Assembly (NCBI GenBank): GCA_017511375.1 | Contig: JAFWKJ010000005.1 | Span: forward strand, 1 to 43,256 | From: Bacilli bacterium | Lineage (GTDB): Bacteria; Bacillota_I; Bacilli_A; RF39; UBA660 | Reading direction: 5' to 3' | Length of the DNA stretch: 43,256 nucleotides | Shown here: piece by piece, positions 1 to 43,256 of the stretch | Layout: every line of letters begins with the position of its first letter | Numbering within the stretch: the stretch's first letter is position 1 | Made by a program: the position numbers and the translations under genes | Notes under the pieces: generated by a model | What the model was told of the DNA's origin: nothing | The model's input: the letters and a program-made list of their open reading frames with translations, nothing else | Database searches by the model: none

Positions 1-37
1 CAAGGGGTCCTAGGTTCAAGTCCTAGTTGGGGCGCCA
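1..37 (+). tRNA. tRNA 3' fragment, identity not determined
   Basis: The 3' half of a tRNA cut by the window edge. A T-arm is visible (stem 10-14 with 22-26, loop 15-21 beginning TTCAA), followed by acceptor strand 27-33, discriminator G34 and an encoded CCA at 35-37. The five-base variable loop indicates a class I tRNA. The anticodon lies outside the window, so the amino acid cannot be assigned. It probably shares a transcript with the tRNA-Glu nine bases downstream. Confidence 0.85.
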
Positions 38-46
38 TTTTTTTAT

Positions 47-123
47 GGCGAGTTGGTGAAGCGGCTTAACACACTGCCCTTTCACGGCAGCATTCACGGA
101 TTCGAATTCCGTACTCGTCACCA
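47..123 (+). tRNA. tRNA-Glu (TTC)
   Basis: A complete cloverleaf: acceptor GGCGAGT pairs with ACTCGTC with one G-U pair, the anticodon stem 74-78 pairs with 86-90, and the loop carries anticodon TTC at 81-83. CCA is encoded at 121-123. It follows the upstream tRNA after nine bases and is followed by a hairpin terminator. Confidence 0.96.
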
Positions 124-135
124 TTTTGAAAAATA

Positions 136-157
136 CCGTTGATTTCAACGGTTTTTT
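136..157 (+). terminator. Terminator of the tRNA transcript
   Basis: Arms 136-142 and 145-151 form a 7 bp stem, followed by six T residues. It closes the tRNA transcript before the WXG100-like genes. Confidence 0.8.
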
Positions 158-178
158 GTTTAATTAAAAAGAGTTCTT

Positions 179-187
179 TGTTATAAT
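179..187 (+). promoter_or_regulatory. Extended -10 promoter for the first WXG100-like gene
   Basis: TG-T-TATAAT with no good -35 at 17 bp. The -10 ends 18 nt before the start codon at 206, so the leader would be only about 11 nt and begin near the ribosome binding site. The same layout recurs at many genes in this window. Confidence 0.65.
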
Positions 188-205
188 AGAGTAGGAAGTG
201 ATATC

Positions 206-502
206 ATGAATGAACTATCATTTGATACAACAAAACTAAATGAAGTGTGTGACATGTTAAATACCTATTATTTGGAATATAAAGAATTAGTATCTTCCTT
301 GAATCAAGAAATACTAAAGTTAGAGAACACATGGGGAAGTCGTAATCAATCCGCTTATTTGTCATTTAAAGAAAAATATGATGAGAAAAAAGGAAAACTT
401 CTTGAAATAGAATCTATGATAAAAGAATTACAACGTATCTTAGAATTAAAAAAAGAAGAAATTCAAGCGGCTGCTATCCAAGCAGAAAATAGTTTTGAGT
501 AG
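206..502 (+). CDS. WXG100-like small helical protein
   Basis: 98 residues, almost entirely helical and charged, with a central Trp-Gly turn (Trp43-Gly44) between two predicted helices. This is the length and hairpin layout of WXG100/ESAT-6-type substrates of type VII secretion, although the motif is W-G and not the canonical W-x-G. There is no signal peptide or membrane segment. The start has a ribosome binding site (AGGAAG, 193-198). It lies 13 nt upstream of a second protein of the same type, and such proteins usually work as pairs. No secretion ATPase or pore gene lies next to them here. The assignment rests on size, motif position and pairing. Confidence 0.6.
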   Translation: MNELSFDTTKLNEVCDMLNTYYLEYKELVSSLNQEILKLENTWGSRNQSAYLSFKEKYDEKKGKLLEIESMIKELQRILELKKEEIQAAAIQAENSFE

Positions 503-515
503 AGGAGAAAGTAAG

Positions 516-794
516 ATGCAAGAAAACGTAGAGTTAGTAGAATTAGAAAAATCCTTAACAAAACTAAAACAATTAACGGATGGGATTGATCATAATTTAA
601 ATCATGTAAATGCTTTGATTAAGGATAATATCAATTCAGGAATGGGTATTTGGGATTCTGAATTAGCCGGGATGTATAGAATCCGTTGGGAGAGCCTTAT
701 GGAAGAGTTTCCGACAGTAGTAAACACCTTTCGTCAACAGGCAACAAACTTAGAAATTTTTATTGATAATATGAAGAAAGTAGAGGAAAGATAA
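516..794 (+). CDS. WXG100-like small helical protein, second of the pair
   Basis: 92 residues from the ATG at 516, which has a well placed AGAGGAG site at 501-507. A TTG start at 495 would overlap the previous gene and lacks a ribosome binding site. The protein is helical, with Trp at about residue 46 in a Trp-Asp-Ser turn, a common position for the WXG turn, though the glycine is missing. No signal peptide or membrane segment. It probably forms a helical dimer with the 206-502 product and is translated from the same mRNA. I infer a type VII secretion link; sequence similarity alone is weak. Confidence 0.55.
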   Translation: MQENVELVELEKSLTKLKQLTDGIDHNLNHVNALIKDNINSGMGIWDSELAGMYRIRWESLMEEFPTVVNTFRQQATNLEIFIDNMKKVEER

Positions 795-806
795 TCTACT
801 TTTTTG

Positions 807-835
807 TTGACTTTCAAGCCTAAAAATGCGATAAT
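807..835 (+). promoter_or_regulatory. Promoter of tRNA-Ser
   Basis: TTGACT (807-812), a 17 bp spacer, then GATAAT (830-835). Predicted start near 842, about 18 nt before the mature tRNA. Confidence 0.8.
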
Positions 836-859
836 ATATGTGCGGACGCAATTTGAGAT

Positions 860-950
860 GGAGTAGTACTCAAGAGGCTGAAGAGGCGCCCCTGCTAAGG
901 GTGTAGAGCGGGCAACTGCTGCGAGAGTTCAAATCTCTCCTACTCCGCCA
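860..950 (+). tRNA. tRNA-Ser (GCT)
   Basis: Class II tRNA with a long variable arm. Acceptor GGAGTAG (860-866) pairs perfectly with CTACTCC (940-946). The anticodon stem is 887-891 with 899-903 and the anticodon GCT is at 894-896. The discriminator is G and CCA is encoded at 948-950. It decodes the AGC/AGT serine codons. Confidence 0.96.
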
Positions 951-960
951 TAAAAAAGAT

Positions 961-991
961 AAACTTGGGTTAGTAATACTCAAGTTTTTTT
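961..991 (+). terminator. Terminator after tRNA-Ser
   Basis: Arms AAACTTG (961-967) and CAAGTTT (981-987), followed by a T tract. Confidence 0.75.
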
Positions 992-1012
992 GTGGTATAG
1001 AAAGGGTTTTTA

Positions 1013-1021
1013 TGATATAAT
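1013..1021 (+). promoter_or_regulatory. Extended -10 promoter for the glucan synthase gene
   Basis: TG-A-TATAAT ending 20 nt before the ATG at 1042. No recognisable -35. Confidence 0.6.
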
Positions 1022-1041
1022 CAATTCAGGAGTGTATAGAT

Positions 1042-4000
1042 ATGGCAAAACTAATAAAAAACTATTTAAATAATTTTGGTGATATTACAGAATATTATAA
1101 TTTTTTAGTAAATAAAACAAAGAATCATGAGTATGTAGATATTACCAATGAATGGTTAATTGATAATTACTATATTTTAGCAGAACACAAGAATACCATC
1201 ATGAATTCTATAAAGGATATTAAAAAGGATATTAAAGAAATTAATAGTAATTATACTATTCTAAAAAATATTGTAAGTAAGAAAAACTATAATATCAGTT
1301 TTAAATACTTAGTAGAGGAATTAAAAGCTTATCAAAAAGAAACAAAGAAGGCTTTTACATACAAAGAACTTAAGAATGTAATGCCAACACTAGTATTTAT
1401 CTATACAGAACGTTTAAATAACTTATGTAGAGAAGAATATGCCAAATTAGTAGATAAAGAAGATGTAGATAACATTATTAAAAGACAGGAAAATCATACA
1501 CTTCAGTCATTTATTCAAGAAAATTTTGATGTTAAAAATAATGGACACTATATTTTTGAAATTAATAATCAATTATATCGATTAAAAAATAGAAATGAGA
1601 TTTTTAAACAATTAAATGAGTATTTAAAAGAAAATCAAATTAGTTTAAAAGATGTTATTAACGAAGAATTCCAAAATAAAATTAATAGTAACGTACTTAT
1701 CTCTAATATTTTTAATGATTTTAATGAGTTTTTAGAATTTACAACAGAAGAATTATTTGAAAAGGTATCCAAAACAGAAAAACTATTAATGACAGATCCA
1801 AACTATAAGAATATGACTATCGAATCTAAGTATTCTTATCGTAAACGTTTATTAAAACTTGCAAAAAAAGCTCATATGGATGAATATAGTTATTTGGAAA
1901 AGATCTTTTCACCAGACGAACATATTGGTTTTAAACTATTTAAGACAAGAAGTAATACGCCAAAAGTAGTAATGTATTTAATGTATATTACCTTCATTAC
2001 TTGTATCATATGTTACTTGCTATCAGGAATATTTATTCGACCAAGAGCTATTGGTTTTATCATTTTACTAATTCCAATTGGACAATTAGTCATTCAGATT
2101 ACCAATCATATTTTAACGTCTATTGTACCACCTCATGTTATGCCAAAATTAGATTATTCTAAAGGGATTCCAGAAGAATCTAAAACGATGGTAGTTATTC
2201 CAACCATTGTAGGAAATACTGAAAAAATTAAAACCATGTTTGATATTTTAGAGTCTTTCTATCTAGTAAATAAAACAGATAATTTATATTTCACATTATT
2301 AGGAGATGTAAAGGCTGCGAATGAAAAAGAAACAGATTATGATCAAGAAATATCAGAATTTGGAAAAGAGTATGCCGAAAAATTAAATCAAAAGTATAAA
2401 AAAGATATTTTCTATTTTATTTATCGTAAGAGAATATGGAATAAGAAAGAAAACAGTTATTTAGGATATGAAAGAAAAAGAGGAGCTCTTGTTCAATTCA
2501 ATAAGATATTGTTAGGAGAAACCATTGATGAGGAGAAATACTTCAATGTCAATATGCTGCATGACAATAACTTAAAAATAAAATACGTGATTACACTAGA
2601 TACGGATACAAAATTAGTATTAAATTCAGCACTAAACTTAGTAGGGGCAATGGCACATCCTCTTAATCAGCCTGTATTAAATAACAAACAAACGAAAGTT
2701 ATTAAAGGTTATGGTTTAATGCAACCAAGAGTTGGATTAGACATAGAAGCAACTAATAGAAGTTTGTATAGTCAGATTTTTGCAGGAATTGGTGGTTTTG
2801 ATACTTATTCAGCCATTATTCCAAATGTATATCAAGACTCCTTTGGAGAAGGAAGCTTTGTAGGAAAAGGTATTTACAACCTAGAAGTATTTAATAAGAT
2901 TCTAGGAGATACTTTCCCTGACAACTTGATTCTTTCTCATGACTTATTAGAGGGTAACTATTTAAGATGTGGTTATGTATCTGATATTGAATTAATTGAT
3001 GATTTCCCATCTAAATTCTTAATTGATATTACAAGACATCATAGATGGGCTAGAGGAGATACGCAAATCATTGCTTGGTTAGGAAAGAAAGTTCCAGGTA
3101 AAAATGGAAAAAGAGAAAACCCAATTAATTTATTAGGAAAATATAAAATATTAGATAATATCATTCGTATGTTCTTAAATCCGATGCTATTACTAGTCTT
3201 ATTATTAGCATTTACTTTTAAAGGATTATATTCTTTCTTATGGGTAGGACTTGTCATTTTAGAATTAGCCATTTCTATCATCTTCTTCTTAAGAAGTAAA
3301 ATGACATTAAAAGAAAGACATAAGAAGAGTGTTTATTATAAGAATTTATATTTTGGAGGAAAATCAATTCTTCTAAGAGCTTATATTGGTTTTGCAACAA
3401 TTCCTTTTTATACAAAACTATATATGGATGCTTTCTTTAGAACCTTATATCGTTTATTCTACAGTCATAAGAATCTATTAAATTGGATTACAGCAGAAGA
3501 AGTAGAAAGAACTGTAAATGGAAGTTTATTAAACTACATTAGAAATTTCTTATTTAATTATTTCGTTGCGGGCATCTTTATTTTAATCGGAGTATTTACA
3601 AAGAATCCTCTAGCTTACGTTTTAGCAGCCATCTTCATGAGTGCTCCATTTGTTTTATATGTTGTAAGTAAAGATATCGATCATCATCCAATTGCATTAA
3701 AGGCAAAAGAAATAGATGATATTAAAGAACTTGCTGAAAGAACTTGGAATTATTTTGCAGATGGTTTAACAGAAGAAAATCATTATTTAATTCCAGATAA
3801 TTATCAAGAAAATAGAGACCAAAGATTAGATCATAGAACCTCTCCAACAGCCATAGGTTATTCCTTAACAGCTGTTGTAAGTGCCTATGAACTAGAATTT
3901 ATCAATCAAGCAGAAGCAGTGGATTTATTAGGTAACATTCTTACGTCTGTGGATAAATTAGATAAATGGCATGGTCATTTATATAATTGGTATGAAATAA

Positions 4001-7000
4001 AAGATATGAAGGTAATTAATCCACAATTTGTTTCTACTGTTGACTCTGGAAACTTAGTAGCAAGTTATATTGTCGCAAGAGAATTCCTATCAAAAATTGG
4101 AAATGAAGAGTATGTAAAATTATGTGATAAGTTAATCAAAAATACAAACTTTAAAAAATTATATACCAAGAAAGATGTGTTCAGTATTGGTTATGATGAA
4201 GATGAAGGAAAACTATCAGGATATAACTATAATAAGTTTGCCAGTGAATCAAGATTAACGAGTTATTTAGCTATTTGTTTGGGGGATGCTCCTTCAAAAC
4301 ATTGGTTCTGCCTTGATAAATCTTTGACAACTCACAAAGGGCATAAAGGATTAATTTCTTGGAGTGGAACTGCTTTTGAATACTACATGCCATATTTATT
4401 TATGAAGAATTATCCAAATACTTTATTGGATGAATCTTACCAATTCGCAACGATGTGTCAAAAAGACTATATCAATAAAGTGTCTCATAAATTACCATGG
4501 GGTATTTCAGAGTCTGCTTATAATGAATTAGATAATTCCCTAAATTATAAGTATAAAGCATTCTCAACACCATATTTAAAAGCCAAAGAAGAAAAAGAAA
4601 GTCGTATCGTACTTTCTCCATATTCTTCTCTTATGGTTTTAGATTTATATCCAAATGATGTTTACAATAACATTAATCGTTTTAAAGATTTAGAAATGTA
4701 TGGGGAATATGGATTATATGAATCCTATGATTATGATAATAAAGGAGTCGTAAAATCATACTTTGCCCACCATCAAGGAATGAGTTTATTAGGAATCACA
4801 AATTACTTAAAACAAGGAGTGATTCGTGATTATTTCCATTCGAATATCAATATAAAAACTTTTGAATTATTATTAAAAGAAAAAGTTCAAATTAAAGCTT
4901 CTATTGATTTAAAGATGGCTGGTTATAAAAAATATAACTATACAAAAGAAACCATTGAAAATGATATACGTTACTTTAACTACATTTCATACTTACCAGA
5001 AATGTCTGTTTTATCAAACAAAAAATACTCTTTGATTATGAATGATCGTGGAGATAGTTTTTCAAGATATCGTACAACGCAATTAAATAGATATCGTAAA
5101 GTAACAGAACAAGATTATGGTATTTTCCTATTTATTAAAGATGAAAAAACTAATAAAATTTGGAGTAATACGTATGCTCCAATGAATGAAAAACCAGATA
5201 AATATGAAATTGTTTTTGCAGCAGATAAAATCAAATATATGAGACGTGATGGAGATATCTCTACCAAAACAGAAATTGTAGTATGTAAAGCCCATCATGC
5301 TGAAATCAGAAAAATATCCTTTAAGAATGAATCAAATGAAGATCGAATTATTGAATTGACTACTTATACAGAACCAATTCTTTCTGAGAACATGGATGAT
5401 GTAACTCATAAGGTCTTTAACAATATGTTTATTCATACAAAGTATGATAAAGAAACAAATTGTTTGATTGCTAAGAGAAAAAATAGAGGAGATTCTAATG
5501 TAAGTAACTATATGTTTACGAAGATGATTATCAATGATCCTTTAGATGACTATAGCTATGAAACAGAAAGAGAAGATTTTATTGGAAGAAATAAAACATT
5601 ATCTACCTCTAAAGCATTAAGCGAACCATTAACAAATTACGCAGGAGATAACTTGGATCCTATTCTTTCTTTAAGAAATAGAGTGTTAATTCCAGCAAAT
5701 GAAAAAGTAACGATTTACTTATTAGCAGGATTTGGACGCAGTACGGAACAATTAAGAGATACCGTAGAATATTATGATTCAAAGAATGTTCTGGATAAAG
5801 AATTTAAAATTTCTACTTTAATGAATGTCATTGATACAAAGAACTTAAATATTACTGGAGATAATATGAGAACCTTTAATATTATGTTGAATTATTTGTA
5901 TCAAACAACCCGTTTATCTGTAAATGAAGAGAGAATGGATTTATTAAGAAACAATGCCTTAGGACAATCAGGATTATGGAAATTTGGTGTAAGTGGAGAT
6001 AGACCAATTATCACAATAGAAATTAAAAATATTAGTGATATGAGTTTTGTCTATGAAATCTTAAAAGCTTTTGAGTATTTCAAAAACAAATCTATCTTTG
6101 TAGATATTATCATTATTAATGATGAAACAGGACAATCTCAAAAACTAATTAAAAAACAAATAGAAGATGAACTATATCGAATCTATACTTTAAATAGTTT
6201 CTATCATACACCAGGTTCTGTAACAGTGATAAACAGTAGTAATATTACACCAGAAGATAGAAGCCTTCTAAATATGGTTCCAAGAATTCACTTTAATATT
6301 GATGATCATATTAGTTTAAAAGAAGCGGTATTAAAAATGCAAAAGGAAAATAAGATTAGTGATTATAAACAATATGATTTAGAAGAAAATGAACCATATA
6401 AGAATACAGAAAAATTAATGTATGACAATGGTTATGGTGGATTCAAAGAAAATGGAAAAGAATATGTAATCTATAATAAGGATACTCCAACACCTTGGGT
6501 CAATGTGATTGCTAATCCAACCTTTGGAACAGTCATTACAAACAATGGTTGTGGCTATACATATGCTTATAATTCAGGAGAATATAAAATCACTTCTTGG
6601 ACCAATGATATATTATTGAATGATAAATCAGAAGGATTTAAATTTAATGACAAAAACTTTGATCCGGAAAAATGTACCCATGGATTTGGTTATACGATTC
6701 TAGAAAGTGAAACCAAAGAATTAGGACATACAATTACAGAATTTATTGCACAAAAAGATAATGTAAAAATCTATTGGATGAAATTAAAGAACAAGACAGG
6801 AAAAAATCATAAAGTAAACGTAGATTTTTGGATTAATCCAACCTTTGGTAATTTCGAGGAAAAAACATCTCGTCATATTCTAACAGAATTTATGGGAGAC
6901 GATAACTACGTAAAAATGCGTAATGTTTATAGTATCAATTATGGAGATGTAAATGTCTTCATGACTGCTTCTGAAAAGATTGATCAAGCGATTACAGAAA

Positions 7001-8664
7001 GAATGTTAGTAAAAGATATTGCCTTTGATGTAGAACTTGCAAAAGACGAAGAAAAAGATATTATTTTCCTACTTGGTTGTAGTATGAGTGATTCTCAAAA
7101 CAAAGAACTAATTGCAAAATATACCAATGTAAAAAATGTTCAAAAAGAATTAAAACAAGTAAAAGAATACTGGGAACAAACACTAGGAGTAATTCAAGTA
7201 AAAACACCAGATACAAGTTTTGATTACATGATGAATGGTTGGTATTTATATCAAACCTTATCAGCTCGTATTATGGCAAAAGCGGGATTCTATCAAGTAA
7301 GTGGTGCTTTTGGATATCGTGATCAATTACAAGATGCCATGAATATCGCCTTAGTGAATCCAGCAGACACCAAAGAACAAATTCTTAAAAATGCGGCACA
7401 TCAATTTGAACAAGGAGATGTTCTACATTGGTGGCATGAAAAGAATCACTTTGGTTTAAGAAGTCGATATAAAGATGATTATTTATGGTTAGTTTACGCA
7501 ACGGCCTATTATACAGATATTACAAATGATTATAGTATCTTAGATGTAGAAGTTCCTTATATCATAGGAGAGGGATTAAGTGACTATGAAAGTGACAAGG
7601 GAATTGTATTTAGTTATACAGAAAAAACAGAATCCCTATTACAACACTGTATCAAATCACTTGAACTTGCTATGAACTCATTAGGAAAACATAAGATTCC
7701 TTTAATGGGTGGAGGAGATTGGAACGATGGAATGAACCGTGTAGGAATCAAAGGAAAAGGAGAAAGTGTATGGCTTGGATTCTTCCTTTACACGATCATT
7801 AATCAGTTCACAAAAATGGTTAAGAAAACAAAACATAAAGTGGATTTGAATCCTTATACGGAATTTAATGCTAAGTTAAAAGAAAACTTAAATAAGAAAA
7901 CATGGGATGGGGATTATTATTTAAGAGCTTTCTTCGATAATGGAGATAAACTTGGTAGTCATGAAAACGCAGAATGTAAGATTGATTTAATATCACAAAG
8001 TTTCTCAATCATTAGTGGGGTTGCTCCAAAAGAAAGAGCCGAAAAAGTGATAACCTCTGTGGAAGAAAACTTAGTAGATGATCAAAATAAGATTGTAAAA
8101 CTATTAACGCCACCTTTTGAAAAGACATTAAATAACCCAGGTTATATTATGAACTACTCAAAAGGAATTCGTGAAAATGGTGGACAATATACCCATGCTG
8201 TTTCTTGGTATTTAATGGCTTTAATCAAAGCAGGATATCATGATAGAGCTTATCGTTATTTCCAGATGATTAATCCAGTTAATCGTACACTTAATCAAGA
8301 CGATGTCACGAAGTATCGTGTAGAACCATATGTAATTGCTGCCGATATCTATTCTTCAGAATCCTTCCCAGGAAGAGGAGGATGGACTTGGTATACAGGT
8401 TCTGCTGGATGGTTCTATCGTGTGGGAGCCCAAGAGATATTAGGTATCCATAAGATGGGAGATAAATTAAAATTAGATCCAAGAATGCCAGTTGCTTGGG
8501 ACGGCTTTAAAATGAATTATCGATACATTGATACAGATTATAGTATTGAAGTAAAGAAAGATAAAAAAGAAGAGTTAAAAGTAGATGGTAAAAAACTAAC
8601 ATCAGATAACATATCTTTGAAAAACGATGGTAAGAAGCATACAGTTGTATTAACCGTTAAATAA
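1042..8664 (+). CDS. Cyclic beta-1,2-glucan synthase-like membrane protein (NdvB type; GT84 plus GH94)
   Basis: A 2540-residue membrane enzyme. In order: an N-terminal cytosolic helical region (1-300); two membrane segments (about 309-356); a glycosyltransferase domain (about 380-690) with Asp520-Thr-Asp522 as the DxD site and Arg668-Trp669 in an H-H-R-W motif; further membrane segments (about 711-750 and 830-875); a glucoamylase-like alpha/alpha-barrel domain (about 890-1290) of the type that cyclises beta-1,2-glucan; beta-sandwich regions; and a C-terminal GH94 phosphorylase domain (about 1820-2480) with Gly-Asp-Trp-Asn-Asp at 2225-2229, Asp2229 being the likely acid. In known enzymes UDP-glucose is polymerised, trimmed by the phosphorylase domain and ring-closed. 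The start has an AGGAG site. It forms a single-gene transcript closed by a terminator. Whether this one makes cyclic or linear glucan cannot be told from sequence. Confidence 0.88.
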   Translation: MAKLIKNYLNNFGDITEYYNFLVNKTKNHEYVDITNEWLIDNYYILAEHKNTIMNSIKDIKKDIKEINSNYTILKNIVSKKNYNISFKYLVEELKAYQKETKKAFTYKELKNVMPTLVFIYTERLNNLCREEYAKLVDKEDVDNIIKRQENHTLQSFIQENFDVKNNGHYIFEINNQLYRLKNRNEIFKQLNEYLKENQISLKDVINEEFQNKINSNVLISNIFNDFNEFLEFTTEELFEKVSKTEKLLMTDPNYKNMTIESKYSYRKRLLKLAKKAHMDEYSYLEKIFSPDEHIGFKLFKTRSNTPKVVMYLMYITFITCIICYLLSGIFIRPRAIGFIILLIPIGQLVIQITNHILTSIVPPHVMPKLDYSKGIPEESKTMVVIPTIVGNTEKIKTMFDILESFYLVNKTDNLYFTLLGDVKAANEKETDYDQEISEFGKEYAEKLNQKYKKDIFYFIYRKRIWNKKENSYLGYERKRGALVQFNKILLGETIDEEKYFNVNMLHDNNLKIKYVITLDTDTKLVLNSALNLVGAMAHPLNQPVLNNKQTKVIKGYGLMQPRVGLDIEATNRSLYSQIFAGIGGFDTYSAIIPNVYQDSFGEGSFVGKGIYNLEVFNKILGDTFPDNLILSHDLLEGNYLRCGYVSDIELIDDFPSKFLIDITRHHRWARGDTQIIAWLGKKVPGKNGKRENPINLLGKYKILDNIIRMFLNPMLLLVLLLAFTFKGLYSFLWVGLVILELAISIIFFLRSKMTLKERHKKSVYYKNLYFGGKSILLRAYIGFATIPFYTKLYMDAFFRTLYRLFYSHKNLLNWITAEEVERTVNGSLLNYIRNFLFNYFVAGIFILIGVFTKNPLAYVLAAIFMSAPFVLYVVSKDIDHHPIALKAKEIDDIKELAERTWNYFADGLTEENHYLIPDNYQENRDQRLDHRTSPTAIGYSLTAVVSAYELEFINQAEAVDLLGNILTSVDKLDKWHGHLYNWYEIKDMKVINPQFVSTVDSGNLVASYIVAREFLSKIGNEEYVKLCDKLIKNTNFKKLYTKKDVFSIGYDEDEGKLSGYNYNKFASESRLTSYLAICLGDAPSKHWFCLDKSLTTHKGHKGLISWSGTAFEYYMPYLFMKNYPNTLLDESYQFATMCQKDYINKVSHKLPWGISESAYNELDNSLNYKYKAFSTPYLKAKEEKESRIVLSPYSSLMVLDLYPNDVYNNINRFKDLEMYGEYGLYESYDYDNKGVVKSYFAHHQGMSLLGITNYLKQGVIRDYFHSNINIKTFELLLKEKVQIKASIDLKMAGYKKYNYTKETIENDIRYFNYISYLPEMSVLSNKKYSLIMNDRGDSFSRYRTTQLNRYRKVTEQDYGIFLFIKDEKTNKIWSNTYAPMNEKPDKYEIVFAADKIKYMRRDGDISTKTEIVVCKAHHAEIRKISFKNESNEDRIIELTTYTEPILSENMDDVTHKVFNNMFIHTKYDKETNCLIAKRKNRGDSNVSNYMFTKMIINDPLDDYSYETEREDFIGRNKTLSTSKALSEPLTNYAGDNLDPILSLRNRVLIPANEKVTIYLLAGFGRSTEQLRDTVEYYDSKNVLDKEFKISTLMNVIDTKNLNITGDNMRTFNIMLNYLYQTTRLSVNEERMDLLRNNALGQSGLWKFGVSGDRPIITIEIKNISDMSFVYEILKAFEYFKNKSIFVDIIIINDETGQSQKLIKKQIEDELYRIYTLNSFYHTPGSVTVINSSNITPEDRSLLNMVPRIHFNIDDHISLKEAVLKMQKENKISDYKQYDLEENEPYKNTEKLMYDNGYGGFKENGKEYVIYNKDTPTPWVNVIANPTFGTVITNNGCGYTYAYNSGEYKITSWTNDILLNDKSEGFKFNDKNFDPEKCTHGFGYTILESETKELGHTITEFIAQKDNVKIYWMKLKNKTGKNHKVNVDFWINPTFGNFEEKTSRHILTEFMGDDNYVKMRNVYSINYGDVNVFMTASEKIDQAITERMLVKDIAFDVELAKDEEKDIIFLLGCSMSDSQNKELIAKYTNVKNVQKELKQVKEYWEQTLGVIQVKTPDTSFDYMMNGWYLYQTLSARIMAKAGFYQVSGAFGYRDQLQDAMNIALVNPADTKEQILKNAAHQFEQGDVLHWWHEKNHFGLRSRYKDDYLWLVYATAYYTDITNDYSILDVEVPYIIGEGLSDYESDKGIVFSYTEKTESLLQHCIKSLELAMNSLGKHKIPLMGGGDWNDGMNRVGIKGKGESVWLGFFLYTIINQFTKMVKKTKHKVDLNPYTEFNAKLKENLNKKTWDGDYYLRAFFDNGDKLGSHENAECKIDLISQSFSIISGVAPKERAEKVITSVEENLVDDQNKIVKLLTPPFEKTLNNPGYIMNYSKGIRENGGQYTHAVSWYLMALIKAGYHDRAYRYFQMINPVNRTLNQDDVTKYRVEPYVIAADIYSSESFPGRGGWTWYTGSAGWFYRVGAQEILGIHKMGDKLKLDPRMPVAWDGFKMNYRYIDTDYSIEVKKDKKEELKVDGKKLTSDNISLKNDGKKHTVVLTVK

Positions 8665-8688
8665 AGAGAAGAGGAATCTTCTCTTTTT
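8665..8688 (+). terminator. Terminator of the glucan synthase gene
   Basis: Perfect 8 bp stem (8665-8672 with 8677-8684), GGAA loop and a short T tract, beginning at the base after the stop codon. Confidence 0.85.
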
Positions 8689-8689
8689 A

Positions 8690-8698
8690 TGTTATAAT
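8690..8698 (+). promoter_or_regulatory. Extended -10 promoter for the 8721 gene
   Basis: TG-T-TATAAT. The last bases of this -10 create an ATG at 8697 that looks like a start codon but lies upstream of the predicted transcription start. The real start at 8721 is 22 nt downstream of the -10. Confidence 0.6.
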
Positions 8699-8720
8699 GA
8701 ACAAAAGGGAGATGAATTAT

Positions 8721-9185
8721 ATGGATTTACAAAAAGATAAATATATCATTGTAGAAATAATCCCAACACACAGTCAATCTACACAAGGATTCATCGCACA
8801 AATTAGTGCTTTAAAACTAGAAGGAATAAAACTAATAGATCGGTTTGATTATCGAGTAGAAGATCACTTCATAGAAAATCCGGATTTAAAAAATATGATT
8901 CAGTATGATAAAAAAAGTTTTACGTATGTAAATAATATTTATTTTATATTAGAGAAGTTTAAACAATGGTCAAAGGATTTTCCTCTTCTTATAATAGAAG
9001 ATCATTATACACCAGATTATTTAAAAGAATTAGAAAATAAAAAAGAATTAATCTATCCCTATCTCCAATTAGAGTATAGAGAAGATGTCTTTAATCAAAT
9101 CATGGATAAGTATCACTTGCAACCATCTAATCATTTGGTGGACCTTCTTTATGAGGCAATTATTTATGAAGGAAATAAAAAATAA
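8721..9185 (+). CDS. DnaQ-like exonuclease-fold protein with degenerate active site (tentative)
   Basis: 154 residues from the ATG at 8721, which has AAGGGAG nine bases upstream. Start codons at 8697 and 8712 are poorly placed. The order of strands and helices resembles the DEDDh exonuclease fold: a first strand ending Ile-Ile-Val-Glu-Ile, a strand-turn-strand with Ala-Leu-Lys-Leu-Glu, a segment Leu-Ile-Ile-Glu-Asp-His in place of the usual His-Asn-Ala, and a last helix after His-Leu-Val-Asp. The first catalytic Asp-x-Glu pair is not intact, so if the fold is right the protein is probably not a nuclease. I am unsure of the family; it has no obvious partner gene. Confidence 0.4.
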   Translation: MDLQKDKYIIVEIIPTHSQSTQGFIAQISALKLEGIKLIDRFDYRVEDHFIENPDLKNMIQYDKKSFTYVNNIYFILEKFKQWSKDFPLLIIEDHYTPDYLKELENKKELIYPYLQLEYREDVFNQIMDKYHLQPSNHLVDLLYEAIIYEGNKK

Positions 9186-9186
9186 G

Positions 9187-9195
9187 TGATATAAT
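9187..9195 (+). promoter_or_regulatory. Extended -10 promoter for the 9216 gene
   Basis: TG-A-TATAAT ending 20 nt before the ATG at 9216. Confidence 0.6.
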
Positions 9196-9215
9196 AAAGG
9201 TAAGGTGATAAGTTT

Positions 9216-10442
9216 ATGAAGTTAGTTTCTGCAAAGTGTCCAAATTGTGGGGCGGCAATTGATGTAGATAAAGATAGTGATTCAACAAAATGTGAATTCT
9301 GTAAATCAAAGATTTTGGTAGAGGATGCCATTGCCAAATATAAGATAGAGCTATCAGGAGAAGTGGAAATAAAAAATCTACCAAAGGTCGAAAACCTTCT
9401 AAAATTAGCGGAGAGACACTATAATGATAGAGAGTATGATGAGGCATATGAGAAGTATTCAAAAGTATGCGAACTTGATCCAGACAATTGCTATGCGATT
9501 GTCCGAAAAGGAATATGCAAAACCTTATTAGCTAAGTATCCAAAGTTTGATATTGCCTCTGTAGTGAATGGGATGAAAAATGCCTATCAAGAATTATCAA
9601 AAAGTGACAACAATAAAGATAAGATTAATAGTCTTGTCATGGAATGTAATCTTGTCATTTGTGTTGTTGAAAGTGGTATTGATGCTTATGCCCAAAACAG
9701 TAACTTAAATTTAAATAATATGATAGCAGCAACCACACACCTTAATATTTGTTTAGATAAAAAAGAATATTTGTATTCCTTATTAAAAGATAATGAAAAT
9801 TTAGAATTAGTATTAATAGATAGTATTAATAATTCAATCAATCTAATTAGAAAAAAACGTAGATATGACACGGGTGTAGTAAATAACGGAAGAAAAATGT
9901 ATGGACCCTATGCGTGTGGAAAAGCTATCACAAATAGATTAAATGAAATTCAGAAAAAATATACAACACGTTATAATTACATCATGGAAAAAAGAAATCC
10001 TAAACCAGTTGCCCAACCCCAGGCTCAACCTCAGACTTCCCCACCAAAGAACCATAAAGCCAATGAAAAGGTAATTTTGTTTGTAGGTCTTGGCTTGCTC
10101 GCAGGTTTTATCCTATTTTGTATATTAATTGTGATTTTGGCAATTGTTTTACCACAAGACTTTGAGGGAACTTGGATATCTGGAGAAGAAGAAATATCAT
10201 TAAAAGATGGAAACATATCTATTTCCAAAGAGGGACAGACAATCAAGGGAAATTATAAATTCGAATATGATAGCGATGTATATAGATTAACTTGCACAAT
10301 GGAAGATGGGTCAGAATACACCTATAGATTTACTAGGGTAAGTAGTTATACGAGAGTTTTCTGTCAAACAGAAAGTGATATGTGTACAAAGTATTTTTCA
10401 CCTAGAGATAAAGACGAATATCAATATTTAACAGAAGAATAA
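9216..10442 (+). CDS. Zinc-ribbon, TPR-like, single-pass membrane protein of unknown function
   Basis: 408 residues with a clear modular build. Residues 9-32 form a zinc ribbon (Cys-Pro-Asn-Cys and Cys-Glu-Phe-Cys). About 60-110 looks like a tetratricopeptide-type helical pair (Ala-Glu-Arg-His-Tyr followed by Tyr-Asp-Glu-Ala). A long helical region and a Pro/Gln-rich linker come before one membrane segment at about 287-310, then a short extracytoplasmic domain of about 95 residues opening with Phe-Glu-Gly-Thr-Trp, which resembles small beta-barrel (lipocalin-like) domains. Topology is therefore cytoplasmic zinc ribbon and repeats, outside beta domain. It is a monocistronic gene with its own promoter and terminator. 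I do not recognise a characterised relative. Confidence 0.65.
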   Translation: MKLVSAKCPNCGAAIDVDKDSDSTKCEFCKSKILVEDAIAKYKIELSGEVEIKNLPKVENLLKLAERHYNDREYDEAYEKYSKVCELDPDNCYAIVRKGICKTLLAKYPKFDIASVVNGMKNAYQELSKSDNNKDKINSLVMECNLVICVVESGIDAYAQNSNLNLNNMIAATTHLNICLDKKEYLYSLLKDNENLELVLIDSINNSINLIRKKRRYDTGVVNNGRKMYGPYACGKAITNRLNEIQKKYTTRYNYIMEKRNPKPVAQPQAQPQTSPPKNHKANEKVILFVGLGLLAGFILFCILIVILAIVLPQDFEGTWISGEEEISLKDGNISISKEGQTIKGNYKFEYDSDVYRLTCTMEDGSEYTYRFTRVSSYTRVFCQTESDMCTKYFSPRDKDEYQYLTEE

Positions 10443-10443
10443 A

Positions 10444-10469
10444 AAGAAGATTAATAATCTTCTTTTTTT
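10444..10469 (+). terminator. Terminator of the 9216 gene
   Basis: 9 bp perfect stem (10444-10452 with 10456-10464) and a T tract. Confidence 0.85.
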
Positions 10470-10486
10470 CATTCTACGATGTATTA

Positions 10487-10495
10487 TGTTATAAT
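10487..10495 (+). promoter_or_regulatory. Extended -10 promoter of the pgi operon
   Basis: TG-T-TATAAT ending 20 nt before the GTG at 10516. Confidence 0.6.
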
Positions 10496-10515
10496 AAAAA
10501 TAGGAGAGTGATAAT

Positions 10516-11709
10516 GTGATTAAATTTGATTTTAATACATTTGTAGATCAATTGTTAGATAAAACAGAATATGAAAAACTTATGACAAAGAAAGAAGAGA
10601 TTGTCAATCAATTTAACAGTTGTGACATGATTGGATGGACTGAAAACATTGAGGAAGACCTAATAGAAAAAATAAAGACTACTGCAGATTATGTAAAAGA
10701 GAATTTTGAATGTTTAGTTGTCATTGGTATTGGAGGGTCTTTCTTAGGTAGCTATGCTTTTGAAAGCATGAAGAGGAAGTATTTTAATGATGATCATTTT
10801 GAAGTAATTTATGCAGGAACTTCTCTTTCAAGTAAATATATGGATGAATTACTTGATTATTTAAAAGATAAGAATTTTTGTATCAATGTAATCAGTAAAA
10901 GTGGAACAACAATGGAAACTACTATTACCTATACACTTTTAAAAGATTTACTAAAGAGAAAGTATGATGAAAAAGAATTAATCAAACATATCATTATCAC
11001 GACCGATAAGGAAAAAGGTTTATTAAGAGAAGAAGTAAAGGAAAAAGGCTATCAATCTTTCGTTATTCCTGATGATATTGGAGGAAGATATTCTTTTATG
11101 ACACCTGCTCATTTATTCCCATTAGCTCTTAATCATAATCTAGATGAAATTGTAAAAGGGTATTATCGAGGCAAAAGATTAGGGGATTATGCTTATCAGT
11201 ATGCCGTTATTCGTAATTGTTTATTTAAAGAAGGAAAAGTAGTAGAAAACTTTTGCGTATATGATGAAAATATGCAACCATTTACAGAGTGGTTAAAACA
11301 ACTTTTTGGAGAAACAGAAGGAAAAGGAGGAGTAGGAATCCTACCAACATCCAATGTACATACAAGAGATTTGCATTCTCTAGGTCAGTTTATTCAAGAA
11401 GGAAACAAGATATTATTTGAAACATTTATAAAAGTAGAAGAATCAGAACACTATATTGATTATGAAGGAAAATCATTACACGAAATTAATAATATTGTAG
11501 AAAACTCTGTCATGAAAGCTCATTTTAGTGGAGGGGTACCATGTATCGAAATCTCCCTACAAAAATTGGATGCTGATACCATTGCTTCTATGATTTATTT
11601 CTTTCAGTTAGCAGCTGCTTATTCTGGATTGTTATTTGGAATTAATCCATTCAATCAACCAGGAGTAGAAGTTTATAAAAATGAAGTGAGAGAATCGTTA
11701 GGAAAATAA
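10516..11709 (+). CDS. pgi: Glucose-6-phosphate isomerase
   Basis: 397 residues; interconverts glucose 6-phosphate and fructose 6-phosphate in the cytosol. Family landmarks are present: Gly-Ile-Gly-Gly-Ser near residue 73, Ser-Lys-Ser-Gly-Thr-Thr (sugar-phosphate binding), Gly-Gly-Arg-Tyr-Ser, Gly-Glu-Thr-Glu-Gly, His-Ser-Leu-Gly-Gln, and a C-terminal Asn-Gln-Pro-Gly-Val-Glu. It is shorter than the roughly 450-residue Bacillus enzyme, mainly in loops. The start is GTG with a GGAGAG site; the ATG two bases earlier is in another frame. The PAP2 gene begins one base after its stop, so the two are co-transcribed. Confidence 0.93.
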   Translation: MIKFDFNTFVDQLLDKTEYEKLMTKKEEIVNQFNSCDMIGWTENIEEDLIEKIKTTADYVKENFECLVVIGIGGSFLGSYAFESMKRKYFNDDHFEVIYAGTSLSSKYMDELLDYLKDKNFCINVISKSGTTMETTITYTLLKDLLKRKYDEKELIKHIIITTDKEKGLLREEVKEKGYQSFVIPDDIGGRYSFMTPAHLFPLALNHNLDEIVKGYYRGKRLGDYAYQYAVIRNCLFKEGKVVENFCVYDENMQPFTEWLKQLFGETEGKGGVGILPTSNVHTRDLHSLGQFIQEGNKILFETFIKVEESEHYIDYEGKSLHEINNIVENSVMKAHFSGGVPCIEISLQKLDADTIASMIYFFQLAAAYSGLLFGINPFNQPGVEVYKNEVRESLGK

Positions 11710-11710
11710 A

Positions 11711-12325
11711 ATGAAAAAAAGAGTAATTATAAGTCTCTTATGTCTCATAGGGTTTTTGCTAGTTACCGTCCTTGTAGTAACGAACAATACAAGCTTATTT
11801 GACGAAAAAATCTATCAAGCAATCTATGGGCATCATAATCAATATTTAGATTTCTTCTTTACAACTATTACGCATATTGGGGATACCGTTCCCGTAATGA
11901 TTATAGCTATGATTTTACTCATTGTATTTAAGGATTGGAATGATAAAATTCATATTAGTTTTTCCCTTTTCTTAACCGTAGCTTTCAATCAAATCCTTAA
12001 GTATGTGATTGCAAGACCAAGACCCCCATTAGAAAGAAGACTTGTAACGCAAGGGGGTTATTCTTATCCAAGCGGTCATTCTATGGTATCTCTTTGTTTG
12101 TATGGGATTTTAATTTATTTTGCCATGACAAAAATCAAAAACAAATCATTAAAAATTATTTGTGTATCTTTATTAACCGTTTTGATTTTAATCATCGGAA
12201 TTAGTAGAATCTATGTAGGAGTCCATTATCCAAGTGATGTACTAGGAGGATATTTATTAGCAGCTCCTCTACTTATAACAAGTGTAACTTTGTTGAATCG
12301 TCATTTTAAGGGGGAACGAAAATGA
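11711..12325 (+). CDS. PAP2-family membrane phosphatase (undecaprenyl-pyrophosphatase-like)
   Basis: 204 residues with about six membrane segments. The three PAP2 motifs are seen in order: Lys-x6-Arg-Pro (KYVIARPRP), Pro-Ser-Gly-His, and Ser-Arg-x5-His-x3-Asp (SRIYVGVHYPSD). All catalytic His, Ser and Asp residues are intact. Family members remove phosphate from lipid phosphates such as undecaprenyl pyrophosphate or phosphatidate at the outer membrane face; the exact lipid is not predictable. It is the second gene of the pgi operon and its stop overlaps the next start (ATGA). Confidence 0.85.
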   Translation: MKKRVIISLLCLIGFLLVTVLVVTNNTSLFDEKIYQAIYGHHNQYLDFFFTTITHIGDTVPVMIIAMILLIVFKDWNDKIHISFSLFLTVAFNQILKYVIARPRPPLERRLVTQGGYSYPSGHSMVSLCLYGILIYFAMTKIKNKSLKIICVSLLTVLILIIGISRIYVGVHYPSDVLGGYLLAAPLLITSVTLLNRHFKGERK

Positions 12326-12990
12326 TAAAACTGTTTATCAGTAGTTTTTACAATACACTTATAGATGAAGAAGATGCGATTCCAACTTCTACGATGTTTT
12401 CAATTGATCATCTAAAACAAAAGAAGGTTCAATTTGCTATTACGACAAATCGTCTTCAAAATGAAGTTTTATACTATAATCAAGATTATCCGTTTATAGA
12501 TTATATCATCTCCTTAAATGGAAGTTTAATCTATGATGTAAACCATGAGAAAACCATAGAGTTAAAGTCTTTTACTCAAAAGGAATTAGAAATGATTTCA
12601 CAGGAATTTGTGGAAAAAGAAATATGGTACTATACAAAAGACGATATTTGGAATATCATTCCACAAGAGGCTGTTTATAAACTAGAAATTAAAGGCTTAA
12701 AGGAGTGGAAAAATACAAAATATCATACATCGTTATTGAAAAGAAACCAGGAGAGTTTCTTAGAGATTGGAAAGAATACTCCCTATGATGCGATTAAAAA
12801 ACTAAAAGTAAAAGAAGAAAATATCGTAGGAGTCATTGGAAATGATAGTGAAGAATCCATCCTACATGCTATTCCCAAAACTTATGTTGTGAGAAATGCA
12901 TCAAAAAAATTAAAAGAACAAACTTCCAATCTAGTTAAATCGAATAAATTAAAAGGAGTAGAATCCGTAATCAAAAAGGAATTATGTTAG
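12322..12990 (+). CDS. HAD-superfamily (Cof-like) protein lacking the catalytic aspartates
   Basis: 222 residues, overlapping the PAP2 stop by four bases. The layout follows Cof-type HAD hydrolases: an N-terminal strand and loop, Phe-Ala-Ile-Thr-Thr-Asn-Arg as motif II, an inserted cap domain, and Gly-Val-Ile-Gly-Asn-Asp-Ser-Glu-Glu near the C-terminus as motif IV. The first motif, normally Asp-x-Asp-Gly-Thr, reads Ser-Phe-Tyr-Asn-Thr, so both the nucleophile and the general acid are replaced. It is therefore probably not a phosphatase and may have a binding or regulatory role. The HAD assignment is good; the inactive state is read from the sequence. Confidence 0.7.
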   Translation: MIKLFISSFYNTLIDEEDAIPTSTMFSIDHLKQKKVQFAITTNRLQNEVLYYNQDYPFIDYIISLNGSLIYDVNHEKTIELKSFTQKELEMISQEFVEKEIWYYTKDDIWNIIPQEAVYKLEIKGLKEWKNTKYHTSLLKRNQESFLEIGKNTPYDAIKKLKVKEENIVGVIGNDSEESILHAIPKTYVVRNASKKLKEQTSNLVKSNKLKGVESVIKKELC

Positions 12991-13005
12991 AATAATTCCT
13001 TTTTT
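12973..13005 (+). terminator. Terminator overlapping the end of the HAD-like gene
   Basis: 13 bp stem (12973-12985 with 12992-13004). The stop codon 12988-12990 lies in the loop, so the last codons form the 5' arm. Confidence 0.85.
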
Positions 13006-13031
13006 CGTATATAGAAAAAAGAAGAATTAGA

Positions 13032-13040
13032 TGATATAAT
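13032..13040 (+). promoter_or_regulatory. Extended -10 promoter of the rluA-like operon
   Basis: TG-A-TATAAT ending 25 nt before the ATG at 13066. Confidence 0.6.
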
Positions 13041-13065
13041 ATCTTATATGTGAGGAGGGGAGTCT

Positions 13066-13914
13066 ATGAAATTAGTTGTGGAAAAAGAAGGAGAATTACT
13101 AGACTATTTATTGAATCATTTAGATATGCCCAAAAAAAGAATTAAACAATATTTAACTCATGGCTCTATCTACGTAGATAATAATAAGACAACAAAATAT
13201 AACGAAAAAGTAGTTCCTGGAATGAAGATTGTCATTACAACAGAGAAAGTAAATACAAACCAACTACCTTTTGACATTTTATTTGAAGATTCCCACATTG
13301 TGGTCGTAAATAAACCAAGTGGACTTCTTACAATAGCAACAGAAAAAGAAAAAGAAAAGACACTTTATCATATGATAAGAGAATATATAGTAGGAAAGAA
13401 CAAAAAAGGAAGAGTTTTTATTGTTCATAGACTAGATAAAGATACAAGCGGAATCGTTATTTTTGCGAAAGATGAAAAAACAAAAAATCAACTTCAGGAA
13501 CATTGGAATGAATATGTAACCTTAAGAGAGTATGTGGCGGTTGTCCATGGAAGAATGCCGAAAGAAAAAGAAAGAATCGTACAAAAGCTAAAAGAGACAA
13601 AAACAAACTTAGTTTATGTATCAAAGGATAAAGAAGCAAAAGAAGCGATAACCAACTATGAAGTATTAAAAGAAACAGAAAAATATTCTCTCTTAAAGAT
13701 AACCATTGAAACAGGAAGAAAAAATCAAATTAGAGTGGCTTTATCTAGCATGAAACATCCTATTGTAGGAGATAAAAAGTATAGTGATTTAAAAGAGACA
13801 GAAAATAGACTTTATTTACATGCGAATCGATTAAAAATCTATTATCCAGAAATAAAAAAAGAATTATTATTTGAAACACCTACACCGAATGAATTTAAAA
13901 AAATAATGAAATAG
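13066..13914 (+). CDS. RluA-family RNA pseudouridine synthase
   Basis: 282 residues. The N-terminal part is an S4 RNA-binding domain (about 15-65, with Lys-Lys-Arg-Ile-Lys-Gln). The catalytic domain has His-Arg-Leu-Asp-Lys-Asp-Thr-Ser-Gly at 121-129, where Asp124 is the catalytic residue of RluA/RluD-type enzymes, and a C-terminal Arg-Lys-Asn-Gln-Ile-Arg motif. It isomerises uridines in ribosomal RNA or tRNA; the target site cannot be inferred. Strong GGAGGGG ribosome binding site. The GH3 gene follows after nine bases and is probably co-transcribed. Confidence 0.9.
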   Translation: MKLVVEKEGELLDYLLNHLDMPKKRIKQYLTHGSIYVDNNKTTKYNEKVVPGMKIVITTEKVNTNQLPFDILFEDSHIVVVNKPSGLLTIATEKEKEKTLYHMIREYIVGKNKKGRVFIVHRLDKDTSGIVIFAKDEKTKNQLQEHWNEYVTLREYVAVVHGRMPKEKERIVQKLKETKTNLVYVSKDKEAKEAITNYEVLKETEKYSLLKITIETGRKNQIRVALSSMKHPIVGDKKYSDLKETENRLYLHANRLKIYYPEIKKELLFETPTPNEFKKIMK

Positions 13915-13923
13915 GAGAACAAT

Positions 13924-15084
13924 ATGAAAAAAAAGAATATCATCGTTATCTTGATTGTGGGGATTCTTTTAGGGATCTTAATCCTTTTAATTTACGGAGT
14001 CATATCATTAAAACAAGAGAAAAAAGAAAAATTAGAAATAACCGATGAATTAGTGGAAAAGGGTATTTTTAGTGAATATTATGAGCAAGCCAAAGAAGTG
14101 GTAAGCAAGATGACACTGCAAGAAAAAGTGGGGCAAATGTTTTTAGTACAATATAATCAAAATGATGTAGAATACCTTAGTAATTCTTATCCGGGAGGAT
14201 ATGTATTATTTGCGAAAGATTTTCAAAAGAATAATAAGCAGGCAATGATAGAGGAAATTAAAAAAGATCAATCTTTGAATAAATATCCTTTAATTATGGC
14301 AGTGGATGAAGAGGGGGGAACTGTAACCCGAATTAGTCGTTATATTTCTTATCGTGACCATATATTTAAATCTCCTCGTGAATACTATGAGGAAGGTGGC
14401 TATGAATTATTAGAAGAGACGGAAACAGAAAAAATGGAACTTCTAAAGAGTTTAGGAATTAATCTAAATTTAGCTCCTGTTGCGGATATGGTAACAAACG
14501 AAGAAGATTATATGTATGAACGTTCATTTGGAAAAGGGCCAGAAGAGACAAGTGAGTTTGTTAAAAACATGGTTTCTTATGCAAACAAAAATCATATGAA
14601 TTCTTGCCTAAAACATTTCCCTGGATATGGTAGTAATTCTGATACACATACAGGTTCATCCATTGATGAAAGAAGTTATGAGAGTATTCGCGAGAATGAT
14701 TACAAACCATTTGAGGCAGGCATTAAAGAAGGGGTTCCTTGTATTTTAATATCTCACAATGTGGTAGTATCCATTGATAAAGATTATCCTGCGTCTTTAA
14801 GTCAAAAAATGGTCAAAGAATTAAGAGAAAAACTTGGCTTTAGCGGAATCATTATTACAGATGATTTAGCGATGGATGCCGTACAAAGCTATGTAGAAGA
14901 TGGAAATGCTGCAACGCTTGCTGTACAAGCAGGAAATGATATGATTATTACTAGTGATTTTATTGACATGAAAAATGAAATTATTGAAGCAGTAGAAGAG
15001 GGTACGATTGAAGAGGCTACCATCAATAATGCTGTAATGAGAATTATTGCTTGGAAGTATTATAGTGGCCTATTTGAAAAATAG
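13924..15084 (+). CDS. Membrane-anchored glycoside hydrolase family 3 (NagZ-like beta-N-acetylhexosaminidase)
   Basis: 386 residues: an N-terminal membrane anchor (about 5-27, no lipobox cysteine) and a single GH3 barrel domain. Lys-His-Phe-Pro-Gly-Tyr-Gly with a following Asp-Thr-His is the NagZ signature loop holding the acid/base His-Asp dyad, and Ile-Thr-Asp-Asp-Leu-Ala-Met-Asp contains the nucleophile aspartate. Family members release beta-linked N-acetylglucosamine from peptidoglycan fragments. The anchor places this one outside the membrane, as with Bacillus NagZ, which fits wall turnover. It follows the pseudouridine synthase gene within nine bases. Confidence 0.85.
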   Translation: MKKKNIIVILIVGILLGILILLIYGVISLKQEKKEKLEITDELVEKGIFSEYYEQAKEVVSKMTLQEKVGQMFLVQYNQNDVEYLSNSYPGGYVLFAKDFQKNNKQAMIEEIKKDQSLNKYPLIMAVDEEGGTVTRISRYISYRDHIFKSPREYYEEGGYELLEETETEKMELLKSLGINLNLAPVADMVTNEEDYMYERSFGKGPEETSEFVKNMVSYANKNHMNSCLKHFPGYGSNSDTHTGSSIDERSYESIRENDYKPFEAGIKEGVPCILISHNVVVSIDKDYPASLSQKMVKELREKLGFSGIIITDDLAMDAVQSYVEDGNAATLAVQAGNDMIITSDFIDMKNEIIEAVEEGTIEEATINNAVMRIIAWKYYSGLFEK

Positions 15085-15093
15085 TGGTATAAT
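15085..15093 (+). promoter_or_regulatory. Extended -10 promoter of the thioesterase-asnS operon
   Basis: TG-G-TATAAT starting at the base after the GH3 stop codon and ending 18 nt before the ATG at 15112. Confidence 0.6.
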
Positions 15094-15111
15094 GAATCAG
15101 GAGGGGTAACA

Positions 15112-15498
15112 ATGAGAGATGAACCAATAGATGCTTTCTATTCAGGCTTTATTGAACATAATCATTTTCAAATTGTAGAAGTACAGGAAGCAAAAAAAGC
15201 AATTTTAAAAGTAAGACTAACCGAAGAAACAAGAAATCCATATGGTTATGCTCACGGAGGACTAATCTTTAGTTTGGGAGATACGGCCATGGGTTTTATT
15301 GCCAGATCAACTGGCAAAAAAGCGGTAACGCAAAATTGTACTATTAATTACTTAAAGCCTTCAACTGGTCTCATATTAACAGCTGAGGCAGAAATGATAA
15401 AAAATGGAAAAAAGATTTGTTATTTAAGATGTAATTTTTATAATGAACAAAAAGAGTTAACTGCCACAATGGAAGGAAACTACTTTTATGTAGATTAG
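15112..15498 (+). CDS. PaaI-family hotdog thioesterase
   Basis: 128 residues, the usual size of a single hotdog domain. Asn-Pro-Tyr-Gly-Tyr-Ala-His-Gly-Gly and the Gly-Asp-Thr that follows form the PaaI active-site helix, and Asn-Tyr-Leu-Lys-Pro the typical central strand. Family members hydrolyse acyl-CoA thioesters, often aromatic or short-chain; the substrate is unknown here. AGGAGGGG ribosome binding site. It is co-transcribed with asnS, whose start is ten bases downstream; there is no obvious functional link between them. Confidence 0.85.
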   Translation: MRDEPIDAFYSGFIEHNHFQIVEVQEAKKAILKVRLTEETRNPYGYAHGGLIFSLGDTAMGFIARSTGKKAVTQNCTINYLKPSTGLILTAEAEMIKNGKKICYLRCNFYNEQKELTATMEGNYFYVD

Positions 15499-15508
15499 GA
15501 GGGAAATT

Positions 15509-16885
15509 ATGACAGACAAAGATTTATTTGTTAACACACAAGAATACTTAGGTAAAAAAGTTGTATTAGAAGGTTGGATTAAGAATCATAGAAAACAAAA
15601 AGAATTTGGATTTATTTCCTTTTCAGATGGAACCTATTTCACGCAAATTCAAATTGTATATGAAAAAGATTTAAATAATTTTGACGAAATTCAAAAATTT
15701 AGAGTAGGATCTGCCATCCGAGTTGAAGGAGAAGTAGTAGAGTCTCCTAAAGAAGGACAGTCTTTTGAAATACATGCAAATCAAGTGGAATTATTAGGAG
15801 ATTGTCCTGAAGATTATCCCATGCAGCCAAAACCTCATACGAGAGAGTTTTTAAGAGAACAAGCCTACTTGCGCCCAAGAACCAATTTGTTTCAAGCTGT
15901 ATTTAAAGTGCGTAGTAGAGCAGCCTTTGCGATTCATGAATATTTTCAAGATAGAGATTATGTATACTTACATTCTCCTATCATAACAGCTGCTGATGCA
16001 GAAGGAGCAGGTGAAATGTTCCAAGTAACAACTTTAGATTTAGATAGAATTGCGAAGGATAAAAAAGTGGATTATTCGAAAGACTTTTTTGGACGACCTG
16101 CCTCTCTAACTGTATCAGGACAACTTCAAGGAGAAATCTTTGCTTTAGCCTTCAAAAAGATCTATACATTTGGACCAACTTTTAGAGCAGAAAACTCTAA
16201 TACCAAAACCCATGCCAATGAGTTTTGGATGATTGAACCAGAGATTGCTTTTTGTGACTTAGAAGAAGATATGAATATCATGGAAGATATGTTGAAATAT
16301 GTCGTAAAATATGTTTTGGATCATTGTAAAGCAGAGTTAGAATTTTTAAATAGTTTTGTAGAAAAAGGGTTAATTGAAAAGCTAGAAAAATTAGTCTCTT
16401 CTAATGCTGTTAGAATTACGCATCATGATGCGATAAAGTATTTAAAAGAATCTGGAAAGAAGTTTGAGTTTGAACCAGAGTATGGAGAAGACTTAGCTCG
16501 TGAACATGAAAAATATCTAACAGAAGAAAAATTTAATTCTCCTGTATTTGTATATGATTGGCCAAAAGATATTAAGGCATTTTACATGAGATTAAATGAA
16601 GACAAAGAAACAGTCGCTGCAGTAGATTTATTAGTTCCAGGAAGTGGGGAATTAATGGGAGGAAGCCAAAGAGAAGAGCGACTAGATGTTTTAAATAAAC
16701 GTATGGATGACTTAAAAATGTCAAAGGAAGAATTATGGTGGTATTTAAAATTGAGAGAATATGGTGGCTGTGTTCACTCAGGTTTTGGAATGGGATTTGA
16801 AAGACTAATCATGTATTTGACAGGAATAGAAAACATAAGAGATGTAATTCCTTTCCCAAGAACACCAGGAAATTGTGATTTTTAA
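15509..16885 (+). CDS. asnS: Asparaginyl-tRNA synthetase
   Basis: 458 residues, a full-length class IIb synthetase that charges tRNA-Asn. The N-terminal OB-fold anticodon domain (about 15-100) is followed by the catalytic core with motif 2 (Phe-Arg-Ala-Glu-Asn-Ser) and motif 3 near the end (Gly-Phe-Gly-Met-Gly-Phe-Glu-Arg). Ser-Asn-Thr-Lys-Thr-His next to motif 2 and the Arg-Thr-Pro-Gly C-terminus favour AsnRS over AspRS. Good AGGAGG site. Second gene after the thioesterase; a strong terminator follows. Confidence 0.95.
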   Translation: MTDKDLFVNTQEYLGKKVVLEGWIKNHRKQKEFGFISFSDGTYFTQIQIVYEKDLNNFDEIQKFRVGSAIRVEGEVVESPKEGQSFEIHANQVELLGDCPEDYPMQPKPHTREFLREQAYLRPRTNLFQAVFKVRSRAAFAIHEYFQDRDYVYLHSPIITAADAEGAGEMFQVTTLDLDRIAKDKKVDYSKDFFGRPASLTVSGQLQGEIFALAFKKIYTFGPTFRAENSNTKTHANEFWMIEPEIAFCDLEEDMNIMEDMLKYVVKYVLDHCKAELEFLNSFVEKGLIEKLEKLVSSNAVRITHHDAIKYLKESGKKFEFEPEYGEDLAREHEKYLTEEKFNSPVFVYDWPKDIKAFYMRLNEDKETVAAVDLLVPGSGELMGGSQREERLDVLNKRMDDLKMSKEELWWYLKLREYGGCVHSGFGMGFERLIMYLTGIENIRDVIPFPRTPGNCDF

Positions 16886-16910
16886 AAAGACAAATAATTG
16901 TCTTTTTTTT
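16884..16910 (+). terminator. Terminator of the asnS operon
   Basis: Stem 16884-16893 with 16898-16907, merging into a run of eight T. Confidence 0.85.
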
Positions 16911-16971
16911 GTGATAAAAGTGTTAATTTACTATAAAATGTGTCAATTAACTTTTCGGGAAGTAAAACTAA

Positions 16972-16980
16972 TGTTATAAT
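16972..16980 (+). promoter_or_regulatory. Extended -10 promoter of the PP2C gene
   Basis: TG-T-TATAAT ending 21 nt before the ATG at 17002. Upstream, GTTAATT (16922-16928) and AATTAAC (16945-16951) form an inverted repeat of unknown meaning. Confidence 0.55.
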
Positions 16981-17001
16981 ACAAATCAGGTTGGTATAAA
17001 T

Positions 17002-17796
17002 ATGAAAGTAATTCAAGCAGAAACAAATATTGGTTTAATTCGCAAGAACAATGAAGATGTTGCTCTTGCATTGACACATCCAAAAGATGAAAATATTCAC
17101 CTTCTTTTAGTTGCGGACGGAATGGGCGGCAAGGAACATGGGGAATATGCTTCATTTTATACAGCCAAATCCATTGAAAAATGGTTTAAAACAAAATCTC
17201 CTAAAACATTAAACAACTTAGAAAAAGCAGAAGATGAATTAGTGGAGTTAATTGAAAAGATTAATACAGCTATTATTAAAAAGTGTGGCGAAAATGTTTC
17301 GGGCACCACTTTATCAGTTGCCATTATAACAAGAACAGGAACCGTACTAGGAAATATAGGAGATTCAAGAATCTATATTTATAAAGGGAAAAAGTTGATT
17401 CAAGTATCAGAAGATGATTCTGATGTATGGTATTACTATAAATATGGAGCTGTTCAAAAAGATGATTTAAGATATTTTTTCAACAATAATATTATTACAG
17501 CCTGTATTGGATTATCAGAAGACATCTGTAATATAAGTACCCAAATCATAGATAATGATTATGATATCCTACTATTATTGACAGATGGCGTAACAGATTT
17601 AATCACAGACAAAAAAATTAAAAAGATAATTGCTAGTAATAGAAAATCGCTTATCTTGAAGAAGTTGATTTATGAAGCAGTCTATATAGAACAGAACTTA
17701 CGAGTACCTTTAAGATTAAGACGAAAAAAACTATCTAAATATATTCTTCCTTTTCACGGAAGAGATAATGCATCAGGGGCTATTTATTTAAAGTAA
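17002..17796 (+). CDS. PP2C-type serine/threonine protein phosphatase
   Basis: 264 residues covering one PPM/PP2C domain. The metal-binding motifs are present: Arg-Lys-Asn-Asn-Glu-Asp near the N-terminus, Ala-Asp-Gly-Met-Gly-Gly, Gly-Asp-Ser-Arg, Leu-Thr-Asp-Gly-Val-Thr-Asp and a final Gly-Arg-Asp-Asn. No membrane segment, so it is cytosolic. In most Firmicutes the PP2C gene sits beside a PASTA-type Ser/Thr kinase gene. Here it stands alone between its own promoter and terminator, with no kinase in the window. It would reverse Hanks-type kinase phosphorylation, or act on type VII or spore-related proteins; the target is unknown. Confidence 0.85.
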   Translation: MKVIQAETNIGLIRKNNEDVALALTHPKDENIHLLLVADGMGGKEHGEYASFYTAKSIEKWFKTKSPKTLNNLEKAEDELVELIEKINTAIIKKCGENVSGTTLSVAIITRTGTVLGNIGDSRIYIYKGKKLIQVSEDDSDVWYYYKYGAVQKDDLRYFFNNNIITACIGLSEDICNISTQIIDNDYDILLLLTDGVTDLITDKKIKKIIASNRKSLILKKLIYEAVYIEQNLRVPLRLRRKKLSKYILPFHGRDNASGAIYLK

Positions 17797-17806
17797 ATAA
17801 GTAATA

Positions 17807-17830
17807 AAATGTCCAATCGGACATTTTTTT
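17807..17830 (+). terminator. Terminator of the PP2C gene
   Basis: 8 bp stem (17807-17814 with 17819-17826), AATC loop and T tract. Confidence 0.85.
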
Positions 17831-17870
17831 CTTTTGGATGTATAAGTTTCTTTCTTTTTTTAAGAATGTT

Positions 17871-17879
17871 TGTTATAAT
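17871..17879 (+). promoter_or_regulatory. Extended -10 promoter of the HerA-like gene
   Basis: TG-T-TATAAT ending 25 nt before the ATG at 17905. Confidence 0.6.
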
Positions 17880-17904
17880 GAATACATAATAGGGGTGATT
17901 TGTG

Positions 17905-19905
17905 ATGCTAGGAAAAATTGAAGAGATTCAAGATAACCAGGTCAAAATTAAACTAGATATAGACATAACAGAACAACCAAGTTTAGTAAACTTGCATGTT
18001 GTTTTTGATGATGGTTCAAAAAAAATAGTAGGAGAGATTGCCAATACGGATAAACAACACATGACTGTAAACGTCGTAGGAGAGTTGGAAGATAATTCCT
18101 TTATCCCAGGAGCAAGTGTTAAACCATCCTTCAAATCTAAAGTAAGACTGATTGAAATGTCTGAATTGGAATTGGTATTTGGAAAACAAGAAACAACACT
18201 TGGTTATACCAACTTTGGTACTAGTAACGTATATGATGGTTATAAAATAAATGTAAGTATTAATGAATTCTTCAATAGCCATTTTTCTATCCTAGGAAAC
18301 TCTGGAGCCGGAAAAAGTTGTACCGTTGCTTCTATTTTACAAAAACTCTTTACATCATCACCAACCCCACCAGTCAATTCAGGATTGTTCTTTTTCGATG
18401 CATATGGTGAGTATACACATGCCTTTGGAAAAATACATGAACACAACCCAGCTTTAGGTTATAAAGCCTATACGACAAATATTATTGATCCTGATTGCGA
18501 AATATTAAGAATTCCTATTTGGTTATTGGATATTGACGATTTAGCATTACTTTTAGATGCGAATACACCAGCTCAATTACCAATTATTGAAAAAACTTTA
18601 AAATTAGTTCGTATTTTGACAGGTACGAGTGAAAAAGTTATTAGAAGAAAAAATGATATTATTGCAAGAGCCCTACAAGATATCTTGTTAAGTGGTAATG
18701 ATTCTACCAAAATCAGAGACCAAGTAATCGGTGTTTTAACTAAATTTAATACACCAACTCTTAACTTGGAAAGCCAAATTGTACAACCTGGTTATACAAG
18801 AACCTTAAAACAATGTTTGTTCGTAGATAAAACAGGTAAGATGCAAGAAATGGAATTGGTAGTAGAATTCATTCGTGGGTATATTATTGAAGATGAAGTA
18901 TTAGATGAATCAGATGCAAACCCATTCTATTCCTTAAATGATTTAGAGTTAGCAATGGATTTTGCTTTGATTAGTGAAGGTGTTTTAAAAAGTGATAAGG
19001 TTTTTGATAATGCCAATGTCATGAGTGTTCGTCTTCACTCCCTAGCAACAGGAGAAAATAGACACTACTTTACTTATCCAAAATATATTACAAAAGATCA
19101 GTTTGTAGAGTCACTTTTATGGGATGCCCAAAAAGGATCACGTGTTCAAATAGTTAACTTTAATATTAACTATATTGATGATCGTTTAGCAAAAGTAATT
19201 ACCAAGATTATTTCAAGAATGTTATTTATAAAATCAAGTACCATTAAGCCAAGGGGTAGTAGAGCTTTTCATATCATCATTGAAGAGGCTCACCGTTATG
19301 TACAACATGATAAAGATATTGAATTATTAGGATACAACATATTTGAACGTATTGCGAAAGAAGGACGTAAATATGGTATGTTCTTAGCTATGATTACGCA
19401 GCGTCCAAGTGAGTTGTCAGATACCTGTGTATCGCAGTGTGCAAACTTTGTCATCCTAAGAACGATGCACCCTGTAGATTTACAATATATAAAAGAAATG
19501 GTTCCAAGTATTTCGAGTGAAATATGTTTACAATTGAAGAACTTGAAACCAGGAAACTGTATTGCTTTCGGAAGTGCCTTTAAAGTACCAACTTCTATGT
19601 ATATTGATCTTCCTGATCCAAGGCCACTTTCCAACAACGTCGATTTGGAAAAGGTTTGGTATACAGCACAAGCGTCTGCAAGACCAGAAGATGTATCACC
19701 AGTTATGGAGATTGTACCTCAAGCTACTCAGGCTCCACAGGCAGCACCAGCTCCTGTAGCCCAAGCACCAGCAGCTCCACAAGGGCAAGTGTTACCACCA
19801 CCAATGGGAGCAATGCCACCAGCTGCACCACAACCTGTACAGCAACCAAATCCACAACCAGGAATGATGGCGCCTCCAGGAAGTGTAAACCCTGCAGTTA
19901 TCTAA
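17905..19905 (+). CDS. HerA/FtsK-type DUF87 ATPase with a Pro/Gln/Ala-rich tail
   Basis: 666 residues from the ATG at 17905, seven bases after AGGGGTG; a GTG at 17902 is possible. An N-terminal beta-barrel of about 100 residues (HAS-barrel type) precedes a RecA-like ATPase with Walker A Gly-Asn-Ser-Gly-Ala-Gly-Lys-Ser at 131-138 and a Walker B-like Ile-Ile-Ile-Glu-Glu-Ala-His at 457-463. Family members form hexameric DNA pumps or helicases. In archaea HerA works with NurA in end resection, but no nuclease gene is adjacent here. Residues from about 604 to the end are a low-complexity Gln/Pro/Ala tail, probably disordered and used for contacts. Single-gene transcription unit. Confidence 0.8.
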   Translation: MLGKIEEIQDNQVKIKLDIDITEQPSLVNLHVVFDDGSKKIVGEIANTDKQHMTVNVVGELEDNSFIPGASVKPSFKSKVRLIEMSELELVFGKQETTLGYTNFGTSNVYDGYKINVSINEFFNSHFSILGNSGAGKSCTVASILQKLFTSSPTPPVNSGLFFFDAYGEYTHAFGKIHEHNPALGYKAYTTNIIDPDCEILRIPIWLLDIDDLALLLDANTPAQLPIIEKTLKLVRILTGTSEKVIRRKNDIIARALQDILLSGNDSTKIRDQVIGVLTKFNTPTLNLESQIVQPGYTRTLKQCLFVDKTGKMQEMELVVEFIRGYIIEDEVLDESDANPFYSLNDLELAMDFALISEGVLKSDKVFDNANVMSVRLHSLATGENRHYFTYPKYITKDQFVESLLWDAQKGSRVQIVNFNINYIDDRLAKVITKIISRMLFIKSSTIKPRGSRAFHIIIEEAHRYVQHDKDIELLGYNIFERIAKEGRKYGMFLAMITQRPSELSDTCVSQCANFVILRTMHPVDLQYIKEMVPSISSEICLQLKNLKPGNCIAFGSAFKVPTSMYIDLPDPRPLSNNVDLEKVWYTAQASARPEDVSPVMEIVPQATQAPQAAPAPVAQAPAAPQGQVLPPPMGAMPPAAPQPVQQPNPQPGMMAPPGSVNPAVI

Positions 19906-19917
19906 TTAAAAAAAGTG

Positions 19918-19946
19918 TTGACATTTTAAAAAATATAAATTATAAT
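19918..19946 (+). promoter_or_regulatory. Full-consensus promoter of the candidate non-coding RNA
   Basis: TTGACA (19918-19923), exactly 17 bp, TATAAT (19941-19946): a perfect housekeeping-sigma promoter and the strongest in the window. Predicted start about 19953. Confidence 0.88.
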
Positions 19947-19952
19947 GAATTT

Positions 19953-20244
19953 GACAATAGTATAGAAGTATCGTAATTAAACGACACAGAATAGGATTCA
20001 ATAAATAGAAAATATTTATAATAATAACGGAAAGTTATTAGAGTCGGCAAAAGTGATTGATTTAATGAAAATACTTTTTTGTAAAAATGCTATTGTACTA
20101 GCAATATTGCACATAAGAAGGAAAACTTAGAAAAATTTATTTATAAAGCTAATAGATGAGTTTTTTAAAAACCTAGATTAAGCCTCATGAACTTAATCTA
20201 CATGACGTAAGCAATGGTGATAACTATTGCTTATGTTTTTTTTT
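19953..20244 (+). ncRNA. Candidate structured non-coding RNA of about 290 nt, family not recognised
   Basis: Between the HerA-like gene and sepF a perfect promoter and a strong terminator bracket about 290 nt with no convincing ORF but a series of hairpins. 20001-20007 pairs with 20013-20019; 20022-20028 with 20034-20040 (GGAAA loop); 20049-20054 with 20073-20078; 20088-20095 with 20102-20111 (small bulge); 20174-20182 with 20192-20200 (9 bp perfect); then the terminator hairpin. I looked for the conserved signatures of tmRNA, RNase P RNA, SRP RNA and 6S RNA and did not see them. It is not a sepF leader in the usual sense, because it ends in its own terminator and sepF has a separate -10. Confidence 0.65.
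20205..20244 (+). terminator. Terminator of the candidate non-coding RNA
   Basis: 13 bp stem (20205-20217 with 20224-20236, two G-U pairs), TGATAA loop and nine T. Confidence 0.92.
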
Positions 20245-20295
20245 ACTTAAAATGGACAGATTTTTTAAAATAATCTTTTTCTTTTTTTAAAAATA

Positions 20296-20304
20296 TGATA
20301 AAAT
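20296..20304 (+). promoter_or_regulatory. Likely extended -10 promoter of sepF
   Basis: TG-A-TAAAAT without a clear -35, 56 nt before the sepF start. Confidence 0.45.
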
Positions 20305-20360
20305 TGAAATAGTAAATAAGTATGCATGTGCAGATTAGAATAGAAGGAGAGATCAATCAT

Positions 20361-20801
20361 ATGAAAGATAAGTTAAAAGGATTTTTCGGTTCAGGGGAAG
20401 AAACAGAAGAAAGAGCAGAAGAAGAAAGTTTTTATAAGACTTCTAGAGAAGAATATCATGAACAAAATGGGATTGCTGGATCTAAAATGATGTTATTAGA
20501 GCCAAGAGCCTATTCTGAAAGTCAACAAATTGCTGACTATCTTAAGAAAAGAAATGCGGTAGTTGTGAATCTTAAGAGGGTAACACCTGATCAAGCAAAG
20601 AGAATTGTAGACTTTTTGTACGGAACCATTTATGCCATTGATGGAGATATTCAAAAACTAGGAGGAGGCATTTTCCTATGTACACCAAACAACGTGGTAG
20701 TAGATGGAAAAATAAGTGATGAGGCGGCTCAATCTAAAAATGATAAGGCTAACGCAGACTATATGAATGAAAAAGAGAATACAGAGGACGATTTCTTTTA
20801 A
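20361..20801 (+). CDS. sepF: Cell division protein SepF
   Basis: 146 residues from the ATG at 20361, with AGAAGGAGAG at 20342-20351. An ATG at 20322 would add 13 residues but has no ribosome binding site. An N-terminal amphipathic membrane-targeting segment and an acidic linker precede the SepF core, with Leu-Glu-Pro-Arg, Val-Val-Asn-Leu, Arg-Ile-Val-Asp-Phe-Leu and a Gly-Gly-Gly-Ile-Phe-Leu-Cys-Thr-Pro ending. SepF forms rings that bundle FtsZ and tether it to the membrane. It heads a block (sepF, divIVA, then ileS) known from Bacillus, where ylmG and ylmH lie between; those two are absent here. Confidence 0.93.
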
Positions 20802-20829
20802 AAATAAACACAATCTCTGAGGTGATTAT

Positions 20830-21216
20830 ATGAAAAAGTTTAGTTCGGAAACTAATGGATATAATCGAAAAGAAGTAAACAAATTCTTAAGCGAAATCAT
20901 GAAAGAAACAGAAAACTTGACAGAAAAGTACAAAGAACAAGAACAAAGCATCAAGGAACTACAAAGAGAATTAGAACGCTTTAAGAAGAAAAGGCTTGCG
21001 GGTAATGAAAATGAAGAAACAAGTCAAATCATACTGAATGCAAAACAAGATGCTTCTGAAATTATAAATGATGCCTTGAAGCAAGCAGAAGAAGTTGAAA
21101 ACCAAAGAAGATTGTTAGAAAGAAATATGAGAATCTTTAAGAAAAAACTAAAACTTATTATAGAACAACAACATATTATTGTTGATAAAATTGATGAATT
21201 AGAAATACAAGAATAA
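20830..21216 (+). CDS. divIVA: DivIVA/GpsB-family coiled-coil protein
   Basis: 128 residues. The N-terminus carries the family's lipid-binding signature (Gly-Tyr-Asn-Arg-Lys-Glu-Val-Asn-Lys-Phe-Leu), followed by coiled coil to the end. The protein is shorter than Bacillus DivIVA (164) and longer than GpsB (98). Position after sepF and before ileS matches divIVA. It would mark curved membrane at poles and division sites. GAGGTGAT ribosome binding site. A weak hairpin follows the stop codon. Confidence 0.82.
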   Translation: MKKFSSETNGYNRKEVNKFLSEIMKETENLTEKYKEQEQSIKELQRELERFKKKRLAGNENEETSQIILNAKQDASEIINDALKQAEEVENQRRLLERNMRIFKKKLKLIIEQQHIIVDKIDELEIQE

Positions 21217-21236
21217 GTAGACAAAGGTCTACTTTT
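21215..21236 (+). terminator. Weak terminator or attenuator after divIVA
   Basis: 8 bp stem (21215-21222 with 21227-21234) but only about four T. It overlaps the divIVA stop and lies just before the next gene, so partial read-through is likely. Confidence 0.45.
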
Positions 21237-21254
21237 CATTTAAGGAGAATAAAA

Positions 21255-22424
21255 ATGGAAGAGGAAGAAATAACAAAAGAAATTAAAAATATCAATGAAA
21301 TAGAATTAGAACCTATACAGGAAGAGGAAGAGGAAAAAACAGCCTCAACAGAGCCACCTGTAGAAGAGGAAAAGAAAAATCCTCCCAAAAATAAGAAGAA
21401 AATATGGATGATAGTAGGAATAGTAGGAGGGATTCTATTCCTAATAATTCTATTATTAATCCTTTTCTTACCAAGAAACAAAAAGAATGATTCTAGCAAT
21501 CAAGTGAGTAAAAGCAAGGACTCTAAATTCGTAAGCGTATTAAAAGAATCCTTAAAATCCGGTGAATTTGACAAGGCCATTCAAGAGGGATTAAGAGAAA
21601 ATGGTGTAGAGGTTGACTCTGTATGTATCTTAAGAATGGATTTAGATTCTGATGGAGACTATGGTCTAGTTGTATATGTAGATGGTAATAAAAAAATCTT
21701 ACTTCAATTAGATACAGAAATAACGGTTTCTTATGAAGATAGTTTTCCACTAGATGCAAAAGATTCACTAGGATATGCTTACTCTTCAGAAAAAGATGAG
21801 AATTACTGGTATACTGAATCTGAGAAGAATTATACCATTATTAGTTCAGCTAAAAAAATCATCAAAGAAGAAGATTTTTTAAATACCTATTTTTCTTTAA
21901 CAAAAACTTATAAAGAAAAACCAATCTTAAATCACTGTATTGCTTATAAATTTGATAAACAATTAGACGCCAAAACAATTGAAAAAAATACAATTAAAGT
22001 AAAAGATTTATTAAAAGACAACAATATAAAACAAGAAGAAATTAAAGAAGCCTATCATAAATATCTAACAGAGAAAACAGAGAAAGAACAAAAAGAAAAA
22101 GAAGAAGCAGAAAAACAAGCCCAAGAAGAAGAATTACAAAAGAAAACCTCTGGGACATTTACTCTAGGAAACAGATCGTTTAAATATGGGGCTTATAAAA
22201 TTCTTACAGCCGAACAAGAAGAAGAGGGAATTATGAATCTATATGCAGATGGTACTTGTACCTACAAAGATGCCTCTTGCAAATACCAATTGGGAGAAGT
22301 TAGAAATGAAGAGGATGAATTGGTTCCAGGTATTACGTTGAATAATGGCAAAACTTTTATTGCTTCTCCAGAAGGAGAACTACTAGAGCCAAAGGAAAAG
22401 ATTTCTGCTCGCTATAATGGGTAA
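21255..22424 (+). CDS. Single-pass membrane protein of unknown function in the sepF-divIVA-ileS block
   Basis: 389 residues. An acidic cytoplasmic N-terminus (1-45, rich in Glu and Pro) leads into one membrane segment (about 51-74). Outside lies a domain with Asp-Leu-Asp-Ser-Asp-Gly-Asp, a calcium-loop-like sequence, then a Lys/Glu-rich coiled coil (about 255-295) and a C-terminal beta-rich domain with two cysteines (Cys-Thr-Tyr-Lys and Cys-Lys-Tyr) that could form a disulfide. Good AAGGAG site. It occupies the place held by other genes between divIVA and ileS in Bacillus. I do not recognise the family; a role at the division site is only a guess from position. Confidence 0.6.
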   Translation: MEEEEITKEIKNINEIELEPIQEEEEEKTASTEPPVEEEKKNPPKNKKKIWMIVGIVGGILFLIILLLILFLPRNKKNDSSNQVSKSKDSKFVSVLKESLKSGEFDKAIQEGLRENGVEVDSVCILRMDLDSDGDYGLVVYVDGNKKILLQLDTEITVSYEDSFPLDAKDSLGYAYSSEKDENYWYTESEKNYTIISSAKKIIKEEDFLNTYFSLTKTYKEKPILNHCIAYKFDKQLDAKTIEKNTIKVKDLLKDNNIKQEEIKEAYHKYLTEKTEKEQKEKEEAEKQAQEEELQKKTSGTFTLGNRSFKYGAYKILTAEQEEEGIMNLYADGTCTYKDASCKYQLGEVRNEEDELVPGITLNNGKTFIASPEGELLEPKEKISARYNG

Positions 22425-22449
22425 AACCAGTAATAATCACAAAATATGG

Positions 22450-22478
22450 TTGTTTTCAAGAAAAAAGTGTGCTATATT
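22450..22478 (+). promoter_or_regulatory. Promoter of the T-box leader
   Basis: TTGTTT (22450-22455), 17 bp, TATATT (22473-22478), the latter preceded by TGC as an extended -10. Confidence 0.7.
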
Positions 22479-22485
22479 ATTTCCT

Positions 22486-22698
22486 GAAAGCAAGTGCGAA
22501 AGACGGAATGTTTTGGGATTGGTAGAGAGTCTATGGCTGGTGAAAATAGATAGCGAAAAAACATTTAGATCACTTTCAAGTGCGATTTATGGATAAGATA
22601 AATACGGTAACGCGTTATAGTTTTTGAGATAAGTATAATACTTATAAATTAAGGTGGTACCACGAGAATTTCGTCCTTAGGGATGAAGTTCTTTTTTT
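22486..22698 (+). promoter_or_regulatory. T-box leader, probably sensing uncharged tRNA-Ile
   Basis: The T-box sequence AAGGTGGTACCACG is at 22651-22664. It is followed by a 12 bp terminator hairpin (22665-22676 with 22681-22692, TTAG loop) and a T tract. Stem I spans about 22486-22580 with an AGAGAG bulge at 22524-22529. ATC at 22569-22571, followed by A, sits at a plausible specifier position and would match tRNA-Ile, which agrees with ileS downstream. Uncharged tRNA-Ile would stabilise the antiterminator and allow transcription. The T-box is certain; the specifier is my reading of the fold. The first gene after it is an ion exchanger, not ileS. Confidence 0.92.
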
Positions 22699-22731
22699 AT
22701 TCATTGTTCATAGGATTAAAAGGGAGGGATT

Positions 22732-23679
22732 ATGTTAATCAATTTAATATTATTGATCATTGGCTTTGTAGTTTTGATCAAAGGGGCAGATTTCTTTGTA
22801 GAGGGTGCCAGCGGGATTGCTACAAACTGTAAAGTATCAAAAGTATTAATTGGACTTACAATCGTTGCCTTTGGAACAAGTGCTCCCGAATTTGCTGTGA
22901 GTATAAAATCTTTAATCACAGAGAGTGGAGATATCGTACTGGGAAATGTGATAGGAAGTAATATTATAAATATATTGCTTATTATTGGATCATCCGCCTT
23001 ATTTCATTCATTAACAGTAAAAAATCATACCGTAAAAAGAGAAATTCCTATTATGTTAATGATGACATGTGCATTTGCTGTGTTATTGTCAGATCATTTA
23101 TTGGATGCTACGATTCCTAATATCTTTACAAGAGGAGATGGGATGATATTAGTATTATTCTTTAGTATATTTTTATACTATCTTGTAAAAATGACACAAA
23201 AAAAAGAAGAATCCATCAAACCAGAAATGATTCCCATCAAACAAGCTGTTGTCTACACAATTGTGGGATTGATAGGAATCATTCTAGGAGGAAATGTAGT
23301 CGTAGATAGCGCTGTCATCATGGCCCAAAAGATGGGAGTAACAGAAAGAATGATTTCCTTGACAATCATTGCTTTGGGGACTTCACTTCCTGAATTAGTA
23401 ACCTCGATAGAAGCTACTTATAAAGGAGAAGTGGATATTGCCATAGGAAATGTCGTAGGAAGCAATATTTTCAATATAGGAATGGTCATGGGAATCCCAG
23501 TAACCATCCTAGGAAGTATACGTGTGATAGGATTTCATTGGATCGATTTACTTGTGATGATAATAGCAACCATATTATTATTAATATTTTCATTAAATGA
23601 TTATAAAATATCAAAAAAAGAGGGAATAACATTTTTATTATTATTGATTATGTATTATAGCTATGTAGTACTAGTGTAA
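22732..23679 (+). CDS. Calcium/sodium antiporter (CaCA family, YrbG-like)
   Basis: 315 residues with about ten membrane segments in two halves. Both alpha repeats are present: Gly-Thr-Ser-Ala-Pro-Glu-Phe in the first half and Gly-Thr-Ser-Leu-Pro-Glu-Leu in the second, each followed by Gly-Asn-Val-(Ile/Val)-Gly-Ser-Asn-Ile. The Glu residues bind the ions. It exchanges Na+ (or H+) for Ca2+ across the membrane. It sits between the T-box and ileS, 13 nt before ileS, so its transcription should depend on tRNA-Ile charging, which is unusual for an ion exchanger. Confidence 0.9.
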   Translation: MLINLILLIIGFVVLIKGADFFVEGASGIATNCKVSKVLIGLTIVAFGTSAPEFAVSIKSLITESGDIVLGNVIGSNIINILLIIGSSALFHSLTVKNHTVKREIPIMLMMTCAFAVLLSDHLLDATIPNIFTRGDGMILVLFFSIFLYYLVKMTQKKEESIKPEMIPIKQAVVYTIVGLIGIILGGNVVVDSAVIMAQKMGVTERMISLTIIALGTSLPELVTSIEATYKGEVDIAIGNVVGSNIFNIGMVMGIPVTILGSIRVIGFHWIDLLVMIIATILLLIFSLNDYKISKKEGITFLLLLIMYYSYVVLV

Positions 23680-23692
23680 AAGGAGTGATAGT

Positions 23693-26600
23693 ATGAGTTT
23701 TAAAAAATTGGATACAGCAAAAATCAGTGAAGTAGAAAAGAAATATAGCGAATATTGGGAAAAGAATAAAATATTTGAAAAGAGTGTAGATCAAAGAAAG
23801 AAAAACTATGTATTTTATGATGGACCTGCTACGGCAAATGGTATGCCAGGAATTCACCACATGATGGCAAAACTATTGAAAGATACGATTTGTAAATATA
23901 AAGCAATGCAAGGATATCGTGTAGTGCGTAAAGTTGGATGGGATACTCACGGTCTACCAGTAGAAGTACAAGTAGAAAAGGAATTAGGATTCAATGGTAA
24001 AGGGGATATTGAAAAATATGGTATCAAAGAATTCAACCAAAAATGTCGCGAAAGTGTATGGAAAAATGAAAAATACTTTACTCAATTCACAAGAGAAATG
24101 GGTCAATTTATTGATCTAGAAAATCCATATGTAACTTATGATAATAATTATATAGAAACAGAATGGTGGATTTTAAAGAAAATCTTTGAAGATGGTTATA
24201 TTTATGATGGTTTAAAAATTGTACCATGGTGTCCACGTTGTGGAACAGGACTTGCTTCTCATGAAGTGGCTCAAGGATATAAAGAAATCGCTGTCAATAC
24301 TGTATTTGTTCCCTTTAAGGCAAAAGACGAAGATAATACTTACTACTTAGTATGGACAACTACTCCATGGACATTACTTTCTAATGTAGCTTTATGTGTA
24401 AATCCAGAAGAAACCTATGTAAAATGTTTATCTAAAGGATATAACTTTATTGTTGCTAAAAAACTAGCAGATAAAATCCTAGGAGAAGACTATAAAGTAG
24501 TAGAAGAATACAAAGGAAAAGATTTAGAAAATAGAGAATATGAACAATTACTTCCTATTTTAAAAACCCAAGAAAATAAAAAAGCCTTTATCGTAACATG
24601 TGATGATTATGTAACCATGGATGATGGTACAGGTATCGTTCATATTGCCCCTGCTTTTGGACAAGATGACTATGAAGTAGGATTAAAATATGATTTAGCG
24701 ATGTTAAATCCAGTAGGCGAAGATGGATGCTTTACAGAAGGGCCATGGAAGGGTAGATTAGTAGTAGATCCAGAGTTGGAAATAGAGATTATCAAGTATT
24801 TAGCCAGTGAAGATAAATTATTCAAGAAACAAAAAATGAACCATGATTATCCACATTGCTGGAGATGTAAAACACCACTTGTATATTATTCAAAACCATC
24901 TCTATACATTAAAACAACAGCAAAACAAAAAGAGATTATTGCTGAAAATAATAAAGTAAACTGGGTCCCAGATTATGTAGGAGAAAAGAGATTTGGTAAC
25001 TGGTTAGAAAACATGAATGATTGGGCTATCTCTAGAAATAGATATTGGGGTACCCCCATTCCATTATGGAGATGTGAATGTGGACATGATGAAATGATTG
25101 GTTCTCGCAAAGAACTTGTTGAAAAAGCCATAGAAGAAATAGATGAGACCATTGAGTTACATAGACCTTATGTAGATGAAGTTCATATCAAATGTTCAAA
25201 ATGTGGAAAACCAATGAAGAGAGTATTAGATGTAATTGATTGTTGGTTTGATAGTGGTGCTATGCCATTTGCGCAATATCATTATCCATTTGAAAATAAA
25301 AAACTATTTGAAGAACAATTCCCTGCAGATTTTATTTGTGAAGGAATTGATCAAACAAGAGGATGGTTCTATTCTCTTATTGCCGTATCCGTATTTGTAA
25401 CGGGAAAATCTCCTTATAAAAACGTATTAGTGAATGATTTGCTTTTAGATAAAAATGGACAAAAAATGCATAAATCAAGAGGAAACGCTATTTCTCCATT
25501 TGAGATTATGGAAGAATATGGAGCTGATACAGTTAGATTCTATATGTTATATGCATCGCCTGTTTGGACACCATTGAAATTTGATGTAGATGGACTAAAA
25601 GAAATCTATTCTAAATATATTTCAACCTTTAAAAATGCATACTCATTCTTCGAAATGTATGCCAATGCTGATAAGATTGATCCAAGAAAATATGAGATTC
25701 CAATCAAGGAAAGAGAACTAATCGATAGATGGCTTTTATCTAAATTAAACAAGTTAGTAAAAGAAGTAACCGCAGCTTATGATGAATATGATTTAAATAA
25801 AGCGGCAAAACTAATTGTTCCTTTCTTAAATGATGATTTATCAAATTGGTATATCAGAAGTAATAGACGTAGATTCTGGGATTCAGAATTAACAGAGTCA
25901 AAAAAGGCAGTATACTTAACTATGTATGAAGCACTAGTAGCTTTATGTAAATTATGTGCTCCAATGACTCCATTCTTAACAGAAGAAATCTATGAGAAAT
26001 TAACAGGAGAAAAATCAGTTCATTTAGCAGATTTCCCTAAATTTGATCAAGCATTAATTGATGAGACCGTAGAAGAAAGAATGGATTTAGTAAGAGATGT
26101 TTGTTCTTTAGGTAGATTCGCAAGAGAAGAAGCTAATATCAAGGTTCGTCAACCAATTAGTAGTTTAATCTTACCAAAAAGTGATGAACTAATAATTGGA
26201 GATTTACTACCAGTTATAGAAGAAGAATTAAATGTAAAAGAAGTTCAATTTAAAAAAGATATGACAGAATATTTAGAGTACGTAGTAAAACCTAATTTCC
26301 AAGTTTTAGGAAAAACATTAGGACCAAAAATGAAAGAACTACAAGGAATCATATCTAAATTAACAAGTAATGAAATTGGAAAAATTAGTGATAAAGGATT
26401 AACGGTAAAACTATCGGGAGAAGACTTTGAACTAAATAGTGAAAACACATTAGTTTCTATCAAACAAAAAGAAGGATATGCTTCTACTTCCAATAATAAA
26501 ACAATTGTTGTTTTAGATACCGAATTAACAGATGAATTAATCTTAGAAGGCTTGGCACGTGAGTTTGTTCGTAAAGTACAATCTCTACGTAAAGAAGCAG

Positions 26601-26788
26601 ACTTCGTAATTACAGATCATATTAAAATCTACTATAATGGAACTGATAAAGTAGAGGAAATGTTAAAGAAATTTAAAGATTATGTAATGGGAGAAACATT
26701 AGGAGATGAACTTATCAAAGATATTTCTCTAACAGAAAAATGTGATTTAAATGAGGAAGAGGCTTACATTAAAGTAGAAAAAGTCTAA
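23693..26788 (+). CDS. ileS: Isoleucyl-tRNA synthetase, type 2, with altered HIGH motif
   Basis: 1031 residues, the size of the IleRS2 (eukaryote-like) branch and longer than the roughly 920 of IleRS1. The class I HIGH motif reads Gly53-Ile54-His55-His56, with first and third positions swapped relative to HIGH; the KMSKS loop is Lys591-Met-His-Lys-Ser595. The CP1 editing domain is intact (Thr-Thr-Thr-Pro-Trp-Thr, and Asp-Asp-Gly-Thr-Gly-Ile-Val-His), and Cys pairs suggest zinc sites. A GXHH version of this motif has been reported in IleRS2 enzymes that are hyper-resistant to mupirocin. It is the only IleRS gene in the window and lies under T-box control, so it looks like the housekeeping enzyme. 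Good AAAGGAG site; a terminator follows. Confidence 0.95.
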   Translation: MSFKKLDTAKISEVEKKYSEYWEKNKIFEKSVDQRKKNYVFYDGPATANGMPGIHHMMAKLLKDTICKYKAMQGYRVVRKVGWDTHGLPVEVQVEKELGFNGKGDIEKYGIKEFNQKCRESVWKNEKYFTQFTREMGQFIDLENPYVTYDNNYIETEWWILKKIFEDGYIYDGLKIVPWCPRCGTGLASHEVAQGYKEIAVNTVFVPFKAKDEDNTYYLVWTTTPWTLLSNVALCVNPEETYVKCLSKGYNFIVAKKLADKILGEDYKVVEEYKGKDLENREYEQLLPILKTQENKKAFIVTCDDYVTMDDGTGIVHIAPAFGQDDYEVGLKYDLAMLNPVGEDGCFTEGPWKGRLVVDPELEIEIIKYLASEDKLFKKQKMNHDYPHCWRCKTPLVYYSKPSLYIKTTAKQKEIIAENNKVNWVPDYVGEKRFGNWLENMNDWAISRNRYWGTPIPLWRCECGHDEMIGSRKELVEKAIEEIDETIELHRPYVDEVHIKCSKCGKPMKRVLDVIDCWFDSGAMPFAQYHYPFENKKLFEEQFPADFICEGIDQTRGWFYSLIAVSVFVTGKSPYKNVLVNDLLLDKNGQKMHKSRGNAISPFEIMEEYGADTVRFYMLYASPVWTPLKFDVDGLKEIYSKYISTFKNAYSFFEMYANADKIDPRKYEIPIKERELIDRWLLSKLNKLVKEVTAAYDEYDLNKAAKLIVPFLNDDLSNWYIRSNRRRFWDSELTESKKAVYLTMYEALVALCKLCAPMTPFLTEEIYEKLTGEKSVHLADFPKFDQALIDETVEERMDLVRDVCSLGRFAREEANIKVRQPISSLILPKSDELIIGDLLPVIEEELNVKEVQFKKDMTEYLEYVVKPNFQVLGKTLGPKMKELQGIISKLTSNEIGKISDKGLTVKLSGEDFELNSENTLVSIKQKEGYASTSNNKTIVVLDTELTDELILEGLAREFVRKVQSLRKEADFVITDHIKIYYNGTDKVEEMLKKFKDYVMGETLGDELIKDISLTEKCDLNEEEAYIKVEKV

Positions 26789-26790
26789 AA

Positions 26791-26820
26791 AAATACACTT
26801 CTAAAAGAAGTGTGTTTTTT
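26791..26820 (+). terminator. Terminator of the T-box/ileS operon
   Basis: Stem around ACACTTC (26795-26801) and GAAGTGT (26807-26813), followed by T tract. Confidence 0.8.
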
Positions 26821-26864
26821 CCATTTTAAAAACAAGTAAAATGCATGTATACCATGCCTTTTTC

Positions 26865-26895
26865 TTGTGCAAGATTGCATAAACTATAGTAAAAT
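26865..26895 (+). promoter_or_regulatory. Probable promoter of the repeat-protein operon
   Basis: TTGTGC (26865-26870), 19 bp, TAAAAT (26890-26895), 18 nt before the ATG at 26914. Moderate match only. Confidence 0.45.
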
Positions 26896-26913
26896 GATAA
26901 TAGGGTGTATAGT

Positions 26914-27192
26914 ATGGAATTAGATATGAAAAAAATACAGGAACTATTTGGTAAAAGTTTCATACAAGAAATGGGAGACAACAAAGAAACTTTTATAGAA
27001 AATATTGAATATGTTGTATCTTTGGGTTACAAGGATGTTTTTGAATTGGTAGAACACTATCCTGAAACCTTTTTAATAGATTCCATTACGTTTAAAGAAA
27101 AAGTAGATCACTTATTAGAATCTTTAGGGGTAGAATCCTTTGAAAAAATAGAAGAAAATATAGAAATATGGGGGTCAATTAATGAAAACTGA
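26914..27192 (+). CDS. Small mTERF-like helical protein, partner of the repeat protein
   Basis: 92 residues from the ATG at 26914, with AGGGTG six bases upstream; a GTG at 26905 is less likely. All helical. The middle holds a unit of about 30 residues with the pattern of mTERF repeats: an amphipathic helix, His-Tyr-Pro-Glu-Thr-Phe-Leu, then a second helix ending Leu-Leu-Glu-Ser-Leu-Gly. mTERF-type repeats bind nucleic acid in animal and plant organelles and are not a usual bacterial family. The stop overlaps the next start by 11 bases, so translation is coupled to the 757-residue repeat protein. The resemblance is by eye and needs a profile search. Confidence 0.5.
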   Translation: MELDMKKIQELFGKSFIQEMGDNKETFIENIEYVVSLGYKDVFELVEHYPETFLIDSITFKEKVDHLLESLGVESFEKIEENIEIWGSINEN

Positions 27193-29455
27193 ATGGAAAA
27201 TACTGGAAGTATTATTTGAATATGATCTTCATTTTAATGAGGAAAAAAGGCGTTATCTTGAAAAATATGGTAATGGAGAAAACATTCGAAGAATACTTGA
27301 TTATTTAATAGATGAATTAAATATTAGTAAAAGAAGTATAGAAAAATGTCCTAGTATCTTACTAGGAAGAGTAGAGGAGATAAAGAATAATTATCAATTC
27401 CTACAAGAAAAACAAATAGAAATCTATAATGTAGAAACCTGTCTACATATTTTAGTCGTGAACGAAAGAGACTTAAGAGAAACCTATCAGTATGTAGAAA
27501 ACAATTATGGAGTGGCCGCTATAAACAAAAACACAAGTATCTTGAGAGTAAAAAAAGAAAGAATCGAGCAAATTCATAATCGATTTGGGATGCAATTAAC
27601 TCCTGAAACACAACTAGGAGCAGCTATTTCAAGAAGAACGATAGAAGAGATAGAAGAAATCATCCAGATATGTATCAATAACAATATTCCAATCACTTCA
27701 ACGGCTTTTAAACAAACCCCACAAGAAGTAAAGGAAGATATTAGAATTTGGAAAACAACGAATCAAAAGATGACAGGAAGTATTTTCCACAAGAATTCAA
27801 AAGATCTAGAAGATTTATTAGAATATTGTAGAGAAGAAGGAATCCCTATATCATCCAGTATGCTAGGTTGTCCCTTAGAAAACTTAAAACAAATTGTAGA
27901 TGTGGCAAAAGAAAGACAATTAGATATAAAAGGACTTTTGTTTAGAAAGGATTCTATTGAATTAGAAGAAATCATCGCCTTATGTGAAGAAAACCATCTA
28001 GAGGTAGGAATAAGTGTCTTAAATTCTAATCCTTCAGAAATCAAAAGAATGATTCAAGTGTGTGATCAATATGACGTTGAAATATGCGATTCCATGTTTT
28101 CTAAGAGTGCAACAGAAGTGGAAAAAATTATTCAACTATTCCAAAGAAATCATGTAGATAATATTACAGGGTCTCTTTTCAAAAGAAGTAGATTAGAGAT
28201 AGAAGAAGCCATGAAGATGTGTGACAAATATGGTATTAAGAAAGAGGGAACAGTTTTCTATCGTACCGCAGAAGAAATAGAAGAGATTGTGAAAATATGT
28301 CAACGATATCATGTGAAGATAGAAATGACCATGTTTCATAGAACAAAAGAAGAAGTGGAGAAAGTATTGGAATATTGTCAGCTGAGTGGACTACCAGTAA
28401 GTGGAGCCCTATTCATAAGAGATCCTCAAGATATAGGGAAGATTGTAACACTCTTAAAAAGAAGTGGCATTCCATTTACCCCAACAGCCATGCAAAGATC
28501 GATTACTGAGGTGCAAGATATCCTTACTATTTGCAAAAAATATAAAGTGGAATTTACTCCTAACATGTTTTCTCAAACGCCAAAAGAAGTGGAAAAGAGT
28601 ATTATAGTGACACAAAAAAACCAGGTACCACTAACGGCTTCTATGTTTCAAAAAGATAGTAAGAATTTAGAAGATATTATTACCTTATGTAAAGAAAAAC
28701 AAATCCCTATTTTGAATTCAATGTTTTTTAGAACAAAAGAAGAGATAGAAGGATTATTACTAATTTGTGAAGAATATCATTTAAAACCACAAGACTCAAT
28801 GTTTAGAAGAAGACCCATAGAATTTAAAAAGATATTAGATTTAGCAGAGAGTTATCATATTCCTCTTACCGCAAGCATTTTTAGAAAAGATCCTCAAAAA
28901 GTAGAAGATATTATTAGAAAAAGTTTGGAAAGAGGAATTGTTCCAACAGGATCCGTATTTAAAAGAACACCTGAAGAAATAGATGAAATATGTGACATTT
29001 CACTAGATTTAACAGGAAAACTTCCAACCAACAACACCTTCTTAAAAAAGCCAGAGGAAGTAAGAAAAATCTTGCAGTTATGTATCAGCAATCATATTCC
29101 TATCACAGGAACCATCTTCAGTAAAAATGCGATAGAACTAGCAGATAGTATCGCGTGTATTAAAGAGGAGTATGGGGAAGAGTATTTAATGCCAAGCACA
29201 ATTATTTTAGATAGAAATCATATCAAAAGTGTATTATCCTATTTAACAGGAAAAGGATGCATAGATGTTTTACATAAAAGTGCAAGTATTTTAAGGTTAT
29301 CCTTAGAAGAAATTATAGAAAGAGAATTCTATCTTCATAATATCAATGAAAAAATGATTACAGATGCTCATACATTTCACCCTGTATTTGGATGGTCAAG
29401 GAAACTATTTGAAAAGCGTAAAAAAGAACTAGAACAAAAAAGGGTGGTTATGTAA
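27182..29455 (+). CDS. Large alpha-solenoid protein of 26-residue tandem repeats, function unknown
   Basis: 757 residues, no signal peptide or membrane segment. Residues about 48-147 hold three mTERF-like units of 29-32 residues (Pro-Ser-Ile-Leu, His-Ile-Leu, Thr-Ser-Ile-Leu). From 148 to 643 run 19 units, 17 of exactly 26 residues and two of 27, and three more divergent ones (28, 28, 26) reach 725, before a basic C-terminal tail. Each unit has Ser/Thr at 1, Phe at 3, Arg/Lys at 5, Glu at 9, Ile/Val/Leu at 10, hydrophobic 13-14 and 16, Cys at 17 (11 of 19) and Ile/Val/Leu at 22. This fits a short helix plus a longer helix stacking into a superhelix. Likely a binding scaffold for nucleic acid or protein. 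I know of no named bacterial family with this repeat. Confidence 0.75.
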   Translation: MKTEWKILEVLFEYDLHFNEEKRRYLEKYGNGENIRRILDYLIDELNISKRSIEKCPSILLGRVEEIKNNYQFLQEKQIEIYNVETCLHILVVNERDLRETYQYVENNYGVAAINKNTSILRVKKERIEQIHNRFGMQLTPETQLGAAISRRTIEEIEEIIQICINNNIPITSTAFKQTPQEVKEDIRIWKTTNQKMTGSIFHKNSKDLEDLLEYCREEGIPISSSMLGCPLENLKQIVDVAKERQLDIKGLLFRKDSIELEEIIALCEENHLEVGISVLNSNPSEIKRMIQVCDQYDVEICDSMFSKSATEVEKIIQLFQRNHVDNITGSLFKRSRLEIEEAMKMCDKYGIKKEGTVFYRTAEEIEEIVKICQRYHVKIEMTMFHRTKEEVEKVLEYCQLSGLPVSGALFIRDPQDIGKIVTLLKRSGIPFTPTAMQRSITEVQDILTICKKYKVEFTPNMFSQTPKEVEKSIIVTQKNQVPLTASMFQKDSKNLEDIITLCKEKQIPILNSMFFRTKEEIEGLLLICEEYHLKPQDSMFRRRPIEFKKILDLAESYHIPLTASIFRKDPQKVEDIIRKSLERGIVPTGSVFKRTPEEIDEICDISLDLTGKLPTNNTFLKKPEEVRKILQLCISNHIPITGTIFSKNAIELADSIACIKEEYGEEYLMPSTIILDRNHIKSVLSYLTGKGCIDVLHKSASILRLSLEEIIEREFYLHNINEKMITDAHTFHPVFGWSRKLFEKRKKELEQKRVVM
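27623..29356 (+). repeat. Array of 22 degenerate 78-bp coding repeats (26-residue units)
   Basis: Unit starts by residue: 148, 174, 200, 226, 252, 278, 304, 331, 357, 383, 409, 435, 461, 487, 513, 539, 565, 591, 618, 644, 672, 700. DNA identity between units is low while the protein pattern is kept, so the array is old and under selection and is not a recent expansion. Confidence 0.85.
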
Positions 29456-29456
29456 T

Positions 29457-29870
29457 ATGGAAGATACAGATTTAAAAGAATTATCAAGGAACCTAATTAT
29501 TTGGCTGGTAGTAGTTGTAGTTTTCGGTTCTCTTATGACAATCATTTTTATCAATAAATTTGGAAGCAAAGATATTCCTATTAACAAAATAATTGATAAA
29601 AAAGAATCATTAGTAGTATTAATCATTAATAATGAAACAAAAAATACAGAACAAATTCAAAAGAAACTAGAAGAGTATCCACTAGAGTATGAAGTTGTAA
29701 ATAAAGATAAAGAAAGATATTATAATGAATTTCTAAAAAAAATATCTATTACAGAAGAAGATATTGTAGAACCAACCGTTCTTATCATTCAAAAGAAGAA
29801 AGTAAAATCAATTTTGGTAGATATAGAAAATATAGAAGATTTAAATACATTTTTAGATTATAATAAGTAG
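29457..29870 (+). CDS. Membrane-anchored thioredoxin-fold-like protein without CXXC
   Basis: 137 residues. One N-terminal membrane segment (about 13-33) leads to a domain of about 90 residues with the strand order of a thioredoxin fold: Leu-Val-Val-Leu-Ile-Ile, a helix, Tyr-Glu-Val-Val, a long helix, then Glu-Pro-Thr-Val-Leu-Ile-Ile where the Pro would be the cis-proline, and a last helix. The usual Cys-x-x-Cys is absent and there are no cysteines at all, so redox activity is excluded. It begins one base after the stop of the repeat protein and is tightly co-transcribed with it. Fold assignment is tentative. Confidence 0.5.
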   Translation: MEDTDLKELSRNLIIWLVVVVVFGSLMTIIFINKFGSKDIPINKIIDKKESLVVLIINNETKNTEQIQKKLEEYPLEYEVVNKDKERYYNEFLKKISITEEDIVEPTVLIIQKKKVKSILVDIENIEDLNTFLDYNK

Positions 29871-29890
29871 TCAAGGAAGGAAAGATAGGT

Positions 29891-30634
29891 ATGAAAAGAG
29901 TGGTTGCCTTAGTAACGGGTGGAAACCGAGGAATCGGCGCAAGTTGTGTAGAAGAGTTTGCTAAACAAGGTGTAACAGTTGTCATTAATTATTGTCATCA
30001 TGAAGAAGAAGCAAAACGTCTTGCCCAAGAATTAGAAGAAAAATACAAGGTGGAAACTTTAACGATTCAATGTGATATTTCAATAGAAGAAGAAGTCAAT
30101 CAAATGGTAAATGAAATTGTAGACAAATTTGGAGGCATTGATATTTTAGTAAACAATGCAGGAATTTGTAGGGATAGCCTTTTGATGGATAAAAATATGA
30201 AAGCGTTTAAAAGAATCTTAGATGTAAATTTAATTGGAACCTATCTTTGTAGTAAGTATGTCGGTAAGGTCATGTTAGAAGCAAAAAAAGGAAAAATTAT
30301 TAATATAGCTTCAACGAATGCCTTAGATACTTATTATCCAGAAAGTTGTGATTATGATGCTTCTAAAGCAGGTGTCATTTCCCTAACACATAACTTCGCA
30401 AGAGAATTAGCTCCTTTTGTAAATGTAAATTGTGTTTGCCCAGGATGGGTAAAAACAGGGATGAATAAAGATTTGAGTCTAGATCAAATTAAAGAAGAAA
30501 AGAAAAAAATATTATTAAAACGCTTTGCAGAACCAGAAGAAATTAGTAAAATAGTAGTGTTTTTATCTTCTTCCAAAGCAAGTTATGTAAATGATTCTAT
30601 CATTCGAGTAGATGGAGGAAAATACAACGGATAG
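29891..30634 (+). CDS. Short-chain dehydrogenase/reductase, FabG-like (3-oxoacyl-ACP reductase)
   Basis: 247 residues, a typical classical SDR. Thr-Gly-Gly-Asn-Arg-Gly-Ile-Gly binds NADP(H); Asn-Asn-Ala-Gly is the structural motif; Tyr-Asp-Ala-Ser-Lys is the catalytic Tyr-x3-Lys; and Pro-Gly-Trp-Val-Lys-Thr follows. FabG reduces 3-oxoacyl-ACP in fatty acid synthesis, but no other fab gene is near, so another oxo substrate is possible. It starts 20 nt after the thioredoxin-like gene and 11 nt before the PLP enzyme gene. Confidence 0.82.
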   Translation: MKRVVALVTGGNRGIGASCVEEFAKQGVTVVINYCHHEEEAKRLAQELEEKYKVETLTIQCDISIEEEVNQMVNEIVDKFGGIDILVNNAGICRDSLLMDKNMKAFKRILDVNLIGTYLCSKYVGKVMLEAKKGKIINIASTNALDTYYPESCDYDASKAGVISLTHNFARELAPFVNVNCVCPGWVKTGMNKDLSLDQIKEEKKKILLKRFAEPEEISKIVVFLSSSKASYVNDSIIRVDGGKYNG

Positions 30635-30645
30635 GAAGTGTTAAC

Positions 30646-31893
30646 ATGAATCAATTAGGAATCAGTGAAAAAGTTTGGGATTTAGTAAATGAATCTGAAA
30701 AAGAATGCCGAGAAGTATTTGAAGAGATTGATAAAACATGTGAAAAAAATAGTATGAAAGTACTGAGTAGTTTTCATAAAAATGAAATAACAGAATCTTG
30801 TTTTCATGAGACAACAGGATATGGTTATAATGATTTAGGAAGAGATAAAATTGAAAGTGTATTTAAAGATGTATTGGGTTCAGAAGATGCTCTTGTGAGA
30901 AACCAATTTATCTCAGGATCTCATGCCTTAACAGTATGCTTTTTCGCATTATTAAGACCCAATGATTTATTACTAAGTATCAGTGGTAAACCTTATGATA
31001 CGTTAGAAGAAGTAATAGGGATAAAGGAAAATCCTAGTTCCTTAAAAAGCTTTGGAATTTCCTATGATCAAATTGAATTAGTAGAGAATGATTTTGATTA
31101 TGAAAAAATAAAAGACTATTTAAAAGATCATAAAGTAAAAGTAATCGAAATACAAAGAAGCAAAGGCTATTCTACGAGAAAAAGTATTACGATAGACAAA
31201 CTAGAAAAAGTAATTAAAATGATCAAAGAAATAGATCATAATATCATAATTATGGTAGATAATTGTTACTGTGAATTTGTAAATGAAAAAGAACCAGTAC
31301 AAGTGGGTGCAGATATTATGGTGGGATCCCTAATTAAAAATTTAGGAGGAGGAATCGCACCAAATGGTGCCTATGTTGCAGGCCGTAAAGATTTAATTGC
31401 TTTATGTGGAGAAAGACTAACCCTTCCAGGAGAAGGAAGAGAAGTAGGACCAAGTCTAGGAGTAAATAAACAAATCCTACAAGGAATATATATGGCACCT
31501 AGTGCGGTAGCCTCTTCTTTAAAAACAGCTGTTTTAGCAAGTAAAGCTCTTGAAAAATTAGGATATGAAGTAGAACCAAAATATAATGAAGAAAGAGCAG
31601 ATGTTGTTCAAAATATTATTTTTAGAGATGCCGAAAAACTAATCGCTTTTACGCGAGGAATTCAAGAAGGTTCAGCCATTGATTCCAACGCAGTAGTGGA
31701 GCCTAGCGATATGCCAGGATATACCGATAAAGTTATTATGGCAAGTGGATCCTTCACACAAGGCTCTTCCATCGAATTATCTTGTGATGGTCCTTTAAGA
31801 GAACCATACATTGCCTACATGCAAGGATCTCTCACATATCCATATGGAAAACTGGGACTCATGAAAGCCATAGAAAAAATGATAGAAAAATAG
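30646..31893 (+). CDS. PLP-dependent enzyme of the methionine gamma-lyase/YnbB family
   Basis: 415 residues. The region around Gly-Ser-Leu-Ile-Lys-Asn-Leu-Gly-Gly-Gly carries the probable PLP lysine, and Val-Asp-Asn-Cys-Tyr-Cys-Glu-Phe the aspartate that contacts the pyridine ring. This is the family annotated as aluminium resistance protein or methionine gamma-lyase-like (YnbB in Bacillus, usually beside glnR and hflX); its true reaction is poorly known. Here it is the last gene of the repeat-protein operon. The terminator overlaps its stop. Confidence 0.85.
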   Translation: MNQLGISEKVWDLVNESEKECREVFEEIDKTCEKNSMKVLSSFHKNEITESCFHETTGYGYNDLGRDKIESVFKDVLGSEDALVRNQFISGSHALTVCFFALLRPNDLLLSISGKPYDTLEEVIGIKENPSSLKSFGISYDQIELVENDFDYEKIKDYLKDHKVKVIEIQRSKGYSTRKSITIDKLEKVIKMIKEIDHNIIIMVDNCYCEFVNEKEPVQVGADIMVGSLIKNLGGGIAPNGAYVAGRKDLIALCGERLTLPGEGREVGPSLGVNKQILQGIYMAPSAVASSLKTAVLASKALEKLGYEVEPKYNEERADVVQNIIFRDAEKLIAFTRGIQEGSAIDSNAVVEPSDMPGYTDKVIMASGSFTQGSSIELSCDGPLREPYIAYMQGSLTYPYGKLGLMKAIEKMIEK

Positions 31894-31914
31894 AATGCAT
31901 ATTCTATTTTTTTT
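31888..31914 (+). terminator. Terminator of the repeat-protein operon
   Basis: 9 bp stem (31888-31896 with 31901-31909), GCAT loop, and a T tract; the stop codon TAG is in the 5' arm. Confidence 0.85.
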
Positions 31915-31924
31915 ATCATAGAAT
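31897..31924 (+). promoter_or_regulatory. Candidate SigE-type promoter of the spoIIIAH-like gene
   Basis: GCATATT (31897-31903), 13 bp, CATAGAAT (31917-31924), close to the Bacillus SigE pattern although the spacer is one base short. It overlaps the terminator hairpin of the upstream operon. spoIIIA genes are SigE-dependent in Bacillus. Confidence 0.5.
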
Positions 31925-31943
31925 TTAGAGAATGGAGGATAAT

Positions 31944-32438
31944 ATGATTAACAAACAAAACTTATGGTTTATGACATTATTTAGTTTAATACTAGTACTA
32001 GGAGTATATTATGTAACAGTACCGAATGATACATTAGAGAAGATGAAAACAAAGATAGAGGAGAAAAAAGAAGAAGAACCTGTAGTAGAAGAATCCTCTT
32101 TAACAGCTTTAAGAGTAAACAAAGAAAATATACGAAAAGAAAAAAGAGAGTCTTTAGAAAACTCACTGACAAGTGATAATCTAACAACCGAAGAAAAAAA
32201 TAACACCTATGAATTATTAAAAAACTTAAATGAAATACAAGGAACGGAAGAAAAAATAGAAAAGAAAATCAAAAAAGATTTAGGATTAGATTGTTATACA
32301 AAGATTGATAATACAAACGCATCAGTTGTTTGTGTGGCAAAAGAACATGATAAAAGTTTAGCCAACCATATCATGAGGATGGTACAAAAATACTATGAAG
32401 AAAGAATAAATGTAACTGTAAAATTTCAAAAGAGTTAA
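31944..32438 (+). CDS. SpoIIIAH-like sporulation protein
   Basis: 164 residues from the ATG at 31944; the ATG at 31932 contains the ribosome binding site GGAGG and is rejected. The N-terminus (Asn-Leu-Trp-Phe-Met-Thr, then a membrane segment ending Gly-Val-Tyr-Tyr-Val-Thr) is characteristic of SpoIIIAH. The C-terminal domain (about 105-162) has the ring-building fold pattern with two cysteines. SpoIIIAH bridges mother cell and forespore membranes by binding SpoIIQ. The rest of the spoIIIA operon is not adjacent, and the protein is shorter than in Bacillus (218). Confidence 0.78.
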   Translation: MINKQNLWFMTLFSLILVLGVYYVTVPNDTLEKMKTKIEEKKEEEPVVEESSLTALRVNKENIRKEKRESLENSLTSDNLTTEEKNNTYELLKNLNEIQGTEEKIEKKIKKDLGLDCYTKIDNTNASVVCVAKEHDKSLANHIMRMVQKYYEERINVTVKFQKS

Positions 32439-32464
32439 ACAAACGAAAAACAATTCATACAATA
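32439..32464 (+). promoter_or_regulatory. Candidate SigK/SigE-type promoter of the gerE-like gene
   Basis: AC (32439-32440), 15 bp, CATACAATA (32456-32464), fitting the SigK -10 pattern CATAnnnTA and also the SigE form CATACAAT. gerE is SigK-dependent in Bacillus. Confidence 0.5.
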
Positions 32465-32478
32465 CTCTAGGTGATACT

Positions 32479-32685
32479 ATGAATTTATTAACGCCAAGAG
32501 AAAAAGCAATATTTGAAAAAATCATTAATAATTATTCGACCAAAGAAATTGCATCAGAACTTGGTATTAGTGAAAAAACCGTTAGAAATCATATTTCAAA
32601 TGTAATGCAAAAACTAGGAACCAAGAGTAGAGCAAGTACCGTAATCGAATTAATTAGATTAAAAGAGTTTTCTCTTGAAAGGTGA
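32479..32685 (+). CDS. gerE: GerE-like LuxR-type DNA-binding regulator
   Basis: 68 residues made of a single LuxR/GerE helix-turn-helix domain, as in Bacillus GerE (74 residues). The segment Thr-Lys-Glu-Ile-Ala-Ser-Glu-Leu, then Ile-Ser-Glu-Lys-Thr-Val-Arg-Asn-His-Ile-Ser-Asn matches GerE as I remember it almost residue for residue. GerE is the last regulator of the mother cell line and controls coat genes. It lies between spoIIIAH-like and gerM-like genes, and its end is four bases before the gerM start. Confidence 0.85.
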   Translation: MNLLTPREKAIFEKIINNYSTKEIASELGISEKTVRNHISNVMQKLGTKSRASTVIELIRLKEFSLER

Positions 32686-32689
32686 TCAA

Positions 32690-33526
32690 ATGAAAAAAGT
32701 TTTTTCAACAGTTCTTATTATGTTTTTGGTTGTGGTAATTTCAACTTTCCCAACGATTACGAAAAAGAATGTTATTAGAACCAATTTTGAAATAGAAAAA
32801 CAAGCACTTCCTGGGGCTACCCTATATTTACTAAATCAAGATGATTATTTAGTAGAAGTAGAAGTAATCCTGCCAGAAAATGACAAGATACAAAGTATTT
32901 TTGACTATTTAAAAATAGAAAACAAAGTGAATCAAAAATGGAAAGGTTATATTCCCAAAGAAGTAAAAATAGAAGATTATCAATTAAAAAATGGATTGTT
33001 GGAAATTCATTTTTCAGAAGAAGCCAAAGAAATTAAAAAGGAATACTTATCCGGTATAGTAGAATCTTATCTAAAACAAGAAGGGATAGAAAAAGTAGAA
33101 ATTTTTATCAAAGAAGAAAAAATGCAGACGATTCCATCCATCAATTTAATGAGAGAAAACCCGAACCGAGTAAACCTAGAAAAGATGGTACTATTCTATG
33201 TGGAAGATATAACAAATAATCATTTGGTTCCTGTAACAAAATATATTGAAACCAATCAAGATAAAATAGAGAAAATCTTAGAGGAGTTAAAAGCTAATCC
33301 ACCCTCTCATTTAATTAGTTATGTGAATGAAAACTTAAAACTAAAGGATTATCAAATAGAAAATGATATTTTAATACTAGATTTTAATCATAACTTGATA
33401 GAAGATCCAGAAAAAAAAGAATGGTTACTAGAAGAAATTGCTTATTCCATGATGAAGAATTTAGAGGTAAATGCCGTTCTATTTCAGGTAGAGGGAAAAC
33501 AAGAAGCACTAATACTAAATAAGTAA
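32690..33526 (+). CDS. gerM: GerM-like sporulation protein with two GerMN domains
   Basis: 278 residues from the ATG at 32690 (AAAGGTGA upstream); a TTG at 32675 lies inside the gerE end and is rejected. An N-terminal membrane anchor (about 4-22), without the lipobox cysteine of Bacillus GerM, is followed by two GerMN domains (about 50-140 and 165-275), each with an amphipathic strand pattern and a closing Leu-Phe-Gln-Val or Ile-Phe-Ile strand. GerM is needed for SpoIIQ-SpoIIIAH zone assembly, so finding it with a SpoIIIAH-like gene makes sense. Confidence 0.78.
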   Translation: MKKVFSTVLIMFLVVVISTFPTITKKNVIRTNFEIEKQALPGATLYLLNQDDYLVEVEVILPENDKIQSIFDYLKIENKVNQKWKGYIPKEVKIEDYQLKNGLLEIHFSEEAKEIKKEYLSGIVESYLKQEGIEKVEIFIKEEKMQTIPSINLMRENPNRVNLEKMVLFYVEDITNNHLVPVTKYIETNQDKIEKILEELKANPPSHLISYVNENLKLKDYQIENDILILDFNHNLIEDPEKKEWLLEEIAYSMMKNLEVNAVLFQVEGKQEALILNK

Positions 33527-33535
33527 AAATAGCAA

Positions 33536-33561
33536 AAAGTACTTGTAAAACAAGTGCTTTT
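33536..33561 (+). terminator. Terminator of the sporulation block
   Basis: 10 bp stem (33536-33545 with 33551-33560) with TAAAA loop. The T tract is short. Confidence 0.7.
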
Positions 33562-33571
33562 ATATTATAAT
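33543..33571 (+). promoter_or_regulatory. Promoter of tRNA-Arg, with its -35 inside the upstream terminator
   Basis: TTGTAA (33543-33548), 17 bp, TATAAT (33566-33571). The -35 uses the loop side of the previous terminator hairpin. Confidence 0.65.
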
Positions 33572-33585
33572 TTATCTTGTCAGTT

Positions 33586-33662
33586 GTCTGCGTAGCTCAG
33601 CTGGATAGAGCAATCGCCTTCTAAGCGATCGGTCAGGCGTTCGAGTCGCCTCGCGGACACCA
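33586..33662 (+). tRNA. tRNA-Arg (TCT)
   Basis: Acceptor GTCTGCG pairs with CGCGGAC (one T-G pair), anticodon stem 33613-33617 with 33625-33629, anticodon TCT at 33620-33622, discriminator A, CCA encoded. It reads AGA, the dominant Arg codon here. Confidence 0.96.
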
Positions 33663-33671
33663 TTTTAAAAT

Positions 33672-33695
33672 AAACAACCTTTGGGTTGTTTTTTT
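33672..33695 (+). terminator. Terminator of tRNA-Arg
   Basis: 8 bp stem (33672-33679 with 33684-33691) followed by T tract. Confidence 0.85.
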
Positions 33696-33712
33696 GTTTT
33701 TTCGTTAAAAAC

Positions 33713-33742
33713 TTGACAGTTTTTTTAAAATTGTAATATCAT
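33713..33742 (+). promoter_or_regulatory. Promoter of the surface protein gene
   Basis: TTGACA (33713-33718) with TATCAT (33737-33742) at 18 bp, or TAATAT (33734-33739) at 15 bp. Confidence 0.6.
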
Positions 33743-33764
33743 GAAAATAGAAGGAGGTAAGGTT

Positions 33765-35243
33765 ATGGAAAAGAAAGTAAGATATTTGATGTTGCTACTT
33801 TGTTTATTTTTATTTCCTATAAAAGCATTTGCTTTAGAAGGAGCAGTAGAAGAAATAGATGACAATGTAGTAATAGAAGAAAATAATACAGATGACCTTT
33901 ATGCAGAGGATTTAATAGAAATAGAAAATCCAATGAAAGTATTATTAGGAGAAGAATCTAATAATAATGATGTAGGAGATGAATTAGACCCTACAAAAAA
34001 AACTACGGAGGAAGAGGAAGAACCATCAGTAGGAGAAGAACCAAAAGAAGAGGAAAATAATATAGAAAGTGATGGAGAAGAACCAACAGGAGAAAATCCA
34101 ACAACAGGAGAAGAACCATCAGGAGAAGAGCCAACCATATTAGAGTTAGAAGAATTTTCACTAACGGGAGTAAAAACGGATTTGGTTGTAGGATCAGATT
34201 TCTCTTTTGGAGGAAGTTCAGGAGAACCTGAAAAGTATACAGTAGTACGTGAAGAATGGGCAATCTATTCGGGAGCAGGACCAACTATCGCTTCTAGTGA
34301 TGCTGCCTATAATGTAGAACTACAGGCAAGTGGAAAACTCTTAGATGCGATTGAAGAAAACAAATATTACAACTATAGAGCGGTACTTAAGTTTGCGGAT
34401 GGCACCACACCAGCTTCCACTATGACGGCTATTATCAATGGGACATCATATGATGCTAGTATCTTCGATTATGATGAAGAAACAAATATAGCTATTATAC
34501 ATGTCAATATTTATAAACAAGCCATCAACCCAAATGCTCAGTATATTGATGCATTAGATTTACTAGATGTTGTTTTGGATGCCATTGCAGGGAAAACACC
34601 TACATTTACCGCAACGACAAAAACAGAACACATCACTCTAGTAGGCGAGAGATGGGAGTTTTATAAAATGGATGTATCTCCAGAAGGGGATAATGAACAC
34701 TATATCTATGCGAATGCATCAAACGAAGAATTGATTGATCCAAACTACGATAATAAATTTGATACTTTTAATACGGATAATCGATATACATACCTAGTCG
34801 TAGTAGATACAGAAGAAGGATATCGACTAAACTTCGAGAATGAAGATACATCATACTATAAAGTTACAATCAATGGAGAACAAAAAGACTGTGAAGTCTC
34901 TAGTGAACTACTTGATAATGGAGGAATGCGTTACTACATTTATGTTCTATTTAACGTAGAGCCAACGGTAGAGGAAATAGAAGAAGCAGTAGTAGAAGAA
35001 ACTGGGGAAGCTACTTCAACCTATGTTTATGAAGAAGAAGAGATAGAAGAAGTTGCTACTTTATTAGTTTCAAAAACAGAAAGCGATGAAAAAGATCCTA
35101 AGTTAGAAGTAAGAAAAGATAAACAAGAAAAAGAGGCAGAGGAAAAGGATACATCAAGTAATGCTGGATTAATTGTATTCTTAATTATTCTAATTGTGAT
35201 TGCCATTGCGATACCAATAACCATATATAGAAAGGAACAATAA
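33765..35243 (+). CDS. Secreted surface protein with acidic Gly-Glu-Glu-Pro repeats and a C-terminal membrane anchor
   Basis: 492 residues from the ATG at 33765, with AAGGAGG seven bases upstream. The ATG at 33741 overlaps the promoter and is rejected. A signal peptide (about 1-22, ending Ala-Phe-Ala) leads to an acidic low-complexity region (about 60-130) with repeats of Gly-Glu-(Glu/Asn)-Pro, then two similar beta-rich domains of about 130 residues, a Glu/Lys-rich linker, and one membrane segment (about 468-485) with a short basic tail. There is no LPXTG, so it is held by the membrane segment. Adhesin-like or wall-spanning; family not recognised. The next gene encodes a PrsW-type protease. 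Confidence 0.7.
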   Translation: MEKKVRYLMLLLCLFLFPIKAFALEGAVEEIDDNVVIEENNTDDLYAEDLIEIENPMKVLLGEESNNNDVGDELDPTKKTTEEEEEPSVGEEPKEEENNIESDGEEPTGENPTTGEEPSGEEPTILELEEFSLTGVKTDLVVGSDFSFGGSSGEPEKYTVVREEWAIYSGAGPTIASSDAAYNVELQASGKLLDAIEENKYYNYRAVLKFADGTTPASTMTAIINGTSYDASIFDYDEETNIAIIHVNIYKQAINPNAQYIDALDLLDVVLDAIAGKTPTFTATTKTEHITLVGERWEFYKMDVSPEGDNEHYIYANASNEELIDPNYDNKFDTFNTDNRYTYLVVVDTEEGYRLNFENEDTSYYKVTINGEQKDCEVSSELLDNGGMRYYIYVLFNVEPTVEEIEEAVVEETGEATSTYVYEEEEIEEVATLLVSKTESDEKDPKLEVRKDKQEKEAEEKDTSSNAGLIVFLIILIVIAIAIPITIYRKEQ

Positions 35244-35260
35244 TGATTGTTTCTTTTTTT
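35232..35260 (+). terminator. Terminator overlapping the end of the surface protein gene
   Basis: Stem 35232-35241 with 35246-35255 and a T tract; the stop codon TAA lies in the hairpin. Confidence 0.8.
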
Positions 35261-35313
35261 ATGTCAACCAACAAGTAAAGTGAACACAAATAAATGTAAA
35301 TCAATGTAATTCG

Positions 35314-35322
35314 TGCTATACT
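35314..35322 (+). promoter_or_regulatory. Extended -10 promoter of the PrsW-like gene
   Basis: TG-C-TATACT, 34 nt before the ATG at 35357. Confidence 0.5.
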
Positions 35323-35356
35323 GATAATGATAAAGGAGTAGAATAGGAGTGGTAAA

Positions 35357-36136
35357 ATGGCATATACAGGAATACTATTGATACTAGCAGTACTACCAGT
35401 ACTTGCCATTATGCTTTATGTTTATCATAAAGATGGAAATAAAGAACCAATGAAACTATTAATACGATTGTTTCTATCAGGAATCCTATCTTGCTTCGTT
35501 GTTTTAACAATTTCAAGAATTATGGAAATGTTTTTACCATTTATGAACTCAACAGAAACCTTTTTAGATGTATTATTATATGCTTTTATAGGAGTTGCTT
35601 TCATAGAGGAATTATGTAAATGGTTTATGACATATATTGTGGCTTATCATCAACGCGATTTTGATGAAATGTATGACGGAATTGTCTATTCAATATTTGT
35701 CTCTTTAGGTTTTGCCTTTTTTGAAAATATTGTATATGTCATTAGAACATCCAGTATAAACACAGCCCTAATTCGTGCAGTATCCGCCGTACCAAGTCAT
35801 GCTTGTGACGCAATCTTTATGGGATACTATTTAAGTGTTGCTAAACAATACTCAATTCGAAAAGAAAAAGAATTAGAAAAGAAAAACATTATTCTTAGTT
35901 TAGTAATTCCAATTGTATTACATGGTATTTATGATTTTTGTCTCATGTCAGGACAAAGTATATTTATCACCGTATTTATTGTATTTATTATCTTCTTATA
36001 TTTAGCGTCTATAAAAAAACTAAAAAGATTATCCAATCGTAATAAGAAAATAAGATTTAAAAATAAATTTTGCCATGTATGTGGAAAAGCTATTACGGGA
36101 GAATATTGTGCAAAATGTGGTACAAAACAAATATGA
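35357..36136 (+). CDS. PrsW-family intramembrane metalloprotease with C-terminal zinc ribbon
   Basis: 259 residues with about eight membrane segments. The family motifs are in order: Phe-Ile-Glu-Glu-Leu-Cys-Lys-Trp (Glu-Glu-x-x-Lys), Gly-Phe-Ala-Phe-Phe-Glu-Asn and Ser-His-Ala-Cys-Asp-Ala, which bind the metal. PrsW in Bacillus makes the first cut in the anti-sigma factor RsiW. Unlike PrsW, this protein ends with a soluble zinc ribbon, Cys-His-Val-Cys and Cys-Ala-Lys-Cys. Substrate unknown; the gene before it encodes a protein with a single membrane segment. TGA stop, followed by a terminator. Confidence 0.82.
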   Translation: MAYTGILLILAVLPVLAIMLYVYHKDGNKEPMKLLIRLFLSGILSCFVVLTISRIMEMFLPFMNSTETFLDVLLYAFIGVAFIEELCKWFMTYIVAYHQRDFDEMYDGIVYSIFVSLGFAFFENIVYVIRTSSINTALIRAVSAVPSHACDAIFMGYYLSVAKQYSIRKEKELEKKNIILSLVIPIVLHGIYDFCLMSGQSIFITVFIVFIIFLYLASIKKLKRLSNRNKKIRFKNKFCHVCGKAITGEYCAKCGTKQI

Positions 36137-36160
36137 AAGACATTTTAAATGTCTTTTTTT
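36136..36160 (+). terminator. Terminator of the PrsW-like gene
   Basis: 8 bp stem (36136-36143 with 36149-36156) and T tract, overlapping the last base of the stop. Confidence 0.8.
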
Positions 36161-36177
36161 GTGGAGAAATTGAATTG

Positions 36178-36186
36178 TGATATAAT
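36178..36186 (+). promoter_or_regulatory. Extended -10 promoter of the glycosyltransferase gene
   Basis: TG-A-TATAAT ending 17 nt before the ATG at 36204. Confidence 0.6.
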
Positions 36187-36203
36187 GAAACAGGAGTGAT
36201 AAA

Positions 36204-37205
36204 ATGAAAATACTATTATATACAGAAGGCGAAAAAATGTTTTCTAAGAGTGGATTAGGAAAAGCCATTAAACATCAAATGAAAGCATTAGAAAGTCAAA
36301 ATATAGAATATACGACAGATTTAAAAGATGATTATGACATTGTGCATATTAATTTTTATGGACCCAAATCTGTGGCAATTGCGAAAAAAGCACATAAAGA
36401 AGGAAAGAAAGTAGTATATCATGCCCATTCAACAGAAGAAGATTTTAGGAATGGATTTATATTGAGTAAACAATTAGCTCCGTTCTTTAAAAAATGGTTA
36501 ATCAAGTGTTATAGTCTAGGAGATATCATAGTAACACCCACCCCTTATTCAAAAAGATTATTAGAAGGTTATGGTATTCAAAGAAAAATTGTAGCCATAT
36601 CAAATGGAATTGAATTAGATAAATTTAAAGTAGATAAAAAAGCAAAAGACCGCTTCAGGAAAAGATATCATTACAGTGACCAAGACAAAGTAGTGATTGG
36701 AATTGGACTATACATCGAGAGAAAAGGAATTGTAGATTTTGTGGAATTAGCTAAGAGATTACCAGAGTATAAGTTTATATGGTTTGGATATAGTCCTTTA
36801 TCTGCCGCTACAAAAGAAGTGCGAAAAGCAGTAAATACAAAACTGGATAATTTAGTATTTGCTGGCTATGTAGAACAAGATATTATTGTCGAGGCCATGA
36901 ATGGTTGTGACTTATATTTATTTCCAACTCTAGAAGAAACCGAAGGGATTCCTATCATAGAAGCTTGTGCTTGTAAAACGAATGCCCTAATTAGAGATAT
37001 TCCTATTTTTGAAGAATGGTTAGAAGAGGGAAAGAATGTTTATAAAGCAAAAGATGTAGATGAATTTGAGAAAAAAATAAAACTAATCTTAGAAAAAAAA
37101 TTGCCACCTCTAGGAGAAAAAGCCTATCAGGTAGCAAAAGAGAGAGATATCAAAACGGTTGGAAAACAATTAAAAGAAGTATATGAAGAAGTACTAAAAA
37201 AATAG
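36204..37205 (+). CDS. GT4-family glycosyltransferase, probably glycolipid synthesis
   Basis: 333 residues, GT-B fold, no membrane segment. The N-terminus (Leu-Leu-Tyr-Thr-Glu-Gly, then Lys-Ser-Gly-Leu-Gly-Lys-Ala) resembles the diglucosyl-diacylglycerol synthases of streptococci and enterococci (CpoA/BgsA type). The C-terminal half has the GT4 sugar-nucleotide site (Glu-Glu-Thr-Glu-Gly-Ile-Pro-Ile-Ile-Glu-Ala, with the E-x7-E spacing). It probably adds hexose to a membrane lipid; a teichoic acid or polysaccharide substrate cannot be excluded. Single gene with AGGAGTG site. It converges with rodA across a shared terminator. Confidence 0.75.
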   Translation: MKILLYTEGEKMFSKSGLGKAIKHQMKALESQNIEYTTDLKDDYDIVHINFYGPKSVAIAKKAHKEGKKVVYHAHSTEEDFRNGFILSKQLAPFFKKWLIKCYSLGDIIVTPTPYSKRLLEGYGIQRKIVAISNGIELDKFKVDKKAKDRFRKRYHYSDQDKVVIGIGLYIERKGIVDFVELAKRLPEYKFIWFGYSPLSAATKEVRKAVNTKLDNLVFAGYVEQDIIVEAMNGCDLYLFPTLEETEGIPIIEACACKTNALIRDIPIFEEWLEEGKNVYKAKDVDEFEKKIKLILEKKLPPLGEKAYQVAKERDIKTVGKQLKEVYEEVLKK

Positions 37206-37237
37206 AACTTATTTATATTTATAAGTTCTATTTTTTT
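37197..37237. terminator. Bidirectional terminator between the glycosyltransferase gene and rodA
   Basis: 12 bp stem (37201-37212 with 37221-37232), A-rich on one side and T-rich on the other. The stop codons of both converging genes lie in the stem. Confidence 0.85.
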
Positions 37238-38336
37238 CTTCTGATATATTTAGTAGGATACCTACTAACAACATATAGGATAATAAACTACTTCCTCCAT
37301 AAGAAATAAAAGGTAAAGTAATACCGGTGATGGGAAGAAGTCCAACCGTCATTCCTATATTTTGTATTTGCTGAAAGAGCAGCATTCCCAAGATTCCTGA
37401 AATAATAAAACGATTTGTATCTTGAATCCTTTTTCTTGCGAGTAACAAAATTTGTATATCTAAATAAAAAATTAAGGCAAGTAAAATGATGACACCCACA
37501 AATCCAAAATTAGAAGCAAATACCGCAAAAATGAAATCGGTAGAAGACTCTGGAAAATAAATAGGCGTTTGATTAAAGCCATGTCCTGTAATTCCTGCAG
37601 AGCCGATAGCGGTAAGAGCATTTTCAAGTTGTAATCCAGATCCATCTTGCCAATTAACAATTCTCTCTAAACGATAGAAAATAGAAGATCCGAAAATCTT
37701 AATAAATAGAGGTTCCTTATAAAAGTATAACCATAAACAAATGCCAGCAACACCACAAGCAACGGCTCCTGCCATCGCAAACCAACGAAGTCGAATACCG
37801 GATGTGAAAATCATAGAGACATAAATGACAAGATACATAATAACACAACCAGTATCAGGTTGAAGGAAAGTTAGAATGGAAGGAATCAAAGTAATAAGGA
37901 ATGTTTTTAGTAAGAATATGAATTCTTCCTTCCAAGTAGGATTATCATAATCAATTCTAAAATTATGAATCATAGTGGCTAAGGTAAGCATCAAAAATAT
38001 TTTCATAAACTCGCTAGGTTGGAAACTACCAATTCCCGGAATCACAAACCAACACCGACTACTATTGATAGGATCTGCAAATAAAAGAAGTCCCACTAAC
38101 AATATATTTCCAATAATATATAAAAACCAAGTTCTACGATATAAATAATCATTTTTTAGATAAACAAGTAAAAGTACAAGTAACCATCCAACGGCATACC
38201 ATATCGTTTGTTTTAAGGCAAGGTTACCTAAAGAAGCGGAGGTATAGGTTAAAGCACTATGAATAGATAAGATGCTGATAACCGATAATAAAAAAATGGG
38301 AATTAAGATTTTTAAATTGATTTTTCTATTTACCAT
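37209..38336 (-). CDS. rodA: RodA/FtsW-type SEDS peptidoglycan polymerase
   Basis: 375 residues from the ATG at 38336; the paired ATG at 38339 is only four bases from GGGAGG (38344-38349), and upstream starts lack a site. About ten membrane segments. SEDS landmarks: Phe-Gln-Pro-Ser-Glu-Phe-Met-Lys in the middle, Gln-Pro-Asp-Thr-Gly, and Leu-Pro-Ile-Thr-Gly-Ile-Thr-Leu-Pro-Phe-Ile-Ser-Tyr-Gly-Gly-Ser near the end. It polymerises lipid II into glycan strands with a class B PBP partner, which is not in this window. RodA fits better than FtsW or SpoVE, but the three are close. Confidence 0.85.
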   Translation of the reverse strand: MVNRKINLKILIPIFLLSVISILSIHSALTYTSASLGNLALKQTIWYAVGWLLVLLLVYLKNDYLYRRTWFLYIIGNILLVGLLLFADPINSSRCWFVIPGIGSFQPSEFMKIFLMLTLATMIHNFRIDYDNPTWKEEFIFLLKTFLITLIPSILTFLQPDTGCVIMYLVIYVSMIFTSGIRLRWFAMAGAVACGVAGICLWLYFYKEPLFIKIFGSSIFYRLERIVNWQDGSGLQLENALTAIGSAGITGHGFNQTPIYFPESSTDFIFAVFASNFGFVGVIILLALIFYLDIQILLLARKRIQDTNRFIISGILGMLLFQQIQNIGMTVGLLPITGITLPFISYGGSSLLSYMLLVGILLNISEEKNRTYKYK

Positions 38337-38360
38337 CATTAATCCTCCCTTCATAATACT

Positions 38361-38369
38361 ATTATAGCA
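38361..38369 (-). promoter_or_regulatory. Extended -10 promoter of rodA
   Basis: On the minus strand TG-C-TATAAT, 24 nt before the ATG at 38336. Overlaps the divergent promoter region of the 38422 gene. Confidence 0.6.
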
Positions 38370-38375
38370 AATTTT

Positions 38376-38405
38376 TTGAATTTTTATGAACAAAAAACAT
38401 AAAAT
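38376..38405 (+). promoter_or_regulatory. Promoter of the 38422 gene
   Basis: TTGAAT (38376-38381), 18 bp, TAAAAT (38400-38405). Divergent from rodA. Confidence 0.55.
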
Positions 38406-38421
38406 AAATAGAGGAGATTTT

Positions 38422-38697
38422 ATGAATAAAAAACCATTGATCTTTTTAGACGAAATAAAATCAACCAAACAGCATAATAAGACCGTTTGCTATGTATCGG
38501 AGAAAGAAAAAATAGAGGAACAAATCAATCAAATATTTCAAGGTAATGAGCCCCTTTATATGAAAAAAGTATTAATAGAAACCAAAACAAATACTTTTGA
38601 AACTAGAATCTATGAGAAAAGAGAAAAAGAATTAATAACATTAGATCGAAAAATAATACCCATTGATACCATAAAAAAAATAGAAAGAATATCCTAG
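38422..38697 (+). CDS. Small protein of unknown function
   Basis: 91 residues from the ATG at 38422, which has GAGGAG at 38411-38416; an ATG at 38386 lacks a site. Charged, mixed alpha/beta, no signal peptide, membrane segment or cysteine cluster (one Cys). It is divergent from rodA and convergent with the cotZ-like gene. I do not recognise it. The ribosome binding site, promoter and terminator support a real gene. Confidence 0.65.
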   Translation: MNKKPLIFLDEIKSTKQHNKTVCYVSEKEKIEEQINQIFQGNEPLYMKKVLIETKTNTFETRIYEKREKELITLDRKIIPIDTIKKIERIS

Positions 38698-38710
38698 GAT
38701 ATTCTTTTTT
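38684..38710. terminator. Bidirectional terminator between the 38422 gene and the cotZ-like gene
   Basis: A near-perfect palindrome centred at 38695-38696 with A tract before and T tract after; the plus-strand stop codon TAG is at its centre. Confidence 0.8.
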
Positions 38711-39083
38711 ATAGTGTAATAAATACATCAGGGAAACAACGAATCGCACCGATAGTAGAAAGATGAATCGTTACAAATTGATTGGTGCTAGTATAACCAC
38801 TAGTTGCATCTCCTGAAAGTAAACGAACGGTAACAGTGTTATCTTCCATAGCCTCAATTCTAAAAGTATCGATTGTGCTTGTTACTTCCCCACTTGTATA
38901 GGAAAAAGTCCATGGTTCTGCCGTATAGCGATTGAATAATTGTACAGGTCTTGTGTTATAAGCAGAAGGAGTAGCAGCTGGGCCTAAGAAAGGGCGGTCA
39001 CAACCATTAGCATCAGGATTAAATTCTTGATTTTGTAAAACAAGAATTTTACATATGATTTCTTGAATATAATTTTGTTCCAT
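38709..39083 (-). CDS. CotY/CotZ-family spore coat or exosporium protein
   Basis: 124 residues from the ATG at 39083, with AAAGGATG upstream; a longer reading to 39176 has no site. The N-terminal helix (Ile-Cys-Lys-Ile-Leu-Val-Leu-Gln-Asn-Gln) and the final beta region (Thr-Val-Thr-Val-Arg-Leu-Leu, then Val-Thr-Ile-His-Leu and Ala-Ile-Arg-Cys-Phe) match the CotZ pattern. These proteins form ordered crust or exosporium layers, cross-linked by cysteine. Only three Cys are present, fewer than in Bacillus CotZ. It has a SigK-like -10, in line with mother cell expression. Confidence 0.75.
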   Translation of the reverse strand: MEQNYIQEIICKILVLQNQEFNPDANGCDRPFLGPAATPSAYNTRPVQLFNRYTAEPWTFSYTSGEVTSTIDTFRIEAMEDNTVTVRLLSGDATSGYTSTNQFVTIHLSTIGAIRCFPDVFITL

Positions 39084-39122
39084 AAAGCATCCTTTCTGTA
39101 GAGTTTTTAATCCCCTACAATA

Positions 39123-39131
39123 TAGAATATG
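39123..39131 (-). promoter_or_regulatory. Candidate SigK-type -10 of the cotZ-like gene
   Basis: Minus strand CATATTCTA fits CATAnnnTA. No clear AC -35 at the usual spacing, which is common where GerE assists. It is 39 nt before the ATG. Confidence 0.45.
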
Positions 39132-39227
39132 AAAAAAAGATGTAAAGGAATACACAATTGTACCTATATTGAACAAAAAATAGAATAATGAATGTGTAAA
39201 AAAAAGTGTCTAATTTTTTGAAAATGC

Positions 39228-39256
39228 TTGATAAAATTGAAAAAAACTTATACAAT
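39228..39256 (+). promoter_or_regulatory. Promoter of the ESX-like operon
   Basis: TTGATA (39228-39233), 17 bp, TACAAT (39251-39256). The leader is about 67 nt, longer than for the housekeeping genes in this window. Confidence 0.75.
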
Positions 39257-39329
39257 GAAATCATAGGATATGGGTTCGGTATGCGAATTGACATTATTCT
39301 AAAAAAAACAATAGGAGGTGAAATAGAAT

Positions 39330-39614
39330 ATGGCTACATTCGACGAAGCAGTATTATCTCAATTAGTAAGAGACTTAGCTCAAGCTGGAGATGATTATTC
39401 TACAAACTACAAAGATTTAACTTCATTAATCGATAACATTGAACAAGGAACAATGACTGGTCCATGTGCAGACGAATTAAAAAGATTATATGATGATAAA
39501 AAAGGAACTTTTGAAGCAGTTGCAAACTTTGTAGAAAATAACAAATCAGAATTACACCAAAAAGTAAACGAAGGAGTTCAATTACTAGAAGATTTGAGAG
39601 CAGGAATGCAATAA
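39330..39614 (+). CDS. Small helical ESX/WXG100-superfamily-like protein A
   Basis: 94 residues, two long helices separated by a turn at about residues 41-46 (Gly-Thr-Met-Thr-Gly-Pro). No Trp, so the WXG signature is absent, but size, acidic character, lack of signal peptide and the gene context (a second similar gene, a large surface protein and DUF4176) fit a type VII substrate or structural subunit. Very strong AGGAGGTG site, suggesting high expression. First gene of the operon. Confidence 0.65.
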   Translation: MATFDEAVLSQLVRDLAQAGDDYSTNYKDLTSLIDNIEQGTMTGPCADELKRLYDDKKGTFEAVANFVENNKSELHQKVNEGVQLLEDLRAGMQ

Positions 39615-39666
39615 AATTCAGGAATGAATTATATCAAAACTATATTTTAGAAAAGGAGTGAGTATA

Positions 39667-39942
39667 ATGGCAAACGAAAGAATTGACATCGACTATGGTC
39701 AAGCTTTAGCTGATGCTGAAAAAATCCAAACAATCATTAATAACATTGATGAAGCAGTTCAAACTTTAAACAATGGTTTCACACAAGCTAAAACTTATAC
39801 AAATTTAAAGTGGTTCACTAGAATGGGTGAAGAATGGGATCAATTCTGCGCAGGAGATATCCCAGCTACACTTGAAGAAATGAAAAAATCAAAAACCAAC
39901 ATTGAAGCTGCTGTAGCAGACATGCAACAATACGAAGGATAA
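39667..39942 (+). CDS. Small helical ESX/WXG100-superfamily-like protein B
   Basis: 91 residues from the ATG at 39667 (AAAAGGAG at 39651-39658); the GTG at 39658 overlaps the site. Helix-turn-helix, with Trp in Lys-Trp-Phe-Thr-Arg-Met-Gly and Glu-Glu-Trp in the central turn, and a Gln-Gln-Tyr-Glu-Gly end. Probably pairs with protein A. It is followed by an unusual 66-nt structured spacer that may set its level relative to downstream genes. Confidence 0.65.
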   Translation: MANERIDIDYGQALADAEKIQTIINNIDEAVQTLNNGFTQAKTYTNLKWFTRMGEEWDQFCAGDIPATLEEMKKSKTNIEAAVADMQQYEG

Positions 39943-39944
39943 TA

Positions 39945-40010
39945 ATACATTGCTATATGCAATGTATAGGAAAAGGAGAACACGCTTCTCTCTTTCCTAT
40001 GCATTGCATA
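39945..40010 (+). promoter_or_regulatory. Two alternative intergenic hairpins within the ESX-like operon
   Basis: Hairpin 1: 39945-39953 pairs with 39959-39967 (9 bp perfect, 5-nt loop). Hairpin 2: 39956-39980 pairs with 39986-40010, a 25 bp stem with two G-U pairs and one mismatch and a 5-nt loop. They share 39959-39967, so they exclude each other. No T tract follows, so this is not a plain terminator; mRNA processing or 3'-end protection is likely. Confidence 0.8.
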
Positions 40011-40032
40011 AGAAAAAAAGGGAGATGAAATA

Positions 40033-40428
40033 ATGTTATCACCTAAAACTTATAGAGGATATGATGAAGAAGGAAAAGTGGTTATTACAAAGACGGCTAA
40101 AGATGCAAATTCTCAAATCAATCCAGCACAAGTAAAAAAAGCAATTGAAAATGTAAAGAAAGTATTTGAAGATGAAATGCAAGTTATAGCAAAATCACTA
40201 ACTAAAATAAGTGAAGATGCAGAAGAGGCGATTATTGTTCAAGGAACCGATATGGGTGGAACTTTATTAGATACTTCAAAAATCATATCTGAGATGGGAA
40301 CAAAAATGACAGAGGGAATCGACTCCTTATATGATTATGCTGTTCAAATGCATGATAAATTACAAAAAGATAATAATACAGCTGCCTACAATGCATGCTG
40401 TATAAGTGGAGTAGCATCTATAAGATAA
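40033..40428 (+). CDS. Helical protein of the ESX-like operon, function unknown
   Basis: 131 residues with a GGGAGATG site. The first 30 residues are extended, the rest forms two amphipathic helices; the C-terminus contains Cys-Cys and ends in Ala-Ser-Ile-Arg. No signal peptide or membrane segment. Its place between the paired small proteins and the large PT-rich protein suggests a chaperone or a third substrate. No family recognised. Confidence 0.6.
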   Translation: MLSPKTYRGYDEEGKVVITKTAKDANSQINPAQVKKAIENVKKVFEDEMQVIAKSLTKISEDAEEAIIVQGTDMGGTLLDTSKIISEMGTKMTEGIDSLYDYAVQMHDKLQKDNNTAAYNACCISGVASIR

Positions 40429-40446
40429 TAGAAAGGGGACAAAAAC

Positions 40447-42981
40447 ATGAGTTTAAAAGATGTTTTTTCTGGCCAACAAAGTTTTTGGAGTTGGCTAACA
40501 GGAAGAGACCCCAAAGAAGCAGACATTTATGCTAATTATGATAAAGTGGAAGAGGTTGTTTCTAAACTAAGAAACATCTCAAAGAATGAAGTGGCAACCG
40601 CGCAAGAGAATATCTACGCGGCTTTTGAGCAATTAAATAAGGTAAAAGGGTTAGCAGAATATGTTGGAACGATTGAGGTTAACAATTACGATTCTTTTTT
40701 TGGTTCAATAGGAGATGTAGTAGATGATATTACTGAGAAGATAGAATCAAAAGCAGAAAGTATTAAGGCTTATGAAGAACAACCATTCCTAACAAAATTT
40801 GGAAGTACACTAACAATGGGTATTTGTAAAATAGGAGAAGGATTACTATCTGTCTTTGAAGATTTAGGAGACGGAATTGTTTCCGTTGTAGGTTGGGTTG
40901 CTCCAAAGGATTCTGGTCTTGAAAATGCGTGTGCAGAATTTATCAAGAAAGAATGGTCACACGATGTTTTTAATGGATATTATAATAGTAATTTTGCAAA
41001 AGCAAGTTTCTTTACAGAAGATAGTGCAGCTGCCAATTGTTTTAAAGTAGTCGGTAAGGTAACAGGATTTGTGGCAGCTGGTTATGTAACAGCAGGAGCC
41101 CTAGGATTAGGAGCTACAGCCACTTATGGAACAGGTCTGCTGAGTGCCAGTGGAACAACTATTGGAGGAACCGTGGTCGCAGGAGTAAGTGGTCTGGGAT
41201 CTGGAACCGAAGCTGGCTTAAACGAAGGAATGGAATATAATGATGCCTTCAAACTCGGCGTAAAACAAGGAGCAAAAAGTGCAGCAGTTGCTTTTGTTGC
41301 TGGTAAAGCTACAGAAGGTCTTGTCAAATATAAAAATGCGAAAGCAGGAGGCGGAGACGTTGCTGGAGGAGCCGAAGGCGCTTCAGAAGGCTTGGCAGAA
41401 AGAGCCGCTGAAGGGGCAGCCGATGGTGTTGCAGAAGGAACTGCAGAAAGTGCAGAAACCGAAGCAGTAAAACAATCTCTTGGAAAACGTATTGGAGAGA
41501 AACTTGGTACGACCAAAGATAAATTGGTAGATGGTATCAAAGGCGGCGCAAGTAAGATTAAGGGAGTGCCTAGCAAAGCATTAGATGCCCTAAAAGCATA
41601 TCCTGGAAAAGCCGCTACAGCGTTAGCTGAAAATGGAGCTGCCATAACAGAAGGCGGAATAAAAGCTGCTTTAACTGCTGGAGGAGTAGGAGCGGCTGTA
41701 GGAGCTGCTTTGTATGATCAAAAATTTCAATCTGATCATGAAATTGGTGATTTTCGTGTGACGATAGATACAACGCCACAAGCGTTATATGCACCGCCAC
41801 CAACAACGGCGCCAGTATCAGACGCTGTAACAGATCCGCCAACAGCACCAGAAGATATCGTTCCAACGAGTCCACCAACAAAACCGGAGGACATCGTTCC
41901 AACGAGCCCACCAACGAAACCAGAAGATATTATTCCGACGGATCCACCAACGGACCCACCACCAACAAATGCTCCGACGGATCCACCAACAGATCCGCCA
42001 ACAGATGCTCCGACGGATCCACCAACAGATCCGCCAACAGATGCTCCGACGAATCCACCAACAGAGGCTCCAACAGAGCCACCAACGGACCCAGAGGATA
42101 TTATTCCAACAGATCCACCAACAGACCCAGAAGATATTATTCCGACGGATCCACCAACAGATCCAGACAGGGAAATTGATTCTATCATAGATACAACCCC
42201 AGTTACGGACCCAGAAGATATTATTCCAACGGATCCAGAAGAAATAATTGAGGATACAACCCCAGATACAATACCAGAGGAAATTATCCCAACGGACCCA
42301 CCAACGGATCCAGAAGATATTATTCCAACGGTACCAGATACAGAACCTGTTGTAACACCAACCGATCCAACGGGCTCTACGTCAAATGGTGGTGGAGAGG
42401 TATCTTATGTAAGTAGTGCAATACCAGTCAGTGGTGGAGGTACAGGATACACATCTTTAATTGATGAAGGTTCATCTAATCATTCAGGAGCTGAAACAGA
42501 TGGAGATACAATCATTTCAGACCCATTTGAATTGGAGAAGGCAAATGATTTAGATGCTTTAGAGGAAATAGAAGAAAAATTTGATGAAGATTCTACATCA
42601 ATTCAGGATGTGATTGAAAATGATAATACGATTAAACAGATTCCAAAAATCGATAATCCAATCACGCCAACGAAAAAAACATCTAATTCCGTAATACCAA
42701 TTGCCGCAGGTTTAAGTGTAGCCGCAGCCGCAGGTATTGGAGCAAAAGCTTATATGGATTATAAAAAGAATAATGCAACAGGTGAAGAAGAGGATGAATA
42801 TGAGGATGAATATGAAGACGATTTTTCAACCGAAGAATGGCAAGGAGATGAAGGAACTGTTAAAGTAGATTACAATCAATCATCACCAGAAGAAGAATTA
42901 GAAGAGGATAATTACTATCAAGAAGAAGAGGATAGTGGTTATAAAGCAAGAAATGCAAGTGAGTTTTCAGAACTTCAATAA
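40447..42981 (+). CDS. Large type VII-associated protein with Pro/Thr/Asp stalk and membrane anchor
   Basis: 844 residues without an N-terminal signal peptide. Parts in order: a helical region (about 1-120); a region with hydrophobic Gly/Ala stretches (about 200-275 and 395-425) separated by an Ala/Glu/Gly-rich part; a Pro/Thr/Asp-rich stalk (about 444-642) built on Asp-Pro-Pro-Thr and Pro-Glu-Asp-Ile-Ile-Pro-Thr units; a linker; one membrane segment (about 747-770); and a very acidic tail. The lack of a Sec signal together with small ESX-like proteins upstream suggests export by type VII, as with LXG-type proteins, but I see no LXG motif or toxin domain. The stalk could cross the cell wall. 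GGGGAC site; first residues Met-Ser-Leu-Lys. Confidence 0.65.
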   Translation: MSLKDVFSGQQSFWSWLTGRDPKEADIYANYDKVEEVVSKLRNISKNEVATAQENIYAAFEQLNKVKGLAEYVGTIEVNNYDSFFGSIGDVVDDITEKIESKAESIKAYEEQPFLTKFGSTLTMGICKIGEGLLSVFEDLGDGIVSVVGWVAPKDSGLENACAEFIKKEWSHDVFNGYYNSNFAKASFFTEDSAAANCFKVVGKVTGFVAAGYVTAGALGLGATATYGTGLLSASGTTIGGTVVAGVSGLGSGTEAGLNEGMEYNDAFKLGVKQGAKSAAVAFVAGKATEGLVKYKNAKAGGGDVAGGAEGASEGLAERAAEGAADGVAEGTAESAETEAVKQSLGKRIGEKLGTTKDKLVDGIKGGASKIKGVPSKALDALKAYPGKAATALAENGAAITEGGIKAALTAGGVGAAVGAALYDQKFQSDHEIGDFRVTIDTTPQALYAPPPTTAPVSDAVTDPPTAPEDIVPTSPPTKPEDIVPTSPPTKPEDIIPTDPPTDPPPTNAPTDPPTDPPTDAPTDPPTDPPTDAPTNPPTEAPTEPPTDPEDIIPTDPPTDPEDIIPTDPPTDPDREIDSIIDTTPVTDPEDIIPTDPEEIIEDTTPDTIPEEIIPTDPPTDPEDIIPTVPDTEPVVTPTDPTGSTSNGGGEVSYVSSAIPVSGGGTGYTSLIDEGSSNHSGAETDGDTIISDPFELEKANDLDALEEIEEKFDEDSTSIQDVIENDNTIKQIPKIDNPITPTKKTSNSVIPIAAGLSVAAAAGIGAKAYMDYKKNNATGEEEDEYEDEYEDDFSTEEWQGDEGTVKVDYNQSSPEEELEEDNYYQEEEDSGYKARNASEFSELQ
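41977..42048 (+). repeat. Perfect tandem duplication of 36 bp in the stalk-coding region
   Basis: Two identical 36-bp copies, 41977-42012 and 42013-42048, each coding for 12 residues of the Pro/Thr/Asp stalk. Flanking units are diverged, so this is a recent in-frame duplication. Confidence 0.9.
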
Positions 42982-43003
42982 GAATAAATAGGAGGAAAAT
43001 AGA

Positions 43004-43256
43004 ATGGAAATTGAAGAAAAATTTTTACCAATTGGTACAGTGGTACTATTAAAAGGTGGAAAAAAAGAATTAATGATCATCAGTTATTGCATCGTACCAT
43101 CAGGAGAGGCATACGATAAAGATGGAAAGGTAGACGTAAAAAACAAAATGTTTGATTACGGAGGATGTGTATATCCAGAAGGAATGATCACAAGTGATCA
43201 ACTATTTGCATTCAATCATGATCAAATAGAGAAGATTGTATACAAAGGATATGAGA
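43004..43256 (+). CDS. DUF4176-domain protein, 5' part
   Basis: 84 codons are visible before the window ends; the reading frame is open to the edge. GGAGG at 42991-42995. The start (Leu-Pro-Ile-Gly-Thr-Val-Val-Leu-Leu-Lys-Gly-Gly) and the later Tyr-Gly-Gly-Cys-Val-Tyr-Pro-Glu-Gly with Phe-Asn-His-Asp are the signature of DUF4176, a family found almost only in type VII secretion loci of Firmicutes. It begins 22 nt after the large protein gene, in the same operon. This is the strongest single marker of the locus type. Confidence 0.82.
   Translation, partial: MEIEEKFLPIGTVVLLKGGKKELMIISYCIVPSGEAYDKDGKVDVKNKMFDYGGCVYPEGMITSDQLFAFNHDQIEKIVYKGYE

Follow-up and report, generated by a model that had tools for sequence, protein, structure and literature searches.

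The spacer between a HerA-like ATPase gene and sepF in an uncultured gut lineage of Bacilli carries a putative free-standing noncoding RNA gene, whose product appears to be a relative of PGK RNA and its partner RNA and most likely acts as an abundant homodimeric structural RNA. The locus lies in a stretch of 43,256 nucleotides that was analyzed as a whole and is called the window here (Bacilli bacterium, GCA_017511375.1, JAFWKJ010000005.1, positions 1-43,256 of the forward strand; GTDB RF39; UBA660). The HerA-like gene ends with a stop codon at 19905, directly followed by the promoter of the RNA, and the downstream neighbor at 20322 is sepF by Pfam. Other genes in the window include SpoIIIAH-like and Germane-domain genes (31932-33526) and one whose 2540-aa product carries GH94 as well as glucoamylase-like domains and resembles cyclic beta-glucan synthases (1042-8664).

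A preliminary description of this DNA had singled out a full-consensus promoter as unique in the window. Indeed, it is the sole match with one mismatch or fewer, where about one is expected by chance. What gives the promoter weight is therefore chiefly its constant placement with respect to the RNA across relatives. Specifically, the distance from the -35 element to CRATAG, the first strand of the closing helix P1, is exactly 37 nt in nine of ten relatives and about 36 nt in the tenth (the spacings in genomes G001 and G033 were read from separate sequence listings), and this constancy places the predicted transcript start at P1. The probable abundance of the RNA is deduced from the same promoter. 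At the other end, the terminator reported earlier is present and closes the unit with a T-run, but its stem comprises 15 pairs rather than 13 bp. The bracketed transcript of about 295 nt, described before as about 290 nt of structured RNA devoid of a credible open reading frame, indeed has none (the longest plus-strand frame starting inside it has 25 codons) and folds at -70.1 kcal/mol, compared with -43.0 +/- 4.2 kcal/mol for shuffled sequences (z -6.5; none of 200 shuffles equals it).

Features of the window RNA locus, in window coordinates
Feature	Position	Strand	Basis or remark
Promoter TTGACA-17-TATAAT	19918-19946	+	12/12 consensus positions
P1 5' strand CAAUAGUA	19955-19962	+	fixed promoter distance; predicted transcript start here or immediately upstream
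Variable middle: short helix GGAUUC/GAGUC and two hairpins (20002-20018, 20023-20039)	19994-20045	+	MFE fold, lengths
P1 3' strand UGCUAUUG	20088-20095	+	pairing kept in relatives
Site A, palindrome GCAAUAUUGC (proposed site of RNA-RNA dimerization)	20101-20110	+	palindromic in 10/10 relatives; trans-complementary in PGK/partner pairs
h2 hairpin UAAG-AAGGAAAA-CUUA, conserved loop	20114-20129	+	covariation
h3 long hairpin, loop 20145-20151 with AGCU (GGCC in G036)	20130-20166	+	covariation
AAAACC linker, conserved	20168-20173	+	sequence conservation
h4 hairpin, loop palindrome UCAUGA (20185-20190)	20174-20200	+	compensatory changes in 6/9 pairs
Intrinsic terminator and U-run	20204-20244	+	15-pair stem (4 G-C) at 20204-20237, then T-run

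Searches with known families place the RNA outside all of them by score. At gathering scores, Rfam reports one tRNA only in the whole window, and its best score over the RNA region is 16.8 bits, which is at chance level. As had been stated before, tmRNA, RNase P, SRP and 6S are not recognizable here by Rfam or ARAGORN; a tmRNA was found separately in a relative. Similarly, the covariance models for OLE, ROOL and GOLLD leave window-type RNAs unmatched, and the PGK RNA model (RF03040, gathering score 50.8 bits) gives no match to them up to an E value of 10.

Comparison among genomes nevertheless reveals a family. A DNA similarity search returned a single clear relative, at the same locus in G036, and further relatives were uncovered through shared motifs. 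A covariance model of the 3' core then detects the RNA in 10 of the 39 genomes of the genus with E values of 1e-6 to 1e-17; eight of these members were used to build the model and match by construction, whereas those in G015 and G001 were found independently. A second covariance model recovers the same ten and has no confident member in 40 other genomes, and neither model has a convincing member in other genera or elsewhere in the family. When a loose DNA pattern was run over genome and viral collections, most matches were due to chance, and the model retained genus members only and no viruses. One PGK-like viral match was rejected, since it lacks an Rfam match and sits in sequence that appears to be repetitive and protein-coding. 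The core model also has a weak minus-strand match at 20174-20266 (26.6 bits), probably reflecting the near-symmetry of h4 and the terminator.

The ten members share a fixed architecture around a middle of very different size. Their length after the -10 element ranges from 297 to about 940 nt (end points were set partly by eye) because the middle gains tandem hairpins; long members carry many such modules, and one stretch of 933 nt folds at a z of -9.7. In four long members (L043, L046, L047, L055) we observe arrays of modules of about 40 nt with UACGN-type loops, whose linkers could pair with others farther along, as in a construction from repeated junction tiles. Divergent T-box leaders scoring under the Rfam cut-off are also seen 3' of divIVA in L054 (774-969) and L055 (773-967).

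Covariation supports the predicted helices outside this middle. All eight P1 pairs are kept across the ten members, and five of them show changes (the strands were aligned by hand). In the 3' core (20101-20200), 18 pairs have changes on both sides and 95.3% of cells are paired among the ten sequences. The covariation score of 0.574 compares with 0.275 in shuffles (0 of 500 reach it) and at most 0.163 in slid versions; the ten-sequence alignment was fitted to the model, and an earlier eight-sequence alignment made without the model agrees. The compensatory changes that had been predicted for h4 are thus found, whereas the helix at 20022-20040 falls within the part of the RNA that varies freely among relatives.

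Despite its lack of an Rfam match, the RNA is not an orphan. By searching for the promoter-P1 spacing and the h2-AAACC motif, a sister RNA was found in the same genus, where it adjoins matches to RF03040. These matches occur in 30 of the 39 genomes, only one of them reaching the curated cut-off, whereas 14 control genomes have none; the window's own genome (1.2 Mb, but only 70% complete) yielded none either. PGK RNA itself lacks an explanation so far, to our knowledge, and our literature search on it found nothing. The RNA beside it, here called the partner RNA, is undescribed.

When the window-type model was applied to 34 PGK/partner loci, it gave 22 weak matches up to an E value of 5, 20 of them with the position, strand and register that were predicted (placements were compared by hand; about 0.2 correct ones are estimated by chance). 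This agreement argues for homology between the window RNA and PGK RNA, although by Rfam score the window RNA is not a member. Both have their own promoter and terminator, and share the order of site A, h2 with its A-rich GAA loop, a hairpin, an AAAC linker and a second hairpin. Unlike PGK RNA, however, window-type RNAs are closed by P1 and reach 940 nt, whereas the RF03040 model is limited to 92 nt and does not include the second loop. The partner RNA (L283-L295) matches the window RNA in promoter spacing, a CAATAG P1 strand, the AAGAAGGAAAACTT hairpin, AAACC and the position of h4, but at site A and in the h4 loop it is complementary to PGK RNA and not to itself. We therefore take the window RNA to be a distant homologue of PGK RNA and of the partner RNA, the latter appearing to be its nearest kin. 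The alternative left by the preliminary description, a divergent or a new RNA, thus stands as to a free-standing structured RNA that Rfam does not match, but not as to an isolated class.

PGK RNA and its partner are complementary at two sites: PGK domains carry UGUAAUU at site A and the loop CUGAUAA, and partner domains carry AAUUACA and UUAUCAG. The loops were used to select these sequences, which leaves site A as the one free test of complementarity. There, PGK/partner pairs from one locus read UGUAAUCUU/AAGAUUACA, UAUAAUUUUC/GAAAAUUAUA and AUGUAAUUUUU/AAAAAUUACAU, and the duplex score is 22.1 within loci compared with 16.5 between loci (0 of 20,000 permutations; like our Fisher test, these ignore shared ancestry). 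The two RNAs are probably separate transcripts at many loci, where a terminator and a promoter intervene; at others the spacing is short enough for one. Single-RNA PGK types in other genera bear both loops on one RNA, the second in the terminator hairpin, and the loops covary (CUGAUAA/UUAUCAG becomes CUGACAA/UUGUCAG). Their site A is palindromic in 33 of 35 distinct sequences (CAAUUG types, AUACACGUGUAU, AAGCGCGCGUUU, UAUGAUCAUA, AAUGUAUACAUU and others) with AU, UA, CG or GC centers, compared with 0 of 8 loci that have no second loop; whether this loop is present was in part decided by eye, leaving aside a few unclear loci. Two RF03040-like RNAs (L331, L376) with a palindromic B1 loop (ACUAGU) and a non-palindromic site A possibly represent a further pairing type.

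The window RNA shares a palindromic site A with these single-RNA types, but PGK loops are complementary to each other, whereas its h3 and h4 loops are each self-complementary; CUGAUAA and UUAUCAG are absent from it. Self-complementarity thus occurs at three places, namely site A and the AGCU and UCAUGA loops. Every one of the ten members has a self-complementary site A, among them G001 with GCAACGUUGU; the palindrome score of the site is 13.3 versus 5.9 for shuffled sequences, and a dimer of the core is predicted to be 11.4 kcal/mol better than two monomers. The self-complementarity could be incidental in a monomeric RNA whose site A and loops form hairpins in cis or bind proteins: a small hairpin with a loop of 4 nt can form at site A, and the UCAUGA loop is invariant among relatives. 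We nevertheless consider a monomer unlikely, because palindrome centers that are unable to pair in cis change yet stay self-complementary (among AU, UA, CG and GC in the single-RNA PGK types, and among window-type RNAs in h3 from AGCU to GGCC and in site A from UA to CG, each in one genome only, the former being G036), and because PGK RNA and its partner pair at the same sites although they are often separate transcripts, each with its own promoter and terminator. The same reasoning has been applied to OLE and GOLLD, where changing palindrome centers supported intermolecular contacts, the neighboring bases being unable to pair in cis; in OLE, for which there is kissing-loop evidence, palindromes switch among GGCC, GAUC and AGCU (PMC12286853). 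That the palindromes are instead DNA operators for a transcription factor, as the appearance of ACAATATTGT might suggest, is scarcely credible, given that site A lies downstream of the start, is wholly different between genera while still palindromic, and is hetero-complementary in two-RNA loci.

Gene context bears on whether the RNA acts in cis. Seven members lie between herA-like genes and sepF, two precede pcrA (identified by eye as a gene for a UvrD/PcrA-type helicase) and one is elsewhere, whereas in most genomes of the genus the herA-sepF spacer measures 70-200 nt and is devoid of the RNA. The prevailing location, and the Rfam type of PGK RNA (Cis-reg), would suit a role as leader or attenuator of sepF, or as trailer to the HerA-like gene. 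We regard such a role as quite improbable: the window RNA has its own promoter and terminator, its three kinds of site imply no fixed link to a downstream gene, and the genes 3' of PGK RNAs, read by eye, differ among loci. One of these, at L346, is an apparent phosphoglycerate kinase gene preceded by a canonical PGK RNA, which is probably the origin of the name; because other PGK RNAs precede unrelated genes, the Cis-reg type is doubtful. This diversity of neighbors makes a trans-acting role likelier than control of a neighbor. Several partner/PGK loci (L283, L284, L288-L292) lie between rplL and a gene for an rsmC-like small-domain methyltransferase, followed by rpoB-like sequence, and often have as neighbors paired small proteins that bear a YWNGENAY motif (judged WXG-like by eye, with no Pfam match). 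A link of PGK loci to WXG-like or EssC-like neighbors was set aside, as it has no Pfam support and the scanned genes of the window show none.

As the sequence shows, the promoter at its fixed distance is followed by a variable 5' domain closed by P1, the conserved 3' core and the terminator. Two copies of the RNA would then pair at the site A palindrome and at the self-complementary loops of h3 and h4 to form a two-fold symmetric homodimer, the corresponding sites being those that would join PGK RNA to the partner RNA in the sister system, and the hairpin-rich middle may serve as a variable scaffold. More tentatively, and with somewhat less confidence than the homodimer itself, we propose that the whole PGK superfamily consists of dimer-forming RNAs, with repeated switches between palindromic homodimers and obligate heterodimers whose two RNAs are encoded separately; the window RNA would be a third, self-pairing lineage grown into large, ornate homo-oligomers. 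In this family, pairing partners can be read from sequence as palindromes or hetero-complementary sites. PGK RNA and its partner are a likely natural RNA heterodimer, and PGK RNA thereby gains a partner, a full length and a directly testable idea.

Judging by its strong promoter, its structure and its variable hairpin arrays, the RNA may well be scaffold-like and of a similar kind to OLE, ROOL and GOLLD. Unlike those RNAs, the window RNA has no Rfam match and no phage link was found, and it is known from sequence alone. Like them, it is large and noncoding, and it presents the same kind of kissing-loop evidence (PMC12286853).

Follow-up and report, generated by a model that had tools for sequence, protein, structure and literature searches.

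A two-gene cassette of gut Bacilli pairing a small mTERF-like protein with an mTERF-capped array of 26-residue units that may bind DNA

The window, a stretch of 43,256 nucleotides from a Bacilli genome, carries a long solenoid gene whose start is overlapped by a small gene of mTERF fold (Table 1). The first-pass annotation had described the repeats of the larger product, but both its N-cap and the overlapping conserved gene were absent from that account. Two bases past the solenoid stop codon lies a small membrane ORF (29457-29870), the counterpart of which in a relative (L022) is glutaredoxin-like (Pfam glutaredoxin, E 8e-5); because it is retained in most genomes without the cassette, this ORF is taken to be a core gene and not a cassette part. 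Elsewhere, the window contains a 2540-aa glycosyl hydrolase 94/glucoamylase protein with domains of the cyclic beta-glucan synthase type (1042-8664), and two ORFs (33741-35243, 500 aa, and 40447-42981, 844 aa) that have no Pfam match at E 0.001.

Table 1. Features of the cassette locus, and the separate mTERF locus of the same genome
Feature	Position	Strand	Description
ACACTTC/GAAGTGT hairpin and T run	26795..26821	+	after ileS; probable terminator; the scan lists the stem on the minus strand
Conserved TATAGTAAAAT element	26885..26895	+	upstream of the small gene; probable -10 region
Small partner gene	26914..27192	+	92 aa; mTERF fold; 11-base overlap with the start of the solenoid gene
Solenoid gene	27182..29455	+	ATG start, open frame, 757 aa; N-cap, 20 units of 26 aa, C-cap
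N-cap	27182..27622	+	residues 1-147; mTERF-like three-helix units of ~33 aa, e.g., CPSILLGRVEEIKNNYQFL
Unit array	27623..29188	+	residues 148-669; 20 units (unit HMM, AlphaFold2)
C-cap	29189..29452	+	residues ~670-757; mTERF-like SASILRLSLEEIIEREFYL, then a basic tail
390-aa mTERF locus, window genome	L100:2640-5119 (G000:C12)		other loci: L101, L102, L103

Autocorrelation over residues 148-660 of the solenoid protein peaked at a lag of 26 (0.84, z 18.7), with lag 52 at z 15.8, and no shuffled control rose above -0.47 at any lag. The unit HMM placed the first of its 20 units at residue 148 and gave 19 spacings, 17 of 26 residues and two of 27, in agreement with the 19 units of the same lengths that had been described from that residue. 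The constant residues were likewise as first reported: Phe is found at position 3 in 16/20 units, Lys or Arg at position 5 in 16/20, and Cys at position 17 in 11. Three looser units had been proposed beyond residue 643; one of them is indeed a 26-residue unit (644-669), but the remainder is the mTERF-type C-cap. Units of the window array are on average 45% identical in DNA and 23% in protein, so the combination of low DNA identity with a strict protein period also held, and because of these values the array is judged to be old and not a recent DNA repeat.

The AlphaFold2 model, built from a 12-sequence alignment, is a regular solenoid of two-helix units, as had been expected, with a mean pLDDT of 90.3; within a unit, the short helix is predicted to cover positions 2-6 and the long helix positions 9-21. 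The global shape of the superhelix is uncertain because the pTM is 0.51. When the full model was searched with Foldseek, the leading solved structures were the TALE-array protein TOD6 (E 4e-6), BurrH (2e-5), dHax3 TALEs (1e-4 to 1e-3), and MTERF1 (0.037), and designed repeats ranked below these DNA-binding repeat proteins, at E 0.07 or worse. The corresponding TM-scores are not strong (0.1-0.2), but low values are expected because superhelices are flexible. VIA-align superimposed model residues 1-243 on DNA-bound MTERF1 with Z 13.6 over 240 aa (4.2 A), which assigns an mTERF superhelical fold to the N-terminal 240 residues; it also gave Z 12.1 for a TALE over 351 array residues (7.0 A) and Z 9.0 for BurrH over 608 aa, values to be read with the caveat that, for repeat proteins, a Z below ~13 can reflect a common arrangement. 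Neither the family profile nor the homogeneous array of locus L028 had a TALE chain among its PDB matches; membership was therefore not assigned, and we take the resemblance of the predicted structure to TALEs to be a likeness of form. The matches of the solenoid to PPS_PS, FAD_binding_4, SduA, and other Pfam, NCBIfam, PHROGs, and PADLOC entries were short, mutually contradictory pieces and were rejected, since helical repeats typically give such fragments.

Confident assignment to a known repeat family was one outcome that the first-pass annotation had set against its own proposal. The caps do match mTERF, but the array has no credible family in Pfam, NCBIfam, or PHROGs; the window solenoid has no Pfam mTERF (PF02536) match, and the best N-cap score to that model, 20.1 bits in L034, lies below the curated cut-off of 23.1 bits. 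Searched against the PDB, the family profile matched MTERF3 through N-cap residues 25-89 (E 0.0058). In hhalign comparisons, a canonical 390-aa bacterial mTERF, which is described below, scored 38.8 against the N-cap (shuffled maximum 20.8), 45.1 against the C-cap (17.5), and 41.3 against the small partner (15.5). Compared with the array directly, its profile scored 13.1, below the shuffled maximum; because this profile does not reach the array itself, the link from mTERF to the array is transitive. The N-cap profile aligned to three consecutive 26-aa units with a score of 36.8; reversing the profile gave 11.4, and none of 30 column shuffles exceeded 15.5. That alignment pairs CPSILLGRVEEIKNNYQFLQEK with TGSIFHKNSKDLEDLLEYCREE and places a 6-residue gap at the middle helix, and the most plausible view of the 26-aa unit is therefore that of an mTERF unit lacking this helix. 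A clear profile link to the unit was seen for the N-cap only, and the other direct links tried were rejected, the C-cap and the 390-aa mTERF scoring at the shuffled level and the small partner barely above it. Three-helix repeats of ~30-35 aa with a conserved proline are present in the N-cap and the partner and absent from the two-helix array. To regard the unit simply as different from mTERF, as was done at first, is nevertheless misleading, because the caps, the partner gene and, via the N-cap, the unit trace to mTERF.

Three Clostridia proteins, L062:3-1415:- (471 aa), L064:19-1911:- (631 aa), and L063 (158 aa), have near-identical units of ~33 residues that match the family N-cap; these are possibly proteins of the pTERF type discussed below. 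In L053 (382 aa), the same N-cap is followed by a different repeat, KLEDIQKIIQSEEFKKHPELFTSQVLAQA, a layout suggesting that the caps are combined with other arrays.

The best Pfam match of the small partner is likewise mTERF, at E 1.2e-4 in L028 (21.6 bits) and 0.0021 in L018, both under the cut-off. The top 8 matches in the PDB profile search were all MTERF1 (E 0.0017-0.006). Its AlphaFold2 model (pLDDT 91.8) retrieved only mTERFs with Foldseek, and 88/92 residues superimposed on MTERF1 at 2.5 A with Z 7.1-7.4, the next unrelated chain being at Z 2.4.

Proteins of the mTERF family are known mainly from mitochondria and chloroplasts. A Pfam mTERF search found a canonical protein of ~390 aa in most of the genomes sampled from the window's genus; that of the window genome scores 165 bits against PF02536 (E 2e-48), above the 23.1-bit cut-off, and matches human MTERF3 as a single sequence at E 7e-12. 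All four genomes examined at this locus (4/4) have the 390-aa mTERF followed by an mTERF protein of ~129 aa and then by RNase HIII, and across a phylum sample of 392 genomes an mTERF match was found only in the window's genome and in one family member. The 390-aa protein (L100-L103) resembles the cassette in its profile similarity to the caps and partner and in belonging to a large/small mTERF pair, but it differs from the solenoid in having canonical repeats, in lying at another locus, and in occurring in most sampled genomes of the genus.

Solenoid relatives were found in 14/39 genomes of the window's genus. With the family alignment as query, a scan of ~85,000 species genomes gave 18 loci, whereas a single solenoid sequence gave none. 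All 18 are in MAGs labelled Bacilli, Erysipelotrichaceae, Bacillales, or Clostridia, and several of the isolate names suggest ruminant or rabbit gut; one of the loci, L033, is recorded as Bacillales bacterium UBA3789. No homologs were found in phage, plasmid, or viral contigs, and there is thus no sign of mobility. As the first-pass annotation had anticipated, homologs are restricted to a few lineages and vary in unit number, from ~1 to 20. There are 20 units in the window group, 19 in L027 and L034, 17 in L030 and L031, and 12 in L010 and L011, down to ~3 in L013 and apparently one between the caps in L054. Three members (L010, L011, and L091) lack the N-cap. A 1989-aa frame at L032:1574-7540, in which a SpaA-like surface protein is fused to the solenoid from inside its N-cap, is possibly a misassembly.

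The gene order in Bacilli members is usually ileS, small gene, solenoid, thioredoxin-like membrane ORF, and SDR, with L026 having other upstream genes. In those cassette-free genomes whose region between ileS and the SDR gene was retrieved, the small gene is absent too, and in most of these the thioredoxin-like ORF or the SDR gene directly follows ileS; the intervals of some cassette-free genomes contain unrelated ORFs (L072:2931-3968, reverse strand, and L079:4216-5097). The solenoid and the small gene are thus either kept or missing together, at a single fixed place on the chromosome. In pairwise comparisons, the divergence of the solenoid follows that of the SDR (Mantel r 0.76) and that of the small gene (Mantel r 0.58). 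Most simply, the two genes would be an inherited cassette that has been lost many times. The hairpin after ileS suggests that the cassette is probably transcribed as a unit of its own. Because the TATAGTAAAAT block, or a close variant, is also present in most cassette-free genomes, it is most likely a promoter, and the idea that it is the cassette protein's own target site was rejected. At the Clostridia loci L034 and L027, the solenoid gene has no small partner and follows a gene that, from its sequence, we take to be ruvB. L027:10001-14061 (G063:C16) contains two tandem solenoid genes, the second of which runs off the contig and probably ends on G063:C4.

Positions 4, 8, and 12 of the unit had been proposed as reading residues, of which only position 4 remains a candidate. 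Its identity between units of the same protein is 9%, the lowest of the 26 positions, yet it is 48% identical between orthologs, whereas positions 8 and 12 reach only 22% and 31%. Positions 15 and 18-21 are comparably variable between units and 21-27% identical between orthologs; positions 5, 25, and 26 resemble position 4 in their pattern, to a lesser degree. Because position 4 varies most between units while each unit tends to retain its own residue there in orthologs, it is, from these alignments, the likely reading residue. At positions 4/5, units 17 and 18 have RK and then KR or RR in 12/12 orthologs (31-53% overall identity to the window protein), and the pairs of units 14-18 (QK, FR, KR or RR, RK, and KR in most) persist at 36% overall identity. 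In the near-identical array of L028, with a DNA identity of 83%, position 4 is again the most variable (L, Q, K, R, F, and Y); it differs in 82% of unit pairs there and in 71% of those in the near-identical array of L034. In the less uniform array of L027, positions 18, 21, and 23-25 are as variable or more so. Of 373 distinct units, 74% carry a basic residue at position 5, and this near-constant residue supports the modular surface that had been suggested from the outset.

Prokaryotic proteins with mTERF-like tandem repeats have been published, and the kind is therefore already known: pTERF proteins were described from gut Bacillota MAGs (Hu et al. 2024, Nucleic Acids Res, PMC11417379). pTERF1, from rumen Clostridia, binds ACTNNNAGTC with a Kd of 1.87 nM; sequence-selective DNA binding was demonstrated for both pTERF1 and pTERF2, and the motif changed with the repeat arrangement (PMC11417379). 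Compared by their description, pTERF proteins are the closest published relatives of the solenoid and may overlap with its family, but their units are three-helix and number 3-11, with most members having fewer than six (PMC11417379), whereas the solenoid has up to 20 two-helix units of 26 aa and a small mTERF partner. In the literature searched, nothing was found that describes a 26-residue unit, arrays with as many as 20 such units, a small gene paired with them, or an mTERF next to RNase HIII. With the mTERF family proper (MTERF1, MTERF3, and MTERF4; PF02536) the cassette shares the fold of caps and partner, the profile links, and the CPSIL proline-hydrophobic motif of the N-cap; the array differs in its shorter units, which would lack the middle helix, and the whole solenoid in the missing Pfam match. 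TALE and BurrH (Bat) proteins are similar in their long arrays of units with a short and a long helix, in a hypervariable residue beside otherwise constant positions, and in the nearly identical units of some members. Their repeats are, however, 33-35 residues long, the PDB searches detected no sequence similarity, and TALE bases are specified from a loop at residues 12/13, whereas the hypervariable residue of the solenoid is at position 4 of the short helix and its position 12 is weakly conserved between orthologs.

Sequence-specific binding of double-stranded DNA is the most likely activity, given the mTERF relation, the resemblance to TALEs in form, and the reported binding of DNA by pTERF proteins from similar bacteria. 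With moderate confidence, based on the models and these analogies, we propose a two-gene gut Bacilli cassette in which an mTERF-capped array of shortened mTERF units would bind double-stranded DNA sequence-specifically. The array would wrap the duplex, as MTERF1 and TALE arrays do, with the short helices facing the groove, the Lys or Arg at position 5 touching the backbone, and position 4 giving sequence choice; 20 units might then read roughly 20 positions. The net charge of the window protein (-9) speaks against this reading, as do the low TM-scores, the pTM of 0.51, the lack of TALE sequence matches in the PDB, and the lack of a direct match between the 390-aa mTERF profile and the array. 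By analogy with mTERF, a solenoid bound at a conserved chromosomal site could perhaps act as a transcription roadblock or regulator, and the small protein could be its translationally coupled partner.

The main rival is an array that, like PPR proteins and certain mTERFs of organelles, reads single-stranded or structured RNA and would have its role in RNA processing, in ribosome assembly, or in translation; we consider this a serious, though less likely, alternative. The structural matches include the Tetrahymena mitoribosome mTERF mS93 and human MTERF4, which works with NSUN4 in mitoribosome assembly, and in the same genomes the 390-aa mTERF adjoins RNase HIII, an enzyme whose substrate is RNA-DNA hybrids. 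A maize mTERF protein is also reported to function in group II intron splicing (PMC4005652). The top matches of the array, however, are TALE-type binders of double-stranded DNA, and both pTERF1 and pTERF2 bind DNA (PMC11417379).

A scaffold that offers its modular surface to a protein partner, such as RNA polymerase or a replication protein, and that reads no nucleic acid seems improbable. Alpha-solenoids are frequent binders of proteins, and the overall charge of several family members is near neutral or negative; such a role sits poorly with the predominantly basic position 5 (74% of the distinct units), with the mTERF relation, and with a hypervariability at position 4 that is preserved unit by unit. 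Very unlikely is a dispensable gene in decay, in which case loss of the cassette would be ongoing and its present function weak at most. Roughly two thirds of genomes in the genus lack it at the same site, L013 retains only ~3 units, and L011 and L091 have no N-cap, one of them also having a shortened partner gene, but the 750-aa frame is mostly intact in distant species, the caps and positions 4 and 5 are conserved, and divergence follows the neighbours, as the correlation with the SDR gene indicates.

More tentatively, the solenoid could be a compact 26-residue DNA or RNA reader that arose from mTERF through loss of the middle helix followed by expansion and homogenisation of the array, with an independent, TALE-like code of one unit per position at residue 4 (and 5) and a dedicated small mTERF partner. 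A canonical mTERF beside RNase HIII in gut bacteria in any case provides a bacterial setting in which the function and origin of mTERF can be tested. If the proposed reader is real, nature would have a second way of recognising nucleic acids in a modular and possibly programmable manner, with a unit about a quarter shorter than the TALE repeat, and arrays of TALE-like form would be connected to the mTERF fold.
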